From Laetiporus sulphureus 93-53 (taxonomy: Eukaryota > Basidiomycota > Agaricomycetes > Polyporales > Laetiporaceae): a DNA stretch of 64,000 nucleotides. The notes below the pieces were generated by a model. The model had not been told where the DNA came from. It was given only the letters and a program-made list of their open reading frames with translations, and did not search any database. Of the stretch, positions 1 to 64,000 are shown one piece after another. Every line of letters starts with the position of its first letter. The stretch's first letter is position 1. The DNA lies in the NCBI RefSeq assembly GCF_001632365.1, contig NW_024468560.1:174388-238387 (forward strand), given 5' to 3'. A program made the position numbers and the translations under genes.

Positions 1-624
1 CAAGACGGAGAAAACGGCGCCATCTACAACCACGAGGGCTTCACGGAGGCGATGCTCAAGCACCCCTCGCCCACTACCTTCCACAAGACACAGGTCTCGC
101 GCGAGGATGAGGAGAAGGGCTACACGCGCTTCTACCGCTGGCACATCGACGCGGCGCTACACGACCTGTCCCCGCCCAGGGCCCTAAGTGGATCTGTCGG
201 TACGACGATGGCACGGGCGACGAGCAGTCTCGCTGGGTACGACGGCGTTCGTGTCTGGCAAGGTCATGTTCGATCTCCTCCCTCCGGAGCGGAAGAGCCT
301 GGCGATGCGGAGAAAGGTCAAGTATGCGCCCCACCCATATGTGTGGATGGCTCCGACGCACGCAATTTCCACCGGGCTTGGTATTGAAACAGAAGGACTC
401 GAGCTTGCTTTGGACCAGCTTCCTCCATGGGAAGAACCGCGGAGGAAGATACTCCCTGTTGTACGCATCAAGCATCATTCAGGTCCAGGGTGGATTGCTC
501 AAAACCTTTTTAGGTTTGGAAGAACCCCGTTACAGGCAATCTGCACCTCGAATTGCAGCCTTGCGGAGCTGCGGAACTATTTGTCGATCCTCTTCGAGCA
601 CGCGTTAACGATCGACGAGAGTAA
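1..624 (+). pseudogene. TauD/TfdA-type 2-oxoglutarate dioxygenase, 5'-cut fragment, degenerate
   Basis: The reading frame open at base 1 contains RFYRWHIDAALHDLSPP, whose H-I-D is the Fe(II)-binding HxD motif of fungal TauD-family (sulfonate/taurine-type) Fe(II)/2-oxoglutarate dioxygenases. Family-typical blocks follow in other frames: RYDDGTGDE near 198, SLGTTAFVSG from about 224, KYAPHPYVWM, then an intron (461-512, gtacgc...ttttag) and WKNPVTGNLHL...FVDPLR up to a stop at 622-624. The three blocks before the intron lie in three different frames, so at least two indels and a small deletion near 180-198 have broken the gene. The frame ends well before the distal Fe-binding His and Arg region expected of the family. 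The N-terminus lies outside the window. Family identity is fairly sure from the motif series; a non-functional remnant is the best reading. Confidence 0.7.
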
Positions 625-827
625 CACGTCATGCCCAACTTACTTGTCATCCTGTAACACAGCGTCGTTTCCGCCCTCATAAGCACTGGAATGCGCGGTC
701 CTGAAAATCAAGAGAAATTCGTCTTACCGGCTGGAACGAACACCTTATCTCGCCGGGCAATGATTTCCGCCTCGACCCCAGCTGCTCCGTCATTCTGATT
801 CCGAGACATACTCCTCGCTGATATACC

Positions 828-2622
828 ATGCTCCTCTCCCTGCTCCTGCTCCCGCTCATACAACTTGCGATGCCCGCCATACCAGTCCCGCTATACGTCT
901 AGGCCGACCATGAAGTCAACCTCCGCCTGCCGACCGCGCACGGTCCTGCGCCGTTGCCTGTGCCCAACTCGACAAAGTCCTTCTGGATCGATTCACCCGG
1001 TGCGAACCCGCTCGCGGGGGCGGGGAGCGAGGGCCTGTTCATGGAAGACCCGGACGTGTGCATCATCGGATCGGGGACCACGGGCATGTCTGCGGCGTAC
1101 CATCTGGGCAATGCGCTTGCGGCAGCAGGCGTTACGGAGCCTGTGAAGGTGGTGATACTTGAAGCGAGAGATTTCTGTCAGTGCGATCGTCAATGTCGTT
1201 GCGTGAAGCTGATGTGGTTTGCGACCAGGCTCGGGCGCCACAGGTGCGTCTGCTCAGCGGATCCATGAAAGCAGCACGTTCTGAAATGAAACAGGCCGTA
1301 ACGGCGGACACCTGACCCCGCCGTCTTCGTAGACTTCAAACGGCTCGCCTCAACGTTCGGCACGGATGACGCGCTGCGCGCATTCACGCTCGAGCACCAC
1401 ACCGCGTCCTCGATCCTGCAGATCATCAAAGACCACAAGCTCGAGACTGCCGTCGACCTCGTCGAGGACGGCCATGTCGACCTGATGTTCATCCCGGAGG
1501 AGGTCGCGGACATGCAGGCCGACTACGATGCGGCCAAGCTCGCCGGCGTAAACCTCAGCAACGTCGAGTGGATGGACAAGGCAGAGGTGGAATCCGTGAG
1601 TATTTCTACACGTCTTACAGGGACCAGCGTGTTCATAGAATATCCAGCGACATGGCTCGTCGTACCCCGGTGTGCACATCCCCGGCCACAAGCTCTGGCC
1701 ACTCAATTTCATCACACAGCTCTACAAGCTTGCCGCCGCCTCCCTCAGCCTCGCGCTCCACACGCGCACGCTCATCACGCTCATCACGCGCTCTGCCAGC
1801 CCCGCACGGCTCTGGGACCTCGCCACCGCGCGGGGCACGCTCGCCTGTTCGTAGGCCCTGCACGCGACGAACGGCTACGCGTCACACTTTCTCCCGCACC
1901 TACTTAGCCCCACAGGCATCGTCCCGACGCGCAGACAGATCATGGCGACCCGTGCGAACGCCACCACCGCGTCGCTCTTGCGCAGCTTGTTCTCCGCGAA
2001 CGAGGACTTGGGGTACTGTTTGCGCCCGGTGCCCACGCCCGAGGAGAACCCGCTCGTCATCCTCGGTGGTGCCCGCGAGGTGACGCTGCTCGCGTACTAG
2101 TTTTACGTCGCGGACGACTCGGTGGTGAATCCGCGCGTCCGGAGGCGCTGAGGAAGTCCTTGCCGAGCGTGTTCCTGGGGAAATATGGGGAGGGCTGGAA
2201 GCCCGAGATGGAATGGGTGAGTCGCGGTACACTTTGACATGGCTCTGTTGCTCAAAGCTTCCACAGACTGGCATTATGGGGTACTCCGCGAGCGGAGACC
2301 CTTTCGCGAGTAGCTGAACGATCGGCTTCGAACCTCTCACTGATCCGCTACCCAGGTCGGATGCGTTGTCGATCCTGCAACGCCAGGCTCGGTAAAAACG
2401 TTCAAGGGAAAATACATTTAAGCAGGGTACACTGGACACGGCATGCCCCGAGCATTCACGTGGTGAGCAATCCTGTCTTCAGACAGTGCACTTGGAGGTT
2501 CACAGCAGCGCAATGTCTTTTGCAGTGTGGGGGCCGTTGCGCAGATGATCGCGGCAGACATCACGAAGCAGAGGTGGTCGCTTTCCAAGTGGCTTCCAAA
2601 GCACTATATCACGGCCACCTGA
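828..2622 (+). pseudogene. Secreted FAD-dependent oxidoreductase (DAO superfamily), degenerate
   Basis: An ATG at 828 opens a hydrophobic leader (MLLSLLLLPLIQLAM) that hits an in-frame TAG at 900; the same frame then continues with LPVPNSTKSFWIDSP and the Rossmann FAD-binding motif VCIIGSGTTGMSAAYHLG (GxGxxG). Downstream blocks are GRNGGHLTP, FTLEHHTASSILQIIKDHK, YPGVHIPGHKLWPL, ATNGYASHFLPHL, EENPLVILGGAREV and, after introns (2217-2266 and about 2461-2538), TGIMGYSASGDPF, AGYTGHGMPRAF and AQMIAAD, ending at TGA 2620-2622. This is the order of D-amino-acid-oxidase-like fungal oxidoreductases, which act on amines or amino acids. Frames change at least four times (a one-base loss in CCCCG near 1310, others near 1855 and 2095), and TAA interrupts the block before AGYTGHG. 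The original product was probably extracellular or in the secretory pathway. Confidence 0.72.
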
Positions 2623-2647
2623 GAGTCGGAGGCATAGCAGGGGAGTT

Positions 2648-4586
2648 GCAGTCGGTGGAGAGAACAGTGAGAGAATTGTCATATTGGGACGATGGCGGAG
2701 CAGAGGACCCGCAGGAAGAGCGCAAGGCTTGGGAAGCCCTCACGGTGAGATCACGTCCTCAACTGAACAGAGATTCGCCAGGTGGAAGGCCACTTATGAA
2801 ACATTCGTAGTACGAACCAGAAAAGTCCGGAAAACGGCGAAGGATCGAGGTGCGTATACAGTTAATCCTGACCGTTGACGATCATGACGGAATATCGTAA
2901 TAGCGACGGCTGGCCAGAATGTCAAGAGAGGAGCGAGACGAGTATGCATCGAAACTAGAGAAACACTACATATCCGGTAGTACCTGGCATGGACAAAGTG
3001 CATCCGGCACGATCTACATCCTCGCGACTGTCTTGGAGCGTGTCGATAACGACTTACTATGGTATGCTCCCACAGTTCAGCCGACCGGGGTTTGCGTACT
3101 CATTGAATCCGTTAGGCTAGCTATTCTAGGTTTGACATACCAATACACCACCTCACGAATTTCCCGTGATGAATACGACAAGTACCAATCCATCTACTAT
3201 GACGAAGTCGCTCGTCTCAACCCTCGCCCTTCTGCGTCCACCACCAACAATTATGACTTCAAGCCACAACATCCAGATGACCACTCCGCGTATGCCGCGG
3301 ACGAGCTGCGCTTTATGATGTTCCGCCACTGGAACTCTACGACGCGATGTATCACTCAAATTACGTCGCGAGTAAACTTGGCATTTGGAAGGAGCGAGGG
3401 AGGAAGAGATTGACTGGCTTGTTAGTTAAGATCGGGTGCGTGAACGCGCGCATATCCTTCTTCCGTGATTATCTGTCTAGGTTGTCTAATCTATATCCGT
3501 AGATTCTCAATTCCCGAGACACAACAGCCCTACCCTCACATGGCGAAGGATCTCAAGCTCTCCTTGCGAAGCAAACTCGACCAGATTGCCCCGGAGTGCG
3601 GTCTTGCCGAATTGTCATATCCGTCCTTCACGCGCTGTCACGGCTACCGATCACAGCCGCTCTCCGCAGGCGACGCCGTAAAAGCGGTATCCGTTTTGCT
3701 GGATGTAGCTTGCGGCATCCGCATGGAGGTCGAGGTGGAAAATGCACGCAACGGGGGCGAGTGGTCCGGAGGCGGGCGGGTCTGGGATGGGGGCAAACAA
3801 TGTAGACGGAGAGATGACGAGCGAGAGAACATCCCTCCCGGTGGCACTGCCAGCGTGGTAAAGACGTCGAACGCAATAGCTGCTGGAGATGAACAGGACG
3901 AGGATAGCGGCTGCGACGTGCCATGGTGGGTGAAGAACTTCTGGACCGCGTTTGATGCCCTCAACGAGTGAGCCGTCGTCCCATGCACCTGGTCGATTCC
4001 GTAATCTGACATTCTTCCTCAGCATTGTACGTCTCTGAGACGCATTGCCGCTTTCCATGGCCCTGCATCGCGCTATCATGCGTCAAGGATCGTCCATCAT
4101 CGACAAGCACGACATCCGCACACTCCGCGGCCACCGCGTCGTCATCCTCTCGCAAGGTCCCGACCTCGCGCTCTTCACACATCCTGGTGTTCTCTCCCGG
4201 CTTGCGCTCTGGCTAGTCAGAACGCTGCATGACCGGCTCCAGGGCACGAACCCCGCCTTCTCACGGAGCAAGCGCAAGAGCCTGCCCCTGGTCCTGGGGT
4301 GCATGAACGAGAAGGAAGGGACGTATATCGTCGTTGGTATCATGGCAGCGCTCGAGTATGGCAATGTCCGTAAGAAGTACGTCTTGATTTCCTCTAACGT
4401 TCAGTATTTTGTGGACGATGCTGACGGGTCTACAGCGAGTTTGGCCTAGCCTTCTTAGACGCCAAAGAGCGATGCAATGCACGGACGCGACATGGGTCGT
4501 TCGACACGAGCATTCTGGAGATCAACAAGGATGATCTGAAGGTCTTCCTTGAAACCCTGTGTGAAGCTGGAGACGGGCATCGGTGA
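2648..4586 (+). pseudogene. CDC45: CDC45-like replication initiation factor, degenerate and missing most of the N-terminal half
   Basis: CDC45 is the subunit of the CMG replicative helicase that joins MCM2-7 and GINS in the nucleus. Blocks matching fungal CDC45 appear in order: GGENSERIVI then, one frame over, WDDGGAEDPQEERKAWEALT (2648-2740); MSREERDEYASKLEKHY and GTIYILATVLERV (2919-3060); after an intron LTYQYTTSRISRDEYDKY and DELRFMMFRHWN; then, after a one-base loss near 3333, YHSNYVASKLGIW; after another intron DLKLSLRSKLDQIAPE and ELSYPSFTRCHGYRSQPL; then MALHRAIMRQGSSIIDKHD and SKRKSLPLVLGCMNEKEGTY; and the last exon FGLAFLDAKERCN to TGA 4584-4586. The first roughly 150-200 residues and the acidic middle loop are absent. 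It begins 25 bp after the oxidoreductase stop. CDC45 is essential and normally single copy, so a working copy is expected elsewhere unless the breaks are sequencing errors. Confidence 0.78.
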
Positions 4587-4803
4587 GAATGCACATAACT
4601 CCATGGATGGTTCATCTTGTTTTTCTCGTGTAACACATCGGATATCGTGATACTGTATAATCATAGTACACAATCTCGAGTTTTTGGATACTCTTGACTG
4701 GATTGTGGTATACTAATGTGAGCTGCCGCACAGGCGTGGATGGTCAATACCAGTCCATCATAATCAATACATCAACTGTAAAATCGGTCTCCTTGGCTCG
4801 AAA

Positions 4804-5615
4804 TCACAAGATGCCCTTCGTACTCGGTACATCGTCGCCGCCTGTCCTCTCGATCGCTTGACGAATGGCGAGAACCAAAGCCTTGAAGGCGGATTCGGCA
4901 CTGCGGCTAAATCAGTACATCACTGATATGCTTCTGAACCAGCATCCTACCGATGATGATCATTTTCTCCTCGTAGAACATCCACGTGAAGCGTTACACC
5001 AGCAGCTATTGAGAACGAGTAGAAGATGTGCGGGAGCATTTCCGTAGACAGATCCCCGATCTTCTCTGTTTTCAGCCCGAGATCTGTAACGCAAAACGGC
5101 CTCGAACAGATGTCGATGACCGCTCGCGATAGAGCCTGAGTCCATGAGTTCGAAACATGGGACATAGAAAGTAGCGCGGGCCGTACCTCATCTAGAGGGG
5201 CGAATCCGATTCCATATCGGCGGATGCCACGGACCTCTCCCAGAGCCTGCTTGAACGCGGTCCCTAGAGCAATAGCGCTGTCTTGTGGAGTGGTCTCCGT
5301 TCGTCAATTGAGTCCGAGAGCCCCGAGATAACCTGACACTTATCTGCACTGTGGTGGTCGTCTATCCAAAGATCACCCTTGCACTTCATGGTGAGCGACA
5401 CGCCTGAGTGCTTTGCCGGCGCATGATACATCTTAGTTAACCAGTGGTTGTGTGCGCAAGACGTTCAGAGTATCATGCTACGACTTGCATGATCAAGGAA
5501 TTCTATCCCGGATTTCCTGCGCTTTGCCCGAGCCAGGCTGACAGTCGAGATCAATGGCGACCTCAATCTGCGTCTCATTTGTCTTTCGCTCTAACTTCGC
5601 CGTCCTTGCCGCCAT
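4804..5615 (-). pseudogene. HIS3: Imidazoleglycerol-phosphate dehydratase (HIS3-type), probably frameshifted
   Basis: IGPD carries out the sixth step of histidine biosynthesis in the cytosol. On the minus strand an ATG at 5615 gives MAARTAKLERKTNETQIEV, followed by LDCQPGSGKAQE, GIEFLDHM, KCKGDLWIDDHH (metal-binding HH), [53 protein letters not shown] (second metal-binding histidine cluster) and, after an intron, AESAFKALVLAIRQAIERTG to TGA at 4804. The last three exons (5260 down to 4804) are perfectly in frame and splice with GT-AG introns. The break is near 5505, where about ten bases are missing between KAQEI and GIEFLDHM, shifting the frame. All metal-ligand clusters survive, so this is either a young pseudogene or a functional gene with an assembly error at one spot. 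Confidence 0.75.
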
Positions 5616-5886
5616 GGCGCCTGTGAAAGTGCGAAGACAAGAGTTGCCTGGCTCTTTTCTCATAACGATTCAACTGTTTTTCCTATTGGGCATGATCGGT
5701 GGGCCCTTATCGTCGATCTGTGGTAAGATCCAATCGTTGATTGGCCTGATCCACATCGCCGGCGCTACTTCACGTTAAGCATGCGCATGGGCGTTTATTT
5801 TTAACGTTTTCAACCCTAGGATACCCCGACACTACCGTACTCGAACAGAAATGGAAGTCAGTGCAGGTATACGCTCGAGCATCCTG

Positions 5887-7937
5887 CTATACAAATATGA
5901 ACACATTGGAGGAATTGCTCTCGTGCTCTAGGATGAAGTCCTGGGCATGGAGCATAAAGGGTCCTCGCCCCTCCGTCACTACATCCATGACCTTCCAGAA
6001 GCCACATCCCTTGCCGTCATTTTGCGCACCAGCGTAGCATGTCCACCAATATTTGTCAACCATGTTTTTCCGCAGTGGATGTCCAGTTCCCTCGTCCACA
6101 GTGACATGGTTCAAGCCTTCACCATGTCCAGACGTCTCGCTTGGTTTACGATATCGGTTCTTCATATCCGGCCGGAGGATACATGGAACACCACAGTTGC
6201 ACCGCAGCGTCGCCTGAGCTCTAAAATCAGGCGGATAGAAGCGGGACGTCATATTGATTCGGCAATTGGACGGAGAGGCCGTAGATCGCTGCTTGCGCTC
6301 GTCCGGGGCAGAAAAATCAGGCGGGGGCGGAAAGGGTGGGTGAAAGAGGTCTATAACACTTTGAGGGGGAACTGAGTGCTTGAATGTCTCCTGCGTGGAG
6401 GCATGCATTATAATCAGCTGAAACAGGCAGAATATAGTCAGTCTCATAATAAATCCGGTCTAAAGTACGTACTGAGTTGTGCGAAAGGGGGATGTCATAC
6501 GTCCTTGCACTGCGCGTTTCCCTCTCATCGGTTGGTACAACCTCTCGTAATCAGAACGTTCTGCTGGTCCCTGTCGCGGGGAGGTTAGCAAGACTGAAGA
6601 AGGAATACTGCGAGATATTCGTCATACCTAGACTCAAACTGGCAATGGTTGCATACGGCCCAAGATACGTCAGTTGGTTAGAGTGAAAGCCAACGCTCTC
6701 CTTTGCCCCTTCGTAGCAATTCGCTGCGGCGACGTTTGCCCGCCATAGAATCTTCTCACCCGAACCTGTCTCCTTCTGCGTACCGGGCTCTCCACCCCAT
6801 TCTAATGGAAATCGCTTCCGCTTACGCATCTCCCGGTTCACGACGCGCTCGATGTGCACGCAGGCTTCTTCCCTCGCAGGAAGGAACGTAGCAGGAGGTT
6901 CAGTGCGCCGACCATTATACCTGCAGGACAAGTGTTAAGCATGCTCGAGTGAGAAGGAGATTACGCACATACCAATATTGAGCAGCTTGCTGCATGTTCT
7001 CATCATCCTCTGCCTGGTTAGAGGAGCGTCTGGTGGAGAAGGACGTCCTATGAGGACTCTCCACCACGCGATCGAACAACCACTATTTGTTTCGCTGCCA
7101 ATCTCGGCTTTCATGCACCATCGTGTGAAATAACCTATGAGCATTTTTGTCAGAATCTACAGACTCACAGGCCACTAAAAAGTGTGACAGCGTTTGACAA
7201 AGACGACAACAATTATGCAGTTATGCGAATTGCACCAACGTGAGCTCACGAAGATGACTCGACATCTCAGAATGCAACATTTACCATAAAAAAGATATAC
7301 CAAGCGATACACACCTGCATGCAAGCTCTGGTGGAAGAATGGAAAGGTGCAGTGTACATGGAGTATGTTGTGCAACTAGTGCCGGTGTGCCTAAAATCAA
7401 TGGCGGTAAGCGCGTTGTGGGCTAATTGGCGCGTTTGGAAGGAGAATGTTGCAAAAGTGTCATGAATTGTTCATTCATGACAGCACGCGCTTTGGAAGGG
7501 GATTCTGGTGATCGGTCGAGTTTTCTGACAGCGGCCGAAGAGCCGGTACTTTCTGACGTAGAAGCGTTGGGAGATGAAGCTTCACGATACGCCCTAGCGG
7601 AGAGCGAGCTTTTACGGGAAGATGAAGAGAAGTTAGTCTCATCCATGGTTGGAGAAGCGCGCGGCGCGGATGACCGAGACTTGAACGTGCTCCTCATCGC
7701 ATTCGATGTATCAGTCTCAGCTCGAGACGTACCAAGCCACTCATCCAATACAGCCCTCCGCTTCCGCTTTCCATTGGTATTTTCTGAGTTCTTCCCCTTC
7801 CTGCGAGCAATCAGAGCGGCTGCTTCTTCCACATTGCCATCGCACGCCAGAAGCGCCTCCAGCAAGGCTTCTTGCTCGTATAACTTTGACTGGTCTACCA
7901 GACTCGCCAGCATGGCAAGCAGGAGGTCTGTACCCAT
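5887..7937 (-). pseudogene. AlkB-like 2OG dioxygenase with N-terminal CUE and C-terminal GRF zinc finger; three nonsense mutations
   Basis: Exons on the minus strand are 7937-7315, 7134-6973, 6920-6628, 6570-6473 and 6417-5887; all splice in one frame. An N-terminal CUE/UBA-like helix bundle (YEQEALLEALLACDGNVEEA) and a basic linker precede the jelly-roll core (KILWRANVAAANCYEG, QLTYLGPYATIASLSLG, IIMHASTQETFKHSVPPQ, NCRINMTSRFY), and a GRF-type zinc ribbon ends the protein (LRCNCGVPC, YWWTCYAGAQNDGKGCGFW). AlkB proteins oxidatively demethylate nucleic acids; CUE and GRF ends would add ubiquitin and DNA binding. The frame is interrupted only by stops: TAG at 7424-7422, TAG at 7085-7083 in NK[W]WLF, and TGA at 6553-6551 in RTF[R]LREV. 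All three are explained by single C-to-T or G-to-A changes. The Fe-binding HxD reads H-S-N. The start lies 192 bp from the divergent peptidase gene at 8130. Confidence 0.85.
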
Positions 7938-8129
7938 GTTGCTATATTCAAAATTGAGGTGTAGGATACCTGAAGCCGGAGGAGACAGTCCATGCAGAGA
8001 ACTTGAGATTGACGTGTGTGGCCGGGCGAACGAGACACGTTGTGACGACCGCGACCACGTGATACGCGTTATTACGGCATCTGCCTCGGGCCGCCCATCT
8101 CTCTCGCCGACCACCAAGACGTCCGCAAC

Positions 8130-9837
8130 ATGGACTCAAAGTCGCAGTCCCTGCCTGGTGCGTTTTTTGGTGGAGCCACTCGAGCCCGTAACCATGCGCA
8201 TCGCTTTGGTCGCGTGAGTATGACTGGGTCCATTCAGATATCCGCATCTAATGTACGTATTCAGCTAATAGTGGCCTGCATCATCGTACAAATCATTATC
8301 TTCATCTACCATCTCACGGGCCCACCAAAGTCGCTATCTCGCTCATTGGGTCTGAACACGGAGCCAGATTTCTCCCATCTTGCCGACCACTGCGCCCACG
8401 TTTCCCCGATACGTGCTAATTCTTTCGTGCGGCGGCAGCAAGCGCTTGCGGAGACCCTTCATTCGCTGAATGCTTCAGCCTACATTGCCGAGCCCGGCGC
8501 GAGCGCCAGTTATTTTGCTAATCTGTCAGAGGCGCAATGGTTCCTTTCGGAACGACCACTGTTGCTTATCATCTCACCTGAGGTCGATGCTGAAGACCAG
8601 GTGAAGGCTCGTGTCTCAATATTGACGCCGGCATTCGAGGCTACTCGCGCAAAGCTGCTTTCCATTCCAAGTGCTTCTGATATATCATTTCCAGCATGGT
8701 CGGAAGACTGGACCCCTATGATGTGGCGCTGTCCGCAATTCCTCACCTGCGGGAAGGAGCAATATTCCTCGACGGGATGCTGAGGAGCTTTGTTGCGGAC
8801 GGCCTTCAGAAGGCATCACCAGAGTCCAAGGTGACGCTTGCGCCTGTTGAGATCCGGCAGCTCAGGGAGAGAAAAATCGAGGAGGAGCTCAAGATCATGA
8901 AATGCGTGAATGAGGTGAGTTGCCAGCCGTACATTGAGCTTTCCAGTATCCATTCAGAAGTCATGTCAGGTCACCGTTCTAGCTATTCGTGCAGTACGCG
9001 AGAACATATACATAGGTATGCGTGTATTCGATGCTCGTCAGCTCATCGTGAAGGTGCTCTCCGCTGCCGGGCTGCAAAACCCGAGCGCCTTCACATTGTT
9101 TGGAGGTGAGATCCCGGCTGCGTTGTTTTCATTTCAAAGTCTCACTTTGGGTAGAAAATGCTGCTCTTCCTCATGGCACCGGCACGGATCGTGTCCTGGG
9201 GGCGCACGACTTTGCTTTGATTGATTGCGATGGATCACTGCACGGTTATCACAGCGACGTCACAAGAGTATGTGTCTACACTTTTTCAAGCCTCAACAGA
9301 CTAATGGTGCTTTCAAGTAGATATTCGCTCTCCCTGGCTCCACGATCCATGCGGCCTACCTGAGATTATGGCATCTAGTGCATTCAGCACAGGCTAATGC
9401 GCTCAACGCCGCACGAAATGGGACAACCACTGCCGAAGTAGACCGTGCTGCGAGAGACACTCGCCGCGCAAGGCTATGCAGAGTATCTCACGCATAGGCT
9501 TGGTCACGGTACGCCATGCTTTTCGAATGAGCGGGCAAACGACTGACGACCCTGATCGCACAGGCATCGGTCTTGATGTTCATGAATCACCATAGCTGCA
9601 TGGAGGCTCCTCAGATGTCATCCTCACAGGACACACATTCTCTGATGAGCCTGGTATCTACATGGAAGGGCAGGTGTGTCGACACGTATGAAATGTTCGA
9701 GATATTGGCTGATAGGATTTACGTAGACGGGCATCAGGTTGGAGGACTGTTTCTACGTAGCTGAGGATGGGAGTGCTGTTTTGCTGACCGCGGGAGTGGG
9801 TGGTGCTGCGACCAGCCCCAGCCCATGGGACCTTTGA
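8130..9837 (+). pseudogene. Membrane-anchored Xaa-Pro aminopeptidase/dipeptidase (M24B), frameshifted
   Basis: The gene resembles fungal M24B 'pita-bread' metallopeptidases that cleave X-Pro bonds. A hydrophobic segment near the start (LIVACIIVQIIIFIYHL) suggests a signal anchor. The creatinase-like N domain (HSLNASAYIAEPGASASYF, LREGAIFLDGMLRSFV) is followed by the catalytic domain. All five dinuclear-metal ligands can be located: D in FALIDCDG, D in YHSDVTR, H in RLGH/GIGLDVHE, E in FSDEPGIY and E in RLEDCFYV. Introns follow KCVNE, LFG, DVTR, RLGH and MEGQ. Breaks: one base missing near 8707 (SED/DPYDV), two bases near 9461 (RDT/LAAQGY), and TAC to TAG in HESP[Y]LHGG near 9593. The stop is TGA 9835-9837. 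The splice sites look usable, so decay appears recent. Confidence 0.8.
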
Positions 9838-10089
9838 GTCCATGACATTACCGGCAGCTCTCATTCCCCCATAGTATGCTGAATGTGGCTGCGAGGAGGG
9901 CTGTGAGGAGTGCACTCGGCAGTGTTTGCGCCGTCGATAACATAGACTAGGCTGTAATTGTAATCGTGGGAATATACTCACTATTGGAATTCGATGGTCC
10001 CACGCTGATCATGTTTTCTCGAGTCTACATTTCCTAGCCAAGTTTTTGTTGTGCTTTCACATTCCCGAGTATCCTCTGCCATTGTAAAT

Positions 10090-11264
10090 ATGCCTTCTCC
10101 AGATGAAGCCTCAACTTCTTCTTCTTCAGACCCTGCCCCAACGTTCGAGTCGCTTGGGCTGATAGATCCGCTGCTGGAGGCCGTCAAGCAAATGAACTTC
10201 AATACACCTATGGATATTCAACTCCAGTCTCTTCCACATGCTCGTCAAGGCAGAGACATCATTGGCGTAGCATCTACCAGCTCCGGAAAGACAGCTGCTT
10301 TTGCACTTCCTATCCTCCAAAAGTTATGGGAGGATCCAAAGGGTCTGTTCGCGTGTGTTCTTTCGCCCGCCAGGGAACTTGCCTACCAGATCTCGCAGCA
10401 GTTTGAGGGTCTCGGTTCATCCATGGGGGTGCGGTGTGCAACTATTGTGGGAGGGATGGACACGATGGCCCAATCGGTCGCACTAGCAAAACGGCCGCAT
10501 ATCGTGGTTGCTACTCCCGGACGGCTGAATGACCACCTAGAGAACACTAAGGGATTCAGTTTGAGAGGCCTGAAATTTCTGGTGAGCATCTGTGCATATC
10601 TCGTTGCCTTTGGCGTAAGGTTGACTTGTTGCCAGTAGGTTTTGGACGAAGCGAATAGATTGCTAGACATTGGATTTCGGGCCTATCATTGACAACATAT
10701 TAAAGGTCATACCGAGGGAACGTACGACATACCTGTTCTGTGCAACGATGACCACAAAGGTTGCCAAGCTTCAGCGAGCGAGCTTGTCCAATTCCGTCCA
10801 TATAGAAGTCTCAGAAAAGTACGTCTCTCACCGTAGCTTCCATTTGAGCAATTCTGACGGTGACATTCAGGTATTCTACAGTGTCGACATTACTGCAATA
10901 CTATTTGTTCATCCCGCTAGTCCAGAAAGATGTCCATTTCATATATTTGGCCAACATCCTGGCACAAAACTCAATCATTATATTCACCCGGACCGTCCAT
11001 GATGCTCAAAGGTGCGATGATTTTTCATATTCCGAAGACGCTTTGCTCATTTTTTTGCACTGTGAAGACTGTCGATTGTTTTGCGCACTCTCAGATTCCC
11101 CGCGGTCCCCTTGCATGGCCAGTTGAGCCAAAGTGCCCGTTTGGGTGCACTGGCAAAGTTGAAGAGTTGATCGCAACTGATGTCGCCAGCCGGTCAGGTC
11201 TTTGATATACTACAGCTTCTACTCTCACTCATGTTCCGCATTACAGAGGTCTGGATATCCCGCA
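10090..11264 (+). pseudogene. RRP3: DEAD-box RNA helicase of the RRP3/DDX47 type, 3'-truncated and catalytically mutated
   Basis: RRP3/DDX47 helicases act in the nucleolus in pre-18S rRNA processing. From the ATG at 10090 the Q-motif region (TFESLGL...[12 protein letters not shown]) leads to the Walker A, which reads ASTSSGKT instead of AxTGSGKT; then [18 protein letters not shown] and, after an intron, [10 protein letters not shown], i.e. DEAD changed to DEAN. A one-base insertion after DIGF shifts the frame before [20 protein letters not shown]. Later blocks are [50 protein letters not shown] and RGLDIP. Homology stops there, near 11264, so motif VI and the C-terminus are absent, and the sequence runs straight into H+-ATPase sequence. 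Both motif changes fit single G-to-A transitions. Confidence 0.82.
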
Positions 11265-11270
11265 TGACGC

Positions 11271-13275
11271 TCGAGGCGGAGGAGCAGAATGCATTTCTTC
11301 AGGTAAGCACTATCTACTTCCTATGTCAATTCACGTGCTGCTCACACGCGTCGCAGTGGAACCCTCTTTCCTGTGTCATGGAGGTGCTGCTCTCGTCGCT
11401 ATCGTCCTTCCCAACAGTGAGCGCCGGCCACTCGAATGGGAGGATCTCATCGGTATCGTCGCTCTGCTCTTCATCAACTCGGCCGTCGGTTTCTACGGGG
11501 AACGCAACACCGATAATGCTGCCAAGGCTCTCATGGATTCACTCGCGCCCAAGGCCAAGGTCAAGTGTAACGGTAGCTGGCGCGGGATTGAGTCGGCTGA
11601 CTTTGTTCCTGGTAATATGATCCCTTCAAAGATCGGTGATATCGTTCCTGCAGATTGCCGTCACATTGAAGCCATCTGCTCTTACTGGCGATTCGCTCCC
11701 TCAGAGCAAGAAAACTGGCAATCAATGTTTCTCGTGAGTATATGCGCGTGGTAGCTTATCAGTTCGTGATGCTCATGTGTCACCTACAGTGGTTTAGACC
11801 TGCAAACAGAATGAAGCCGAAGGTGTAGTCATTTCTACCGGTGCGAACACCTTCGGTGGCGCCGCTTCACTCGTTGGCCAGGACGACGATACGACCGGCC
11901 ACTTGCAGAAGATCCTTATCCAGATCGGTACTTGGTATCCACCGGTATCTTCGTATTCGCCGAGATCTGTCTGTTCGCCGGTTTCCGCTACCAACTACCG
12001 TCGTGGCCTGAATGATGTCCTTGTGCTCCTGATCGGTGGTATCACCATTGCCATGCCCACTGTCCTGTCTGTCACCCTTGCTGTCAGTGCGCAGAAGCTC
12101 GCCAAGTACAAGGCCGTCGTCACGACTATCACAGCCATTGAGGAGCTTGCCGCTGTCACCATTCTTTGCTTGGATAAGACGGGTACGCCGACTACGAACA
12201 AGCTCACTATCGATCACGAGAGCGTTCGTACCTACGGCCCATTCTCCGCTAAGGATGTGATTCTCCTCTCCGCCTACGCTTCCCATAACCAGGACACTAT
12301 CGACGCTTGTGTCGTCAGCGCAATTGGCGACCTGAGCTGTGCACGTGACGATATCAACCTTCACAATCTTAAGCCGTTTAATCCTGTCGACAAGCGCACG
12401 GAGATCATTTACCTTGAGACGGAGTCGAGTCGCTTGAAGCGCCTCGACGCAGGGTATGACCGGTATCATCATTGAGCTCTGCACATGCAACAAGACTGAG
12501 GAGATCGAGAACTGTCTCGAGGTCAATGTCAAGGAGTTCGCGCAGCGTGGTCTCTGTGCTTTGGCTGTCGCGTACGAGAAGCTGGACGGCGATGATCTGG
12601 CTGCTGAGGGCAACGACTCCAGCTCATCGGTCTGCTTCCCGTTTTCGACCCGCCTCGTTCGGATACCAAGCAGGTGATCGATGACACTATAGCCCTCGGT
12701 GTCAAGGTCAAGATGGTTATGGTGACCAGCTGGCAATCGCAAAGGAGACTGGACGCCGTCTCGGACTGCATGAGCACATGTACCCTGCGAAGGTACTCAA
12801 GGAGGGCCCCGAGCTGGGAGGCAAGCATGCATCCCTCCACGCGATAATCCTTGACGCGGATGGTTTCGTTGGTGTCTTTTCCGAGCATAAATATGAGATC
12901 GTTAAGGGTCTTTAGGGCCTCGGACATTTGGTCGCCATGACGGGCGACGGTGCGAACGATGCGCCGGCGTTGTCCCGTGCCAACGTCGGTATCGCTGTCG
13001 AGGGCACGACGGATGCTGCCCGTGGTGCTGCGTATATTGTATTGACAGAGCCGGGTCTCTCCATACCGTCCACGCCATACACGGTTCTCGTGTGGAAGAT
13101 GCGCAACAACTCAATTTATGCATGCGCGGTTACCATCCGTATTGTCACTTGCTTCGCCACTCTTGCATTTGCATTCAAGTTGGACTTCCCACCCTTCATA
13201 ATGCTGATCATTGCCCTGCTTAACGATGCTTGCCACACGGTCGTTCCACGATGTGTCAGTTCCTCATTCAAGTAA
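11271..13275 (+). pseudogene. Plasma-membrane H+-ATPase (P3A P-type), truncated at both ends and frameshifted
   Basis: P3A ATPases pump protons out of fungal cells. Blocks run in the family order: LEAEEQNAFLQ, then after an intron WNPLS, LFINSAVGFYGERN, LMDSLAPKAKVK, DIVPADCR, the actuator loop ALTGDSLPQSKKTG (TGES in most family members) in a shifted frame, VISTGANTFGG, QKILIQIG, LVLLIGGITIAMPTVLSVTL, the phosphorylation motif [78 protein letters not shown] and the TM5-TM6 region [19 protein letters not shown]. The sequence upstream of TM1 and TM7-TM10 are missing. Frames break near 11670, 11915, 12455 and 12620. The phosphorylated Asp (DKTGT) and the MTGDGAND hinge are intact, but the protein cannot be complete. 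Confidence 0.85.
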
Positions 13276-13388
13276 AGTTCACAGAAGAAACAGGCTGTGG
13301 CATCTCGATGCTCGTCATATATTGAGCGGTGTGCTGAGTCTGCAATCCTTGCTCCCTCCACGTCGAATTCGCAGCCGCTGCTAGCAGG

Positions 13389-14587
13389 ATGTCTTGGGAG
13401 AATGTCAAGCTGAACGACGGTAAGCTGCTGAGGATTTGCGCATTCTTGTCTGTTATTCGTTTCTGAGTCTGTTTGATAGGAACGACTATTGCGATCGGCA
13501 CCTGGAAACTCGGAAAGGGGCAGATGACCATCGATAGAGTGTCGCAAGCATTCGACGTCAATTTCACCCATATCGGTAAGCCGTGGCATTCTGCTCGACT
13601 CCCAGTGCGAGATGCTGACAAGAGTATTGCCCTAGATACTGCGCAGGTATGCCGCAATGAGTCTGAGGCTGGTGCTACACTGTGTTCGAGGGGGCTCAAG
13701 CGCGAGGATGTCTACATCACCACGAAGTACTCCGGGCGTGTGGACATTGACACATCTATCACGAACAGCTGTGGATTTGTAAGTGAATGCACCTGATATG
13801 TTCTTACTGCATCGCAATGAGAGCGGCGATTGGCGCTCGATGTGGATTATGTTGATCTGTACTTGATCCATGCACCCGACCTCGCAGTTCCGGACATCCC
13901 CACCATCTCGAGGAAGATGGAGGCGATCCAGGCTGCAGGACTTACCAAGTGAGCTCGTATATAACTCTAAGGCCACAATATGCATGGTAGTGCTTACGGT
14001 CATTGCGCTTTTACCCCAGCAGCATCGGCGTCAGCAACTTCACGGTTCCAGACCTGAAGACGTTGCTTGACTCGGCAACGGTCAAAGCGGTGGTCAATCA
14101 GGCGAGCATAGGGTCTTCCCTTCCCATTTACTTTCAGATCCCTCCACCTCGATTCGCTGGATTCTCTTCCACCCTTACGTCCTCGTTCGCCAAGCTCCCA
14201 TTGTGGCCTTCTGCTTGTCACATGGAATTGTCAGTGAGCCTACAGTGTACTGATGTACGTCTTCTTCCATCCATCCGTCCATCCCTCTGAAAATCCAAAG
14301 GTTTCTTCATATAAGGGACCGTCTTCGCTGCGGCGGATCAATCAATCAACAGCCCGGGGGGATCTCGACGCACCTCTGAAGTCTATCTCCGAGCAGCTCA
14401 ATGTACAGCTGGAGCAGGTCTCTTCTCGCGTGGGCAAAGGCGAAAGGCATTGTGGTCGTGACGTATGTGCCTGAACACCGCGCTTGCAACGATATTGACT
14501 GTGGGACTGTGGGTGCATAGCTCGAGCACAAAGCGACAATGTCTTGAAGGGTGTCTGAAGGCGGGTTGCTTGAGGTCAACGACCTGA
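13389..14587 (+). pseudogene. Aldo/keto reductase, degenerate; catalytic Tyr replaced by Cys
   Basis: MSWENVKLNDG at 13389 starts a fungal AKR (NADPH-dependent carbonyl reductase, TIM barrel). After an intron come TTIAIGTWKLGKGQMTID and, after another, DTAQVCRNESEAGA; the family has Tyr where this reads C in DTAQxY, so the proton donor is lost. The catalytic Lys (DVYITTKYSG) and His (DLYLIHAPDL) are present, then KSIGVSNF-like sequence (SIGVSNFTVPDLKTLLDSA), ILFHPYVL...QAPIVAF, DAPLKSISEQLNVQ and, after a one-base shift near 14420, AWAKAKGIVVVT. The last exon, SSSTKRQCLEGCLKAG, ends at TGA 14585-14587, close to the usual C-terminus. The Tyr codon change (TAT to TGT) is a single transition. 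Confidence 0.78.
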
Positions 14588-14967
14588 ACTCACCTATTAT
14601 GGGCTCGCTCAATCAACCCGACAAACGGTTCGCGCTCCCAGGCGAGCCTAATGAGCCATATGACTACTGGCTCGCCACACTCGATCTTTTCGAGAGCAGC
14701 GAGAACCTCCCGAGCCAGACCGGCAGACTCGGGCTGACCTTCAGCTTTTCGGACATCGCTGAGGACTGGCGCATGGCGATCACCTGGGGGCGCACGCTCG
14801 TCAGTCTTGCCGATGTTAAGGTCGAGCACGCGGGGGCGCTTGCTCGGCAGGGCGCACCCGTTGTCGAGTACTCACTCGACTCGCCATTCGCCACTTCAGC
14901 ATGGAATGCCTCTCTTTGCTCACGCCGTAACGTTATGCTTGTCACACACAGGCGGCTCTCTCTGTAA
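14551..14967 (+). CDS. Unrecognised ORF, 138 codons
   Basis: An open frame overlaps the end of the aldo/keto reductase relic and continues for about 380 bases past it. The composition looks protein-like (VNDLNSPIMGSLNQPDKRF, PNEPYDYWLATLDLFE, FSFSDIAEDWRMAITWGR), with acidic and aromatic residues rather than the Ser/Arg-rich bias of shadow frames. No domain, signal peptide or membrane segment is recognised. It may be one exon of a hypothetical gene whose other exons are lost. No function is proposed. Confidence 0.3.
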   Translation: MSEGGLLEVNDLNSPIMGSLNQPDKRFALPGEPNEPYDYWLATLDLFESSENLPSQTGRLGLTFSFSDIAEDWRMAITWGRTLVSLADVKVEHAGALARQGAPVVEYSLDSPFATSAWNASLCSRRNVMLVTHRRLSL

Positions 14968-16234
14968 TATGTTTCCGGTCGACGCTGATGAGCATCGCGA
15001 TGTCTGATATGCAGTGATGGGCTTATGTCATGTTCTATACAGTGACGCGTGTTGATCAATATCTGCTAGTTTGACTATATCTTCCAACTCGATGGTACGA
15101 CTGAAGTTTGCCTGTTGACCTCTGGTTACAGTGTGGACGATGGGCTGACGGTGATCCGTTCTTATTTTTTTCCCAACTGCCATTGCTGATTGCGCAGGTG
15201 TGGCTGAACACCAACGCTATACATCTCACATTCATCCAGACTTAACTCATGCTCATTCTACACACTGGGTACTCGATTTTTTTTCGCTGCGACATTCTGT
15301 ATGATATGCGGATGATATTGACGGCGCGCAGCGGTAGTCGTTACCGACTATGCGTACCTGTCCAGTTCGTCATTTCGCTTTTTGCAACACTCCTCGAGGA
15401 CATGGTCGCCTAGGTCCCACTTGGCTTTTAGGCTGCTGCCGCAGCACCTGCACTGGGAGGCGGCGGAGGCGATGGCGGCGGGAACCCAGTGGTTAATGAT
15501 TCAATGTCCACCTGATTCCCCAGTGTGGGGCACACATGTACATGGTGCTGTGATATGGTGTAAGATCAGTACATGGTAAAGCTCACAGTACAAAGAAGCA
15601 GTTACTTTGATTAGACGAGGATACTTAAAAGTAGCACCACAACGATGACACTGGAAGACACGTGATGTCCCCATTCGGTTGATATATGTTGGGTGGGGAA
15701 TGTCGCGATAGCGTACAACAATGACATTAGTGTGATGTCATTGAACATGGTGCGAACGCCGTTCGTCAGTCCATCAGAAGCATACTTCGCAGTACCACAC
15801 TGGGCATGGTGGAATTGGCTATAGAAAAGGTTAGCTAGATCCGAAATGATCTCACTGGACTTCAGGCACAGTGCATGTACGCACATTGGAATGCGTGCGT
15901 GAACGGCGGACCATGAGTTCGGAATGAGCAGCTGCTCGGAAGATTGAGATGTTACCGCCAGTTCTTATACAAGACAGTCACTTAGTCATTTTCAGTCGCA
16001 TCTTTTTCCAAGTAGATAGATGCCTTACCTCAGACGTAAAATAACAAACACTAACATATAAGAGCCAACAAAAGCAGTCGGCGGAGCAGCTCATGCATTC
16101 GTAGAAGCGTTCACATCGCAAACGACTTCCATTACGAGAGCTCCTGTTATCATATTAAATGCTAATCGTACGTCAACCCAGCTCCGATTGGAGAGGCCGC
16201 CACTCACACACGAACAAACTAGTACCAACCTGAC
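14968..16234. other. Intergenic stretch without a supported gene
   Basis: Only short open frames occur here. The longest, on the minus strand at 15886-15611, is 91 codons with a hydrophobic C-terminus (VIVVVLLLSILV) and matches no family I recognise. The stretch is more AT-rich than the gene bodies around it and has T-runs near 15165 and 15280. Nothing further can be supported. Confidence 0.5.
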
Positions 16235-16504
16235 TCACCTGACAAAAGGAGTCAGAATGATGGCTCCACCCAACAAGTTGTAAATAAGGAAGAAGATTGA
16301 GTTGAACTGTGTGACGTTCATCTGAGGTTGTCGTCCTTTCCCCAGGAGACTGACTGCAGCCGTCGTGACATCAATCCACCCTTTGAGCGAGACGATCTCG
16401 AAGAGGATGAACAGAGACGCTCGGAAAGATATCGAACGAGGATGTAATTGATGGAGAAGGTCATTGGAAAAGGGTCCGTCAGACCCTCGGAACGAGAAAT
16501 CCAA
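16235..16504 (-). pseudogene. CCH1: CCH1-like voltage-gated calcium channel fragment
   Basis: The minus-strand frame contains [20 protein letters not shown] followed about 20 residues later by [20 protein letters not shown], a pore-loop (selectivity-filter) segment and the following S6 helix characteristic of CCH1, the fungal high-affinity plasma-membrane calcium channel; family members read FEIVSLEGW, so the filter Glu is Lys here. A splice donor (gtgagt) follows at about 16240. CCH1 is about 2000 residues and only this exon can be recognised; the neighbouring minus-strand sequence up to about 17200 has no clear matches. It is best read as a relic exon in otherwise unreadable sequence. Confidence 0.6.
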
Positions 16505-17552
16505 TTGCCGTAGATCATGTTGCTGTATTCATCGATACATTGACTTACCATGTGTCAAGGACATGGGAGACACCGGAAATTATGAGAGACTCGAAGGTAG
16601 TATGCATTTGGTCAATCAGCATTACGAGTCGAAGGGCACGAGTGACACTGAGGCCGCCAATGAAGCTTGAAGATCAGTCCAGTGATGACGTTTGTGAGGA
16701 GACCAGCCATCACAAGGAGGTTCCGGATGCTCCGCACACATGCATTCGGTCTGAATACAGACCGGTCTGCGATGCCTTTGATAACAAACTCGAAGAAGAG
16801 CGTGAGGCTGAATGCCGTCTCACTGATATTATATCACGACCAGTGACGTTACACCGTGCGGCAGCTGTCAGTTGCGAGAAAGAGGAAAAGCTGGAAGATG
16901 GGATGGACAATGGGGTGAAAACAGTCAGAATGTCTTATCATAGGTGGGATGGCCGCAGATGAAATCAACCTGGCACGTGTGATGTTTGTACAAGTAGTCT
17001 GTGAGATCCTCCAAGATCGGTGACATCATCGATGTACAGACTGCTGCTCGGTTTCCTCGTCCATTGCATCCTGCGCCATGACCGAGTCTCGTCGGCCATT
17101 GCACATTGAAGCTTTGAAGTGTCAGTGAGATGTGCCAGATCACCAGTAAGCGGCGTACTTGTCAGCTGTAGCTGTCGAGAACGCCATTTATGCCATGCAC
17201 GTGTGTTCAAGAAGCCATCGATGAACGCCTTAGGCCATGACGTATAAAGCTAACGGCTAGCACTGCCAACTGGGGAACAAGTGTAGGGAGGGTTTCTATG
17301 GACAGAGCAGCACTGACACCCAGTTTTGCATGATCAATAGTAGTAGTAGCCCAGGGACAACGCAGAATCGAGACGAGATTCTGAAGTCGACCAGGCTTCG
17401 CATGATGTATGAGCGGGATATTTGACTTGTGAATTTAGCTTCGAGTTCGTTCGATTGGCCAGTCGACTTCAAGCGCCAAAAATAACCTCGTGCCCAACGC
17501 GTACCGGTGAAACGGTATTAGTAGGGCCGTAAACAGGCAAATGTTTTCGCAA
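16505..17552. other. Intergenic or eroded sequence
   Basis: No family can be recognised on either strand. Short frames exist (16540-16962 plus; 17143-16925 minus), but none has a convincing motif. It may include unreadable exons of the CCH1 relic next to it. Confidence 0.4.
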
Positions 17553-18264
17553 TTAAGATGTCGCAATTTGTGAGAGCCCGGCATCGCCTTCGTCTTCAGG
17601 ACTAGGCTCGCTCGTCCCAATGCATCGCTGATGGCACCCGATAGGCACTCCATCGACCTCATCTTGCTCATCGAGCCAACAGAGGCCGTCACGGAGCAGC
17701 AAATTGTCTAATGCAGTCTTGCAGTCCGAGCACGCTCCATTGTCCAGCCCTTACGCTTGACCAGGAGCTCATCCGACACCCGCCCACCCTCTTCCTGAGC
17801 AATGCAGCACGATCGCTTGGTTAGCATCCAGCTGCTTCGACATGCCCCACACCATCTTCTTCTCCCCTCCCACATCGGTGACGTCCTATCCCGCGGCAAG
17901 GGGCCTCAGTGTGTTGATGCTCCTTATGATGTCCTCTTCCGTAATCTCGCCGCCGCTCACGCCACGCAGCTTGCTCATGAGGTGTATAAGCTCACCCATC
18001 TCGATGAGCCCGCCGTAGCGATCGCGCGTGCTCACACACACATCCACGATCTGCACGCTGAGCTCGTACTGCCAGTCGCCGAGGTTGAGCCCACCCACCA
18101 GCTGCCCTTGCGTGGGCCCGCGAGCGGTCGACGCCGATCGACGTACACATGCGCTGAAAGGCATGCCGGAGCTATGGATCATTCCTGATGGAGTCGCGGT
18201 GTATGGTAGCACAGTGGGAGAGCACACTGCAAAATTGGGTGAGCTGTGCATGAAGTTGCAGGCT
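17553..18264 (-). pseudogene. SNF8: ESCRT-II subunit SNF8/VPS22 (EAP30), degenerate
   Basis: SNF8 is the winged-helix core subunit of ESCRT-II, which sorts ubiquitinated cargo into multivesicular bodies at endosomes. On the minus strand the order is LQLHAQLTQF, RHAFQRMCTSIGVD, LGDWQYELSVQIVDVCVST, GGLIEMGELIHLMSKLRGVS, EITEEDIIRSINTLRPLAAG, then in shifted frames VGGEKKMV, IAQEEGGRVSDELLVKRKGW and NLLLRDGLCWLDEQDE, ending at TAA 17555-17553. In-frame TAG codons interrupt NDP[A]LRHAF and LAAG[Y]DV, and there are at least three frameshifts (near 18130, 17815 and 17710). The first part of the coiled-coil N-terminus is missing. Every segment is close to the family, so the identification is firm and so is the loss of function. 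Confidence 0.8.
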
Positions 18265-18513
18265 TGAGCAAATTGTGGCTCAATAATTATTTTCATTTTG
18301 GGCAGCTATCCTTGATCAACTGCCACCGTGATCTGCACATTGTCTTCAGCTGCCTTTGGCTCTTCTTGTCGGTCAATTTAGCCTGGTCATGAGCCGCGTT
18401 GCTCATCGTGTGTCTATGCACCTCTGAGGAGGAGTCGGGGTGGCCGTCTTTGAGCGGCAGAAGCAACACGAATGCTCTTTCGCTGAACTATCCACGGGAG
18501 ATCTCACAGGCAA

Positions 18514-19878
18514 GTCGACCTCCTCGAATGAGAAGCCATGGATTCTGCCTGTCATAAAGAAGGTGGGTCATGCTCTCACCATCCCATCCACTAAGCTCTC
18601 CGTTCATTTCCCCTTCACACTCCACATCATTGCCGTCACACCTTCTCAACCTCATGACCTGCTGCTTTGGCTCGGCGACTAACGTATTGCTGCGGTGCCT
18701 GTAGGCGATGGAGATGCTCTTGAATGATCCAAACTTGGACCACGAATACTTGCCGATCACCGGTCTCCCAGAATTCACGAATGCCGCTGCACGACTAGTG
18801 CTGGGCCCCAACTCGCCTGCCATCATGGAGAACCGTGTCTCGAGTGTGCAGACGATATCGGGGACGGGCGCCAACCATCTTGGAGCACTGTTCTTGAGCC
18901 GGTTCTACCACTGGGTGGAGGGCACGCCGAAGGCCGCATACCTGAGCGATCCCACATGGGGTGGGTGCATCCTTTCAATTACGTATTCTGAGCTCACCTA
19001 TGTGTATCTTTTTACGTCTGCGCGTGTGCTTATCGGAATCATTTAGTGAACCATTTCCAAATTTTCAAGGGTGTCGGCATTGCGCCGCTCACATATCCGT
19101 ATTACGACCCCTCGACGATCGGCCTTGCGTTCGACGCCTTCCTCACGACGGTCCGGACTGCACCACCGAAGTCGGTGTTTGTCCTCCACGCGTGTGCTCA
19201 TAATCCTACTGGTGTGGATCCCACACGAGTGCAGTGGGGTTTGATCGTGGACGCTGTGCTGGAGCGAGGCCACTATGCGTTCTTCGACTGCACATACCAA
19301 CGCTTTGCCAGCGGTAACCTGGATCGGGACGCTTGGGCGATTCGGGAGTTTGTTAGCAGGGGTGTGCCGATGTTGGTCTGCCAGGTATGTTGCGCATGTA
19401 TGCGGAGAAGTCTGGCGAGCTTATGACGGCGTCTCGCTTTTGGCAGAGTTTCGCGAAGAATGCTGGACTGTATGGGGAACGTGTAGGCACACTGCACATT
19501 ATTTCGCCGACACCAGAAGCTGCGCTTCGAATCAAGAGTCAGCTGTCAGTTCTGACGCGAAGCGAGATTAGCAGCCCACCCGCGCACGGTGCCCGCCTGG
19601 TGCGACGTTTTTAATTCTTTGTGGGCGTTTGAGCTTGCTGACATTGTCATGTGGGGATGCCGTGCGATATCGTAACTTGTCACTCCACTGTTCGTGCGAC
19701 ATGAGCAGATGGCGCTCATCATGAATAATGCAAAGCTGTTTGAAGAGTGGAAACGCGATATCAAGACGATGGCGGAGTGTGTCATCGCGATGCGAAAGGA
19801 GCTGCACTGGCTGTTGACTGAAGAGCTCAAGACGCTGGGCAACTGGGATCACATCGTGAACCAGATTGGCATGTTCAG
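18514..19878 (+). pseudogene. Aspartate aminotransferase, both ends missing
   Basis: Fold-type I PLP enzyme interconverting aspartate and oxaloacetate. Exons about 18520-18562, 18705-18960, 19046-19384, 19447-19599 and 19709-19878 all splice in a single frame through GT-AG introns. Landmarks: EKPWILPVIKK, HEYLPITGLPEFTNAAARLV, VQTISGTGANHLGA, YLSDPTWVNH, HACAHNPTGVDPT (substrate and PLP-ring region), FFDCTYQRFASG and the PLP-binding lysine in SFAKNAGLYGERVG. Homology ends exactly at a splice donor after VNQIGMFS, and no continuation is found up to 20.6 kb; the first 50-60 residues (the VNLGIGAYRD region) are also missing. So about 300 clean codons of an enzyme of roughly 410-430 remain. The clean internal exons with sharp ends look more like a copied gene piece than gradual erosion. 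Confidence 0.82.
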
Positions 19879-20612
19879 GTGAGTTTTCGGCATTCGTCCG
19901 GGGCGTTGGCATGCAAGCATGTTGGAAGACGTGTGGCTACCACGTTGGGAGGATCATTGCCCGAATACACTGGGCCATGGTGCACATGGTGATGGGCACG
20001 TGCATTGGAGCATCAGCGGACAGGCTTGCCATTCGTGGGCCGAGGCTTCGATTCAGCCCGAGTGCTAATTCTCCAGAGTGGAGTCCACGGTGTACGTCTT
20101 GTGGAAGCACGGAGCAGCTAGACCACGTTACGATGAGGGAGCTGCACCTGGAGACTCACGGAGGGCATGCGGGAACGGGCTATCATGTGAGGTGATCCCA
20201 TGTGCCTTGCTTGGTGTGGGGGGACGTTTTGGGTGAATTGGACGCCAGAGGTCATTGGCCGCGGGGCTGGTCATTGGTAAGCTGCGCAGAGCCAATCATG
20301 ATCAGCCGGCAGGTTCCGGCTGATCCGGCGGCAGTGGATATCAGGCCCGAACGTGTTTCGGACACGCAATGTCCATCCGCGGCAGTGCCGAGGGCTGTTC
20401 TGCGGCAGTTACACGGGGACGCTGATTGACAAGGTGCACATCTATGGATCTTGGAACATTATGTCGCTTGTCTCCATGCGTTCAACATCAATGTAATACT
20501 AGAACACGCATTCTTCTAGTGAATTCGAGTGACTGTAGCGTTCTGGGATATATGGTCTGACACAAAGATACAACGACTACATCCTTATTATGACCAGAAG
20601 AGGGACAGCTTC
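19879..20612. other. Intergenic, with a 9-bp-stem hairpin at 20301-20324
   Basis: No gene is recognised. A perfect inverted repeat (ATCAGCCGG, six-base loop, CCGGCTGAT) lies at 20301-20324. The expected C-terminal exons of the aspartate aminotransferase are not present here. Confidence 0.5.
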
Positions 20613-21711
20613 TCAGGATGATGCCTCCTCCTGTTTCGCAGCTTCTACTGCAGAATGAGCCGCTCCGGGTGGCGCCACGCCATCCACATTCTCTTCCGCA
20701 GCGGGCTGTGCATTCTTGCCCTTGCGCGTGGAGGCGGATGGTACACTTTTTCCTATGGCAATGGTGTCTCATCTGGGTCCTTCTGAAGTGCATACCTTCT
20801 TTTTCTTCTTATCCGGCTTCACGTTAGATCGGGGTAAGCCAACTGCTCGACCTTTCGCCACTCCTCACTCTCCCTAAAGGTCTTCTGAACAGGCTCGAGC
20901 AGGCGCACGATCGCATCTGCCACCGCCGTCTTCACAATCCTTCAGGTGTACCTTCTTCTCCGGAAACTCCTGCTCGAGCTGCGAAAAGTTCTGGCAGTGC
21001 AACGAGCCTCCGTACTCCTCCTTCCTAAAGACGCTAAACACGGTGCCCTCCGGCGCACCAGGGAGCGCGAAGTGCGTCTGGTTGCCGAGCGCCTCCATGC
21101 CTTCGTCCGCGTCTGCACCGGTGTCGCCATGAATGTGCTCGAGGTGCATCTCGCTGATCGGTATGAGCACAGCCTTCACGAACGCGAGCACGCCGTTGTC
21201 TGCCGCGTTGCCCTCCTCGCAGAAGGCCTTCTTGATCTTGCACCACACGACGTCGGGCACGTCGAGGAAGTCGATTTTTGAGTCGGGGTCCGAGGAGGAC
21301 ATCTTGCCCCCGCCGAGGCCTGGCACCATCGGGTTCATGAGGTGCGCACGCTTCGCGTAGCTGAGGCATGGGAGGTAGAGCTCGGCGAAGGTGAAGATCT
21401 TGCGCTGTGGCGGAACACGCATTATAGCCGCGGTTGGACAACGTGAGGAGGAAGAGACCATGTACCTGGTCGACACCACCGAATTGAAAGTCACAGCCGA
21501 GGTGCTCATCCAGCGCTTGCAGACCCGGGTAGAGCGAACCACTCAGCAAGGGGCTCTCTACCTGCTTCACAACCTCCGCATCGGCCTTCTTGGCGTCGTG
21601 CTCCGTGACGAAGTGATTTGAAGACGGTCAAGAGGACAAGTTGGTAGAATCTTGTGCGGTAGGCGACGAGTTCGAGTGGTGCTTTGAGGTTGTCGAGGAA
21701 TGCGTGAACAT
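20613..21711 (-). pseudogene. Tyrosyl-tRNA synthetase (eukaryotic cytosolic type), N-terminus missing
   Basis: TyrRS charges tRNA-Tyr. The minus-strand sequence begins exactly at a splice acceptor (ccaacag at 21712) with VHAFLDNLKAPLELVAYR, then [58 protein letters not shown], the KMSSS catalytic loop in [69 protein letters not shown] and a Lys-rich tail, with a final exon rich in Ala and Glu to TGA 20615-20613. Upstream exons carrying the HIGH-like tyrosine/ATP motif are absent, and after TVFKSL about 30 residues are skipped at 21635. Single-base frameshifts occur near 20930 and 20835. Confidence 0.82.
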
Positions 21712-23260
21712 CTGTTGGGAGGGTCAATAATCATGCGCGGTCATCATCGGATTGGAAACGATGATACTTATTGGTAGTGATAACATACTAAGTCTTCACC
21801 CAGGTTGTCCAAGGCCGCGCTTTTGAGCCCAAGCTCGGCCAAGCTGAGCCCGGCCGAGCGCCGAGCTCAAGCCCTCTCTAGCTGCCATACAGGCCGGCTT
21901 CCAATTGGGGAAAGCCCGAGCTCTCCGTGGTCACGTGACTCTTCGTAGATTTTGCTTGGGTACGACGCAAGCAAAACTTCTCTCATCCTCCTGGCTGCAC
22001 TGTTCGATGCACCCTGCTCCAGAATGACTATGGAGATCTGCCCCCGGAACTACGGGTCATATCTGTGCAGGTTCTGCGTCAGTAGTTTCTCATATCTCAA
22101 AGGATGTGTCTGTGCTATATGTCTTTACTTTCAGTTCCACCGACTAAAATTCCGACGGACATGCTGCTTTGACTGCATTGCAACTCATTGGGTCAGCTTG
22201 TGAGTTCCTTCCTTGATTGAACACTTTTCCAGAATTGCTATCACGATGCATGTGGTGTTCGCAGTCCACTGCCTCCGAGGAAGTGATAGATGCCAACAAA
22301 TGCATTCGAAATGCGATCTTTTTGTCTGTGCCTATGTCAACTCCGTTAGGGAATGAAAGGATCTACTATCCCTGTCCATTCACATGTTACCTTCAAGCTG
22401 TCGGCATTCAGGGTGGATCTCTGCTCTGGTGCTCACGGGGTTTTCGTGGCATCGTCAGCTCACCATCTCCTCGATGTGTCAATACATCAGTGCCGTTTCT
22501 TGTCGTTGCGATGTCAACGCATGATGTACTTTTCCTCCAGACTGTGATGACAGTGCATGATAGCACGACTGCACATTTATATTGAGGCTCCAACGTTGGA
22601 CGTCCTCACCTGTATATTGTGGTATGAGGTGTTTGGAACTGTAGTGATTGGTGAAAGGCGCATCAGTGCCTGACAGTGTCCCGTCAGTGTGGCCTACAAG
22701 TATGAATGCAGAATGTGCCACTCCAAAAGGCCACCTTAGCTCGAGTTATCTTGAATCCGCCGTCTTTCCTATACAATGCTTCACATGCTAATCCATATCA
22801 ACCCGCAGTCATCAGACCCATAAGCTTCATCCCATCTGGGATCTACCCATGTTCCGCCAAATGTGCTGACCAACTCACACTGTGCACCGAATGTCTTAGT
22901 CACGTACCCCGCAACTTTTCATCTGCATTCTCATCAACCATCCTCTTCCCATGCAAGCCACTCTGTCTGCCCCTGCATCACTTCCTCAACGCTATCCACT
23001 TGCGATTGATTGACGACATCGCCGCTGAAACTATGCTCAAGCCTCATAGTCGACGCGCGACGTGCCCCAGGGACGGCTTCCTTTTCGGCCCTTCTCCCGC
23101 AGTGTCTGAATCTGAACGGGGCGCAGGCTGGGAGCATCGCGCGCAAGGTCGCCCGCTTATACATGTACACTTGGATGTGCAACTCGCCCATCATCATATC
23201 TGCCGCTCAGTCTGATCTTGTTCCAGACTCAGGTCCTCATGCTGTCTCTTGCCGCTCTGC
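21712..23260. other. Intergenic stretch
   Basis: No family is recognised. At 21824-21892 there is a cluster of near-palindromic GAGCC/AAGCTCGGC motifs, including GCTCGGCC and its inverse GGCCGAGC about ten bases apart. The longest open frame (22706-23215 plus, 169 codons) has a shadow-like composition. Nothing else can be supported. Confidence 0.45.
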
Positions 23261-23269
23261 ACACCATTG

Positions 23270-24019
23270 AGGCCTCCAGGGTCAGCTGGTGGCAATATAG
23301 GCAGCAGCGCAGTACCGATATTTGTACCAACGCCCGTCTCGCCCACTGCCATCATGGGGGCTTCCTCGGCGAGAGCAAAGATGCTCGTGAAGGAGATTGT
23401 AGAGAATGTCCTGTGGGCAGACACCTGGAGGGTCAATTTGTTCGTATCCGGAACTTCTGCGAGGACAGCTACGGATGTGTGGCAGGCCAATGTTGTGTCT
23501 CCGTTAGATGGTACTGGAGCGATGCAAACATCTATCAGCCTCCGTGCATTGTGTCATTCCGGTATGCTCTCTGCAGAATCAGCTTTTTTTGTGCTGATTT
23601 GAGGCAAGCAGGTCATTCTAGTCACGTGGACATTTCTAAGAGCACGGCTTTCTGCTTGTTGGAGCTGCCCATGCTTAGCGTCGGGAAATCTAACACTGTG
23701 ATCCAAGTCATGCCATGCATTACGATTATTGGAAAAGCTTGGCCTTGGACCTTGTGCCGGCAAGAAGGATGTCACTGCGTATGTCTTCTTTGAGGCTCCA
23801 GGAGAGGAAAGAGATGGTGAGGTAGGCCGGTGGCTGGCCAAGGTCTCTGCGACATATGCAGTAAGTTCCTCGCCTGTAGTGAACCGGCCATCGTTTCTAA
23901 ATTTTGATGATATTTTGCATCAGGCTTGGAACTATGCAGTATGTATGCCTGGAAGTACAAACAATCCGCCGAAGCCTGGCCTGGTCCCAGTGCGTCTCGA
24001 AGAACTCAAAAAGTCATAG
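23270..24019 (+). pseudogene. Mediator subunit 13-like fragment
   Basis: The frame KLGLGPCAGKKDVTAYVFFE followed by EERDGEVGRWLAKVSATYA, and after an intron a tail ending GLVPVRLEELKKS, resembles the Med13 C-terminal PIWI-like module, where the sequence runs ..LRFWEKLGLxP..GPKDVxAxVxFE. Just upstream, VGKSNTVIQVMP fits the segment before it, separated by a one-base shift near 23718. Further upstream VPTPVSPTAIMGASSARAKM and VLWADTWRVNLFV may be earlier Med13 sequence. Med13 belongs to the CDK8 kinase module of Mediator in the nucleus and is normally over 1000 residues. Only part of the C-terminal half is visible. The identity of 23630-24019 is moderately supported; that of 23270-23600 is weaker. 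Confidence 0.5.
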
Positions 24020-24769
24020 GGTCCATAGTTTATGTCATATTGATGCCTCACCATTACTCATACTCTTTTAGCAAGCTACGAACATTGCACTGTAATTATA
24101 GTATTGTCAAGCTGGTGATTGGGCGTTTCTGCAAGAGCTAAGTTTGAGTGACCGGGAGACGAGTATCCGAGCATATGGACTCCGAGCAGGCTAGAATCTT
24201 CCGAGCAAGCAGGTGCAGTGTAGCAGCAGACAAGATACTTTGTGGTCGCAGGTTGCAAAGGGCACGCGGTTGGCGAATCTGGCACAATGGAACGCAAGGC
24301 CAGGCACGTGAGAGACGGAATCAAGCCTCTGACCATCATTCCTTTGCCTCGCCTCCAACATGTCGTTTTCCTCCATAACCTGGATCTACCCGCCGGAGTC
24401 TTTCTCACATTTAGTGCATATCTCGGCCTAATACACGTCATGCTAGGTTTTGCTGTATTTTTCTCAGGTCATTCGGACATCCATGGCTGTCACGGTCCAT
24501 TTGCTTTGAACAATATAGAGTACCTTGCGAAGCAGATACCCTCTTCTCTTCTGTCCGTTGACATCGCCCAACCGCCGGAACCACTCCCAGTGTGCTCTCT
24601 GCCATGCCCGAATGCACCGCTTCTTCAGACACTGTTCGGGGGTACCTGACTGCCCAGGAACACACTGCTTGATGGGTCAATGCCCACTTGCCAAATGGTG
24701 CGAGTGCAGAGTTCCTTTCACCGTCACATCCACTGTCTATCCTCGATGACTCGGACGCACCTAGCCATG
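24020..24769. other. Intergenic; unrecognised open frames
   Basis: A 135-codon plus-strand frame (24242-24649) and a 122-codon minus-strand frame (24806-24438) overlap here. Neither has a recognisable motif, although a Cys-dense reading near 24590-24720 (CALCHARMHRFFRHCSG) could be chance. Confidence 0.35.
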
Positions 24770-26049
24770 GCCCTATGGGCCAGATTCTGATGACGAAAGC
24801 AGCCACTGGTTGCCACCATGGATGGTCTTACATTACGGGGGTGACAAGTCAGATATATCCATATCTATGAACTACGAGGGCTCTCACTCGCGGACGGGAT
24901 CAAAGACATATGTTGCCGCACATGGACGTTCGAAATCGAATTCACATGTACAGGATCACCAGAGCAAAACGTCAAAGACTCAGGTATCCTTCACACAAAA
25001 TTCCTCTCATACGACGCGAGTCATCCTTCCAATCCACCGCAAGGAGAGGATCCCTACACACCTCCTCACTCTTCAGAAAATATTATAATTCTTGCATCCT
25101 GTCAGGAGAGCGAGGCCCAGCAGCCCACGTGTGAAGGCCCACAGGCAGCGCAAAGCCCGTCTCACAACTCCCCGTCTGATTCTAGATCGCATTCGCAATC
25201 TCTAGCGGGTGCACCAGGATCGTTGTCGCTGCAGGGCGAACTCCCTCCTCTGCCACAGCAAATTCCGAATGCTCTCCAATTGGCGTCGCGCTCGCCGTCT
25301 CACAATGGCTCCCAGCAAAGGTGTGATGGCCCCATCGCCAATGTGTGCTTTCGATCAGACACGAGTCCCTCTCCCGGTCGGTCTGCTACCGATGGTGTAT
25401 TCTCACTCATGGTCTCCCTCCCTCCCATATGTCCTGCCAACCTCCTATGTCTCTAGTGCACGCTCTGTAACAGCACAATCTCACTTGCCCTATACATACC
25501 ACCCACCAGCAATTGTCTATGCCACTTCATCGAAGCATTCTAAGTCACACTACAGCCCTCCTGCGATTGTGTACTCTCCATCGGCCACCCAAGCCCCTCA
25601 CTCTTGCAAGGCACCTACAACCGCATACAGTCATTCTGCACCTGTTCCCCAGCGATCTCNNNNNNNNNNNNNNNNNNNNNNNNNNNNNNNNNNNNNNNNN
25701 NNNNNNNNNNNNNNNNNNNNNNNNNNNNNNNNNNNNNNNNNNNNNNNNNNNNNNNNNNNCCATCCACTGTTCCCCAGCTACCGCTGAGGAGCCTGCACTA
25801 GTTCTGTATGGCAGAAGCTACAGCAGCGGCCGTAGCGTAAGCTGCGATGCTAGCACCCCTGCGACGAGCATCATATGTGCCAGCAAATCCGCGTCCGCGC
25901 TCACGGCCATCGTACGACTCGTCACCCAGCGACGATGAAAGTGAGCGTGGGAGTCGCACCTCAGGAAGCACATACTACGTTTTGCCAACTCCAGGCCAGA
26001 AAGTCAAAATCGACTGTGAGTGTCTTGGTTCTTCTGGTTCAGGTGCCTA
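24770..26049 (+). CDS. Low-complexity Ser/Pro/Tyr-rich protein, broken by a sequence gap and probable frameshifts
   Basis: Several plus-strand frames share one biased composition: SMNYEGSHSRTGSKTYVAAH near 24870, SPSHNSPSDSRSHSQSLAG near 25170, then QSHLPYTYHPPAIVYATSS and SHYSPPAIVYSPSATQAP up to the gap at 25660, and after it RPSYDSSPSDDESERGSRTS with GSTYYVLPTPGQKVKID near 25985. Basidiomycetes have many such disordered proteins ending in a YYVLPTPGQKVKV-like segment; their function is unknown to me. Frame changes suggest either decay or unrecognised introns. The imperfect PPAIVY repeats are the clearest feature. It is a hypothetical gene whose boundaries are approximate. Confidence 0.4.
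25495..25659 (+). repeat. Imperfect tandem repeat encoding PPAIVY-type units, interrupted by the gap
   Basis: Units of about 50-60 bp encode YHPPAIVYATSS, YSPPAIVYSPS and a more diverged APTTAYSHSAPVP. The sequence TGTTCCCCAGC occurs on both sides of the N run (before 25660 and after 25760), so the gap probably falls inside this array. Confidence 0.6.
25660..25759. other. Assembly gap of exactly 100 N
   Basis: One hundred N characters, the conventional filler for a scaffold gap of unknown size. Any reading frame drawn through it is meaningless. Confidence 0.99.
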
Positions 26050-26368
26050 AATGCAGCTTCTAACTACACGGCGACGTCGACAGCCAAATCGGCCCCCGCT
26101 ATCAGTCGTTTCGTGTTCTGTATCCCCCTTATGATATGGTATCCGAAAGCAGGATTGGCGGCATTGTGTGCAGATGGCACTTTCTGTCTCATTTGGGCTA
26201 ATCTGTAGGCCAGCCATGGTCAGTAGTCCTGTTGGTGAGTGCATGCGGTGGAGAGCATGAACACACACACAAGTTCATAAGACACCGACTTTGACAGCCA
26301 GTATTCGACGACTTGTTCACCACTCCTCGCTCACTTGAATAACAGCTCGTACCTTCAAGACCACTTGC
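26050..26368. other. Upstream region of the micro-exon gene
   Basis: No open frame worth calling and no clear TATA box. The 5' leader just before the ATG is CT- and A-rich, as is common at fungal transcription starts. The region presumably contains the promoter of the gene starting at 26369. Confidence 0.35.
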
Positions 26369-27612
26369 ATGATGCAGCTCACTCTCACATTCGCGGCTCT
26401 TCTGTTATTTGTATCGATCGCGGTGAACGCATTGCCTACCGCTTATGGCAGCGCACTGGGTGAGCATTAGTTGGTAGCTCAAGACATTCGATAGATTAAT
26501 GATAATGTTCGTGCGGACGAGCAGGTCGCAGGTACTCTTCTTATGAAAAGGACATAGTATCCACGGTAGGCGAGCCTCTCACGGATGCGATCTTGGATCA
26601 CGTACCAACGTCGTGGTAAGTCAGCTGTTATGATACGCTTAAGAAACGATGCATATTGAGGGACCGATTGCAAAGGAGAATGTGACAGATGCTGTCCCTA
26701 TCATTTATCAGCGAGACGGTAGGTATCTACCAGCGCGAAGGTGAGAACTTCTCCACATGAGTTGTGATATCCCGGTTCACCACATTATTAGACTCAGTCA
26801 CAGATACTCTTCCCATCATCTACCAGTGCGAAGTAACGGATATGTCGGCCATAAAATTGCCTTCGTTCTCATAAATTGTCTAGAGGGCATCGACGCCATT
26901 CCCATTCTTTACCAGTGGGAAGGCACGTATCACCTGCTGCGATGACATTATGTCTACTAACTATCCCGTCAGACGCCATCACCGACACTATCACCAACAC
27001 TATTCCCATTATTTACCAGCGTGAAGGTACGCATCATCTTCAAGACTGATACCGCTACTGCTGACTTGTTTCTTCAGAGGCCGTCACCGATACTCTTCCT
27101 ATCATCTACCAACGCGAGGGTAAGTATCTGTCAGCAAGAGCTGTCATCGATACTGCGATTACCAACTCGTTGCTTTAGAAGCCATCTTTCCTGACATGTG
27201 AGATAGAACCTATCAGTGACACTCTCCCGATCATCTATCAACGTGACGGTACATAGTCTTTTACAGCAATGACTTGTCTTGTGGTGCTGAGTATCGTTGC
27301 AGAAGCTGTGACTGACATGCTTCCTTTAATCTACCAGCGCGTCGGTAAGCAACAAGCTTTGAACCGATTTCTAACCCTCACTAACATTGATACCAGAGGA
27401 TATCGCCGATGCCATCTCAATCATCTACTCCCATGATGATATGTGCATAAACTACTGGCCTGGTCTCACGGATTGTCTGAGATGTCGTGTGAGAAGCGCT
27501 GACCGACGCCGTTCCCATCATCTACCAAAGCAAGGGTGAGATGCCATCATCTGCTTCTCTTAATCTTCCTAGATCTCATGTCCACCCAAGCTTGAGAACG
27601 TCCACGCAGTAG
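26369..27612 (+). CDS. Secreted repeat-peptide precursor built from tandem 42-nt micro-exons
   Basis: Exon 1 (26369-26459) encodes a textbook signal peptide (MMQLTLTFAALLLFVSIAVN then ALPTAYGSAL) and ends one base into a codon at a GTGAGC donor. About ten repeat exons follow, most exactly 42 nt, starting with two bases and ending with one base of split codons (phase 1-1), so each adds 14 residues or can be skipped without a frame change. Clean units: 26973-27026 (54 nt), 27078-27119, 27207-27248, 27303-27344 and 27494-27535; 26884-26922 is 39 nt with a GC donor. The consensus is E/D-A-V-T-D-T-L-P-I-I-Y-Q-R-E/D. A candidate exon 2 at 26525 carries RRYSSYEKDIV. A short last exon (27573-27595) or read-through to TAG 27610-27612 ends the frame. 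Units at 26572, 26677, 26792 and 27397 have imperfect splice sites. I know of no described family with this layout; a ribosomal peptide precursor is one possibility, but no cleavage or tailoring enzyme is evident nearby. Confidence 0.6.
26572..27535 (+). repeat. Tandem array of about 90-130-bp units, each one micro-exon plus intron
   Basis: Unit starts are 26572, 26677, 26792, 26884, 26973, 27078, 27207, 27303, 27397 and 27494, with a truncated unit at 26725-26740 (IYQRE plus a GTGAGA donor) and a decayed half unit near 27179. Intron lengths are 50-55 nt between most neighbours. The coding part is conserved far better than the introns, which have little similarity to each other. That contrast suggests selection on the peptide or ancient duplication. 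Confidence 0.8.
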
Positions 27613-28291
27613 TGGAGCATATCGTTCTTTGGCTATATATGATCAACCCTCTGCTCTTAGGACCTCTACATATGGTTCGCGTGCCATACCGTGCTCCGTC
27701 CAATTAGTGGCCGTTCAAGTCCTTCTCATTCATATCTTGTACATGTATCTGAGTCGAATGCATGATGTGTACAGCTGATGCCCGGCAGCGGAATGATAGC
27801 TGATGGATTGATCATCGTCTCTGAAATAATGGCTGTTCGAGTCCTTGAGACACTTCCGTGATCCTCTCGTGATCACCAGTCATGAGACATGCATAACATG
27901 TATGCACGGTAGTATTGTCCATGTCAATCCTTGTATGTATCCTGACTCGCTACGGAAACGTCGTTTTTGCTACGTAAAGAAATGCCTTACCGTGCAGTTT
28001 ACAGAATGGGTCTGGAATGGACGAAGATTTCGACAAATTGATGGTATCTCTCTCAGACTGTGATGTATGTTACATAGTTATCTACTTCGCTCGCAAGTGA
28101 TCTGCATGAGAATAGGATGAACAAGTCAATGGTAGATAACAGTGTATGACCATGGCGATACGATGGTGCTGGCTCACAGTGGGAGGGACAACACCTCGGG
28201 CGTGCTCAGAATACGTCATCAACGTCAAACAGATGAAGACTGGCTGAGATAGGAGGGGGAAGTCAGAAAGAGGTGTGGGGTGGTGCAATGG
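27613..28291. other. Downstream flank, no gene recognised
   Basis: Only short open frames. Two loosely similar stretches (GGCCGTTCAAGTCCTT near 27711 and GGCTGTTCGAGTCCTT near 27832) suggest a weak 121-bp direct repeat. Possibly the 3' untranslated region of the micro-exon gene. Confidence 0.4.
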
Positions 28292-29736
28292 TTACAAACT
28301 GGTGCAGTCAACGGTGCCTTCAAACTCAGCTGACCTCAGATATGCATCCACACGCTCACCAATCTCGATTGAGACAGGAGTGAGCGTCCTCTCAGTTCTC
28401 TCCATTCTTTTGTCGGCCACCTGCCACCACGAAGCCTTGGCTTCATATCCATCATACCAATCACGAAACCATTCCCAATGGTATGCGTCGTCCAGAGTCT
28501 CCACAGCAACGTATCGCAGATTCGGCATTGCCCTCACCAGACAATTAGGCCAATCTGCCAGGACAGATCGGGAGGCATGATCTGCGATCACAATTCGTAA
28601 TCGAATGCAGTGAATGGCGGACATGCTCAAAAGAGTGGGTAATACCATCTGACAAAGGAGGTGTTAACGTCAAAACATTTGATAAGACTGAGCTTACAGA
28701 CCTTCCACACATTGAGCCATTTAGTGAATTCTTGGCTAGACTGTGTCTCATCAAGACCGAAGATGAGGATGAGATACCGCAACCTTGTAGCATTGTGGGC
28801 TAATTTCCTCCAAAATCCAGCCCCCAGCTGCTTGCCCAACTTCAATGACAGCACAATGGGTGCTGTATTCTTGATCACAAACAACGCAGGCTTTGCTGAA
28901 TTAACCGCACCAACCATATTGAGAGTCAGATGCCGGACTGAGGAAGTGATGATCCAAGGGTGATGATAGGCAACGTTACCCATGTCGAGGAACTCCAATC
29001 GTGGCCAGCAAACACTGGCATCTTTCCACGGCAGGGAAGAGGTCACTGCTTCTAGTCGCAATCGTCGCACGTTTGGAAATGTCGAGGCAAATGAGGCCAT
29101 GGGTATGTTGCACTCTGAAATGTATAGATAGTGAAGTTCTGGCCACTGTAGGTGCGATGAGGGATGTCCAGGGCTAGCTATCTGAGATGACACAGTGGCC
29201 GAAGTATCAGAGAACAGGAGGTGTGTATGGCTGCCTGGATGAGAAGCGACCACACTCTGCAGGTGTAAAGCACGGGGTCTGGTGTGCAATCCTTGCAACA
29301 TGAGCAAGGAGTCTTTGCCAGCATGACTGAGTTCTAGTCTGACCAGCTGTGGTAACGCAGACACGATGCCAATGAGACGTGGCTCCCTTTTCACCATCCG
29401 CTCGATCATACCCAGCTTCAAGCATCTGATCCTAGAAGCAAACGGGTGTCCAAGCACTTCCACAATTTGAGAAAGATGGTCTTGTTCTACCGCACTCAGA
29501 GCGGCAGAATGAACACTGAACTCTCGAACGTATGTTAAGCGGTGAGCATTTTCTCGGAGTAGCATCCAGCACACTGCCTTGACTTGTTTGAGGTGTCGGA
29601 TGATTACGGTATGATAGACCTGACGTATTGCTAGGGGATGGATGCGCTTGGATGTAAGAGATAAACGAACAGCTTCAGTGGTTGACAGATAGGTGAAGAT
29701 TTCGGCAAGCACATCGTCGTTGATATTGATAAACAT
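28292..29736 (-). CDS. F-box protein with leucine-rich-repeat-like body, intact
   Basis: Two minus-strand exons, 29736-28702 and 28648-28292, join in phase 0 across a 53-nt GT-AG intron to give 463 residues. The N-terminus INDDVLAEIFTYLSTTEAVR, with LSLTSKRIHPLAIRQVYHTV, is an F-box-like motif, which would bind Skp1 in an SCF ubiquitin ligase. The rest has leucine-spaced segments (LPQLVRLELSHAGKD, WPELHYLYISECNI, FPNVRRLRLEAV, WPRLEFLDMGNV) typical of the large basidiomycete F-box/LRR-like family that recognises unknown substrates. The frame is clean throughout, unlike most genes in the window. It neighbours the intact cyclophilin gene. Confidence 0.8.
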
Positions 29737-30182
29737 CTGAATATCATGGTGAGAACTATTGTGGCATAGGAGGACTGAAAACTATACCACGTACCACGGG
29801 AATGACTGCTCTGTTGGCAGTGAAATCGGCAGTGACACCTGCAGCAATGGATGAGATGTCAGGACTGCAGGCTTTACATGGACCTGAAAGATGCTATCGG
29901 GAGTTCGTCTGCCATTCTCTCACGGATCCACACATCCGCTGTTCTCTCACACGGCTCTTCATGACACCCAGCATCTTCACATGCTCGCAGGCATCACATT
30001 GATACCTCAAACATTTAACTCTTCACGAATATCCGATGACGTCGAGGATAGTTCTGAATTTCTACTATCACACAGAGGTGCATAACCTCCACTGGCCAGA
30101 CATAATTGCTTTCTTTTCATCATTTCTGCATCTCTGGCGGCGCCATATCCACAAGCCGTCATCTCAAAGCCACCACAACAGT
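29737..30182. other. Intergenic region between F-box gene and cyclophilin
   Basis: No coding signal on either strand. It holds the promoter of the minus-strand F-box gene and the 3' end of the minus-strand cyclophilin gene. Confidence 0.5.
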
Positions 30183-30907
30183 TTAAACAACACCACTGTT
30201 AGCAATGTTGATCTTCGCAATGGCTGTACCAGAACTGGAGCCCAGCGACTCGATCTTCTTCACAACAGTTTCGTAGCCCTCAACAACCTCGCCTGGACAG
30301 GAAGATCAGATAAATGCCCTGGCACTAATCAAATGATAAAATACCGAAAACGACATGCTTGCTGTCGAGCCACGAGGTGATGACTGTGGTGATAAAAAAC
30401 TGCGAGCCGTTGGTGTTCGCTCCGGCGTTCGCCATCGAGAGCATACCAGGCTTGGTGTGCTTGATCCTGAAGTTTTCATCTAGCAGCCGCATGATGCATA
30501 GGCAGCATTGGCCAATCGAAATCGAACGAGCGACTTACCGTTGAATGTCTCGCCATAGATGGACTTTCCGCCCGTGCCGTCGCCCTGCGATGTGATGACA
30601 ATTAATTCCAGCGAATCATTTGCGATCTCGATCTCGTACGTACACTAGTGAAATCACCACCCTGGAGCATGAAATTGGGAATGATACGATGAAAGGTAGA
30701 GCCCTTATAGCCGAACCCGTGCTGGGCAGTGGCTAGCTCGCGGAAGTTCCTGGCTGTCCTCGGGACAACATCGTCATATAGCTTGAAGATGATACGCCCG
30801 AGGGGCCTGCCGTCGACGGTGATATCAAACTGCCAGCATGGTGAGCACATTACTCAAAATGGTAGGTTCTGGTGGCTTGATCTTACAAAGACTTTCCGGT
30901 TGGACAT
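30183..30907 (-). CDS. Cyclophilin A-type peptidyl-prolyl cis-trans isomerase, intact
   Basis: Five minus-strand exons: 30907-30887, 30829-30644, 30594-30539, 30479-30345 and 30292-30183, all with GT-AG introns and a continuous frame of about 168 residues, the normal cytosolic CypA length. The active-site residues are present: R and F in [16 protein letters not shown] in [16 protein letters not shown] core ([16 protein letters not shown]) and the Trp of [12 protein letters not shown] that contacts cyclosporin. The start MSNRKVF is followed by [17 protein letters not shown], as in fungal CypA. The protein accelerates proline isomerisation and is the usual target of cyclosporin A. The start was chosen because the first exon is short and splices precisely into the conserved core. 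Confidence 0.93.
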
Positions 30908-33289
30908 GATGAGAGGAGTGGTGGTGAATAGAGTGGTGGTGGATAGGGGAAGGGACATGAGGGCACGATCTATCCGATCTAACCTGTGACAATCGGTCAC
31001 AATCGATCACTCTATAATGGATGGAGTAGACACACATCTCGGGTCGGATTACGTGGCAATAATTGTTTTAGCGCAGAACGCAGCACGTGGGAACACGGAG
31101 CATGCCCAAGAGAAAACATCAGAGACGCCCCAGACATAAACATTAACCCACCCAACGACTTACGCGTTGAATCCGCAGAGCTAAACAAGAGACCTTGGCG
31201 TTTCCGCATGTTGCTTGCCATACACAGGTTAGGTGTGCATTGTCTTTGCCCATTCATCTGCAGCGCTTGAAAAAGATAGACCTACATCATCCACATTATC
31301 CCTCACCCGCGGACTTTGCATCATTCACGTGCAGATTGTTGGCATTGTTTGGAAGATGATGTAGACCGGTCACCACAGTTGTAAATCTTCGCATGGACTG
31401 TTCGTCTCACAATAGCATAAGAATCATTTGCTTGCATGACTGTCGAGCCAACTTGCGGCAATTACTCGAAGAACGTTCGTTCAGTAGGAAGTAATCAGGA
31501 AGAACATTGATACCAGTGATGTAGGTGAACGTGTTTCATCCTTGGAATGCGACTCCCTTCTTGGAAGTCTCCGCAAGCCCGCCCGCTGTGTATCCCGTGC
31601 CTATCAGCGGTCATTTGATATATACGGATGGTTCTTAAATGGGAAGCCTCACTTTAGCATGACAACTCGATGATGTCCTTATTACCGACCTTTACATCGC
31701 ATTCAATGCAAAACTTAGCCGGCTTGACAAGCTTGACCGTACACGACATGGCCACATGGCCTCATGACTGTGGCACGGTTCAGCCAGCTGAAATCTCACC
31801 AGGAGCTGAAAGTCACTCACGGTTTATGAGAGTGCTATTTAACGGAAGGACATCTCGCCCATTACTGCAGTGCATTCTCAGACGAGGTAAGACAGACCCA
31901 TTGAAGACCCCAGGGACGAAGCAAAGCAAAAAAAAAAGTGCATTTCACGCCACACACAACCCAGAGGAGCGGTCCCGTGAAATGACATCATTTTCACGTG
32001 ATCGTCGAGTTTTGGCAGGGAGCATGTTAACTTTGTCGAGATGCTGAAGCTGACGCCAAATCGCGTTCTCCACACTCGCTGTCATGCTCGGGGTTTGCTT
32101 GACAGCATATGGCTATGGAACCCCAGTCAAAATCCCGTATGGGCGGAGTGAGGCAAATTGAGGCGAATTCGAACATCGTAAGCGCCCCATTCTGTCCTGC
32201 CTTGCACGACAAATACGGACTGTTTCAGTGGGGTGGATCGAGAGAGATATGGGCACGTCGAGCGAGAACGGCACACCGCGCTTGCCCTCATTCTGCGTGG
32301 ATCCGCCGCTCAATGAATTGCAGTAATAAATAAATAGATATGATTTCATTACATCAAAACTATAGTATGGCAAGTCACTATGGAACGCGCATATATTGGC
32401 CCTCCCTCTTTATCTGCTGCGTCCGCCGAGCCGCCCGCTGCACCGAACACCGAGCCGCAGGTAACTGCTCATAGAATGGTTACTAGTCAGTATTTGTATA
32501 CGAGCTTAGTTGAGGCGATGGACGTACCGGAACACTTTCCCGACCTTACTCGATTCCAATCTAGTGCAAATCACTCAAATCCTAAATTGTAAGAAGTTAG
32601 CACGACACGGTCCAGATGACAATAACATGATCACTTACTTTCACGTGGGGAGGTACGAAAGGCAAGGAGGTACAAGAGGACAGGCTGGTGGTGTGAGGAG
32701 GGAGATGGTGGAGGTCGGAAGGAAAGATGGGTTTCCAAAACCAACTTGCTCGATATCTCTTATATAAGTGACACGAAGAGTACAAAGTGGTGTGCCCGAC
32801 ATCGACGCGTCATTGAGCCCATGTCGATGCGCGCCGACGCTGCTCATATGACCGACGCACCGATGTCGTGCACCGACGATGGGCGCAATGCCAAGACAAT
32901 TGCCGACATTCTCATTTAGGTTGCACCGCTGTGCCACGATCTGCCCTGATCTGTCGCTCCGGACAAGAGCCCGTGCTGTCACACCCTTGCTGCAACCCGT
33001 TTTCCCCCACTGCACCCATACGGGATTTTCACTGTGACGGAACCCTCCTGCCTCCGCTGTCTTGGATCTTTGGCGGGGGAAGTCCCCCGATCTGTACGAG
33101 GAGTCCATCGAGGAGCTGACAGTGATCATTGCATAACGATCTCGATACCATCTCCTTGTACTGTGATACAGCCAACTTGTGGTGGACCGCACTGTGCGGA
33201 GCAACCTATGAGTAAACAGTGGACATCATCAAAAGACGCGCGATACGTACCGACATCAAGAACAAGACTCCAGGAACCATGGTAAATGT
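30908..33289. other. Long stretch without a supported gene
   Basis: Three open frames are visible but match nothing: 31257-31012 minus (81 codons), 32380-32592 plus (70 codons, Ala/Pro-rich start) and 33204-32641 minus (187 codons, Ser/Arg-rich, shadow-like). The last is the longest and could be a hypothetical protein, but no motif supports it. An A-run lies at 31929-31937. Confidence 0.45.
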
Positions 33290-34660
33290 AAGCTCTTCGC
33301 GCGAACATCTTCTGCGAATGTGACTCGGAATCCGCGCAGGCAATCGTCGTAATTCCAGTGCATTCGTGAGTGGACTTCTCATACATGCTGTTTGCAAGGC
33401 CGAACATTGACACTGTCGGTATCACTAGGCCATACACCGTGCAGGTATGGAAACGTGTGTATCGCTCTCATTGTCTACCAATTATGATACTGATGCAGGC
33501 CTACACGATCTATCAATCTCCACTCTTGATGCGTACCACCTCGTTAGTCAGTGTGGCATTCAGCATGGTGCACAGCCGCCTCCAGCATTCCTCAAGTTCG
33601 TCCGCATCACAGTCGTAAGTGTCCCATGTTTTCTCCAGCCTGCACGTCACTGAGACGTGCTTCAGGCCGTCATTGTCATTCTAGGCTACGGTATGTACTC
33701 ACTGTCAACATTGAGGTGAAGCGGATGCTTGACCATGGTGATTATCTGCTATGCCATGACCAGGCGTAATGATTAGTGAGTGCGTTTATGTCATCGCGCT
33801 TTTGCATGACATCTGAACGCAACTGAACAGTATTCTGCTATGACATGTAAGCGTACGTCCGTATCCCACCATCGTCTGTCGCTCACGTGCTGCAGCGTCC
33901 GTTTTCAGTAAGGCACTGACCTCCTCGCCACGAGGGTGAGCGTCCAGCCTTTTCGTTTTCTGCTGTGGGCTGACTCTATGTTCAGCGGGCGACGTACTTT
34001 CCACTGGTCGTGGCGACGTGTATCGTCGCGATCATCGCGTCCACACTCTGCTACGTCCTATCGCGCTGCCGCACGGGCTACTTGAAGTGCGCACCTTCCG
34101 ATTTGTCGAAAAATTGCCAAGTTCTGCTCACTGTTGTTGTGCATTTGTGATTGCACAGCACGGACTCGACGATTTCGGTGCTGATGCTGTTCACGATTAG
34201 CACCGGCATCGTCGCGATGTAAGTTTGAACAGGAATGCGGGCGCATGCGTCACATCGACTTATTATGTATCGTACAGGCTGTACTCGTTGATGGCGATGG
34301 TGAAATTTCATGCACATACTTGTGATCCGGAATCATAATTTGACTGGATCGTTAGCCGGCAGCGCTGACCGATGCGTTCGAGATGATAACCAATTTCCTC
34401 GTCACGCACCGTGAGTGCCCCTCCCACCGACAAAGCTCATGCATGCATCGATTGAAATTCATCGTCACTGTCGCGGTCTACGTGAACGTGTTTATGGCCA
34501 TGTACGTTTCCTGTGGGGTATGGCTGAATGGCATCGCTAATGCAGACGATATTGCGTTGTCAGGTTCAATGCGCGCAATATCCCTCACGGAAACGCCTAC
34601 GCTCGATGAGCAGCTCCTGGCGGTCCACATAAAAATGGGCAGAAGTAGGCGGCCTCGCCG
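33290..34660 (+). pseudogene. DUF6534-type multi-pass membrane protein, copy 1, 5'-truncated
   Basis: Exons recognisable in mixed frames encode the second half of a seven-helix basidiomycete DUF6534-type protein: PYTVQVWKR near 33430, ATCIVAIIASTLCYVLSRCR near 34010-34070, DSTISVLMLFTISTGIV near 34165 and VYVNVFMAM...FNARN near 34480-34580. The family is found in mushrooms; its role is unknown. The first exons, which are visible in copy 2, are missing here. Stops and indels interrupt most exons. The gene is a tandem paralogue of 35476-37383. Confidence 0.6.
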
Positions 34661-35475
34661 ATGACTGGTCTCCCAACGGAGGTTGCGCACATCTGGATAG
34701 TGTATGAAGTGGTGAGGCACGAGCGCTGGCGCTGGCGCTGGGTCAAGTCTGCTCTTACCCCTTCCCCTCGCATCGTTCGAGTATGCATAGTGACCTTGCT
34801 CGCTCGTTTGTTCGTACATAGTCGTCGTAGCGCGCGTCGTCCGTGACGAAGTCGCATCATTTTCTGCAGAGTGCTTGTCTCGCTAGGCGCAGCTGAAGAG
34901 GCGTGGTGGGCGGTGCGTGAATAGCGGCCATGGATTTGGGCGTCGCTCCGAATCGACGATATCCGCATCGCCAGACTCAGAGGGTCCCTTCGTAAGCTCC
35001 AAACAAGCAGCGATTGTTAGAACATTATCAATACACCGATTGACAGGCGCGACGACGTCTCCGACAATGAAATGTGGGGCCTGACGACCATCAGTCAAAG
35101 TGTATCAAACACAGACCGTGTCTACGCTGTCACTCACAGAATGCTCCTTGCCTTGCCTAGTCCTCCTGCGAGACATGTGCTCCCCCTCGTGTCGCACACA
35201 TCAGGTGCCCCTGGTTCGACGCCGCTCATGCTGCACCCCGCAAATTGCAGGAAAAAAATACAGCGTCGTTACATGAACTGTCACCGTATGTGTGAAGTTT
35301 TTCTCGTCGATGTCATATATCATTGATGTGAACTGTGGAAGCCACGTTATTGACTTGTTCATCAAAGACATCTTCCCATGCGGAGATTACATATATCGAC
35401 GCAGAGTTCGTCGTGGCTCACCAGATTCTGTCTTTCACTGTTGTGTGCCTAGCCGACCATTGTTTCCGTGGCGCC
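34661..35475. other. Spacer between the two DUF6534 copies
   Basis: The first 280 bp are similar to the region downstream of copy 2 (about 37340-38000), showing that the duplication included 3' flanking DNA. No independent gene is seen. Confidence 0.5.
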
Positions 35476-37383
35476 ATGGGCGAGCTCGATGCCACGTACG
35501 GAGCCGTGTTCATCGGAGCCTTCGTGTCCGCCGTGTGAGTTTTCTCGATTATCTTACGCAAGCTGAGGCGCTGAAACCCCTTCAGATTGTTCGGGGTGAC
35601 CAATTTGCAGGCGTTTATTTACTTCCAAAGGTACTCGAGTGACGGAGTGTGGAGCAAGATCGCTGTCTGCTGGCTTTGGTGAGATTCATTAGTCGTTCCG
35701 TCTGCGCGAATGTTGACGCTACTCGGTGCAGGCTTTTAGATGCGGTTCACTTGATATTCGTCGTACACATGGTCTAGTACCTAATCACCAATTATTTTAA
35801 TCCTTTAGAACTTACAGTCATTGTATGGACGTTCAAAGTAAGTGTCCTCTTTTTTTCTGAAGAGAGAGAGAGATCATTCGAAGACTGACAGCTACGAAAC
35901 GTAGGCACAAATTGTTGTAAATGTGCGTTGACTGTGTGATCATCTTCTGCAGATGTAACTCGGAATTTGCGCAGGCGATCGTCGTGATCTCGGTGCATTC
36001 GTGAGTAGACATTCTCATGCATGCTTTTTGCAAGGTCGAACATTGACATCGTCTGTATCATTAGGCTATACACCGCGCGGGTATGGAAACGTATGAATCA
36101 TTCTCATTATCTATCAATGCTATGATACTGATGCAGGCTATCGATGCGATCTACCCATCCATGCTCTTGGTGCGCGCCACCGGGCTAGTCAGCATGGCAG
36201 ACAGCCACCTTTCAGCGTTCCTCAAGTTCCTCCGCGTCGCAGTCGTACGTGGCTCGTGTTTGTACGAGCCTACATGTCACTGAACCGTGCCTTAGACCGT
36301 CATCGTCATTCTAGGCTACGGTATGTGCTCGTCGTCGATATCGAGGTGAAGCGTGCGGCTTGACCATGGTGATTGTCCGTTCTGCTGAGAATAGGCGCAG
36401 TGAACAGTGTGTGTATCTCTGTCACCGCGCGTTTCGTCTGACGTCTCATTGCAGTTGTATAGCACTCTGCTTTGAGATGTAAGCGCGCCTCCGTATCTCA
36501 CCACCGCCTGTCGATCACGCGCCTGCAGCATCCGCTTCCATGAATACACTGACCTCCTCGCAGCAAGGGTGAGCGTCCAGTCTTTGCATCGTCTGCCATC
36601 AGCTGACTGAATATCCACTCAATGGGTGACGTACTTCCCGTTGGGCGCGGCGACGTGCATAGAGGTGATCATCGCGTCCGCTCTCTGTTACCTCCTGCGG
36701 CGCTGCCGCACAGGCCATTCCAAGTACGCATCTTCCGGTTTGTTGACGGTGGCGAGTTCTACTTACTGTTGTTTGCATCTGTGATTGCGCAGGATGGACT
36801 CGACAATCTCGGTACTGATGTTGTTCACGGTGAACACTGGGATCATTACCAGGTCGGATCCTCCAGAAGTGCGGCGCGTGCACCAGATTGGCTTACGCTG
36901 GATCTGTACAGCCTGTGTTCGTTGACGGCGCTGGCGATGGTGAGCGTTTGCGCACAGAGTTTTGTGATACGGAATCATATTTTGACCGGATCGGTAGATG
37001 GCAGCGCTCCCACATACGTACGCCGTGCTGAGTGTCGAGTTCATGGTCAAGAAGCGTGAGTGTGCCTCCCCCGGAAAGGCTCACCCACGCATCGACTGAC
37101 ATCCATCATCGGCTGTCGCAGTCTACGTGAACTCGTTCATGGCCATGTACGTTTCCCGTGGGGTATGGCTGAATGTCGTTGCTGATTCAGACGATGTTGC
37201 GTTGTCAGGTTCAATGCACGCAATAGCCTACGGTGTAACGGGTTTACGAGCGAACTCGGCGCCGACCTGCACCTCCGCCCGATTAGCGGCTCCTCGCCAT
37301 CCACGCGAAACGAGCAGAAGTGGGCGGCCTCGCCGACGACGGGTCTCCCGACCGAGATTGCGTATACTGGGATGGCGTATTGA
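35476..37383 (+). pseudogene. DUF6534-type multi-pass membrane protein, copy 2
   Basis: The ATG at 35476 gives MGELDATYGAVFIGAFVSAV, then after an intron LFGVTNLQAFIYFQRYSSDG, SKIAVCWLW, after another intron LLDAVHLIFVVHMV, an in-frame TAG, then YLITNYFNPLELTVIVWTFK. Later exons read LYTARVWKR, TYFPLGAATCIEVIIASALC, MDSTISVLMLFTVNTGIIT, HTYAVLSVEFMVKK, VYVNSFMAM and FNARNSLR, ending at TGA 37381-37383. Seven hydrophobic segments and the closing helix followed by FNARNSLR are the family pattern. The TAG at about 35777 (Tyr in the family) and a disrupted third-helix exon near 35910 make it a pseudogene, though better preserved than copy 1. Confidence 0.68.
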
Positions 37384-40062
37384 GTTCTGAGTGCTGAGGT
37401 GTGAGTGCTGGCGCCAGGTCAAGTCTGCTCTTGTCCTCCCCCACATTGCTCGAGGATTGAGAGCCTTATTCGCTCCTTTGATTGTACTATCGTGGGCTCT
37501 TATCATATCTATCGTAAGTTAACATATATTGTATGTACTCGAGGTTAGCTCATAGTTCACAAAGTCGTCGTGATATGTGCACATGTGCAGAATAGTCCGT
37601 GCGGTCAGCATCCGAGGCCGCTTTGTTCGTTCTCATCTTCAAGTCAGCGCAGGCATCTCTCTGCGCGACGGGCAGTCGGGAAGACGCATGGCTGCCTAGG
37701 TTGAGTCATTACGCTGCAGCTCGAGCAGGAGGGACGGGTGCGCCGGCCTGACGCCGCGTCGACGCGTCCTGCTCTGATGTCGAGACCCTTGCAAGATACC
37801 CGCCCATACAATGGTAATCGCCTGCAGAAGAACATGCCCATAAGGAAGGACGCAAGAAAAGACTAAGACCCACATGAGATGAGCGATGTGCGCGGCTCAC
37901 GCGTCGTCCGTGACAAACGCGCACCGTTTCGTGCAGGGTGCTCGTCTCGTCAGAGCCAGCTGGGGGTGCGCGGCGGGCCATGCACGGATAGCGCTATGAT
38001 TATAATCGCTGGGCGCCGTTTGGGCATGCTTGTCTGGATAAAGGGGCGAGACGCATCAGTCAACGGCTCCCGCGCTCTGCATCCCGACTGATCGTGTGGT
38101 TCGTCGAGAGGCTTGAGTGTTGATATACATCCTACCACGGTGCGGCTGCTTGCTTCTGCCTGAATATCAAGGTTCGCTTGACGACAATGCGACGCGATGC
38201 GATCAAATATGTGCTCAGACGCAAACTGCGAACACCACCAAAACTTGGCGAAAATAAGTGTGTCCATGTTCGCCGACATGTAAGGACGAGACCATGCGCA
38301 CGAGTGTGATTTCCCATTTCCGTGGTCAGAGTGTAGGGCTCCAACAACCTGCGCGTATGTGAGAGCGAGGCTCTGCATCGACTGGTGCGCTTGGGGTCCA
38401 TTGAGTAAATTTTCGCTTGCCGTCGATGGTAGTGACTTGTCCGAGTTGACACGGGGACAGCGGGGTGCAGGCATACCAAGGTACCCGCAGATGGACGAAG
38501 TTCGTAGGCATAGAGGCATTTCCAGGGATTCCGTATTCAATATTCAGGGGTTATGAATGAGTAGGACAGGCTGGAGGATAAGCGCAAGCCCCCCCCCCGG
38601 GGGAGAAGTACGAGATGAAGACGTTCGTTGTTTCATTTGTTCCTTACGTCGCGTAACGACGTACAGAGAGGCGTGTAGTGTTACGTAGCGCACCTCGTAC
38701 GTACATAGATGAGTCGACTGTTCGGATCCAGAGTGTTTGACGTTTGTCCATTCGTGCCTTGACGGATAGTGACCACGTCTACATCAACGGATGGTGGGAA
38801 CAATGTAAGATCCGATCCGAGCGTGGAAGAGGTAAGATGACGCGCTTTTTCGATCGTCTCCTGCCAAGAAAACGCGCGTTGACACTGAGATTTCATTGAG
38901 TAGGGTTTCCGTGAAGGCCCAGGTCCAGGCCTCAGGGTCTTAGCTCTCGTTGTCGTGTCTTGCCTTGCCTTGTTGGGTAGTGTGCGGCTAATCCGGGATA
39001 ATGCCTTTTTTTGGAGAGAACGAACGGACTGATATCCGAGCGGTGGAGAGATCTGTGGATGATTCGCGCACCGCGGATATCGTCGAGGTCGACGTTGGCG
39101 CGGATACTGTTTGCTGGTGAGCTGGATGCAGTGTGGCAGCTGCTAGCCCTGGTGGATGCTCGCGAAGTAGGCAAGATGATGCTGTCCACAGTTAATAGCT
39201 AACGAGTGATTGGAGGACAGACGGGGCGAAGTGATGCAGGCGGCCTGTTCGTGCAATGCACGACAGTGTCGGCTTTCATTGATGCGTATGTACTGACTGC
39301 GGGCGACACTTGCCATGACTGGAGTTTTTTCCACAATGAAGTGGGATATCTATACCCATCCATTGTCACAAGGGGAAATTGTACTGCACCCGGTCGAGAT
39401 ACGTCTTTGATGCCGCCTCTTTCAAGTGAATGTTAGTTCCTAAGATGAAGACTTACATTAGGACCCCGGCCGATAGCATGCAAGGAAAAGGCGGACAGCA
39501 CGAGAGAAGACGCACAGGATGCAGATACGGCCAAAGAGGACCAGGGAAGATTAATGATTACCGGCAGAAGGAAATGAGATAGGATCCAACGAGGAGTTGA
39601 TTTCATACTAGCAACGGTATTGCCGCCGCCATCGTGCGGAAAGTGATTGATGTCCCACGTCGAGAAATGAGGTGTCATATCTATTATCCATAACACCGTT
39701 TCACCGCCACAGGCCACAACACGTGGCTCTAGCCGTCATTAGCGCGCGTTACCATGTTAGGCGCCGGTACGTCCTCCGAGGTGCCTCACCGGCACCGTCC
39801 ATGTTGTTCGCGAAACATCCCCCTACCCGCGCTATCCGGCATGACCCAGCTCGAGCAAAATTAGCAGCTACTATCTACGAGAGCCTCAACAAGACCACTA
39901 TGCATGTCACAGAGCTCGTGGGACCAACGCTACTGGCCGTGTTTGCATGACGCTTCTTAGTATACCGCTCGAGAATTTCCTCTGGCCGACAGTCTGTTGA
40001 GTATGCTCTGCACCGTGTATGTATAATCATCCGCATCTATAATATCTGTACTATATACAACT
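37384..40062. other. Stretch without a supported gene
   Basis: A 196-codon minus-strand frame (38540-37950) is long but has no recognisable motif. Other frames (39189-38932 minus, 39717-39433 minus, 39672-39950 plus) are shorter and also unrecognised. A C10G5 homopolymer pair lies at 38588-38602. Nothing else is supported. Confidence 0.4.
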
Positions 40063-40352
40063 TTAGGCAACCAGCGGAGTCTTCGCCATTAAAGCGAGCA
40101 TCTCCCATCCGATGTTCGCACCGGTAATATGTGTGATCTCGTCTGGAAAAATGATTTGTAAGTGATCGCTCATAGCCAAAGATAATTTCATTACACTAAC
40201 TCTGCGTGTTGTATCCTCCACACGATAAGTGCTATTGAACTGGGATTCGAAGTCAACATACGCAACAGGCACTTACCTGGTGTGACCTCGACAATATCCG
40301 CGCCGACGATCTTCAGGCCGGCTAGACCCTGGAGGATCTTTTTGATCTCCTT
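40063..40352 (-). pseudogene. Agmatinase (ureohydrolase) C-terminal fragment
   Basis: Two minus-strand exon pieces, EIKKILQGLAGLKIVGADIV followed by EVTP and, after a GT-AG intron, DEITHITGANIGWEMLALMA ending KTPLVA at TAA 40065-40063, match the last helix-strand-helix of fungal agmatinases (arginase superfamily), which convert agmatine to putrescine and urea. All Mn-binding motifs lie upstream in the family and are absent here. The exon before 40352 does not continue into the conserved DPAFAPGTGTPE-type segment, so only the tail of the gene remains. Confidence 0.6.
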
Positions 40353-41698
40353 CATATAGTATCATTATGTTAATTCTAATTCATCTTTCGGCATAGACCT
40401 CATCTAACTTGCTATACAAATAGCGTCGATCCTCCGCATTTTTGGGCACCCACAGACGGGCATGAATTCAAGCTCGAGAAGCCAACGTCTTGCCGGGTAC
40501 CTCTACAGATGGTCCCGCAGCCAGCTCTTCTGCTCAATGCATCCACCAATCCAGCATCCAGCGCGTCCACTGGTCCGGTGACCCTTCATTCGTTCATGAT
40601 GCAGTCAATGACGAACAACAATGCTACCGAAGTGGGTACACGAGCCAGCGCGCCGGCAGCGCCTTCGTCAGCAACTGGCGCATGTTGATATGCGGCATCC
40701 GTGATTTGAGGGGCCTATGAACATGAGGAAGGCCATTCGCGGTGCTCGCCATCAAGGCGATGATAGTCAATAAAACATCATTTCCTCGAATTGTCAGCCA
40801 GAAAAGGCTCCTCGAGCTAAATGGTTGTGCTGCACATTGCAGAAGCGGCATGCTCGCTGTTGTATGGCTCTGAGAACAAGAAGTCCTAGCCGATGACAGT
40901 CGGAGTGAGTTTGACAGATAGACCATTTATTTATAATACAAGCGCGTAGTCGCCTGAACCAGAGAGTTGCACTACGAGCGTGGTACCGGAAACAAGACGG
41001 CAGAGAACGTTGAGGTCCAAAGTATCATGGCTTCGTCACCGTGTCACAGTGCAGCCCTGCTCGAGAGTCAAAGCCAGTCAATTACTACAGCGCGCGCGTT
41101 GCGCTGCCATGGACCAGGTCTCAGCGCTGAGAGTCGATGCGGCTACACTCGCCTCCATCAATGTCACCGTCGCTCCCACATCAAGACGGGCCGCGGCTGC
41201 TGCAGCTTCTCTTACGATTGCCAACATGGTCGCCTCAGAGAATGGCACAGCTGCGTTGCCGGATCAGCTCGCAAAGACTGCATAGTTTCGAAATGTGACG
41301 GACAAAAGGATTGGCAATTCGGACGAGCTGGGCATGCACTCACTTTCCCCCGAATCCCTCCGCGCGTGATAGATCCTGCTATGTATCTCTATGTGCGGAG
41401 TTGGCGAAAAGCCTGACGCGCTGACACTCCAGAGCATATCAAGGACGGTTGAGCCAATGCATAGTTGCCATGTCACACGAGCTGATCAGCACGAGGTGTA
41501 CACAGAGACCGGGCTCGCGCAGATGCGGTCGTGTGGGGGCGATAGTTGAGCGCTGAGCATTGACAGGTACTCGTTTGTGGCCGGGCGGTGTGATAGAAAC
41601 AACCCGGAAAGAGCCACTCTCAGCCACAGCCACCCACGACGGAGACACGTGGAGGGAAGGGGCGGTTACCATAACGAGCGTCCGCTGTTCCGCGGCCG
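40353..41698. other. Stretch without a supported gene
   Basis: Overlapping frames at 40980-41285 plus (101 codons, Ala-rich end) and 40967-41416 plus (149 codons) are unrecognised. No promoter or RNA signal can be pointed out. Confidence 0.4.
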
Positions 41699-43490
41699 AT
41701 GAGAAGGCCGCGCACGCTCTTGTCCGTCGGTCTCTCCTCCTCCGTGTGCGCGCGAGGAGTTGCCCACCACACTTACTCATTATCAACGTACTCGTCATGC
41801 GGCCTGCTAGTCGCCTCGCTTGCTGCCCTCGGCCTTGCTTGCGCATTTGCGCATCCGACTGCCAGCGGCAACAACGTCGTCCGCCGTCGCAAGACGCTCG
41901 GTTTCGGACCAGTACTCCCACATTCCGTCTACCGCATGGAACCTCGCTACTCGCTCTCCAGCCTCCTCGGTGAGGCTACCGACCCATACGACGTGGTCCA
42001 GCGCTTCGTCGAGGACCTCACCCGCGATACTGCTGCGGCCAGCTCCTTCGTCATCCGCAAGGACTCGTACACTGACAAGAACACCGGTATCTCCCACGTG
42101 TACGTTTGCCAGTACTCGCACGGTGTCAAAGTCGCGGATGGCGATATTAACGTCAACGTGAAGGACGGTGTCATGCTCTCCTATGGCGACTCGGTGAGTG
42201 GCGATAACGTATCTACGTGCGAGCGCTCTGCTAACCTGCTTTCAATTCTACCGTGGCGCGGAGGAGGATCCATTTCTTGCTGCTTCGGTTAGAGGCCTGG
42301 CAGACGCCCACTCCGAGCATTGCGCCGGTCTGTGGTCCGAGCTCGAGACGCGCGCTGTGCAGGCTGAGGAGCTTCTTGCTCAACAACTTTGGCGGATGCG
42401 ACACATTCCATCGAGAACGCCCTCGGCGACCTTCCGTACTTCTTCGACTGGAATTGCGCGCATGTCAGCACTCTGTATTTCATGGCGCATCACCGCTTTT
42501 TCGCCGCGCTGGACGTGGATGTGCTCAGCGATCCGACGCAGGCGCTCCTTCAGTTCATGATCGCCACGACACCCAATGCGTCACTCGCGCAAGACATCAT
42601 GGAGAACCCTGCGCCTTTCTTGGCTAAGATGGCGCCTACATGGGAGATGCAGTTTGTCGGCGGCCAGGGTTCAATTACCGTGTTGATTGACAACGTCCCC
42701 GATGCCGTCAGCCCCGTCAAAGCCAGGCTCGCATTCGTGCAGGTCCCGCAAGGCGAATCCACTGCACTCGAGTTCGTCTGGAAGGTAAGCGCTGCACGAT
42801 CGCATTCTAGGAATCGAATTGCTAACGTCACGTGCAGTTCGAGGTGGAGATGCCGGACAACTGGTTCGAGACTGCGGTGTCAGCTGCGTCGCCGCATCGC
42901 CTCGTTTCTGTTGTCGACTGAGCATCCGATTCTCCTATTCCGGTACCTAAGCTACTATCATCTCCGGAGTACGCGACGTACAACGTGTTTGCGTGGGGCA
43001 TTAATGGCCCTTCTGTGGGCAACCGGTCGATCCAGAAGGAGAACTACGATGTGCTCGCGAGCCCTATCGGCTGGCACTCTTTGCCGTTCGCGAACGACCC
43101 GCAGTCGATCGCGAACAAGGTGAAGAGCGGCCCGAACGGCGAGAAGCTCCGCAACACGACGACGACTTGAGGCAACAACGTGTTTGCGCACGAGAACTGG
43201 GAGGGCGTAACGCATGGGAGCTGAACTACCGCCCGGACGCAGGTGCCTATCTGGCGTTTGACTACAAGTACGTGCCGACGCAGACGGACCGCACGGATGC
43301 ACTTGGCGAGGCAAAGAAGTACGTCAATGCGACGGTTACGCAGCTTTTCTACACGAGCAACCTCGTGCATAACCTGTACTACCGGTATGGCTTTGACGAG
43401 GTCTCGGGCAACTTCCAGCCGCACAACTTCGGACGCGGCGGCGAAGAGAATGATGCGGTCATCGCGAATGCACAGGACGGCAGCGGGTGA
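41699..43490 (+). pseudogene. Fungalysin-type metallopeptidase (M36), truncated before the active site
   Basis: Secreted zinc metallopeptidases of family M36 carry a signal peptide and a long FTP/PepSY propeptide. Here a hydrophobic leader (GLLVASLAALGLACAFA) near 41805 is followed by LGFGPVLPHSVYRMEPRY, DPYDVVQRFVEDLT, SSFVIRKDSYTDKNTGISHV, QYSHGVKVADGDINVNV, then after an intron shuffled frames of the propeptide and PIGWHSLPFAND, LNYRPDAGAYLAFDYKYVPT, VNATVTQLFYTSNLVHNLYY and NFGRGGEENDAVIANAQDG. Homology ends at 43490, before the HExxH zinc motif, so the catalytic core is missing. The best ATG for the leader (about 41800) is one base out of frame with it. A TGA at 43168-43170 replaces Trp in TT[W]GNNVFAHENWEG, a G-to-A change. 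Confidence 0.75.
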
Positions 43491-43583
43491 AGGCCAGGAG
43501 ATTGGCTTTAGACTTGCAATGGTAATGTCCATGGCAGTTGGTTATCGATTGCCATCGCTGACCATCTCTAGATGACTTTGTAG

Positions 43584-45630
43584 AGGATCACCCAAAGACT
43601 GATTGGGTCGGCAACTGGTGCGCTCTATCCCTTAAATTCGGCGCGTATATCGACTCAATTGTTGTTTAGCAACGAGCTGAATGCCGGATATGCCACCGAT
43701 GGCTATGCGCGAGTGGAGGAGACCAGCATCAGTGTGATCACTTTAAGTCCCCATCTGATGATGTCATGAGGTCAGTCTTACAGTCCCATTTCAGCAGCTT
43801 TGGTGTCGGAGAGCTCAGCACGACTTATACTATTGCCGGAGGTGAGTGTTCTGTGAATTAGGTTCGTTCATCGCATTGATGAGCCTTTTAGCATTCTCTG
43901 AGCATGTTCCGTCCTTCACATCGTCCGTGTACCGAGTACTTCGCAGCAGAAGAACAAGCCAATGCTTCTCCATACTCTCGGTGATGGACGGTGTGTGTAC
44001 TTCCTCCTTGGTCAAGGAATCGGGAGTTGACAGACGAGCATAGTGATGATGCATACTTCCGCGCTGCCGGGCAGTTCACCATTGCCGCAACAAGCCTCGA
44101 GTCCAAACTGACGGCTGCTGCCAAGATCGATCGTGTCTTGACTGAATGCGTCGTCCACGTATGCATGCACCCCTTGATTTTGGGCAGGAGTATTCACCAT
44201 GTGCGCTCTTTATAGGCCCGTCCCGTGTACCTTATGCTTTCGACCGACCTCACATACGAACGCATTCCTGCGTATCGCTTGAAGACGCCTCTCCGTGCCG
44301 AGCTACTCGCAAACGATCCTGACGTTGAGGCATTCGCACAGGACAAGATTGTCAGGCTGGTCGACGAGGCTTTGTTGACGCCTGCGCGATCAGACGTGAC
44401 GTGAAGAAGGAAGCTGCTTGAGCTAGTCAAGCGGACGGGATTCCCCGCGTACGCTGCGCCAATGGGCAAGGTCGCTATCTATGAGCAGTACGAGCGATAC
44501 AGAGGAGTATGTCTTCTCCGTCTAGGTTTCTGATCTCAAGGATTTATTGGCGTTGAACAATCTATGTCGTTTGATCAGCTACCCAGAGATCAAGGAAAAG
44601 GTCGGGAATGCGAAATTCATCCTCTCATTTGGTGCGCTCAAGAGCGACTTCAACACTGGTTACTTTACATACCATATCCCTGCGGGCCGGACCATCGAGG
44701 TCCGTCGTTCGTTCCCCTCACTATCCACAGTTCTAATATGATTGCGTGGCACACGTTTAGCTGCACTCCGCGAGCACTACAGTGCAGTTTGCTGGGTTCC
44801 CAGGCATTGGCATGAAGCATCTTCTACCTAAGCTTACTGAATGGTTGCGGCCCATGAAAAAGGGTGCTTTATTGCTCCAGGTGCCGTATTTCAAGTACCT
44901 TTGTCCGAAGGAGGACAACGAAGATATTACGCAGTCCTGGCTGTGACTGCGGATGGGTGAATTCTTCCGTCTGAAGGATATCATCGTTGCAGAGACGGGC
45001 ACGTCTAGCTTTGGTGTGCTCGAGGTGCCATTCCCGTCGGATGCGATGTTCATCAGCCAGATCGTGCGGGGTTCGATCGAGTGAACGGTCGGTGTGACGC
45101 TGGGCTGTGCCCTCGCAGGACAAGGCGAGGACGATCCTGTTTGTTGGTGGTGGCAGTCTGTGTGTCTCAGACTCTTCCAGACCTCAATGTTTCTGTTACT
45201 GATGAATGCTTTCCAGGCAACTCACTGTGCAGGAGCTGTCCGTGATGCTCCGCTCACACATGAAGCCTATCATTTTCGTGCTCAACACAGTGGGTAAACG
45301 ATCGAGAGGTAACCTGCGCAGTATGCAGTGCAAGTACAACGACATCTCAAACAGGTGAGTAAATACCCCGTTCGTGCTATTCGTCCCGATATTCTCATCC
45401 ATTTCACAGGAGATGGACGAAACTGCTCGAGATTCTTGGCAGTGAGGAGGGCAAGACCTGTCAGTCATACGAGATCTCCACAAAGACGGAGGTGTCGAAG
45501 CTGCTGGACGACCCGAAGTTCGCCGCGGCGGAGAAGTTTCAGCTTGTCGAGCTGATTATGGACCCGCACGATGCGCCGCAGGCTCTGAAGCGCCAGGCAG
45601 AGCTCAGCGGCAAGACTAACCGTTACTTCG
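43584..45630 (+). pseudogene. Pyruvate decarboxylase (TPP enzyme), degenerate
   Basis: PDC converts pyruvate to acetaldehyde in the cytosol. After missing 5' exons the order is EDHPKTDWVGNC, NELNAGYATDGYARVEETS (with the TPP-activating Glu), FGVGELS, AFSEHVP, AAGQFTIAATSLESKLTAAA, ARPVYLMLSTDLTYERIP, LVKRTGFPAYAAPMGK, YPEIKEKVGNAKFILSFGAL, FPGIGMKHLLPKLTEWL, MGEFFRLKDIIVAETGTSSF, QLTVQELSV, KYNDISN and FQLVELIMDPHDAPQALK. The Mg/TPP motif GDGS reads GGGS in ILFVGGGSL (near 45150). TGA replaces Trp in SWL[W]LRMGE (near 44945) and in SIE[W]TVGVTLG (near 45082); both fit TGG to TGA. There are several frameshifts (about 43916, 44402, 45160). Nothing of the first 50 residues is seen. Confidence 0.82.
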
Positions 45631-45639
45631 TGGTGTTAC

Positions 45640-45650
45640 GGGGGGGGGGG
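45640..45650. repeat. Poly-G run of 11
   Basis: Eleven consecutive G at the end of the pyruvate decarboxylase relic. Such a run is a likely place for assembly length error. Confidence 0.9.
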
Positions 45651-45815
45651 AGGGTTTGGGCGAGGCTGTCTAATGCGAAAGTTGCACGACGATGCAGAAT
45701 AGAGTCCAGAATTGTAAATGCAGACCGTAGCAAGAGTACCCGCTTTTTGTTGGTCATATACGTTGTACGCATACTAACCAAATCAAACAGTTTCTGAATA
45801 TCATGTCTGCGTTGG

Positions 45816-45871
45816 CCGTGAGTATCCGACCGTGAGTATCCGACCGTGAGTATCCGACCGTGAGTATCCGA
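45816..45871. repeat. Four perfect copies of a 14-bp unit
   Basis: CCGTGAGTATCCGA is repeated four times head to tail without mismatch. Each unit contains GTGAGTAT, a good fungal splice-donor sequence. It may be a slippage-generated minisatellite beside the transposon. Confidence 0.95.
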
Positions 45872-46046
45872 ATTGCTGCCTTGCTCATCCAGTACTCTCC
45901 TACATATTTGATCGTCGCCACTATCCATAGTACCTCACATAAATTGGCAGACTTGTAGGACCGCTGCAGTATCCTCTGTGCACACCGCAACCTCCACTCT
46001 GTTCGACCTGGCGTCTTGGCCGTAGGCTTTGTGAGTAGTTCATCGG

Positions 46047-46288
46047 TTCAACGCGGATCGTGAGGTACAAATGGGCGTTAATTCAATCGTATATGATATC
46101 TGCTGATGCAGCTTGCATGTTGCTTTCACTATAGTATGAACAATCAATCCAGTACGTGACGACAATCTTCAACGCGGATCGTGAGGTACAAATGGGCGTT
46201 AATTCAATCGTATATGATATCTGCTGATGCAGCTTGCATGTTGCTTTCACTATAGTATGAACAATCAATCCAGTACGTGACGACAATC
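46047..46288. repeat. Perfect 121-bp tandem duplication
   Basis: 46047-46167 and 46168-46288 appear identical base for base, beginning TTCAACGCGGATCGTGAGG and ending GTACGTGACGACAATC. Each copy contains CACTATAGTATG, with a CACTA-like start. The identity implies a very recent duplication, or collapse and re-expansion during assembly. Confidence 0.95.
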
Positions 46289-46399
46289 ACCATCATAAGC
46301 CTTTCTCCGTCATTTGTCTCTTACATTGAGATCAGATGGAACAGAGGTTGGTGCATTAGGTGCTTCCGGCCTATCTTCCCGTGGTCAGACGGTTTCTAA

Positions 46400-49300
46400 G
46401 TCTATTATCTCTAATTGAGCTGACGTAACCCATCGGAAATGTTGTAGACGCACCGCATTTGCGAAGAACTGAGCGCAGGCGAGCTCAGCAGCAAACGTCT
46501 CGCGATCGCCTCAAGGCTGAAGGATTAGATGAGTATGGCCAACCTCTCAACGTATGCCCCACAGATCAAGTGCTCAATACGGTGTCGACGGCGCGCGAGC
46601 AAGTAGATTCAGCACCAGCGAGCAACAACGAGTATCATTCTTCATCTCTTGATGCTTTTCAGTCGGCCAGGACGACATTCTCCTCATCAGCAAGCTCTCC
46701 GGCTCATTCCATAATACCTCCTGTCCAGGAAGCGATTGATGATCCTCGCATCGCTCATTCGAGGGCTGATATGGAGTTTTGGACAACATATATTCGTCAT
46801 ACTATCGCTTTATTCAGCTTCTCATCACCCCTCACGTTTATTTTGAACCCAATGGGTGCAGACGAATGCGTTCCAAGAAGGGCAGATCAGATCACGCGTG
46901 CCAATGCTGGGCCCTGTCTATTGGATGTCGATTGCAGAAGTAATCTTCCTTTTCTCGAACATGAGAACTGGATCATATCTACGATTGCTGGCCTGCAAGC
47001 CGATCATCAACTTCATAATGACAGTCAACTCAACCATCGACAGACAGAGCTCGTCGACTGTCTCCATCAAGAGTTAAGTTGGTTGGAGCATTACCGATCA
47101 CAGGAATGGAATAGACAGCGAATGCCTGTTGCCGCTGCTCCTGCTTTTGCTACAAAAACCAGCATTCATGTTGACACCAGTGAGTCCTGTATCGAATCGT
47201 AATGCACTCCCGTGCTCATAAATACATTCTACAGCGCCTTATTTCAACATCTACGATCGTCACATGAGCCCACTCGTTTTCGCATACTGCATTGTCGCTC
47301 TTATTATGAGCCTACTGCAAAGGCTTCCCCGTAGAGGAAGCAAAATACTGTTGGCCGGCCTACGAACTATTGTGCGACTCTCATTGACTCACGAAAGGGG
47401 CAGGTCCACTGACGAGCACCACACAATCTTGGAGGAGCTATCGAAAGACATTCGCACTATACTCCACCGCTTCGACCTCAATCCACGTACACATGCCTAT
47501 GCCTGTTGTCCGAACTGCTTTGCACTCCATGAACGCCAATCTTGCCCCCAGTCTTGCACTCATCAAGAAACCTCTGAAAGCAACCCATGTGGAGCCAAGT
47601 TGTGGCGCACTCGGACAATCAGGGGGAAACAGTTTGCATTCCCCAGTAAGGTCTTTCTATATCAAGACATGAAGGAATGGATGGCGCGACTACTCTCCCG
47701 TGATGGGATCGAGAAAGCTATGGATAGTGCCAACGAGCGCGCCCAGGCAGGCCCAAAGCATAAACAGGCAGACATCTGGGATGCACGGGTGTTCCAGACG
47801 TTCAAGGGCCCGGATGGCATACGACCGTTTGTGGATGCCCCTTCCAACGAGGGAAGATATTTATTCAGCCTGTCTGTCGATGGATTCAACCCTTTTCATA
47901 TGAAGATCGGGAAGCAGAAGAGCTCCGTCACAGGAATATATATGGTGTGCCTGAACTTGCCTCCTCATCTGCGTTATTTGCCCGAGAACACTTTCCTCGT
48001 GGGCATCATTCCTGGGCCAACAAAGTCATCCCTGGAGCAGATCAATCACTTCTTGAGACCCCTCGTCGATGACCTTCTCACGTTTTGGAACGCCGGAGTG
48101 TTCTATACTCGCACAGCTGCATATCCCTTGGGACGGCTTGTACGATGTGCACTCATACCGTTGATCTGTGATCTTCCAGCAGCACGACAGGTGTCCGGTC
48201 ATGGCGCTCACAGTTCTACGTACTTTTGCAGTTTCTGCAAATTGAGACTTGACCAAATCGAAAACCTTAATCCGAGCACATGGCCGAAGCGCGACCCCAG
48301 GGAGCATCGCAGGCATGCGGAGGAATGGCAAGCGGCTACGAACGCGGAAGCGCGTGCCAGTATTTTCAGAAAACATGGAGTTCGTTGGTCTGAGTTGCTC
48401 CGTTTGCCATATTGGGATCCTATCGCATTCACTATCATCGACACGATGCACAACCATTACTTAGGTTTGCTCAAAACACATTGCAGGGAAATCTGGGGAA
48501 TGAATGTTGATATCGAGGATGGCGACGGCACCTACGTTCACGACTACAAGACACCTCCTCGCCCATCGGATGTAGAGTTGAATGAAGGCATGCAGCGCCT
48601 GTACAATGGTACTGTCAAGGAACTAGCTGGATGCAGGAAAAATGTGCTTTGGCACCTGTGCTTCGAGCACGATCTTCAGCGGGCAAAGAAGAAGAAGCAG
48701 TTGCTGGACAATCTAGTAAGATGGGTGAGGCACACAGTACATCATTGTGACGGGGAGCTTTGCTTACAGCATTACTTGCAGCGAGTGCAAACTGGCTACG
48801 GCATCGCTGAGAGCACTAACGCTCCAAATCCTTCTGACGAGAATCACAAATCGACATCGCCATCCCCTATAGACGTGCAGATTAAGAAAGCAGAACAGAG
48901 TCTGAAGAGAGGTAGTCAACCGAAAACGATCGCTCGATCTCCAAAGGCGGTATTAGTTGCCATGTGTACCGCGCGGGATTTAGATACTTCTGGAGTTAAA
49001 GCTGTGCTTGCTGGCCGGTTGGTGGAATGGGTAGGTATTTAGCTTGCTCTTTCAGGTAGCATTGTGTAGATGATGTATTCCACCACCAAAAAAGCAACTC
49101 CATGCCGGGCCAAGCAAGAATGTAAGCGAGAGACTCAGCTTTTATCGATTTTCCTTGCTCAAATTCTGTTAGGAAAATAGCACGTCTCCCCCAACCCCAG
49201 TGGGGGCAGGAGTGAGTACTCTCTCCAATACGTCACCTCACACTGAGTATGCATACTGCTCCAACAGTCAACATCTGCGACAGCCACGATGGTGAGTGAT

Positions 49301-50920
49301 CGGCGGCTACCACAAGTTCCACTCACATATCATTGACCAGCTCACAGCGTCCACACACCATCGTAAATCGAGCAATAGGGACGCTTCTAGTGTAGTTTTG
49401 GGCCGCGACACGCTCACACAGGTTCACGAGGATATGAAAAGGACTCAGCTACCTTCATGGATTAGCCCTGCACCGTCCAATATCGGCAGCGAACAGAGGG
49501 GGAAACTATCTGCGGATCAATGGTTTTCAGCCTGTTCTATCCATCTTCCAGTGACATTGGTGCGGCTATGGGGACATGAGCAGGGAAGAAAACAGAAGAT
49601 GCTGGAGAATTATATGGATCTGCTAACAGCTGTGATAGTTTGCAGCATGCGGGAAACATCGCATGAACACATCCTCGTCTATAATGCGTCATTGATGCGA
49701 TATTTACGAAGCTTGAAGGAGCTGTACAAGGAAGCTGAAATCAAACCCAACCATCATGTTGCCGTACATGTCGGTGAATTTCTTCAAGCATTTGGCCCAG
49801 TTCACTCAATACGCACATTCTTCTCCGAACGGATGAACTACCTCCTCATGAGGCAAAATACGAGTGGCAAGTTTGGTGAGTTGTGATACACTTGTCAACT
49901 CACCACGCTTTTACTAATTTCATTTAAAACCTGTGCAGGAGAACTCGAACTGACATACTTGAACCATGCATGTCGTGCATCTAATTTACGGGGCCTAATA
50001 CAACGGGATGGTGTTCGTCAAATCACAGAGGAGTTGGTCGGAGTATATGATGCTGTGTATCATGAGGATCGCAGGGGCACCAGGCTGCGAGACTCGGTCA
50101 TGATCAATGCATCTCCACTTGGAGTGCATGGAAAGCGCACAAAGGCGATGACCATATCAGATGCAGAATTCGAAGCATTGTTGCATCTGCTGAATTTGGA
50201 ACTCGGACAGGAAATATATGTCGATGTGCGGTCGCTGCGCATTGTTCCAGGCCGCGTACACATTCGCAACTCGGTAATCTCATGCAAGAAGATATTCATC
50301 AATGGTGTAACATATCGCCCCTACTCAGCGTCGCCGAATGACAGTAACGTCGTCTTTACCCATCCCCAGATCAGGGTTTCACGGGCAGGAAGGGTCAAAC
50401 AGATCTTCACGCATACGAGGCATGATACTCAAGGCCACGAGATCCAGGAATCATTTCTCATTGTAGAGTGCCTCCAGGAGCTAACGGAGACCGATCTTGT
50501 CCATGATCCATACCGCCGCTTTCTGCACGCAGGCGGACGGTTATGCTATGATTCATATCTGGCAGATGTCATAGTGATACGGCCTACAAGGGTGATATCT
50601 CACTTTGCCAAGACTCCTATGATAGTCCCTGGAATATCAAGATCCTGCGTACATGTGCTAGCTCTTGATCGGGTGCGTGACATATGGTGCCAATTTTTGG
50701 GCCCATTAAACTCTCACTCCTTCATGAATATGCAGATGCTGGACCTGGTCTCTCCGATGCCGGATTCTGATGAGGAGGCGGAAGGTGAAGGTGGAGAGGA
50801 TGATGGGCCCATTGAATTCTGGGAGACTCTAGCAGGGTGATATGATGATGATCACTGTTACGAGACGTCTGTCGCACCTGGTTTCTCATATAATCGAAAT
50901 ATATCATGAGCATCCAAGCC
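46400..50920 (+). mobile_element. CACTA/EnSpm-type DNA transposon carrying a Tnp2-family transposase; ends not resolved
   Basis: The element separates the pyruvate decarboxylase relic (ends about 45630) from a chitin synthase scrap (starts about 50957). Its coding exons (described separately) are intact. I could not fix termini: CACTA occurs in the 121-bp duplicated block (about 46132 and 46253) and TAGTG near 51413, but the matching inverted repeat extends only about six bases and no three-base target duplication is evident. The boundaries given are those of the likely coding element with a little flank. Confidence 0.6.
46459..50840 (+). CDS. Tnp2-family transposase, multi-exon and open throughout
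   Basis: Exons run about 46459-47179, 47237-49030, then 49270-49293 (short), 49347-49880 and 49940-50840, with GT-AG introns of 50-60 nt in most cases. A basic N-terminus (RRTERRRAQQQTSRDRLKAE) precedes a Cys/His cluster (CCPNCFALHERQSCPQSC), then the Tnp2 core: LFSLSVDGFNPFHMKIGKQK, GIYMVCLNLPPHLRYLPENT, LVGIIPGPTKSSLEQINHFL, FCSFCKLRL and FTIIDTMHNHYLGLLK. The last exons contain MENYMDLL-like helices and FSERMNYLLMRQNTSGKFGE, ending in an acidic tail (SDEEAEGEGGEDD) at TGA 50838-50840. The Asp residues of VDGFNP and IIDTMHNH are plausible DDE catalytic residues. The start codon is uncertain because the first frame has no ATG before RRTERR; a short upstream exon ending near the acceptor at 46447 may supply it. 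Clean frames mean the element is young. Confidence 0.8.
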
Positions 50921-50956
50921 TGTGCCTTAATGTCAATGATGCTGCAAGCACAACAT

Positions 50957-51253
50957 CGTCGGGCACTGATGGAAGAACCCGCCGGCGCAGCTTCTTGGGT
51001 CAGCAGGCATGACGAACACTGTCTCGGACTCTCAATTTTCTGAACGCCCGTGCTGCCATTCTGCTTCCTTCACTCGAGGAGGACGTCATCGACGAGAAAA
51101 ACCTGGACAATGAGGAGCCTTTGGAAACCGCCGTCTTCGCGAATGGCCCTCCTTGCATAGCGGGCGAGTTCTGCAGTGCATTAGACACGCTGTTTGAGAC
51201 GCTGGATGAAACTCAGTCATGGTACATCTTCTGCATCAATACGAACAATTCAC
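50957..51253 (+). pseudogene. Myosin-motor chitin synthase fragment
   Basis: Frames read EEPAGAASWVSRHDEHCLGL, then after a one-base shift LEEDVIDEKNLDNEEPLETA, IAGEFCSALDTLFETLDETQ and SWYIFCINTNNSQLP. The last block matches the CINPNxSQLPNQ segment of the degenerate myosin head in class V/VII fungal chitin synthases, which move chitin synthase vesicles and make cell-wall chitin. After SQLP the match stops. Less than 100 residues of a protein of nearly 2000 remain. Confidence 0.55.
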
Positions 51254-52356
51254 AGTTACCGGAATCAACGCGTATTGCGTTGGCCCTATGTATGATTATC
51301 CAATTTCTTTCGAAGCGAGTCGTGGTGGCATCCTTCGGAGACCGCACGCGGCTTATTGAACCTACTTCTCAAACCTGAGTTGCTATTGATTCAGGAACTT
51401 AAGACAAGTGAATAGTGACCTAGCCGAGTCTAACACGTCTAGAACGACTAATCAGATATAGAGTACGCGTCTGACAATGGCATGAATCGTGAGTGATCTG
51501 GGTCGACGAGGGGCCCGAATAACGCATTGAGAGATCGGGTCGTGATTAGGATTGCCAGGTGGTCATGAATTGCGACGACTGCATGCATAGAAGCGCATAT
51601 ATCAGCTCGCTGCCACCGCACGCTCAGAAGACGCGATTCAAAGCATCGGCGGCATTCGTGGACTGCAATCAATGGCGACAGCTCAAACCATGGTCCACGG
51701 ATGGAGAAATGCTGGGGCTGCCACAACGGCCACGCACTGATGACATTCTGCACACCCAGCTTTGGTATACGACCGTCGACAATTTGTGGCCTTCATATGC
51801 ATGAAACTGGCTGAAATCCATCAGCGGGCCCCCTTGGAGCAGTCAAAGAAACAATACACCCGTCCGAGCATTGCTACGGCCGGCACGCCTGCGCCTGGCC
51901 CGAATAGGCCAAATGCCAGTGCACTCCAGTGCCCAGGCACTGTGCATTATGGTAAGCAATGATCGTGAGCAGCTCGGGTTCGCGTAATACGCACTGAGGA
52001 ACAGGAGTGAGTTTCACTTGCGCGAGGGCGTTCGCGAGCTCTGCAGGCCGGTCCGCGCACAGCTTACCTTCCGACTCGGACGAGCTCATTGACGCGTCGT
52101 CGAGATGGGTGACGGAGTGATCCTGCGAGGACATACAAGTCAATGGACGGGCTAAGGAGCGAACTGTTAATGCATACCTCGTCGACGTGTTCCTACGGTG
52201 GAGATATGATACGATCAGCCTTCACAGTGGCGACGATATACGTAGACGTGTGATGCACCTTCTCGGACTCCTCCAGAAGCTTGCTCAAGTTCTGTCTGCC
52301 GACTTGCAGGCCATGCTGGTTCGTCAGCGTCAACTTTGACGTCGGCGAGCGCACGT
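51254..52356. other. Stretch without a supported gene
   Basis: Short unrecognised frames only. A plus-strand 81-codon frame at 51559-51804 and a minus-strand 89-codon frame at 52143-51874 have no motif. The missing 5' half of the flavin monooxygenase, including its GxGxxG FAD motif, is not present here. Confidence 0.4.
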
Positions 52357-53064
52357 GGCAGAAAGCGGTTGAAGACTGGCAGTGGAGAACGAAGAAAGTC
52401 GGCGTCATCGGCTCGGTCAGTATTCACTTTTGCATAACGGCTACTGTGCTGGAAAGTGCATGTCTGGCAGGGCTCGAGTGTGATTCAAACTGTTGCAGCG
52501 CTACAACCGCACGTCGGTAGGATGGTTCAGTTCGTGCGTGGGAAGACTTGGGTTTCGCCGCCATTCACTCGACAGAAGCTGGGAGAGCTCCTTCAGCGTG
52601 ACACGGATGCTGAGAACTGTAGGTTATTTTTGTTCATAGTTATGTCGGGTCTTACACTGACATCAAAGCAGTTGAATTCAGTCAGGCGGACAAGGAGGCA
52701 TTCAAGGACGAAGAGGTGTACAAGCAATTCCGGCATGAATTGGAATCTGCGCTTCAAGTATGCTCTGATGATTGTCATCTGCACGTACGGGGTCAATTGA
52801 TGCCCCTACTATCTAGTCCGACCACTGTGTCACTCTGCGAGGTAGCACGCGACAGACAAAGGCACGTCAGGAACTCACGGAGAACATGAGGAAGAAGTTA
52901 TGGAAGAAACCGTGGATTTTGGATCACTGTATGCATGCTTTCGGTTCTAGATGACCTGTGATAATGATTGCGGTGCGCTAGTGCTTCCCGATTTTGGGGT
53001 CTCATGCAGGCGATTGACACCTGGACCTGGATACTTGGAGGTATTGTGTGAGGATAACGTACGC

Positions 53065-54400
53065 GATAAATCACCTCACGTCAGACTTGACAGTGATGAA
53101 CGCGTATGGTGTAGCGCAAAGGTTCTGAGCATAGATCGCAAGGACATAAGTTCTTGTGCGCTATCGAGCCATCCCATGATGAGCTGCCCTCTCCTTGTCC
53201 AGGAAACGGCTCAGCGTATGAGTGGAATCCACCAATGTCCTCCTCGAGCGGCTGGGTGTGCACTGTGAGAATGCTCCTAGCAAGGTTTTTAAACGTGTCA
53301 CGCAGGTTGATGAGATTTGTGCATGCTGTCCTCGCTGGCCAAATATGTAGAGCCATCCACCGCCTCACTTGGCTCGTTCAAGTTCTCGCCATGTGGGCAG
53401 AGGGAGCACTTGATGCAGAGGCAAGCACGAGGAATGTGAGCCGGATGAACACACTGACGCATGCACCAATCTCTGACAGGGAACAAGAAGTGGTGTGGCG
53501 CAGCAGATGGGAGGTGCAATGGGGACCGCGCGGTGCATGAAGGAATATCTGAATCGAGGTGCAAGTCACGTGACCTTCGTCCAACGTGAGCAACTCCACC
53601 CTCTTCAAGCACCTGTGGGATGCGGCGGGCAAACAGTGCAGGATGGTGTGGAGACTGTGCTGTGCTGTGGAGAGCACGATGCATGGGCGGCGGAGAAATG
53701 ATCTGGAGCCAGACGTAAGTCACGTGACCTTTATCCTACGCGACAAACTCCTGCGGGATGCGGTGGGTGGAGGATGAGTGACCGGTAAGACTGGTGAGTT
53801 CAGACCAAGGCCATCGGGAACACTGATAGCAAGTGAGCTTGGGAGCGACCAGAGCAAAGAGGGCATCAACGCACCTGTAAGAACATGTGCGAGTCCACAG
53901 GTGAGAAAGTAGCCTAGGGGTGATGCAAAAAGAGATGGGAGAGATGGCATATCCTTTGCACCAGGTTTGAGGGAAATGCTTTTTTTGGCTGGCCCGCACA
54001 GGTCAAAGGCATACAATGACTTGTCCATGCGGTTTCTCTCGAAGAGAAGCCACACCGGGGGTCTGAGGCATACTCTGACACTATCCCGGTGGTGCCTTTG
54101 CAAAAACCCCCTCCCCTGACAAAAGGGCAGCAGAGGTGACGATGGTGACGCAGAGGCGGCAAGGACGGCGGCGGTGACGATGGCGGTGACGCAGAGGCGG
54201 CAAGGACGGCGGCGGTGACGCAGAGGTGACGCAGAGGTGGCGAGGACGGCGGCGGTGATGCAGAGGCGACGATGGCGAGGTGACGCGGCTCCACCGATGA
54301 AAATTTTCACGGGCGGTTATCCGAAAATCAAAAAGAAAACAGAAATTCCCAGTCAGGATTATCAATTACCCACAATGGTAACTCAAAAATGCTGCGGTTA
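53065..54400. other. About 1.3 kb of foreign DNA inside the monooxygenase gene
   Basis: The insert has no match to the host gene. It contains two 10-bp palindromes GTCACGTGAC (53565-53574 and 53719-53728), each within a shared AAGTCACGTGACCTT, and a GC-rich minisatellite near its 3' end. No transposase frame is visible, so a non-autonomous element or an expanded intron are both possible. Confidence 0.55.
54128..54296. repeat. GC-rich minisatellite of GCAGAGGYGRC/GGACGGCGGCGGTGA blocks
   Basis: Imperfect 8- to 30-bp units built from GACGCAGAGG and AAGGACGGCGGCGGTGAC are repeated about five times. The purine strand is very G-rich, so the array could form unusual structures. Confidence 0.8.
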
Positions 54401-55451
54401 TCGCTAGTTCCCAAATGCCCTTTGTTCCGAAAGATATCCGGCGCATCACTCCGCGAGGCATCGAAACAGTTGACGGGAAACATATTGATGTCGACGTCAT
54501 CATATGTGCAACCGGTGCGTCTTTCCCTCGACCGTCTTTCACGATTAAATGATTGTACGCTCTGTTCCACAGGCTTTGACATTTCTTTCCATCTCGATTT
54601 CTCCATCACTGGCCGTGGTGGGCTGTCTATCCAAGAGAAATGGACCCCGCATCCCTCGACGTACCTCTCCATGTGCACAGACGGATTTCCGAACTGGTTC
54701 ATGGCATTCGGCCCAAACTCGGTACTTGCTGCCGGCTCGCTGCTCATATTGCTGGAGCGCCAGGTCGAATATGCGGTTGCAGCAATGAAGAAGATGCAGA
54801 GAGAAAGGCTGAAGAGTATCAAGGTAAAGAAGGAAGCAGTGAGGGATTTCGATGAGTATTTGGAGGTGTGTTACTTTTCCGCATGAATTGTAGGGAGTGG
54901 GATATTGATTTCGTCGCTGTGTGAAGAACTATTTCCCGAAGGTACGTATCAACAAGAAAGGTTGCTATCAGAGATCGCTAAGTCTACATTTGTGCATCTT
55001 CCAGACCGTTTTCAGCGAGAAGTGCAGATCTTGGTACAAGATGGGTACAGAAGATGGACGGATTGTGGGCCTCTGGCCAGGTAAGAGCACCTCCAATCCA
55101 CATTCAACAGTGGCTGATATCTTTCAAGGCTCGTCATTGCATGGATTGCGCGTTCTCGAGCACCCGCGCTGGGAGGATTTCAACTACGAATCTGCCGACG
55201 GCGTTCACAATCGATTCTACTGGCTCGGTGATGGGCAGACATGCAATGAGAAAACTATGACAGGCGACCGTGAGCAGCTGATCTTGGTTGTGGTTTAATT
55301 ATGATTAATGCGCTTGCATCAGGAGCATGGTACCTGAATGACAATGAAGTAGACATACCTCCCAGTGAGTGTCCCTGACATTTGTGTTGCTGACCTATCG
55401 TTGATGCATCTTACAGTTGCGGCAGATCAGCGTTTGAAGTGCGCACTGTAA

Positions 55452-57390
55452 CCGCGACTGTGGATCGTCAATATCATGCTTCGCGAATCCTTTTTTTATT
55501 GGAAAGTGGACGGAATACTAACCATCGACGTCGAATTTGGTGTGTCGTCGCGTTCCCGGCACGACGCACAGTGCTTTTTTTTCGAATAATCGCAATCGCA
55601 AAGTGTATATCAATGAATTACAGTGATTAAGATCCAAACTGGTCGATATTTGATTGTACATCATTAGAACCACCTCAACAGCTGCAGTCGAACGATGACA
55701 GGCTCGCAGGCGATAGTATATACGCATCCAGCAACTGCCATCCAGTAGCATGGTCCTCACTGGTATTCCGCTCCATGAGGGGCCAAGAAAAGGAAGCAGC
55801 TCACGCTCACATCACTCCTCGGTCTGCATACTTGCAAACAACGGTAGAAGTACACGACGACGCTCATCACTCTCGGCGCATGTATCAGTGGAGCCTACCG
55901 TCCTGTGCACGGCTTATGCACTATGATGCACGCATACGGGCGAAAGAAGGAGGAAAGGACGGCACGAGGGAAGGGAGGGACTACGCCGCTCGCGACTCAC
56001 CGAGACAATCAAGGAACCAACATGCACCCCCTGGTGAAGTGTCCAATGTGTGAAGGGACTGCGGTCGCGCCATCAGCTGAAACCTCCTGGCGGAGCAGAG
56101 AGAACGTGGTGGACTCACATGTACTAGCGTGACAGTGTCATTGCGATGTGTCACCCTAGACACTCAGTACTCATCCTTCGCGTACATTGACCCACTTGCT
56201 GTGCCGCATCACGAAGAACCGTCGAAGTCGAGCGCCAAGGTACAGCTGATAGGCACGCCAGGAGCAATATTGATCCATTCACGTCCACGAGTAGGAAGGG
56301 CCTCGTGGTCGGCGTCGGCGTCGATCAGCCAATTCAACAGCTCGACGTCCTTGCTTGCACGCCCATCAAAGTAAGTGAGCGCGTCAAGGTGCATCATTGC
56401 GGGGATTATCTAAATGCGTCGACGCGATATCCCAGATCTTCCAGAGTCAGTACAGTAGTAGACTGTGAGTGATGGAGGAACGATGATATGCTGACACGCC
56501 GAGGGTTCTTGACGAGTGAGATGGGGGACATGCACTGGAGTAGTTGCGCGCGATGGATTGAGCACGGAAGTACTGCTCCCCATCTGGAGTGACGCTAGCC
56601 TCAGGCTGCTGCACGTATCGTCCACACCCACAAAAGAGAACGAAGCGCGAGAGCACCGCGCGCTGCCCAGAACGGGAGCGAGCACGGATCGTTCATCGTC
56701 TTCACCATCGCACACACTTGGTTCCAGCCAGAGAGGCGCATTGCAGTCAGGACGTGCACAGTAGTGAGACCGAGTCTTCCATGCGATCCTCGGCTTGTTC
56801 CCGCCCACCCCAGACATCGACAACGTTCGCCCTCTCGAGCATTTCTCCCGCGGTCACTTTCATCGGGAAGGTCTATCACCACCTGTTAGCACGTCGCTAA
56901 AGAAGACGGCCTGTGCGCGCGTAAGGGAAGAACGACTCGACTTTTCGCCTATTCGACCAGTCGAACGCCACAACGCACTCAGTCCGTCGCAGGCTAGGGC
57001 CACCTATACGCCGAGCACGAAAAAGACCAACTTCGGACGTGAATGCGACGCTTGAGCACCGCGAAAAACAGATGGCGGCGTAATATCAGTCCAGGATGGA
57101 CAGTAGTAGCGGATTGCGCTGCTGGACGGGATTCGAGCCCGAGCGTGCGAAATACGCGCATCGCCGTTCACACCATGGCCACGAGGACGCGCCCTGGATG
57201 GAGCGCTAGAGGGCGCGCAGGCAGCTCGTCGATGCAATTCAGCCAGGGCCTAACGACTCGACGGAGGCCGAGGAATCGCTCTGCTTCGGACCAAGATGGA
57301 ATCTATATTTGGGATGCGAGTGCAAGTGTGGTGCGATTCGTCGAAGGAGGGAGAAGCGACGAGCGACGGGTCGGCCAAGTGGGCCGCGTT
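55452..57390. other. Stretch without a supported gene
   Basis: Many overlapping frames of 60-137 codons are present at 55.8-57.2 kb, but composition is Arg/Ser/Thr-rich on both strands and none shows a domain. A tRNA-like T-arm (GGGATTCGAGCCC near 57127) has no matching acceptor stem. Nothing is called. Confidence 0.4.
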
Positions 57391-57600
57391 TCTGTCTGTC
57401 TAGCGTATAAATAGTAGCCAATGCCTCCGGCCGCAGTGAGTGCTGCTAGGCCTGCGAATAAAGCAGTATTCGACTTCTTCGGCGCTGCCTCGGTGGAATA
57501 TCTCCTGAAGGCAGGATTACGGAAGGTGCGAGGTGCCCCAGCGTTAACGGCCCTGCAAGATTGAAGTTGAATCTGGGATTGAATCTGGGTCCGATTATGC
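57391..57600 (-). pseudogene. Mitochondrial leader and anchor of a cytochrome c peroxidase-like protein
   Basis: The minus-strand frame contains NAGAPRTFRNPAFRRYSTEA then PKKSNTALFAGLAALTAAGG and IGYYLYARQTE. An Arg-rich, acid-free presequence ending RRYST, followed by a single hydrophobic anchor, is the N-terminal layout of basidiomycete cytochrome c peroxidase precursors sorted to the intermembrane space; NADH-cytochrome b5 reductase is another possibility. No peroxidase domain follows: beyond GYYLYAR the frame becomes Thr/Pro/Ser-rich and unrelated. Confidence 0.45.
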
Positions 57601-58558
57601 CGCATTAAGGTGTGATCCCTTGTCACATGATTGGGAACATCTTGAAAACATGCTGTGATTATTTGCATTGAAACGTGTTTTTTGTCTTAATGCATGCTGC
57701 CATGCCATCGGGCTGTGTCCAGACAGCACATTGTAATTGCATTATGAATTCCTCATGGTATACATGCTGGCTGCATCACAATTTCATTTTGAATGTGAAG
57801 AGAAAGATGCCATGATGTAAATTGCGTGACATTTCGCTGACACATCAGGGATCATTTTGAGCACATTTTGAAAACAAGCTCAATGATCCCACGTTGTTCC
57901 TCATCTGGCCATAACAGGCACATCGAAGGAACATTTATAATGTTATCACAAATATTCCATATTATTGGTGTGACGAACATTGCAGTTTTATCTGTAGCAT
58001 AATTAAAATTTTCATTCACTGATAGCAGAATGTTGCCATGTGGATCATTTGAAACACACAGTGTATGAATGCTGGCGTATCATTCTGGACGAATTGGTTG
58101 ATCAGTTCAGTATCTTTACAAATGATCCCGTTGCAATGTGTGACGGAAACATCAACAGGTCATTGTGACTGTGACCATGATGTGTTCACGATGATCCCGG
58201 CGGAATCATGCCCTCGTGCCCCCGGTGCTTGTGAGCTTCTGGCAGCTGCAGGGCGACAAGACCCACTACTGACGTGGCGGGAATTCGACTTCGCACTAAA
58301 TTGTAACCTGTTCAGATACATACACTCCTGTCCTGAAAGTCTATTGTCCTATCACTGCCTTGGAATATGTCTTTCGACCTTCGCGTGAGTGTCCCGCATC
58401 ACATTGGACCGTCATTTGAAACCGGCGCGGCTGCGCCAACCTCGCCCAAGTCATCTATTAATGGCTCGAGAATCGCTCCAGCTTGCTCAATGTATTTGCA
58501 AGCACACGATCATCACGTTCCTTCGTGATCAGCAGGTCGTTCGGGTCTTCGCCATCCG
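57601..58558. other. AT-rich intergenic block
   Basis: 57650-58060 is markedly more AT-rich than the rest of the window, with many TTTTGA/TCATTTTGA motifs and no open frame of interest. It may be an old repeat remnant. The plus-strand frame at 58065-58388 is unrecognised. Confidence 0.4.
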
Positions 58559-59190
58559 TCAGTTCCTCGTTGAGGACTGTAGTTGTAAATGAACCTGTCC
58601 CGAATTGAGATCTCCAGCCCAGTCGAAGTCGATGAGTTGCACCTGCTCCGGTTTGGTTTTGCAGACAATCAAGTTCGCCGCTCGAAGATCACCGTGCACA
58701 CACCTATGCGCATGGAAGTCGTTCACCAGCTTCTTGAGGTCCTTCGACCAGGTCGATAAGTGCGCGGAAGCGTGATCGAGTTCTTCGTCCTGGTCGATCC
58801 ACTCCATTACTACAACTTTCCAATCCCCGGGAACAACGCCGCAGCCTAGCAACTTCGGTGCATGACCTCGTGCGGTGCAAAAGTCATGCAGCTGTACAAA
58901 GTAGGAGCGGGTGAACTTGATCAGAATTTTCCCCGGGACCCTTTCGCAGTGCCAACATAGATGAATTGATTCGGGTGCTGTAAGGTCGCTCCTTGGTAGG
59001 CAGACTCTTGTAGAGTGATAGATAGGACTTTCCCCTATAGTACCGGCGGGCCACGCAGCGACCTCTGTGACGTATGGCAATACCTCTGCAGGGGCAGCAC
59101 TAGAACAAGGCGAACCAAATTGTTATGAGGGTTCAGTCGATGGAAGATCGTGCGGACTTCATCAAGGGATCCGTGTTCTCGTATTGTGAG
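58559..59190 (-). pseudogene. Crinkler-header/protein-kinase-like effector, truncated paralogue
   Basis: A partial header (HGSLDEVRTIFHRLNPHNNL then VRLVLVLPL, 59190-59095) resembles the end of the ubiquitin-like N-terminal domain of Crinkler-type proteins, and a kinase-like domain follows (59080-58559): FVQLHDFCTARGHAPKLLGC, WKVVVMEWID, DLKKLVNDFHAHRCVHGDLR with the catalytic HGD, then VQLIDFDWAGDLNSGQVHL with a DFD in place of DFG. Compared with the larger paralogue at 60074-62146 the middle region between header and kinase is missing. The role of basidiomycete Crinkler-type kinases is not established; they are thought to act in conflict or self/non-self reactions. Confidence 0.6.
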
Positions 59191-59269
59191 CTGATTCCGC
59201 ACTATCTTATTCTTTTGGGTGAGGTGCTGACGGTGGTGGGCGTAGAGACGGTATCGCGTGCACAATCAC

Positions 59270-59870
59270 GATTGGTCTTGTGACTCTTGTCAACTACTGT
59301 CTGCTTAGGTGGGAGTACCGTCGGCTTCGTTTTGCTGCAGTACCATCTCGGCGAGCAGTCTCTGGTGTGTGCGAACGCGTTCGGTGGCCGCTGTGCGCTT
59401 GCCGTGCCGATGTGATGGTGTTTTTGCTGGTGCTCTTCAGGGCCTTCAGGGGTAACATCAAGTGGATTCCGTTCTTGTGAGTGCTCGGTGCCGCTGTTCG
59501 TGGGCTTGGTTGGGCTGGAGCTGACGGCCTTGTGTTTGATGCAGCTTCTTCTTCTTCGGTGGTCTCTCAATACCGCTTACGCAGGCTATTCTTGCGCACC
59601 TGTTCTCGTATAATATTCAGTGAGCGCTAAATCGAGGAAGTGGACTCCTCTGAGTAGATCCTGAAGCGGTTCTGGATGCCGTGGCTGACTTGCATCTGTA
59701 TCGCCACCGGTATGATCATCCTCTCAACAGACCTCGTCCCCGTCGCGTGGAGGACCGACAACTCGACGTGGGCCGTCCATTTGCTGCTTGCGATCATCGT
59801 TGGGTGTCATTTCCTGATCCCAGTATATGTTTGCTCTGCTTTGTGGATTTCGGTAGATATGTGCTGACAG
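59270..59870 (+). pseudogene. Family 2 glycosyltransferase C-terminal membrane fragment
   Basis: Spliced frames read GGSTVGFVLLQYHLGEQSL, IKWIPFL/FFFFGGLSIPLTQAILA, HLFSYNIQ, then after an intron LKRFWMPWLTCICIATGMII, LSTDLVPVAWR and WAVHLLLAIIVGCHFLIPV. This succession of membrane helices with the FGGLS and LVPVxWR segments is the C-terminal end of fungal GT2 enzymes (hyaluronan/chitin-synthase-like polysaccharide synthases). The segment after HLFSYNI (usually WSATxKE) is lost at 59620-59640. The catalytic domain is not present upstream; the Crinkler relic lies there on the opposite strand. Confidence 0.5.
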
Positions 59871-60073
59871 TTGTCATGCGCTTGTACGCGTGTGTGTTGC
59901 TGCATCATGCTCAACCCGTGGTAGAGAGTCTTCGTCCGCTGTTCAGGGTCGGCCTCCTCGTCCCTGTCCTTCCGCACCGGCACAGGACGCTACTATTACA
60001 TCTAGAGATACAGATCAAGTGGATGCTGAATGAGACTGCCACAGCATCCTTCCACTTATAAACAGCAAGAAAC

Positions 60074-62146
60074 TTATGCCTTTCGCATGTGACGGTGTTT
60101 GTCCAAAGCGCACTCTAAGGTGCGGTTGTCGTCTTGAACACTGATCGTCAAAGGCCGCCTTCCCGTAAAACCTATATCCGGATGAAGGCATACGTCGGGG
60201 TAGCGGGCTTCTCCTGCTCTTCCTCCCCAGTCGAAATCGATGATGATCACCTTTGTCTTGTCCGATTCGGGTATGAGGAGATTGACATCTCACAGGTCAC
60301 CGTGAACCAGTCCTTTGCTGTGGAACTCGTCGACGACCTTTTTCAAACCATCCCTCCACTCTGTCAGATATCCGTGGCTTTCGAGCAAGGACTGGCCTTG
60401 GACGTATTCCATCGCCACAATACTCCACCCATCTGAGACCCTATCGAACCCGAGCAGCCTTGGCGCATGCCCTCTCTCTGCGCAAAACTCATGCAGCTCT
60501 CTGGTGTAGCGCCGCGTGACTTTGATGATGATGTACTCTTGGTCCGCATCCAACCTCTTTGCGAAATAGACAAGACGGTCTTCTCGCGATAACAGTACTT
60601 CTAAGATCTTGGTCCCGAGAGGCGGCGATCCAGCGGTGGTCGATGTAACGCTAATGATGTTCGGGAGATACATTTCTTTGAGCGACAGTGAAGTAAGGCC
60701 ATCTCTGCTGGCCAACTCCCGCATCTTGGCAGTATCTTCACGGATCTTTTGTCGGACAAATACCGCAACCTTGAATGCGCGAATGAGCATTCTGCGGTAT
60801 ACCATATCATTGCTCGACCCTGTCGGGCTGACCAGCCACATTGGCGGTGTCAGAGGTACTACCCGATAGTTGCCCATAGCAACTACCGCATGAAACGTTA
60901 TAACTGCGCCTGTACGTAGCTCTTCAGAACCATGTTCATCACTCACAAACAATTTCTACGTGAGACTCACCAGCAACTGTAACGAGGAGAGAAGGCACCC
61001 TCCACCCAGAATACAACTTTTCGTTGACACTGCTCTCCTCGACTGCCATCCGGTGGAAATGAGCAATATAGGACACGCCCTCCGGCACAGGATCACCTGA
61101 GGTCCCTTGCTCGTTCTTGAATTTGAACATAAGATCTGCAGCTCCTGTGACGCATACTGAGTTGCCGTCCGTTTTCGAGTTGCCATCAGCATCAGCCCTC
61201 CTGACACATATGCAATCAGGATCGGGATTGGGATCGTTGATATCGCATTCTCTGCCGTCATTGAATATCTTCTGAAGAAACCGTAGCCCAGCGTTCATCC
61301 GCGCTAGATCATCTGCGTAGTATAGGCACATAGCATCCGCGAAATCACGCACAAGTGTGAAAAATTTCGCGTCCTTCTCGGCGTGGACATTTTCGCTTTC
61401 CTCAGCGGCGAGCATATCCGTCAAAACGCCGAAGCCGTCATACAGAAGGGCAATAGGAGCAATCTCCGGCTCGGACACTGGGCGATCATTCAGCACACGA
61501 TGTTCAGCTATCGTCTGCAGCCTCGCGAACGTAGACGCATGGGCATAGTTGGACGGGGAATTTAGTGCAATCTTCTGTGTCTTGATGCGCTTCAACACCT
61601 CGTCCTCTGTGGTGGAAGGCCTGCGTTTGGCGGGGATGATTGGGTAAGCTGTTGGGTATTCCCGTCAGGCTAGTATCGTGACACCGTCTGTGAAACGACT
61701 CACCTAGAGGACGCGCCACGAGCACAAGATGAATCGACATGTCATCCGGGTTCAGTTGATGACAGATCGTGCCGACTTTATACAAGGGGACAATGGGTTT
61801 CGAACCCTCCACACTCGTCTTCACACGATGGGGCAGGGTCTCTTCCGGAAGACGTTCAGTTGGTCAGGCTAATAATGCTCGATCAGAGTGGCGCCATTGC
61901 GACGATGAGAGGGCAACGCACAGTGTAGATAGAAATTTCAGAGGGGGGGATCTTGAGACGCTCGAAAATATACTTCTCCTTCTCGTAGATCTTGCGACGA
62001 ACTTCCGCGAAACTCCATGAGCTATCAACGCGAATCATGCAGATGTTACCGACGACATCGTCTTCGTCCAGGATCATGTAGGCTAGCTCGATATCAGGCA
62101 CAGCTGAGGACTGAGGCGACTGGTGGCACCGCAGACATGAAAGCAT
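60074..62146 (-). pseudogene. Crinkler-header/protein-kinase-like effector with in-frame stops
   Basis: The ATG at 62146 opens a ubiquitin-like Crinkler header (IELAYMILDEDDVVGNICMI, SSWSFAEVRRKIYEKEKYIF), continued after an intron by KVGTICHQLNPDDMSIHLVL. A linker exon begins YPIIPAKRRPSTTEDEVLKR and runs to LLVTVA (about 61633-60970); the next exon carries FHAVVAMGNYRVVPLTPPMW and the kinase-like core: FCAERGHAPRLLGFD, WSIVAMEYVQGQSLLES, DGLKKVVDEFHSKGLVHGDL, then an in-frame TGA, DVNLLIPESDKTKV and IIIDFDWGG, ending at TAA 60076-60074. The TGA after HGDL stands where paralogues have Arg (CGA to TGA). A second stop or missing acceptor lies near 61871 at the first intron. Apart from these the exons are open. 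It is a diverged paralogue of 58559-59190. Confidence 0.68.
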
Positions 62147-63479
62147 TTGCGACCGTTACTTAATGACACGACATTGTAATTGACTGCCTTTTTGGGAAAT
62201 AAAGTTGTCTAATTAGGGCATAGTGTTGCATAGGTCACACTTTAGAACACATTTTCAGTGCATTTGCAGTGGGAATAAATGCCTTCATGCCTGCAGTGTG
62301 GTGTGTGGATGTTTCAGTAGAAGGCATGACGGGCTCAGCGATGTTGCAAGACAGGCGACAACGACGAGGTGGTGGTGATTAGGAGCGAATGCTTGTACGC
62401 GTGTTGGAGCGCAGCGAAATCGGAGGTTGAAAAAGATAAGTCTTTCGCAAGCAAGTTGTTATTCTCCGATATTGCACTTTCAGCTCCGCTGTCCGCTGTG
62501 GCTGACACCCCTGCTCCCAACGCTCAATTTCGCTCGGATCATGCGAGGAAAATCTTGCTGCCATGGGAAAGAACACGTTCCAGATACTGCACGACGCGGT
62601 CTTTCCGCGAACACCTGATGTCTACCGATCTCTGAAAGCGGCCTTGCTACCTCGCGTCGGAAGTACGAGCTGATTGCACTCCCAGATGACAACCCGGAGA
62701 AGATGGATTGCGGAGACCTCGACCTTACTGTGACACGTCCTTCCTGTGACACGTCCTCAAGCATATTGTAACTCCAGAGGTCATGAAGGACGCGCTGGTT
62801 GCACTGTACAGCATACCCTTCGAGGGCGGACACAGCAGCCCTTTCGCCATTCCGGCGGGTATCGTCGCTCGTTATGCTGAGAGTGTACAGTGTACGACCT
62901 GGTGCTCTTGGTGCTGATGGCCAGATTCACGTCAATGTACACCGTCATGTGGACGTGCAAGTATGGGCGGACGAATCTGAATGAAAGCATACGACATTCT
63001 TTTGTGTGGAGACGTTCCTTGGTGTGCACGGGTAGCTCATGCGTCCAGTGCCAACCTGTGCCAACGGATCGTCGGTAACCTTGCATCTCTGGCTTCCTTG
63101 ATTATATCCTTGTTTTTGACCAACTTTCTACAGATTATCGAAACATGGTTCACGTGCGTGGAGGTTCGCGAGGAGTAGCACGGATGTCGACGCATGTTCG
63201 AGTCACAACAATAGCGAAGGCATCGGTAGAAAGACATTACAACATTGCGGCTTGTATTGTTCGTAATATACAAGGGTGTATGATACCCGAGCAGGTATGC
63301 TACGTAGCGTATGGCGTGGCAGAGTCCAAAGAGAGTTCAGAGAGGTTAGGGTGACTACATAGAGCTAGTGGTATGCAAGAAAGGTCCCGGATTTCACACT
63401 GACAGAGAGTCCCGTTCATGGGGAGGGTAGTCCGTGAGGGCTAAAGTTCGACAGGCATCATGAGGGAGTTGGGATGCTT
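62147..63479. other. Stretch with one possible nucleotidyltransferase-like scrap
   Basis: Apart from the fragment at 62561-62746, open frames are short and unrecognised on both strands. The region separates the Crinkler-kinase gene from the terminal secreted protein. Confidence 0.4.
62561..62746 (+). pseudogene. Possible nucleotidyltransferase-fold fragment
   Basis: Two frames, QILHDAVFPRTPDVYRSLKA and, after a one-base shift near 62663, DNPEKMDCGDLDLTVTRP, together recall uncharacterised fungal proteins with a GDxD motif next to PEKxxxGDID, as in nucleotidyltransferase folds. The evidence is a single short motif, so this is only a suggestion. Confidence 0.25.
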
Positions 63480-64000
63480 TTACCCGATGATGATCGTCTC
63501 ATTTGCGACCTGCATGATCGGCATTGGGCCAGCCTGCGTCGAACGTGCGTCAACGTCAGTTGTTCGGCATACGTTGGAGGGCAGGTACTTACGCCTACGA
63601 GAACGAGGTGTGTCACACTGAGAGAGGCCTCACCGGACTCCATGCCGGCTGGCACCTGAACAGTAAAGTTCTGGAATGGGTACCAGTCGCCAGAGCCGTA
63701 TATTGGGTCGTAGGGGCCAGTGTAGAGGATATCACCGAGGACCTCTGTCGTGTCGAAGGAGGCGCAACCGCCCGTGTATCCTGCGCACGACTTGAGGCAG
63801 ATGGCGATGGCGACATCAGTCGAGCCAGTTAGGGTGGCCTACATAGCGATGAGCACGACGACGCTTGGAGATGACGAGAAGGAAAGGACGCACCGGCTTG
63901 TCAACCCGCACGGTGATGTTGCTCCCCGCGCTTACTGTGTCCCCCGCAGCTGGTGCGCTGATGGCGATGTTCTGTGCAAAGGCAGAAAGGGCGAGGCAGC
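63480..64000 (-). CDS. Small secreted Kre9/Knh1-like protein, 5' end beyond the window
   Basis: Minus-strand exons 64000-63894, 63838-63593 and 63533-63480 splice cleanly. The visible start is the end of a signal peptide (CLALSAFAQN), then IAISAPAAGDTVSAGSNITV, ATLTGSTDVAIAICLKSCAG, GGCASFDTTEVLGDILYTGP, YPFQNFTVQVPAGMESGEAS and LSVTHLVLVGAG, closing with MQVANETIIIG at TAA 63482-63480. The opening 'I..P..GxTVxAGSNxTV' beta-sandwich start and the length (about 140 residues after the leader) match a common basidiomycete secreted family related to Kre9/Knh1-type cell-wall proteins; the function is unknown. NIT and NFT are possible N-glycosylation sites. There are no breaks, so this gene looks functional. 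Confidence 0.75.

Follow-up and report, generated by a model that had tools for sequence, protein, structure and literature searches.

A partly eroded array of short repeat exons in Laetiporus sulphureus is related to a UstYa-linked candidate peptide precursor

The window analyzed here is a stretch of 64,000 nucleotides from the genome of Laetiporus sulphureus 93-53 (38.6 Mb in 124 contigs), located on contig C51 (C51:174388-238387). It harbours a leader exon, E1, which is followed on its 3' side by nine recognisable repeat units (U1-U9), all encoded on the plus strand with the pattern A-V-T-D-T-L-P-I-I-Y-Q-R-E. The features of the locus are as follows:

26369..26459, plus strand: leader exon E1, encoding MMQLTLTFAALLLFVSIAVNALPTAYGSAL plus one base, with the donor GTGAGC in phase 1
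26579..26615, plus strand: U0, a decayed unit remnant followed by GTAAGT (score against the units not reached in any of 200 shuffles)
26644..26718, plus strand: U1, 75-nt form with the unit core starting at 26676; donor GTAGGT, and phase 1-1 for this form
26725..26745, plus strand: remnant of a unit 3' end in the U1-U2 intron (0 of 200 shuffles reach its score)
26792..26832, plus strand: U2, 41 nt, donor GTAACG, leaving phase 0
26884..26922, plus strand: U3, 39 nt (37 nt if started at 26886), GC donor
26973..27026, plus strand: U4, 54 nt, phase 1-1
27078..27119, plus strand: U5, 42 nt, phase 1-1, encoding EAVTDTLPIIYQRE
27207..27248, plus strand: U6, 42 nt, phase 1-1
27303..27344, plus strand: U7, 42 nt, phase 1-1
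27397..27442, plus strand: U8, acceptor retained, no in-phase donor at the usual place
27494..27535, plus strand: U9, 42 nt, phase 1-1
27573..27595, plus strand: possible last exon, encoding DLMSTQA and a stop, preceded by a 37-nt intron

The original prediction of a leader exon ending in phase 1 was confirmed by E1 and its donor, and the leader is hydrophobic according to a hydropathy calculation (13-residue mean peak 2.60). U1-U9 occupy all three reading frames and are separated by stop codons, so that only splicing could join all nine. An in-frame path leads from E1 via U1 (75 nt), U2, U3 (37 nt), U4, U5, U6, U7 and U9 to the end and yields a model of 162 residues with eight units, while other paths are also possible at this locus. 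With the 37-nt intron left in place, U9 reads through to a stop at 27610-27612. The 162-residue model does not contain a single dibasic pair, which counts against a precursor function, and an alternative path using U0 carries one RR upstream of the units.

The surroundings of the array in the window are mostly housekeeping in character. Exons with domain matches were observed for DEAD (10009-10638), tRNA-synt_1b (20874-21542), Med13_N (22706-23215, weak and below the cut-off) and F-box (28627-29781), and a 606-aa open frame at 47222-49042 matches Transposase_21 (tnp2). Neither an Rfam nor a tRNA scan yielded a match in the window.

A closer look at the unit boundaries revealed aligned splice signals. 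Counted from the Pro codon, a donor GT is found at +22 in six of the nine units, with GC in a seventh, and an acceptor AG at -22 likewise in six (binomial P of about 3e-6 each for the aligned GT and AG); in U3 and U4 the AG is shifted by whole codons. The branch motif CTAAC/CTGAC starts 16-17 nt before the exon in four of eleven putative introns, and five of the eleven have no branch-like motif. Altogether, six units are of phase 1-1, namely U3, U4, U5, U6, U7 and U9. The locus had been described as about ten clean units bounded by AG and GT; beside these six, three are damaged and two more are present as remnants. In the same way, the expected length of mostly 42 nt holds for U5, U6, U7 and U9, but not for U2, U3 and U4. 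The idea that any subset of exons stays in frame applies to the six units, which could be skipped without a frame shift, but not to U1, U2 and U8: U1 lacks an in-phase acceptor at the usual place and works in a 75-nt version that uses a different AG, U2 is in frame only with the start of U3 shifted 2 nt later, and U8 is probably skipped in splicing. The remnants emerged from ten stretches that were tested against the units by shuffling, two of which passed; the U5-U6 intron appears unit-like by eye and was rejected (P 0.165). The lack of in-phase splice sites at the usual place in three of nine units, together with the two remnants, counts against the precursor reading. The array is thus genuine, though it falls short of the regularity first described, and the locus is losing units.

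The unit peptide, too, is incompletely conserved. The motif Pro-Ile-Ile/Leu-Tyr-Gln, previously considered invariant, is kept in seven of nine units (exceptions: PLIYQ in U7 and SIIYS in U8). Gln follows Tyr in eight of the nine. Arg follows Gln in five, and C, W, H or S is found in the others; as this Arg is never part of a dibasic pair, its proposed role as a processing site is weak. At the codon level, the unit frame showed a pS of 0.75 and a pN of 0.19, resulting in a pN/pS of 0.25 (seven units of 36 nt, 21 pairs; without U3, which is one codon shorter, and without U8), in contrast to 1.15 and 2.47 in the other two frames. Adding U8 raised the ratio to 0.32. The introns and spacers are far less alike, with a mean similarity z of 0.5 over 55 pairs compared to 6.1 for unit pairs. 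Seven of these 55 pairs exceeded z 2: the top value of 6.8 stems from overlapping stretches of the same DNA, and the other six, between 2.0 and 3.3, are too weak to show shared descent. Because the introns have so little mutual similarity, the mode of unit multiplication is not readable from them; as suggested, the array probably grew by exon duplication.

A genome search with the joined units scored four candidate places and returned matches only at the window locus and at C30:205094-205528 (best E of window units against the C30 gene: 7.6e-5). The second place is part of a gene next to a member of the UstYa (DUF3328) family:

C30:204915-205530 (loci L046/L047): Kex2-type repeat precursor with ten LVDDTPEIYKRE-like units
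C30:202431-203128, opposite strand to the precursor and divergent from it: UstYa gene, highest-ranking UstYa match in the genome

The C30 precursor consists of the leader MKFVALSMKLIALAPLVALAVHALPTSG, a phase-1 intron and ten units that are split over two exons and separated by KR or RR, and starts 1.8 kb from the UstYa gene. The match between its unit consensus and that of the window gene was better than in 5000 of 5000 shuffles, and both genes have ALPT after the leader. KEX2-processed repeat proteins (KEPs) combine, by definition, a signal peptide with three or more repeats of at least eight residues between KR, KK, RK or RR (PMC7329392, available part of the text); judged by its predicted product, the C30 precursor fits this pattern. 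A dozen UstYa places with 5 kb on either side make up about 0.3 % of the genome by simple arithmetic on the UstYa matches, hence a position beside UstYa is unlikely to be chance. Elsewhere on C51, beyond the window, a 687-aa frame also gave weak matches to the C30 precursor (E no better than 0.06).

In total, the family search revealed 22 exon-level UstYa matches on nine contigs of this genome. One UstYa frame shares 99 % identity, across 95 % of the query, with LAESUDRAFT_728090 of the polypore Laetiporus sulphureus 93-53. To detect exon arrays, we scanned 14 loci from UstYa regions, one C51 flank and positions 1-60000 of the window (21 tiles). Positions 60001-64000 were covered by scans other than the stricter and looser array detection and the frame-independent repeat scan, and the array and repeat scans were run without the flank C51:238388-248387 (L061), in which low-complexity frames give false arrays. 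In this flank, the low-complexity frames are long and contain repeats such as REAIDK, and one stretch is masked. The stricter detector found two arrays in the 21 tiles, the window locus and the following gene:

C33:121940-122505 (locus L053), minus strand: repeat-exon array, best model five exons with five repeats

Looser detection settings produced many matches in real and reversed sequence alike and were not used; three-unit matches in L047 (minus strand), L051 and L054 and all matches in L061 were attributed to chance or low complexity. The frame-independent scan gave five matches in the real sequence, i.e., the three candidate precursors, an antisense match on C30 and a DNA repeat in L047, compared to eight in the reversed control, of which five fell into the tiles that mirror L047 and the window array, and the remaining three into other places (four copies each). 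The L047 match comprises five copies of an MHYPCCV-like word at positions 8528-9456 of that locus (C30:213528-214456) and is probably a DNA repeat. Of ten UstYa regions scanned, two contain a visible repeat precursor, one of them with one core per exon in its best model, and in the other eight no repeat precursor was visible to these scans. One region, C55:62827-69683 (L048, L049), combines four UstYa matches within 7 kb, and the scans saw no repeat precursor there.

In the C33 model, the exons measure 127, 51, 63, 57 and 47 nt, all junctions are in phase 1, and the donors are GTACGT, GTGAGT, GCAAGT and GCAAGT. Each exon encodes one core of the form [AS]P[TIV]DA[IV]FL, RR is present in all four gaps between cores, and a stop is found shortly past the last core. 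UstYa matches flank the array 1.2 kb upstream and 4.8 kb downstream. If spliced as modelled, the gene has at least three repeats of at least eight residues between dibasic sites, as defined for KEPs. No consensus branch motif was detected in any of the four introns, which counts against the spliced model. Furthermore, introns 1 and 2 contain no in-frame stop, resulting in an unspliced frame of 146 residues that spans exons 1-3; a stop precedes exon 4, and exon 5 uses a different frame. Eroded units were not seen in this array. Both arrays share one core per exon, phase-1 junctions and the use of GT and GC donors, but the C33 gene differs from the window gene in its core (P-T/I/V-D-A-I/V-F-L), in the Arg-Arg between cores and in having UstYa on both sides. 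As no homology between C33 and window units was detectable (P 0.25), their shared architecture could reflect either convergence or a very ancient origin. The repeats of C30 and C33 showed pN/pS values of 0.14 (nine units) and 0.19 (five units); silent sites are near saturation in these as well as in the window units, so the units are old copies.

How does the window gene relate to known precursor classes? With KEPs it shares a leader exon and many short repeated cores, and its eight units, if spliced as modelled, agree with the required tandem repeats; it differs by having one core per exon and no dibasic pair (KR, RR, KK or RK) between cores, and for the latter reason it is not classed as a KEP. 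Dikaritin precursors of the ustiloxin type likewise have Tyr-containing cores, of 13-14 residues in the window gene, and its relative lies 1.8 kb from a UstYa gene. In contrast, none of the 22 family-search matches lies on C51, and a home-made profile search found no UstYa in the window and its 10-kb flanks; the gene is therefore not classed as a dikaritin precursor. It also differs from this class in that its product is not known and its cores lie in separate exons. The C33 gene is at odds with the view that dikaritin-type precursors keep their repeats within one exon. Schistosome micro-exon genes encode a secreted product in many short, frame-keeping exons. If spliced and secreted as proposed, the window gene would be similar in these respects, but each of its exons copies the same repeat and the host is a fungus. 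Moreover, its phase 1-1 units (39-54 nt; six of nine units symmetrical) exceed the usual upper limit of 36 nt for micro-exons (PMC11121469, available part).

A literature search, with subscription papers and preprints mostly outside its scope, showed, among the papers listed, no report of a fungal precursor with one repeat per exon. The words exon, intron and splic- are absent from the available text of PMC7329392 and PMC6339444, and that of PMC9769878 mentions an intron once, concerning cDNA cloning. Protein searches gave no match for the spliced window product at E <= 1 among 468 candidates, which counts against the precursor reading, and none for the C30 precursor at E <= 10 among 7995 candidates scored; such searches can underscore short repeats. 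The searched proteins include Laetiporus sulphureus, where the window and C30 genes may be unannotated.

Taken together, the aligned splice signals, the in-frame path, the pN/pS ratio, the kinship with the C30 precursor and the C33 array speak for a precursor. We moderately favour the reading that the window gene would encode a secreted multicore peptide precursor, related to that on C30 and with one core per short exon; at present, it is best read as an orphan gene that is related to a UstYa-linked precursor and has partly eroded. Both the C30 precursor beside UstYa and the C33 gene in a UstYa cluster support the idea of a secreted precursor, of repeat or RiPP type, in which every repeat has its own exon. 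Loss of some units and the lack of enzyme genes nearby make a dying gene a serious rival, which we regard as unlikely overall: a former copy of a UstYa-linked precursor would have lost its enzyme neighbours, its Kex2 sites and some splice sites, and would yield no product. The two remnants, the donorless U8, the shifted boundaries of U1 and U2, the 162-residue model without a dibasic site and the lack of a UstYa match on C51 are consistent with such decay. However, Gln after Tyr is retained in eight of nine units, where the C30 repeats have Lys or Arg, six units still have intact phase 1-1 sites along an in-frame path, and pN/pS is low, although past constraint is no proof of present function.

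The missing dibasic site, and an Arg after Gln in only five of nine units, would also suit a functional secreted protein of 14-residue repeats that stays uncut and acts at the wall, at the surface or as an effector. This is distinctly improbable given that the genomic relative is a dibasic-site precursor beside UstYa. Least credible, to the point of being nearly dismissed, is a non-coding DNA repeat array with splice sites by chance, against which stand the frame-specific constraint, the aligned splice signals and the spacers, which are far less alike than the units (mean z 0.5 over 55 pairs versus 6.1).

If the window gene is indeed a secreted precursor, it would be transcribed, and splicing would join the exons E1-U1-U2-U3-U4-U5-U6-U7-U9. 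The product would then enter the secretory route, where the D-T-L-P-I-I-Y-Q cores might be freed by a protease without need for a dibasic site and perhaps acquire cross-links at Tyr through a UstYa-type oxidase whose gene lies at another locus. Where most C30 repeats have Lys-Arg, the window units have Gln-Arg, Gln-Cys, Gln-Trp or Gln-Ser. Ordinary cutting by Kex2 at dibasic sites is therefore not to be expected for the window product, and we infer that either another protease acts on it or the protein stays whole.

The wider interest lies in a precursor with one core per exon beside UstYa genes in a mushroom-forming fungus; the window gene, which led to this pattern, may be partly decayed. 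UstYa-type genes are numerous in mushrooms, with 16 in Pleurotus (PMC8893723, available part). According to the available part of PMC7329392, DUF3328 (UstYa) neighbours accompany 6.1 % of KEPs in Basidiomycota compared to 30.1 % in Ascomycota, and cyclisation might hardly occur in Basidiomycota. It is conceivable, and we put this forward only tentatively, that mushroom-forming fungi possess UstYa-linked precursors of a class so far overlooked, with every core encoded by a short symmetrical exon of its own; the C33 gene, in which introns 1 and 2 are open and branch motifs are missing, lowers the probability of this reading. Mining based on gene models would easily miss a gene with one core per exon in a UstYa cluster. 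If the class exists, such mining would miss many of its members, which could partly explain the difference between the two phyla in that part of PMC7329392; the selection of cores to be produced could then lie with splicing, and the introns would keep the repeats apart. If this holds generally, missing fungal peptide precursors could be searched for as short phase-1 exons with a common core in the vicinity of UstYa genes, and these genes would offer a testable case of peptide choice by splicing.
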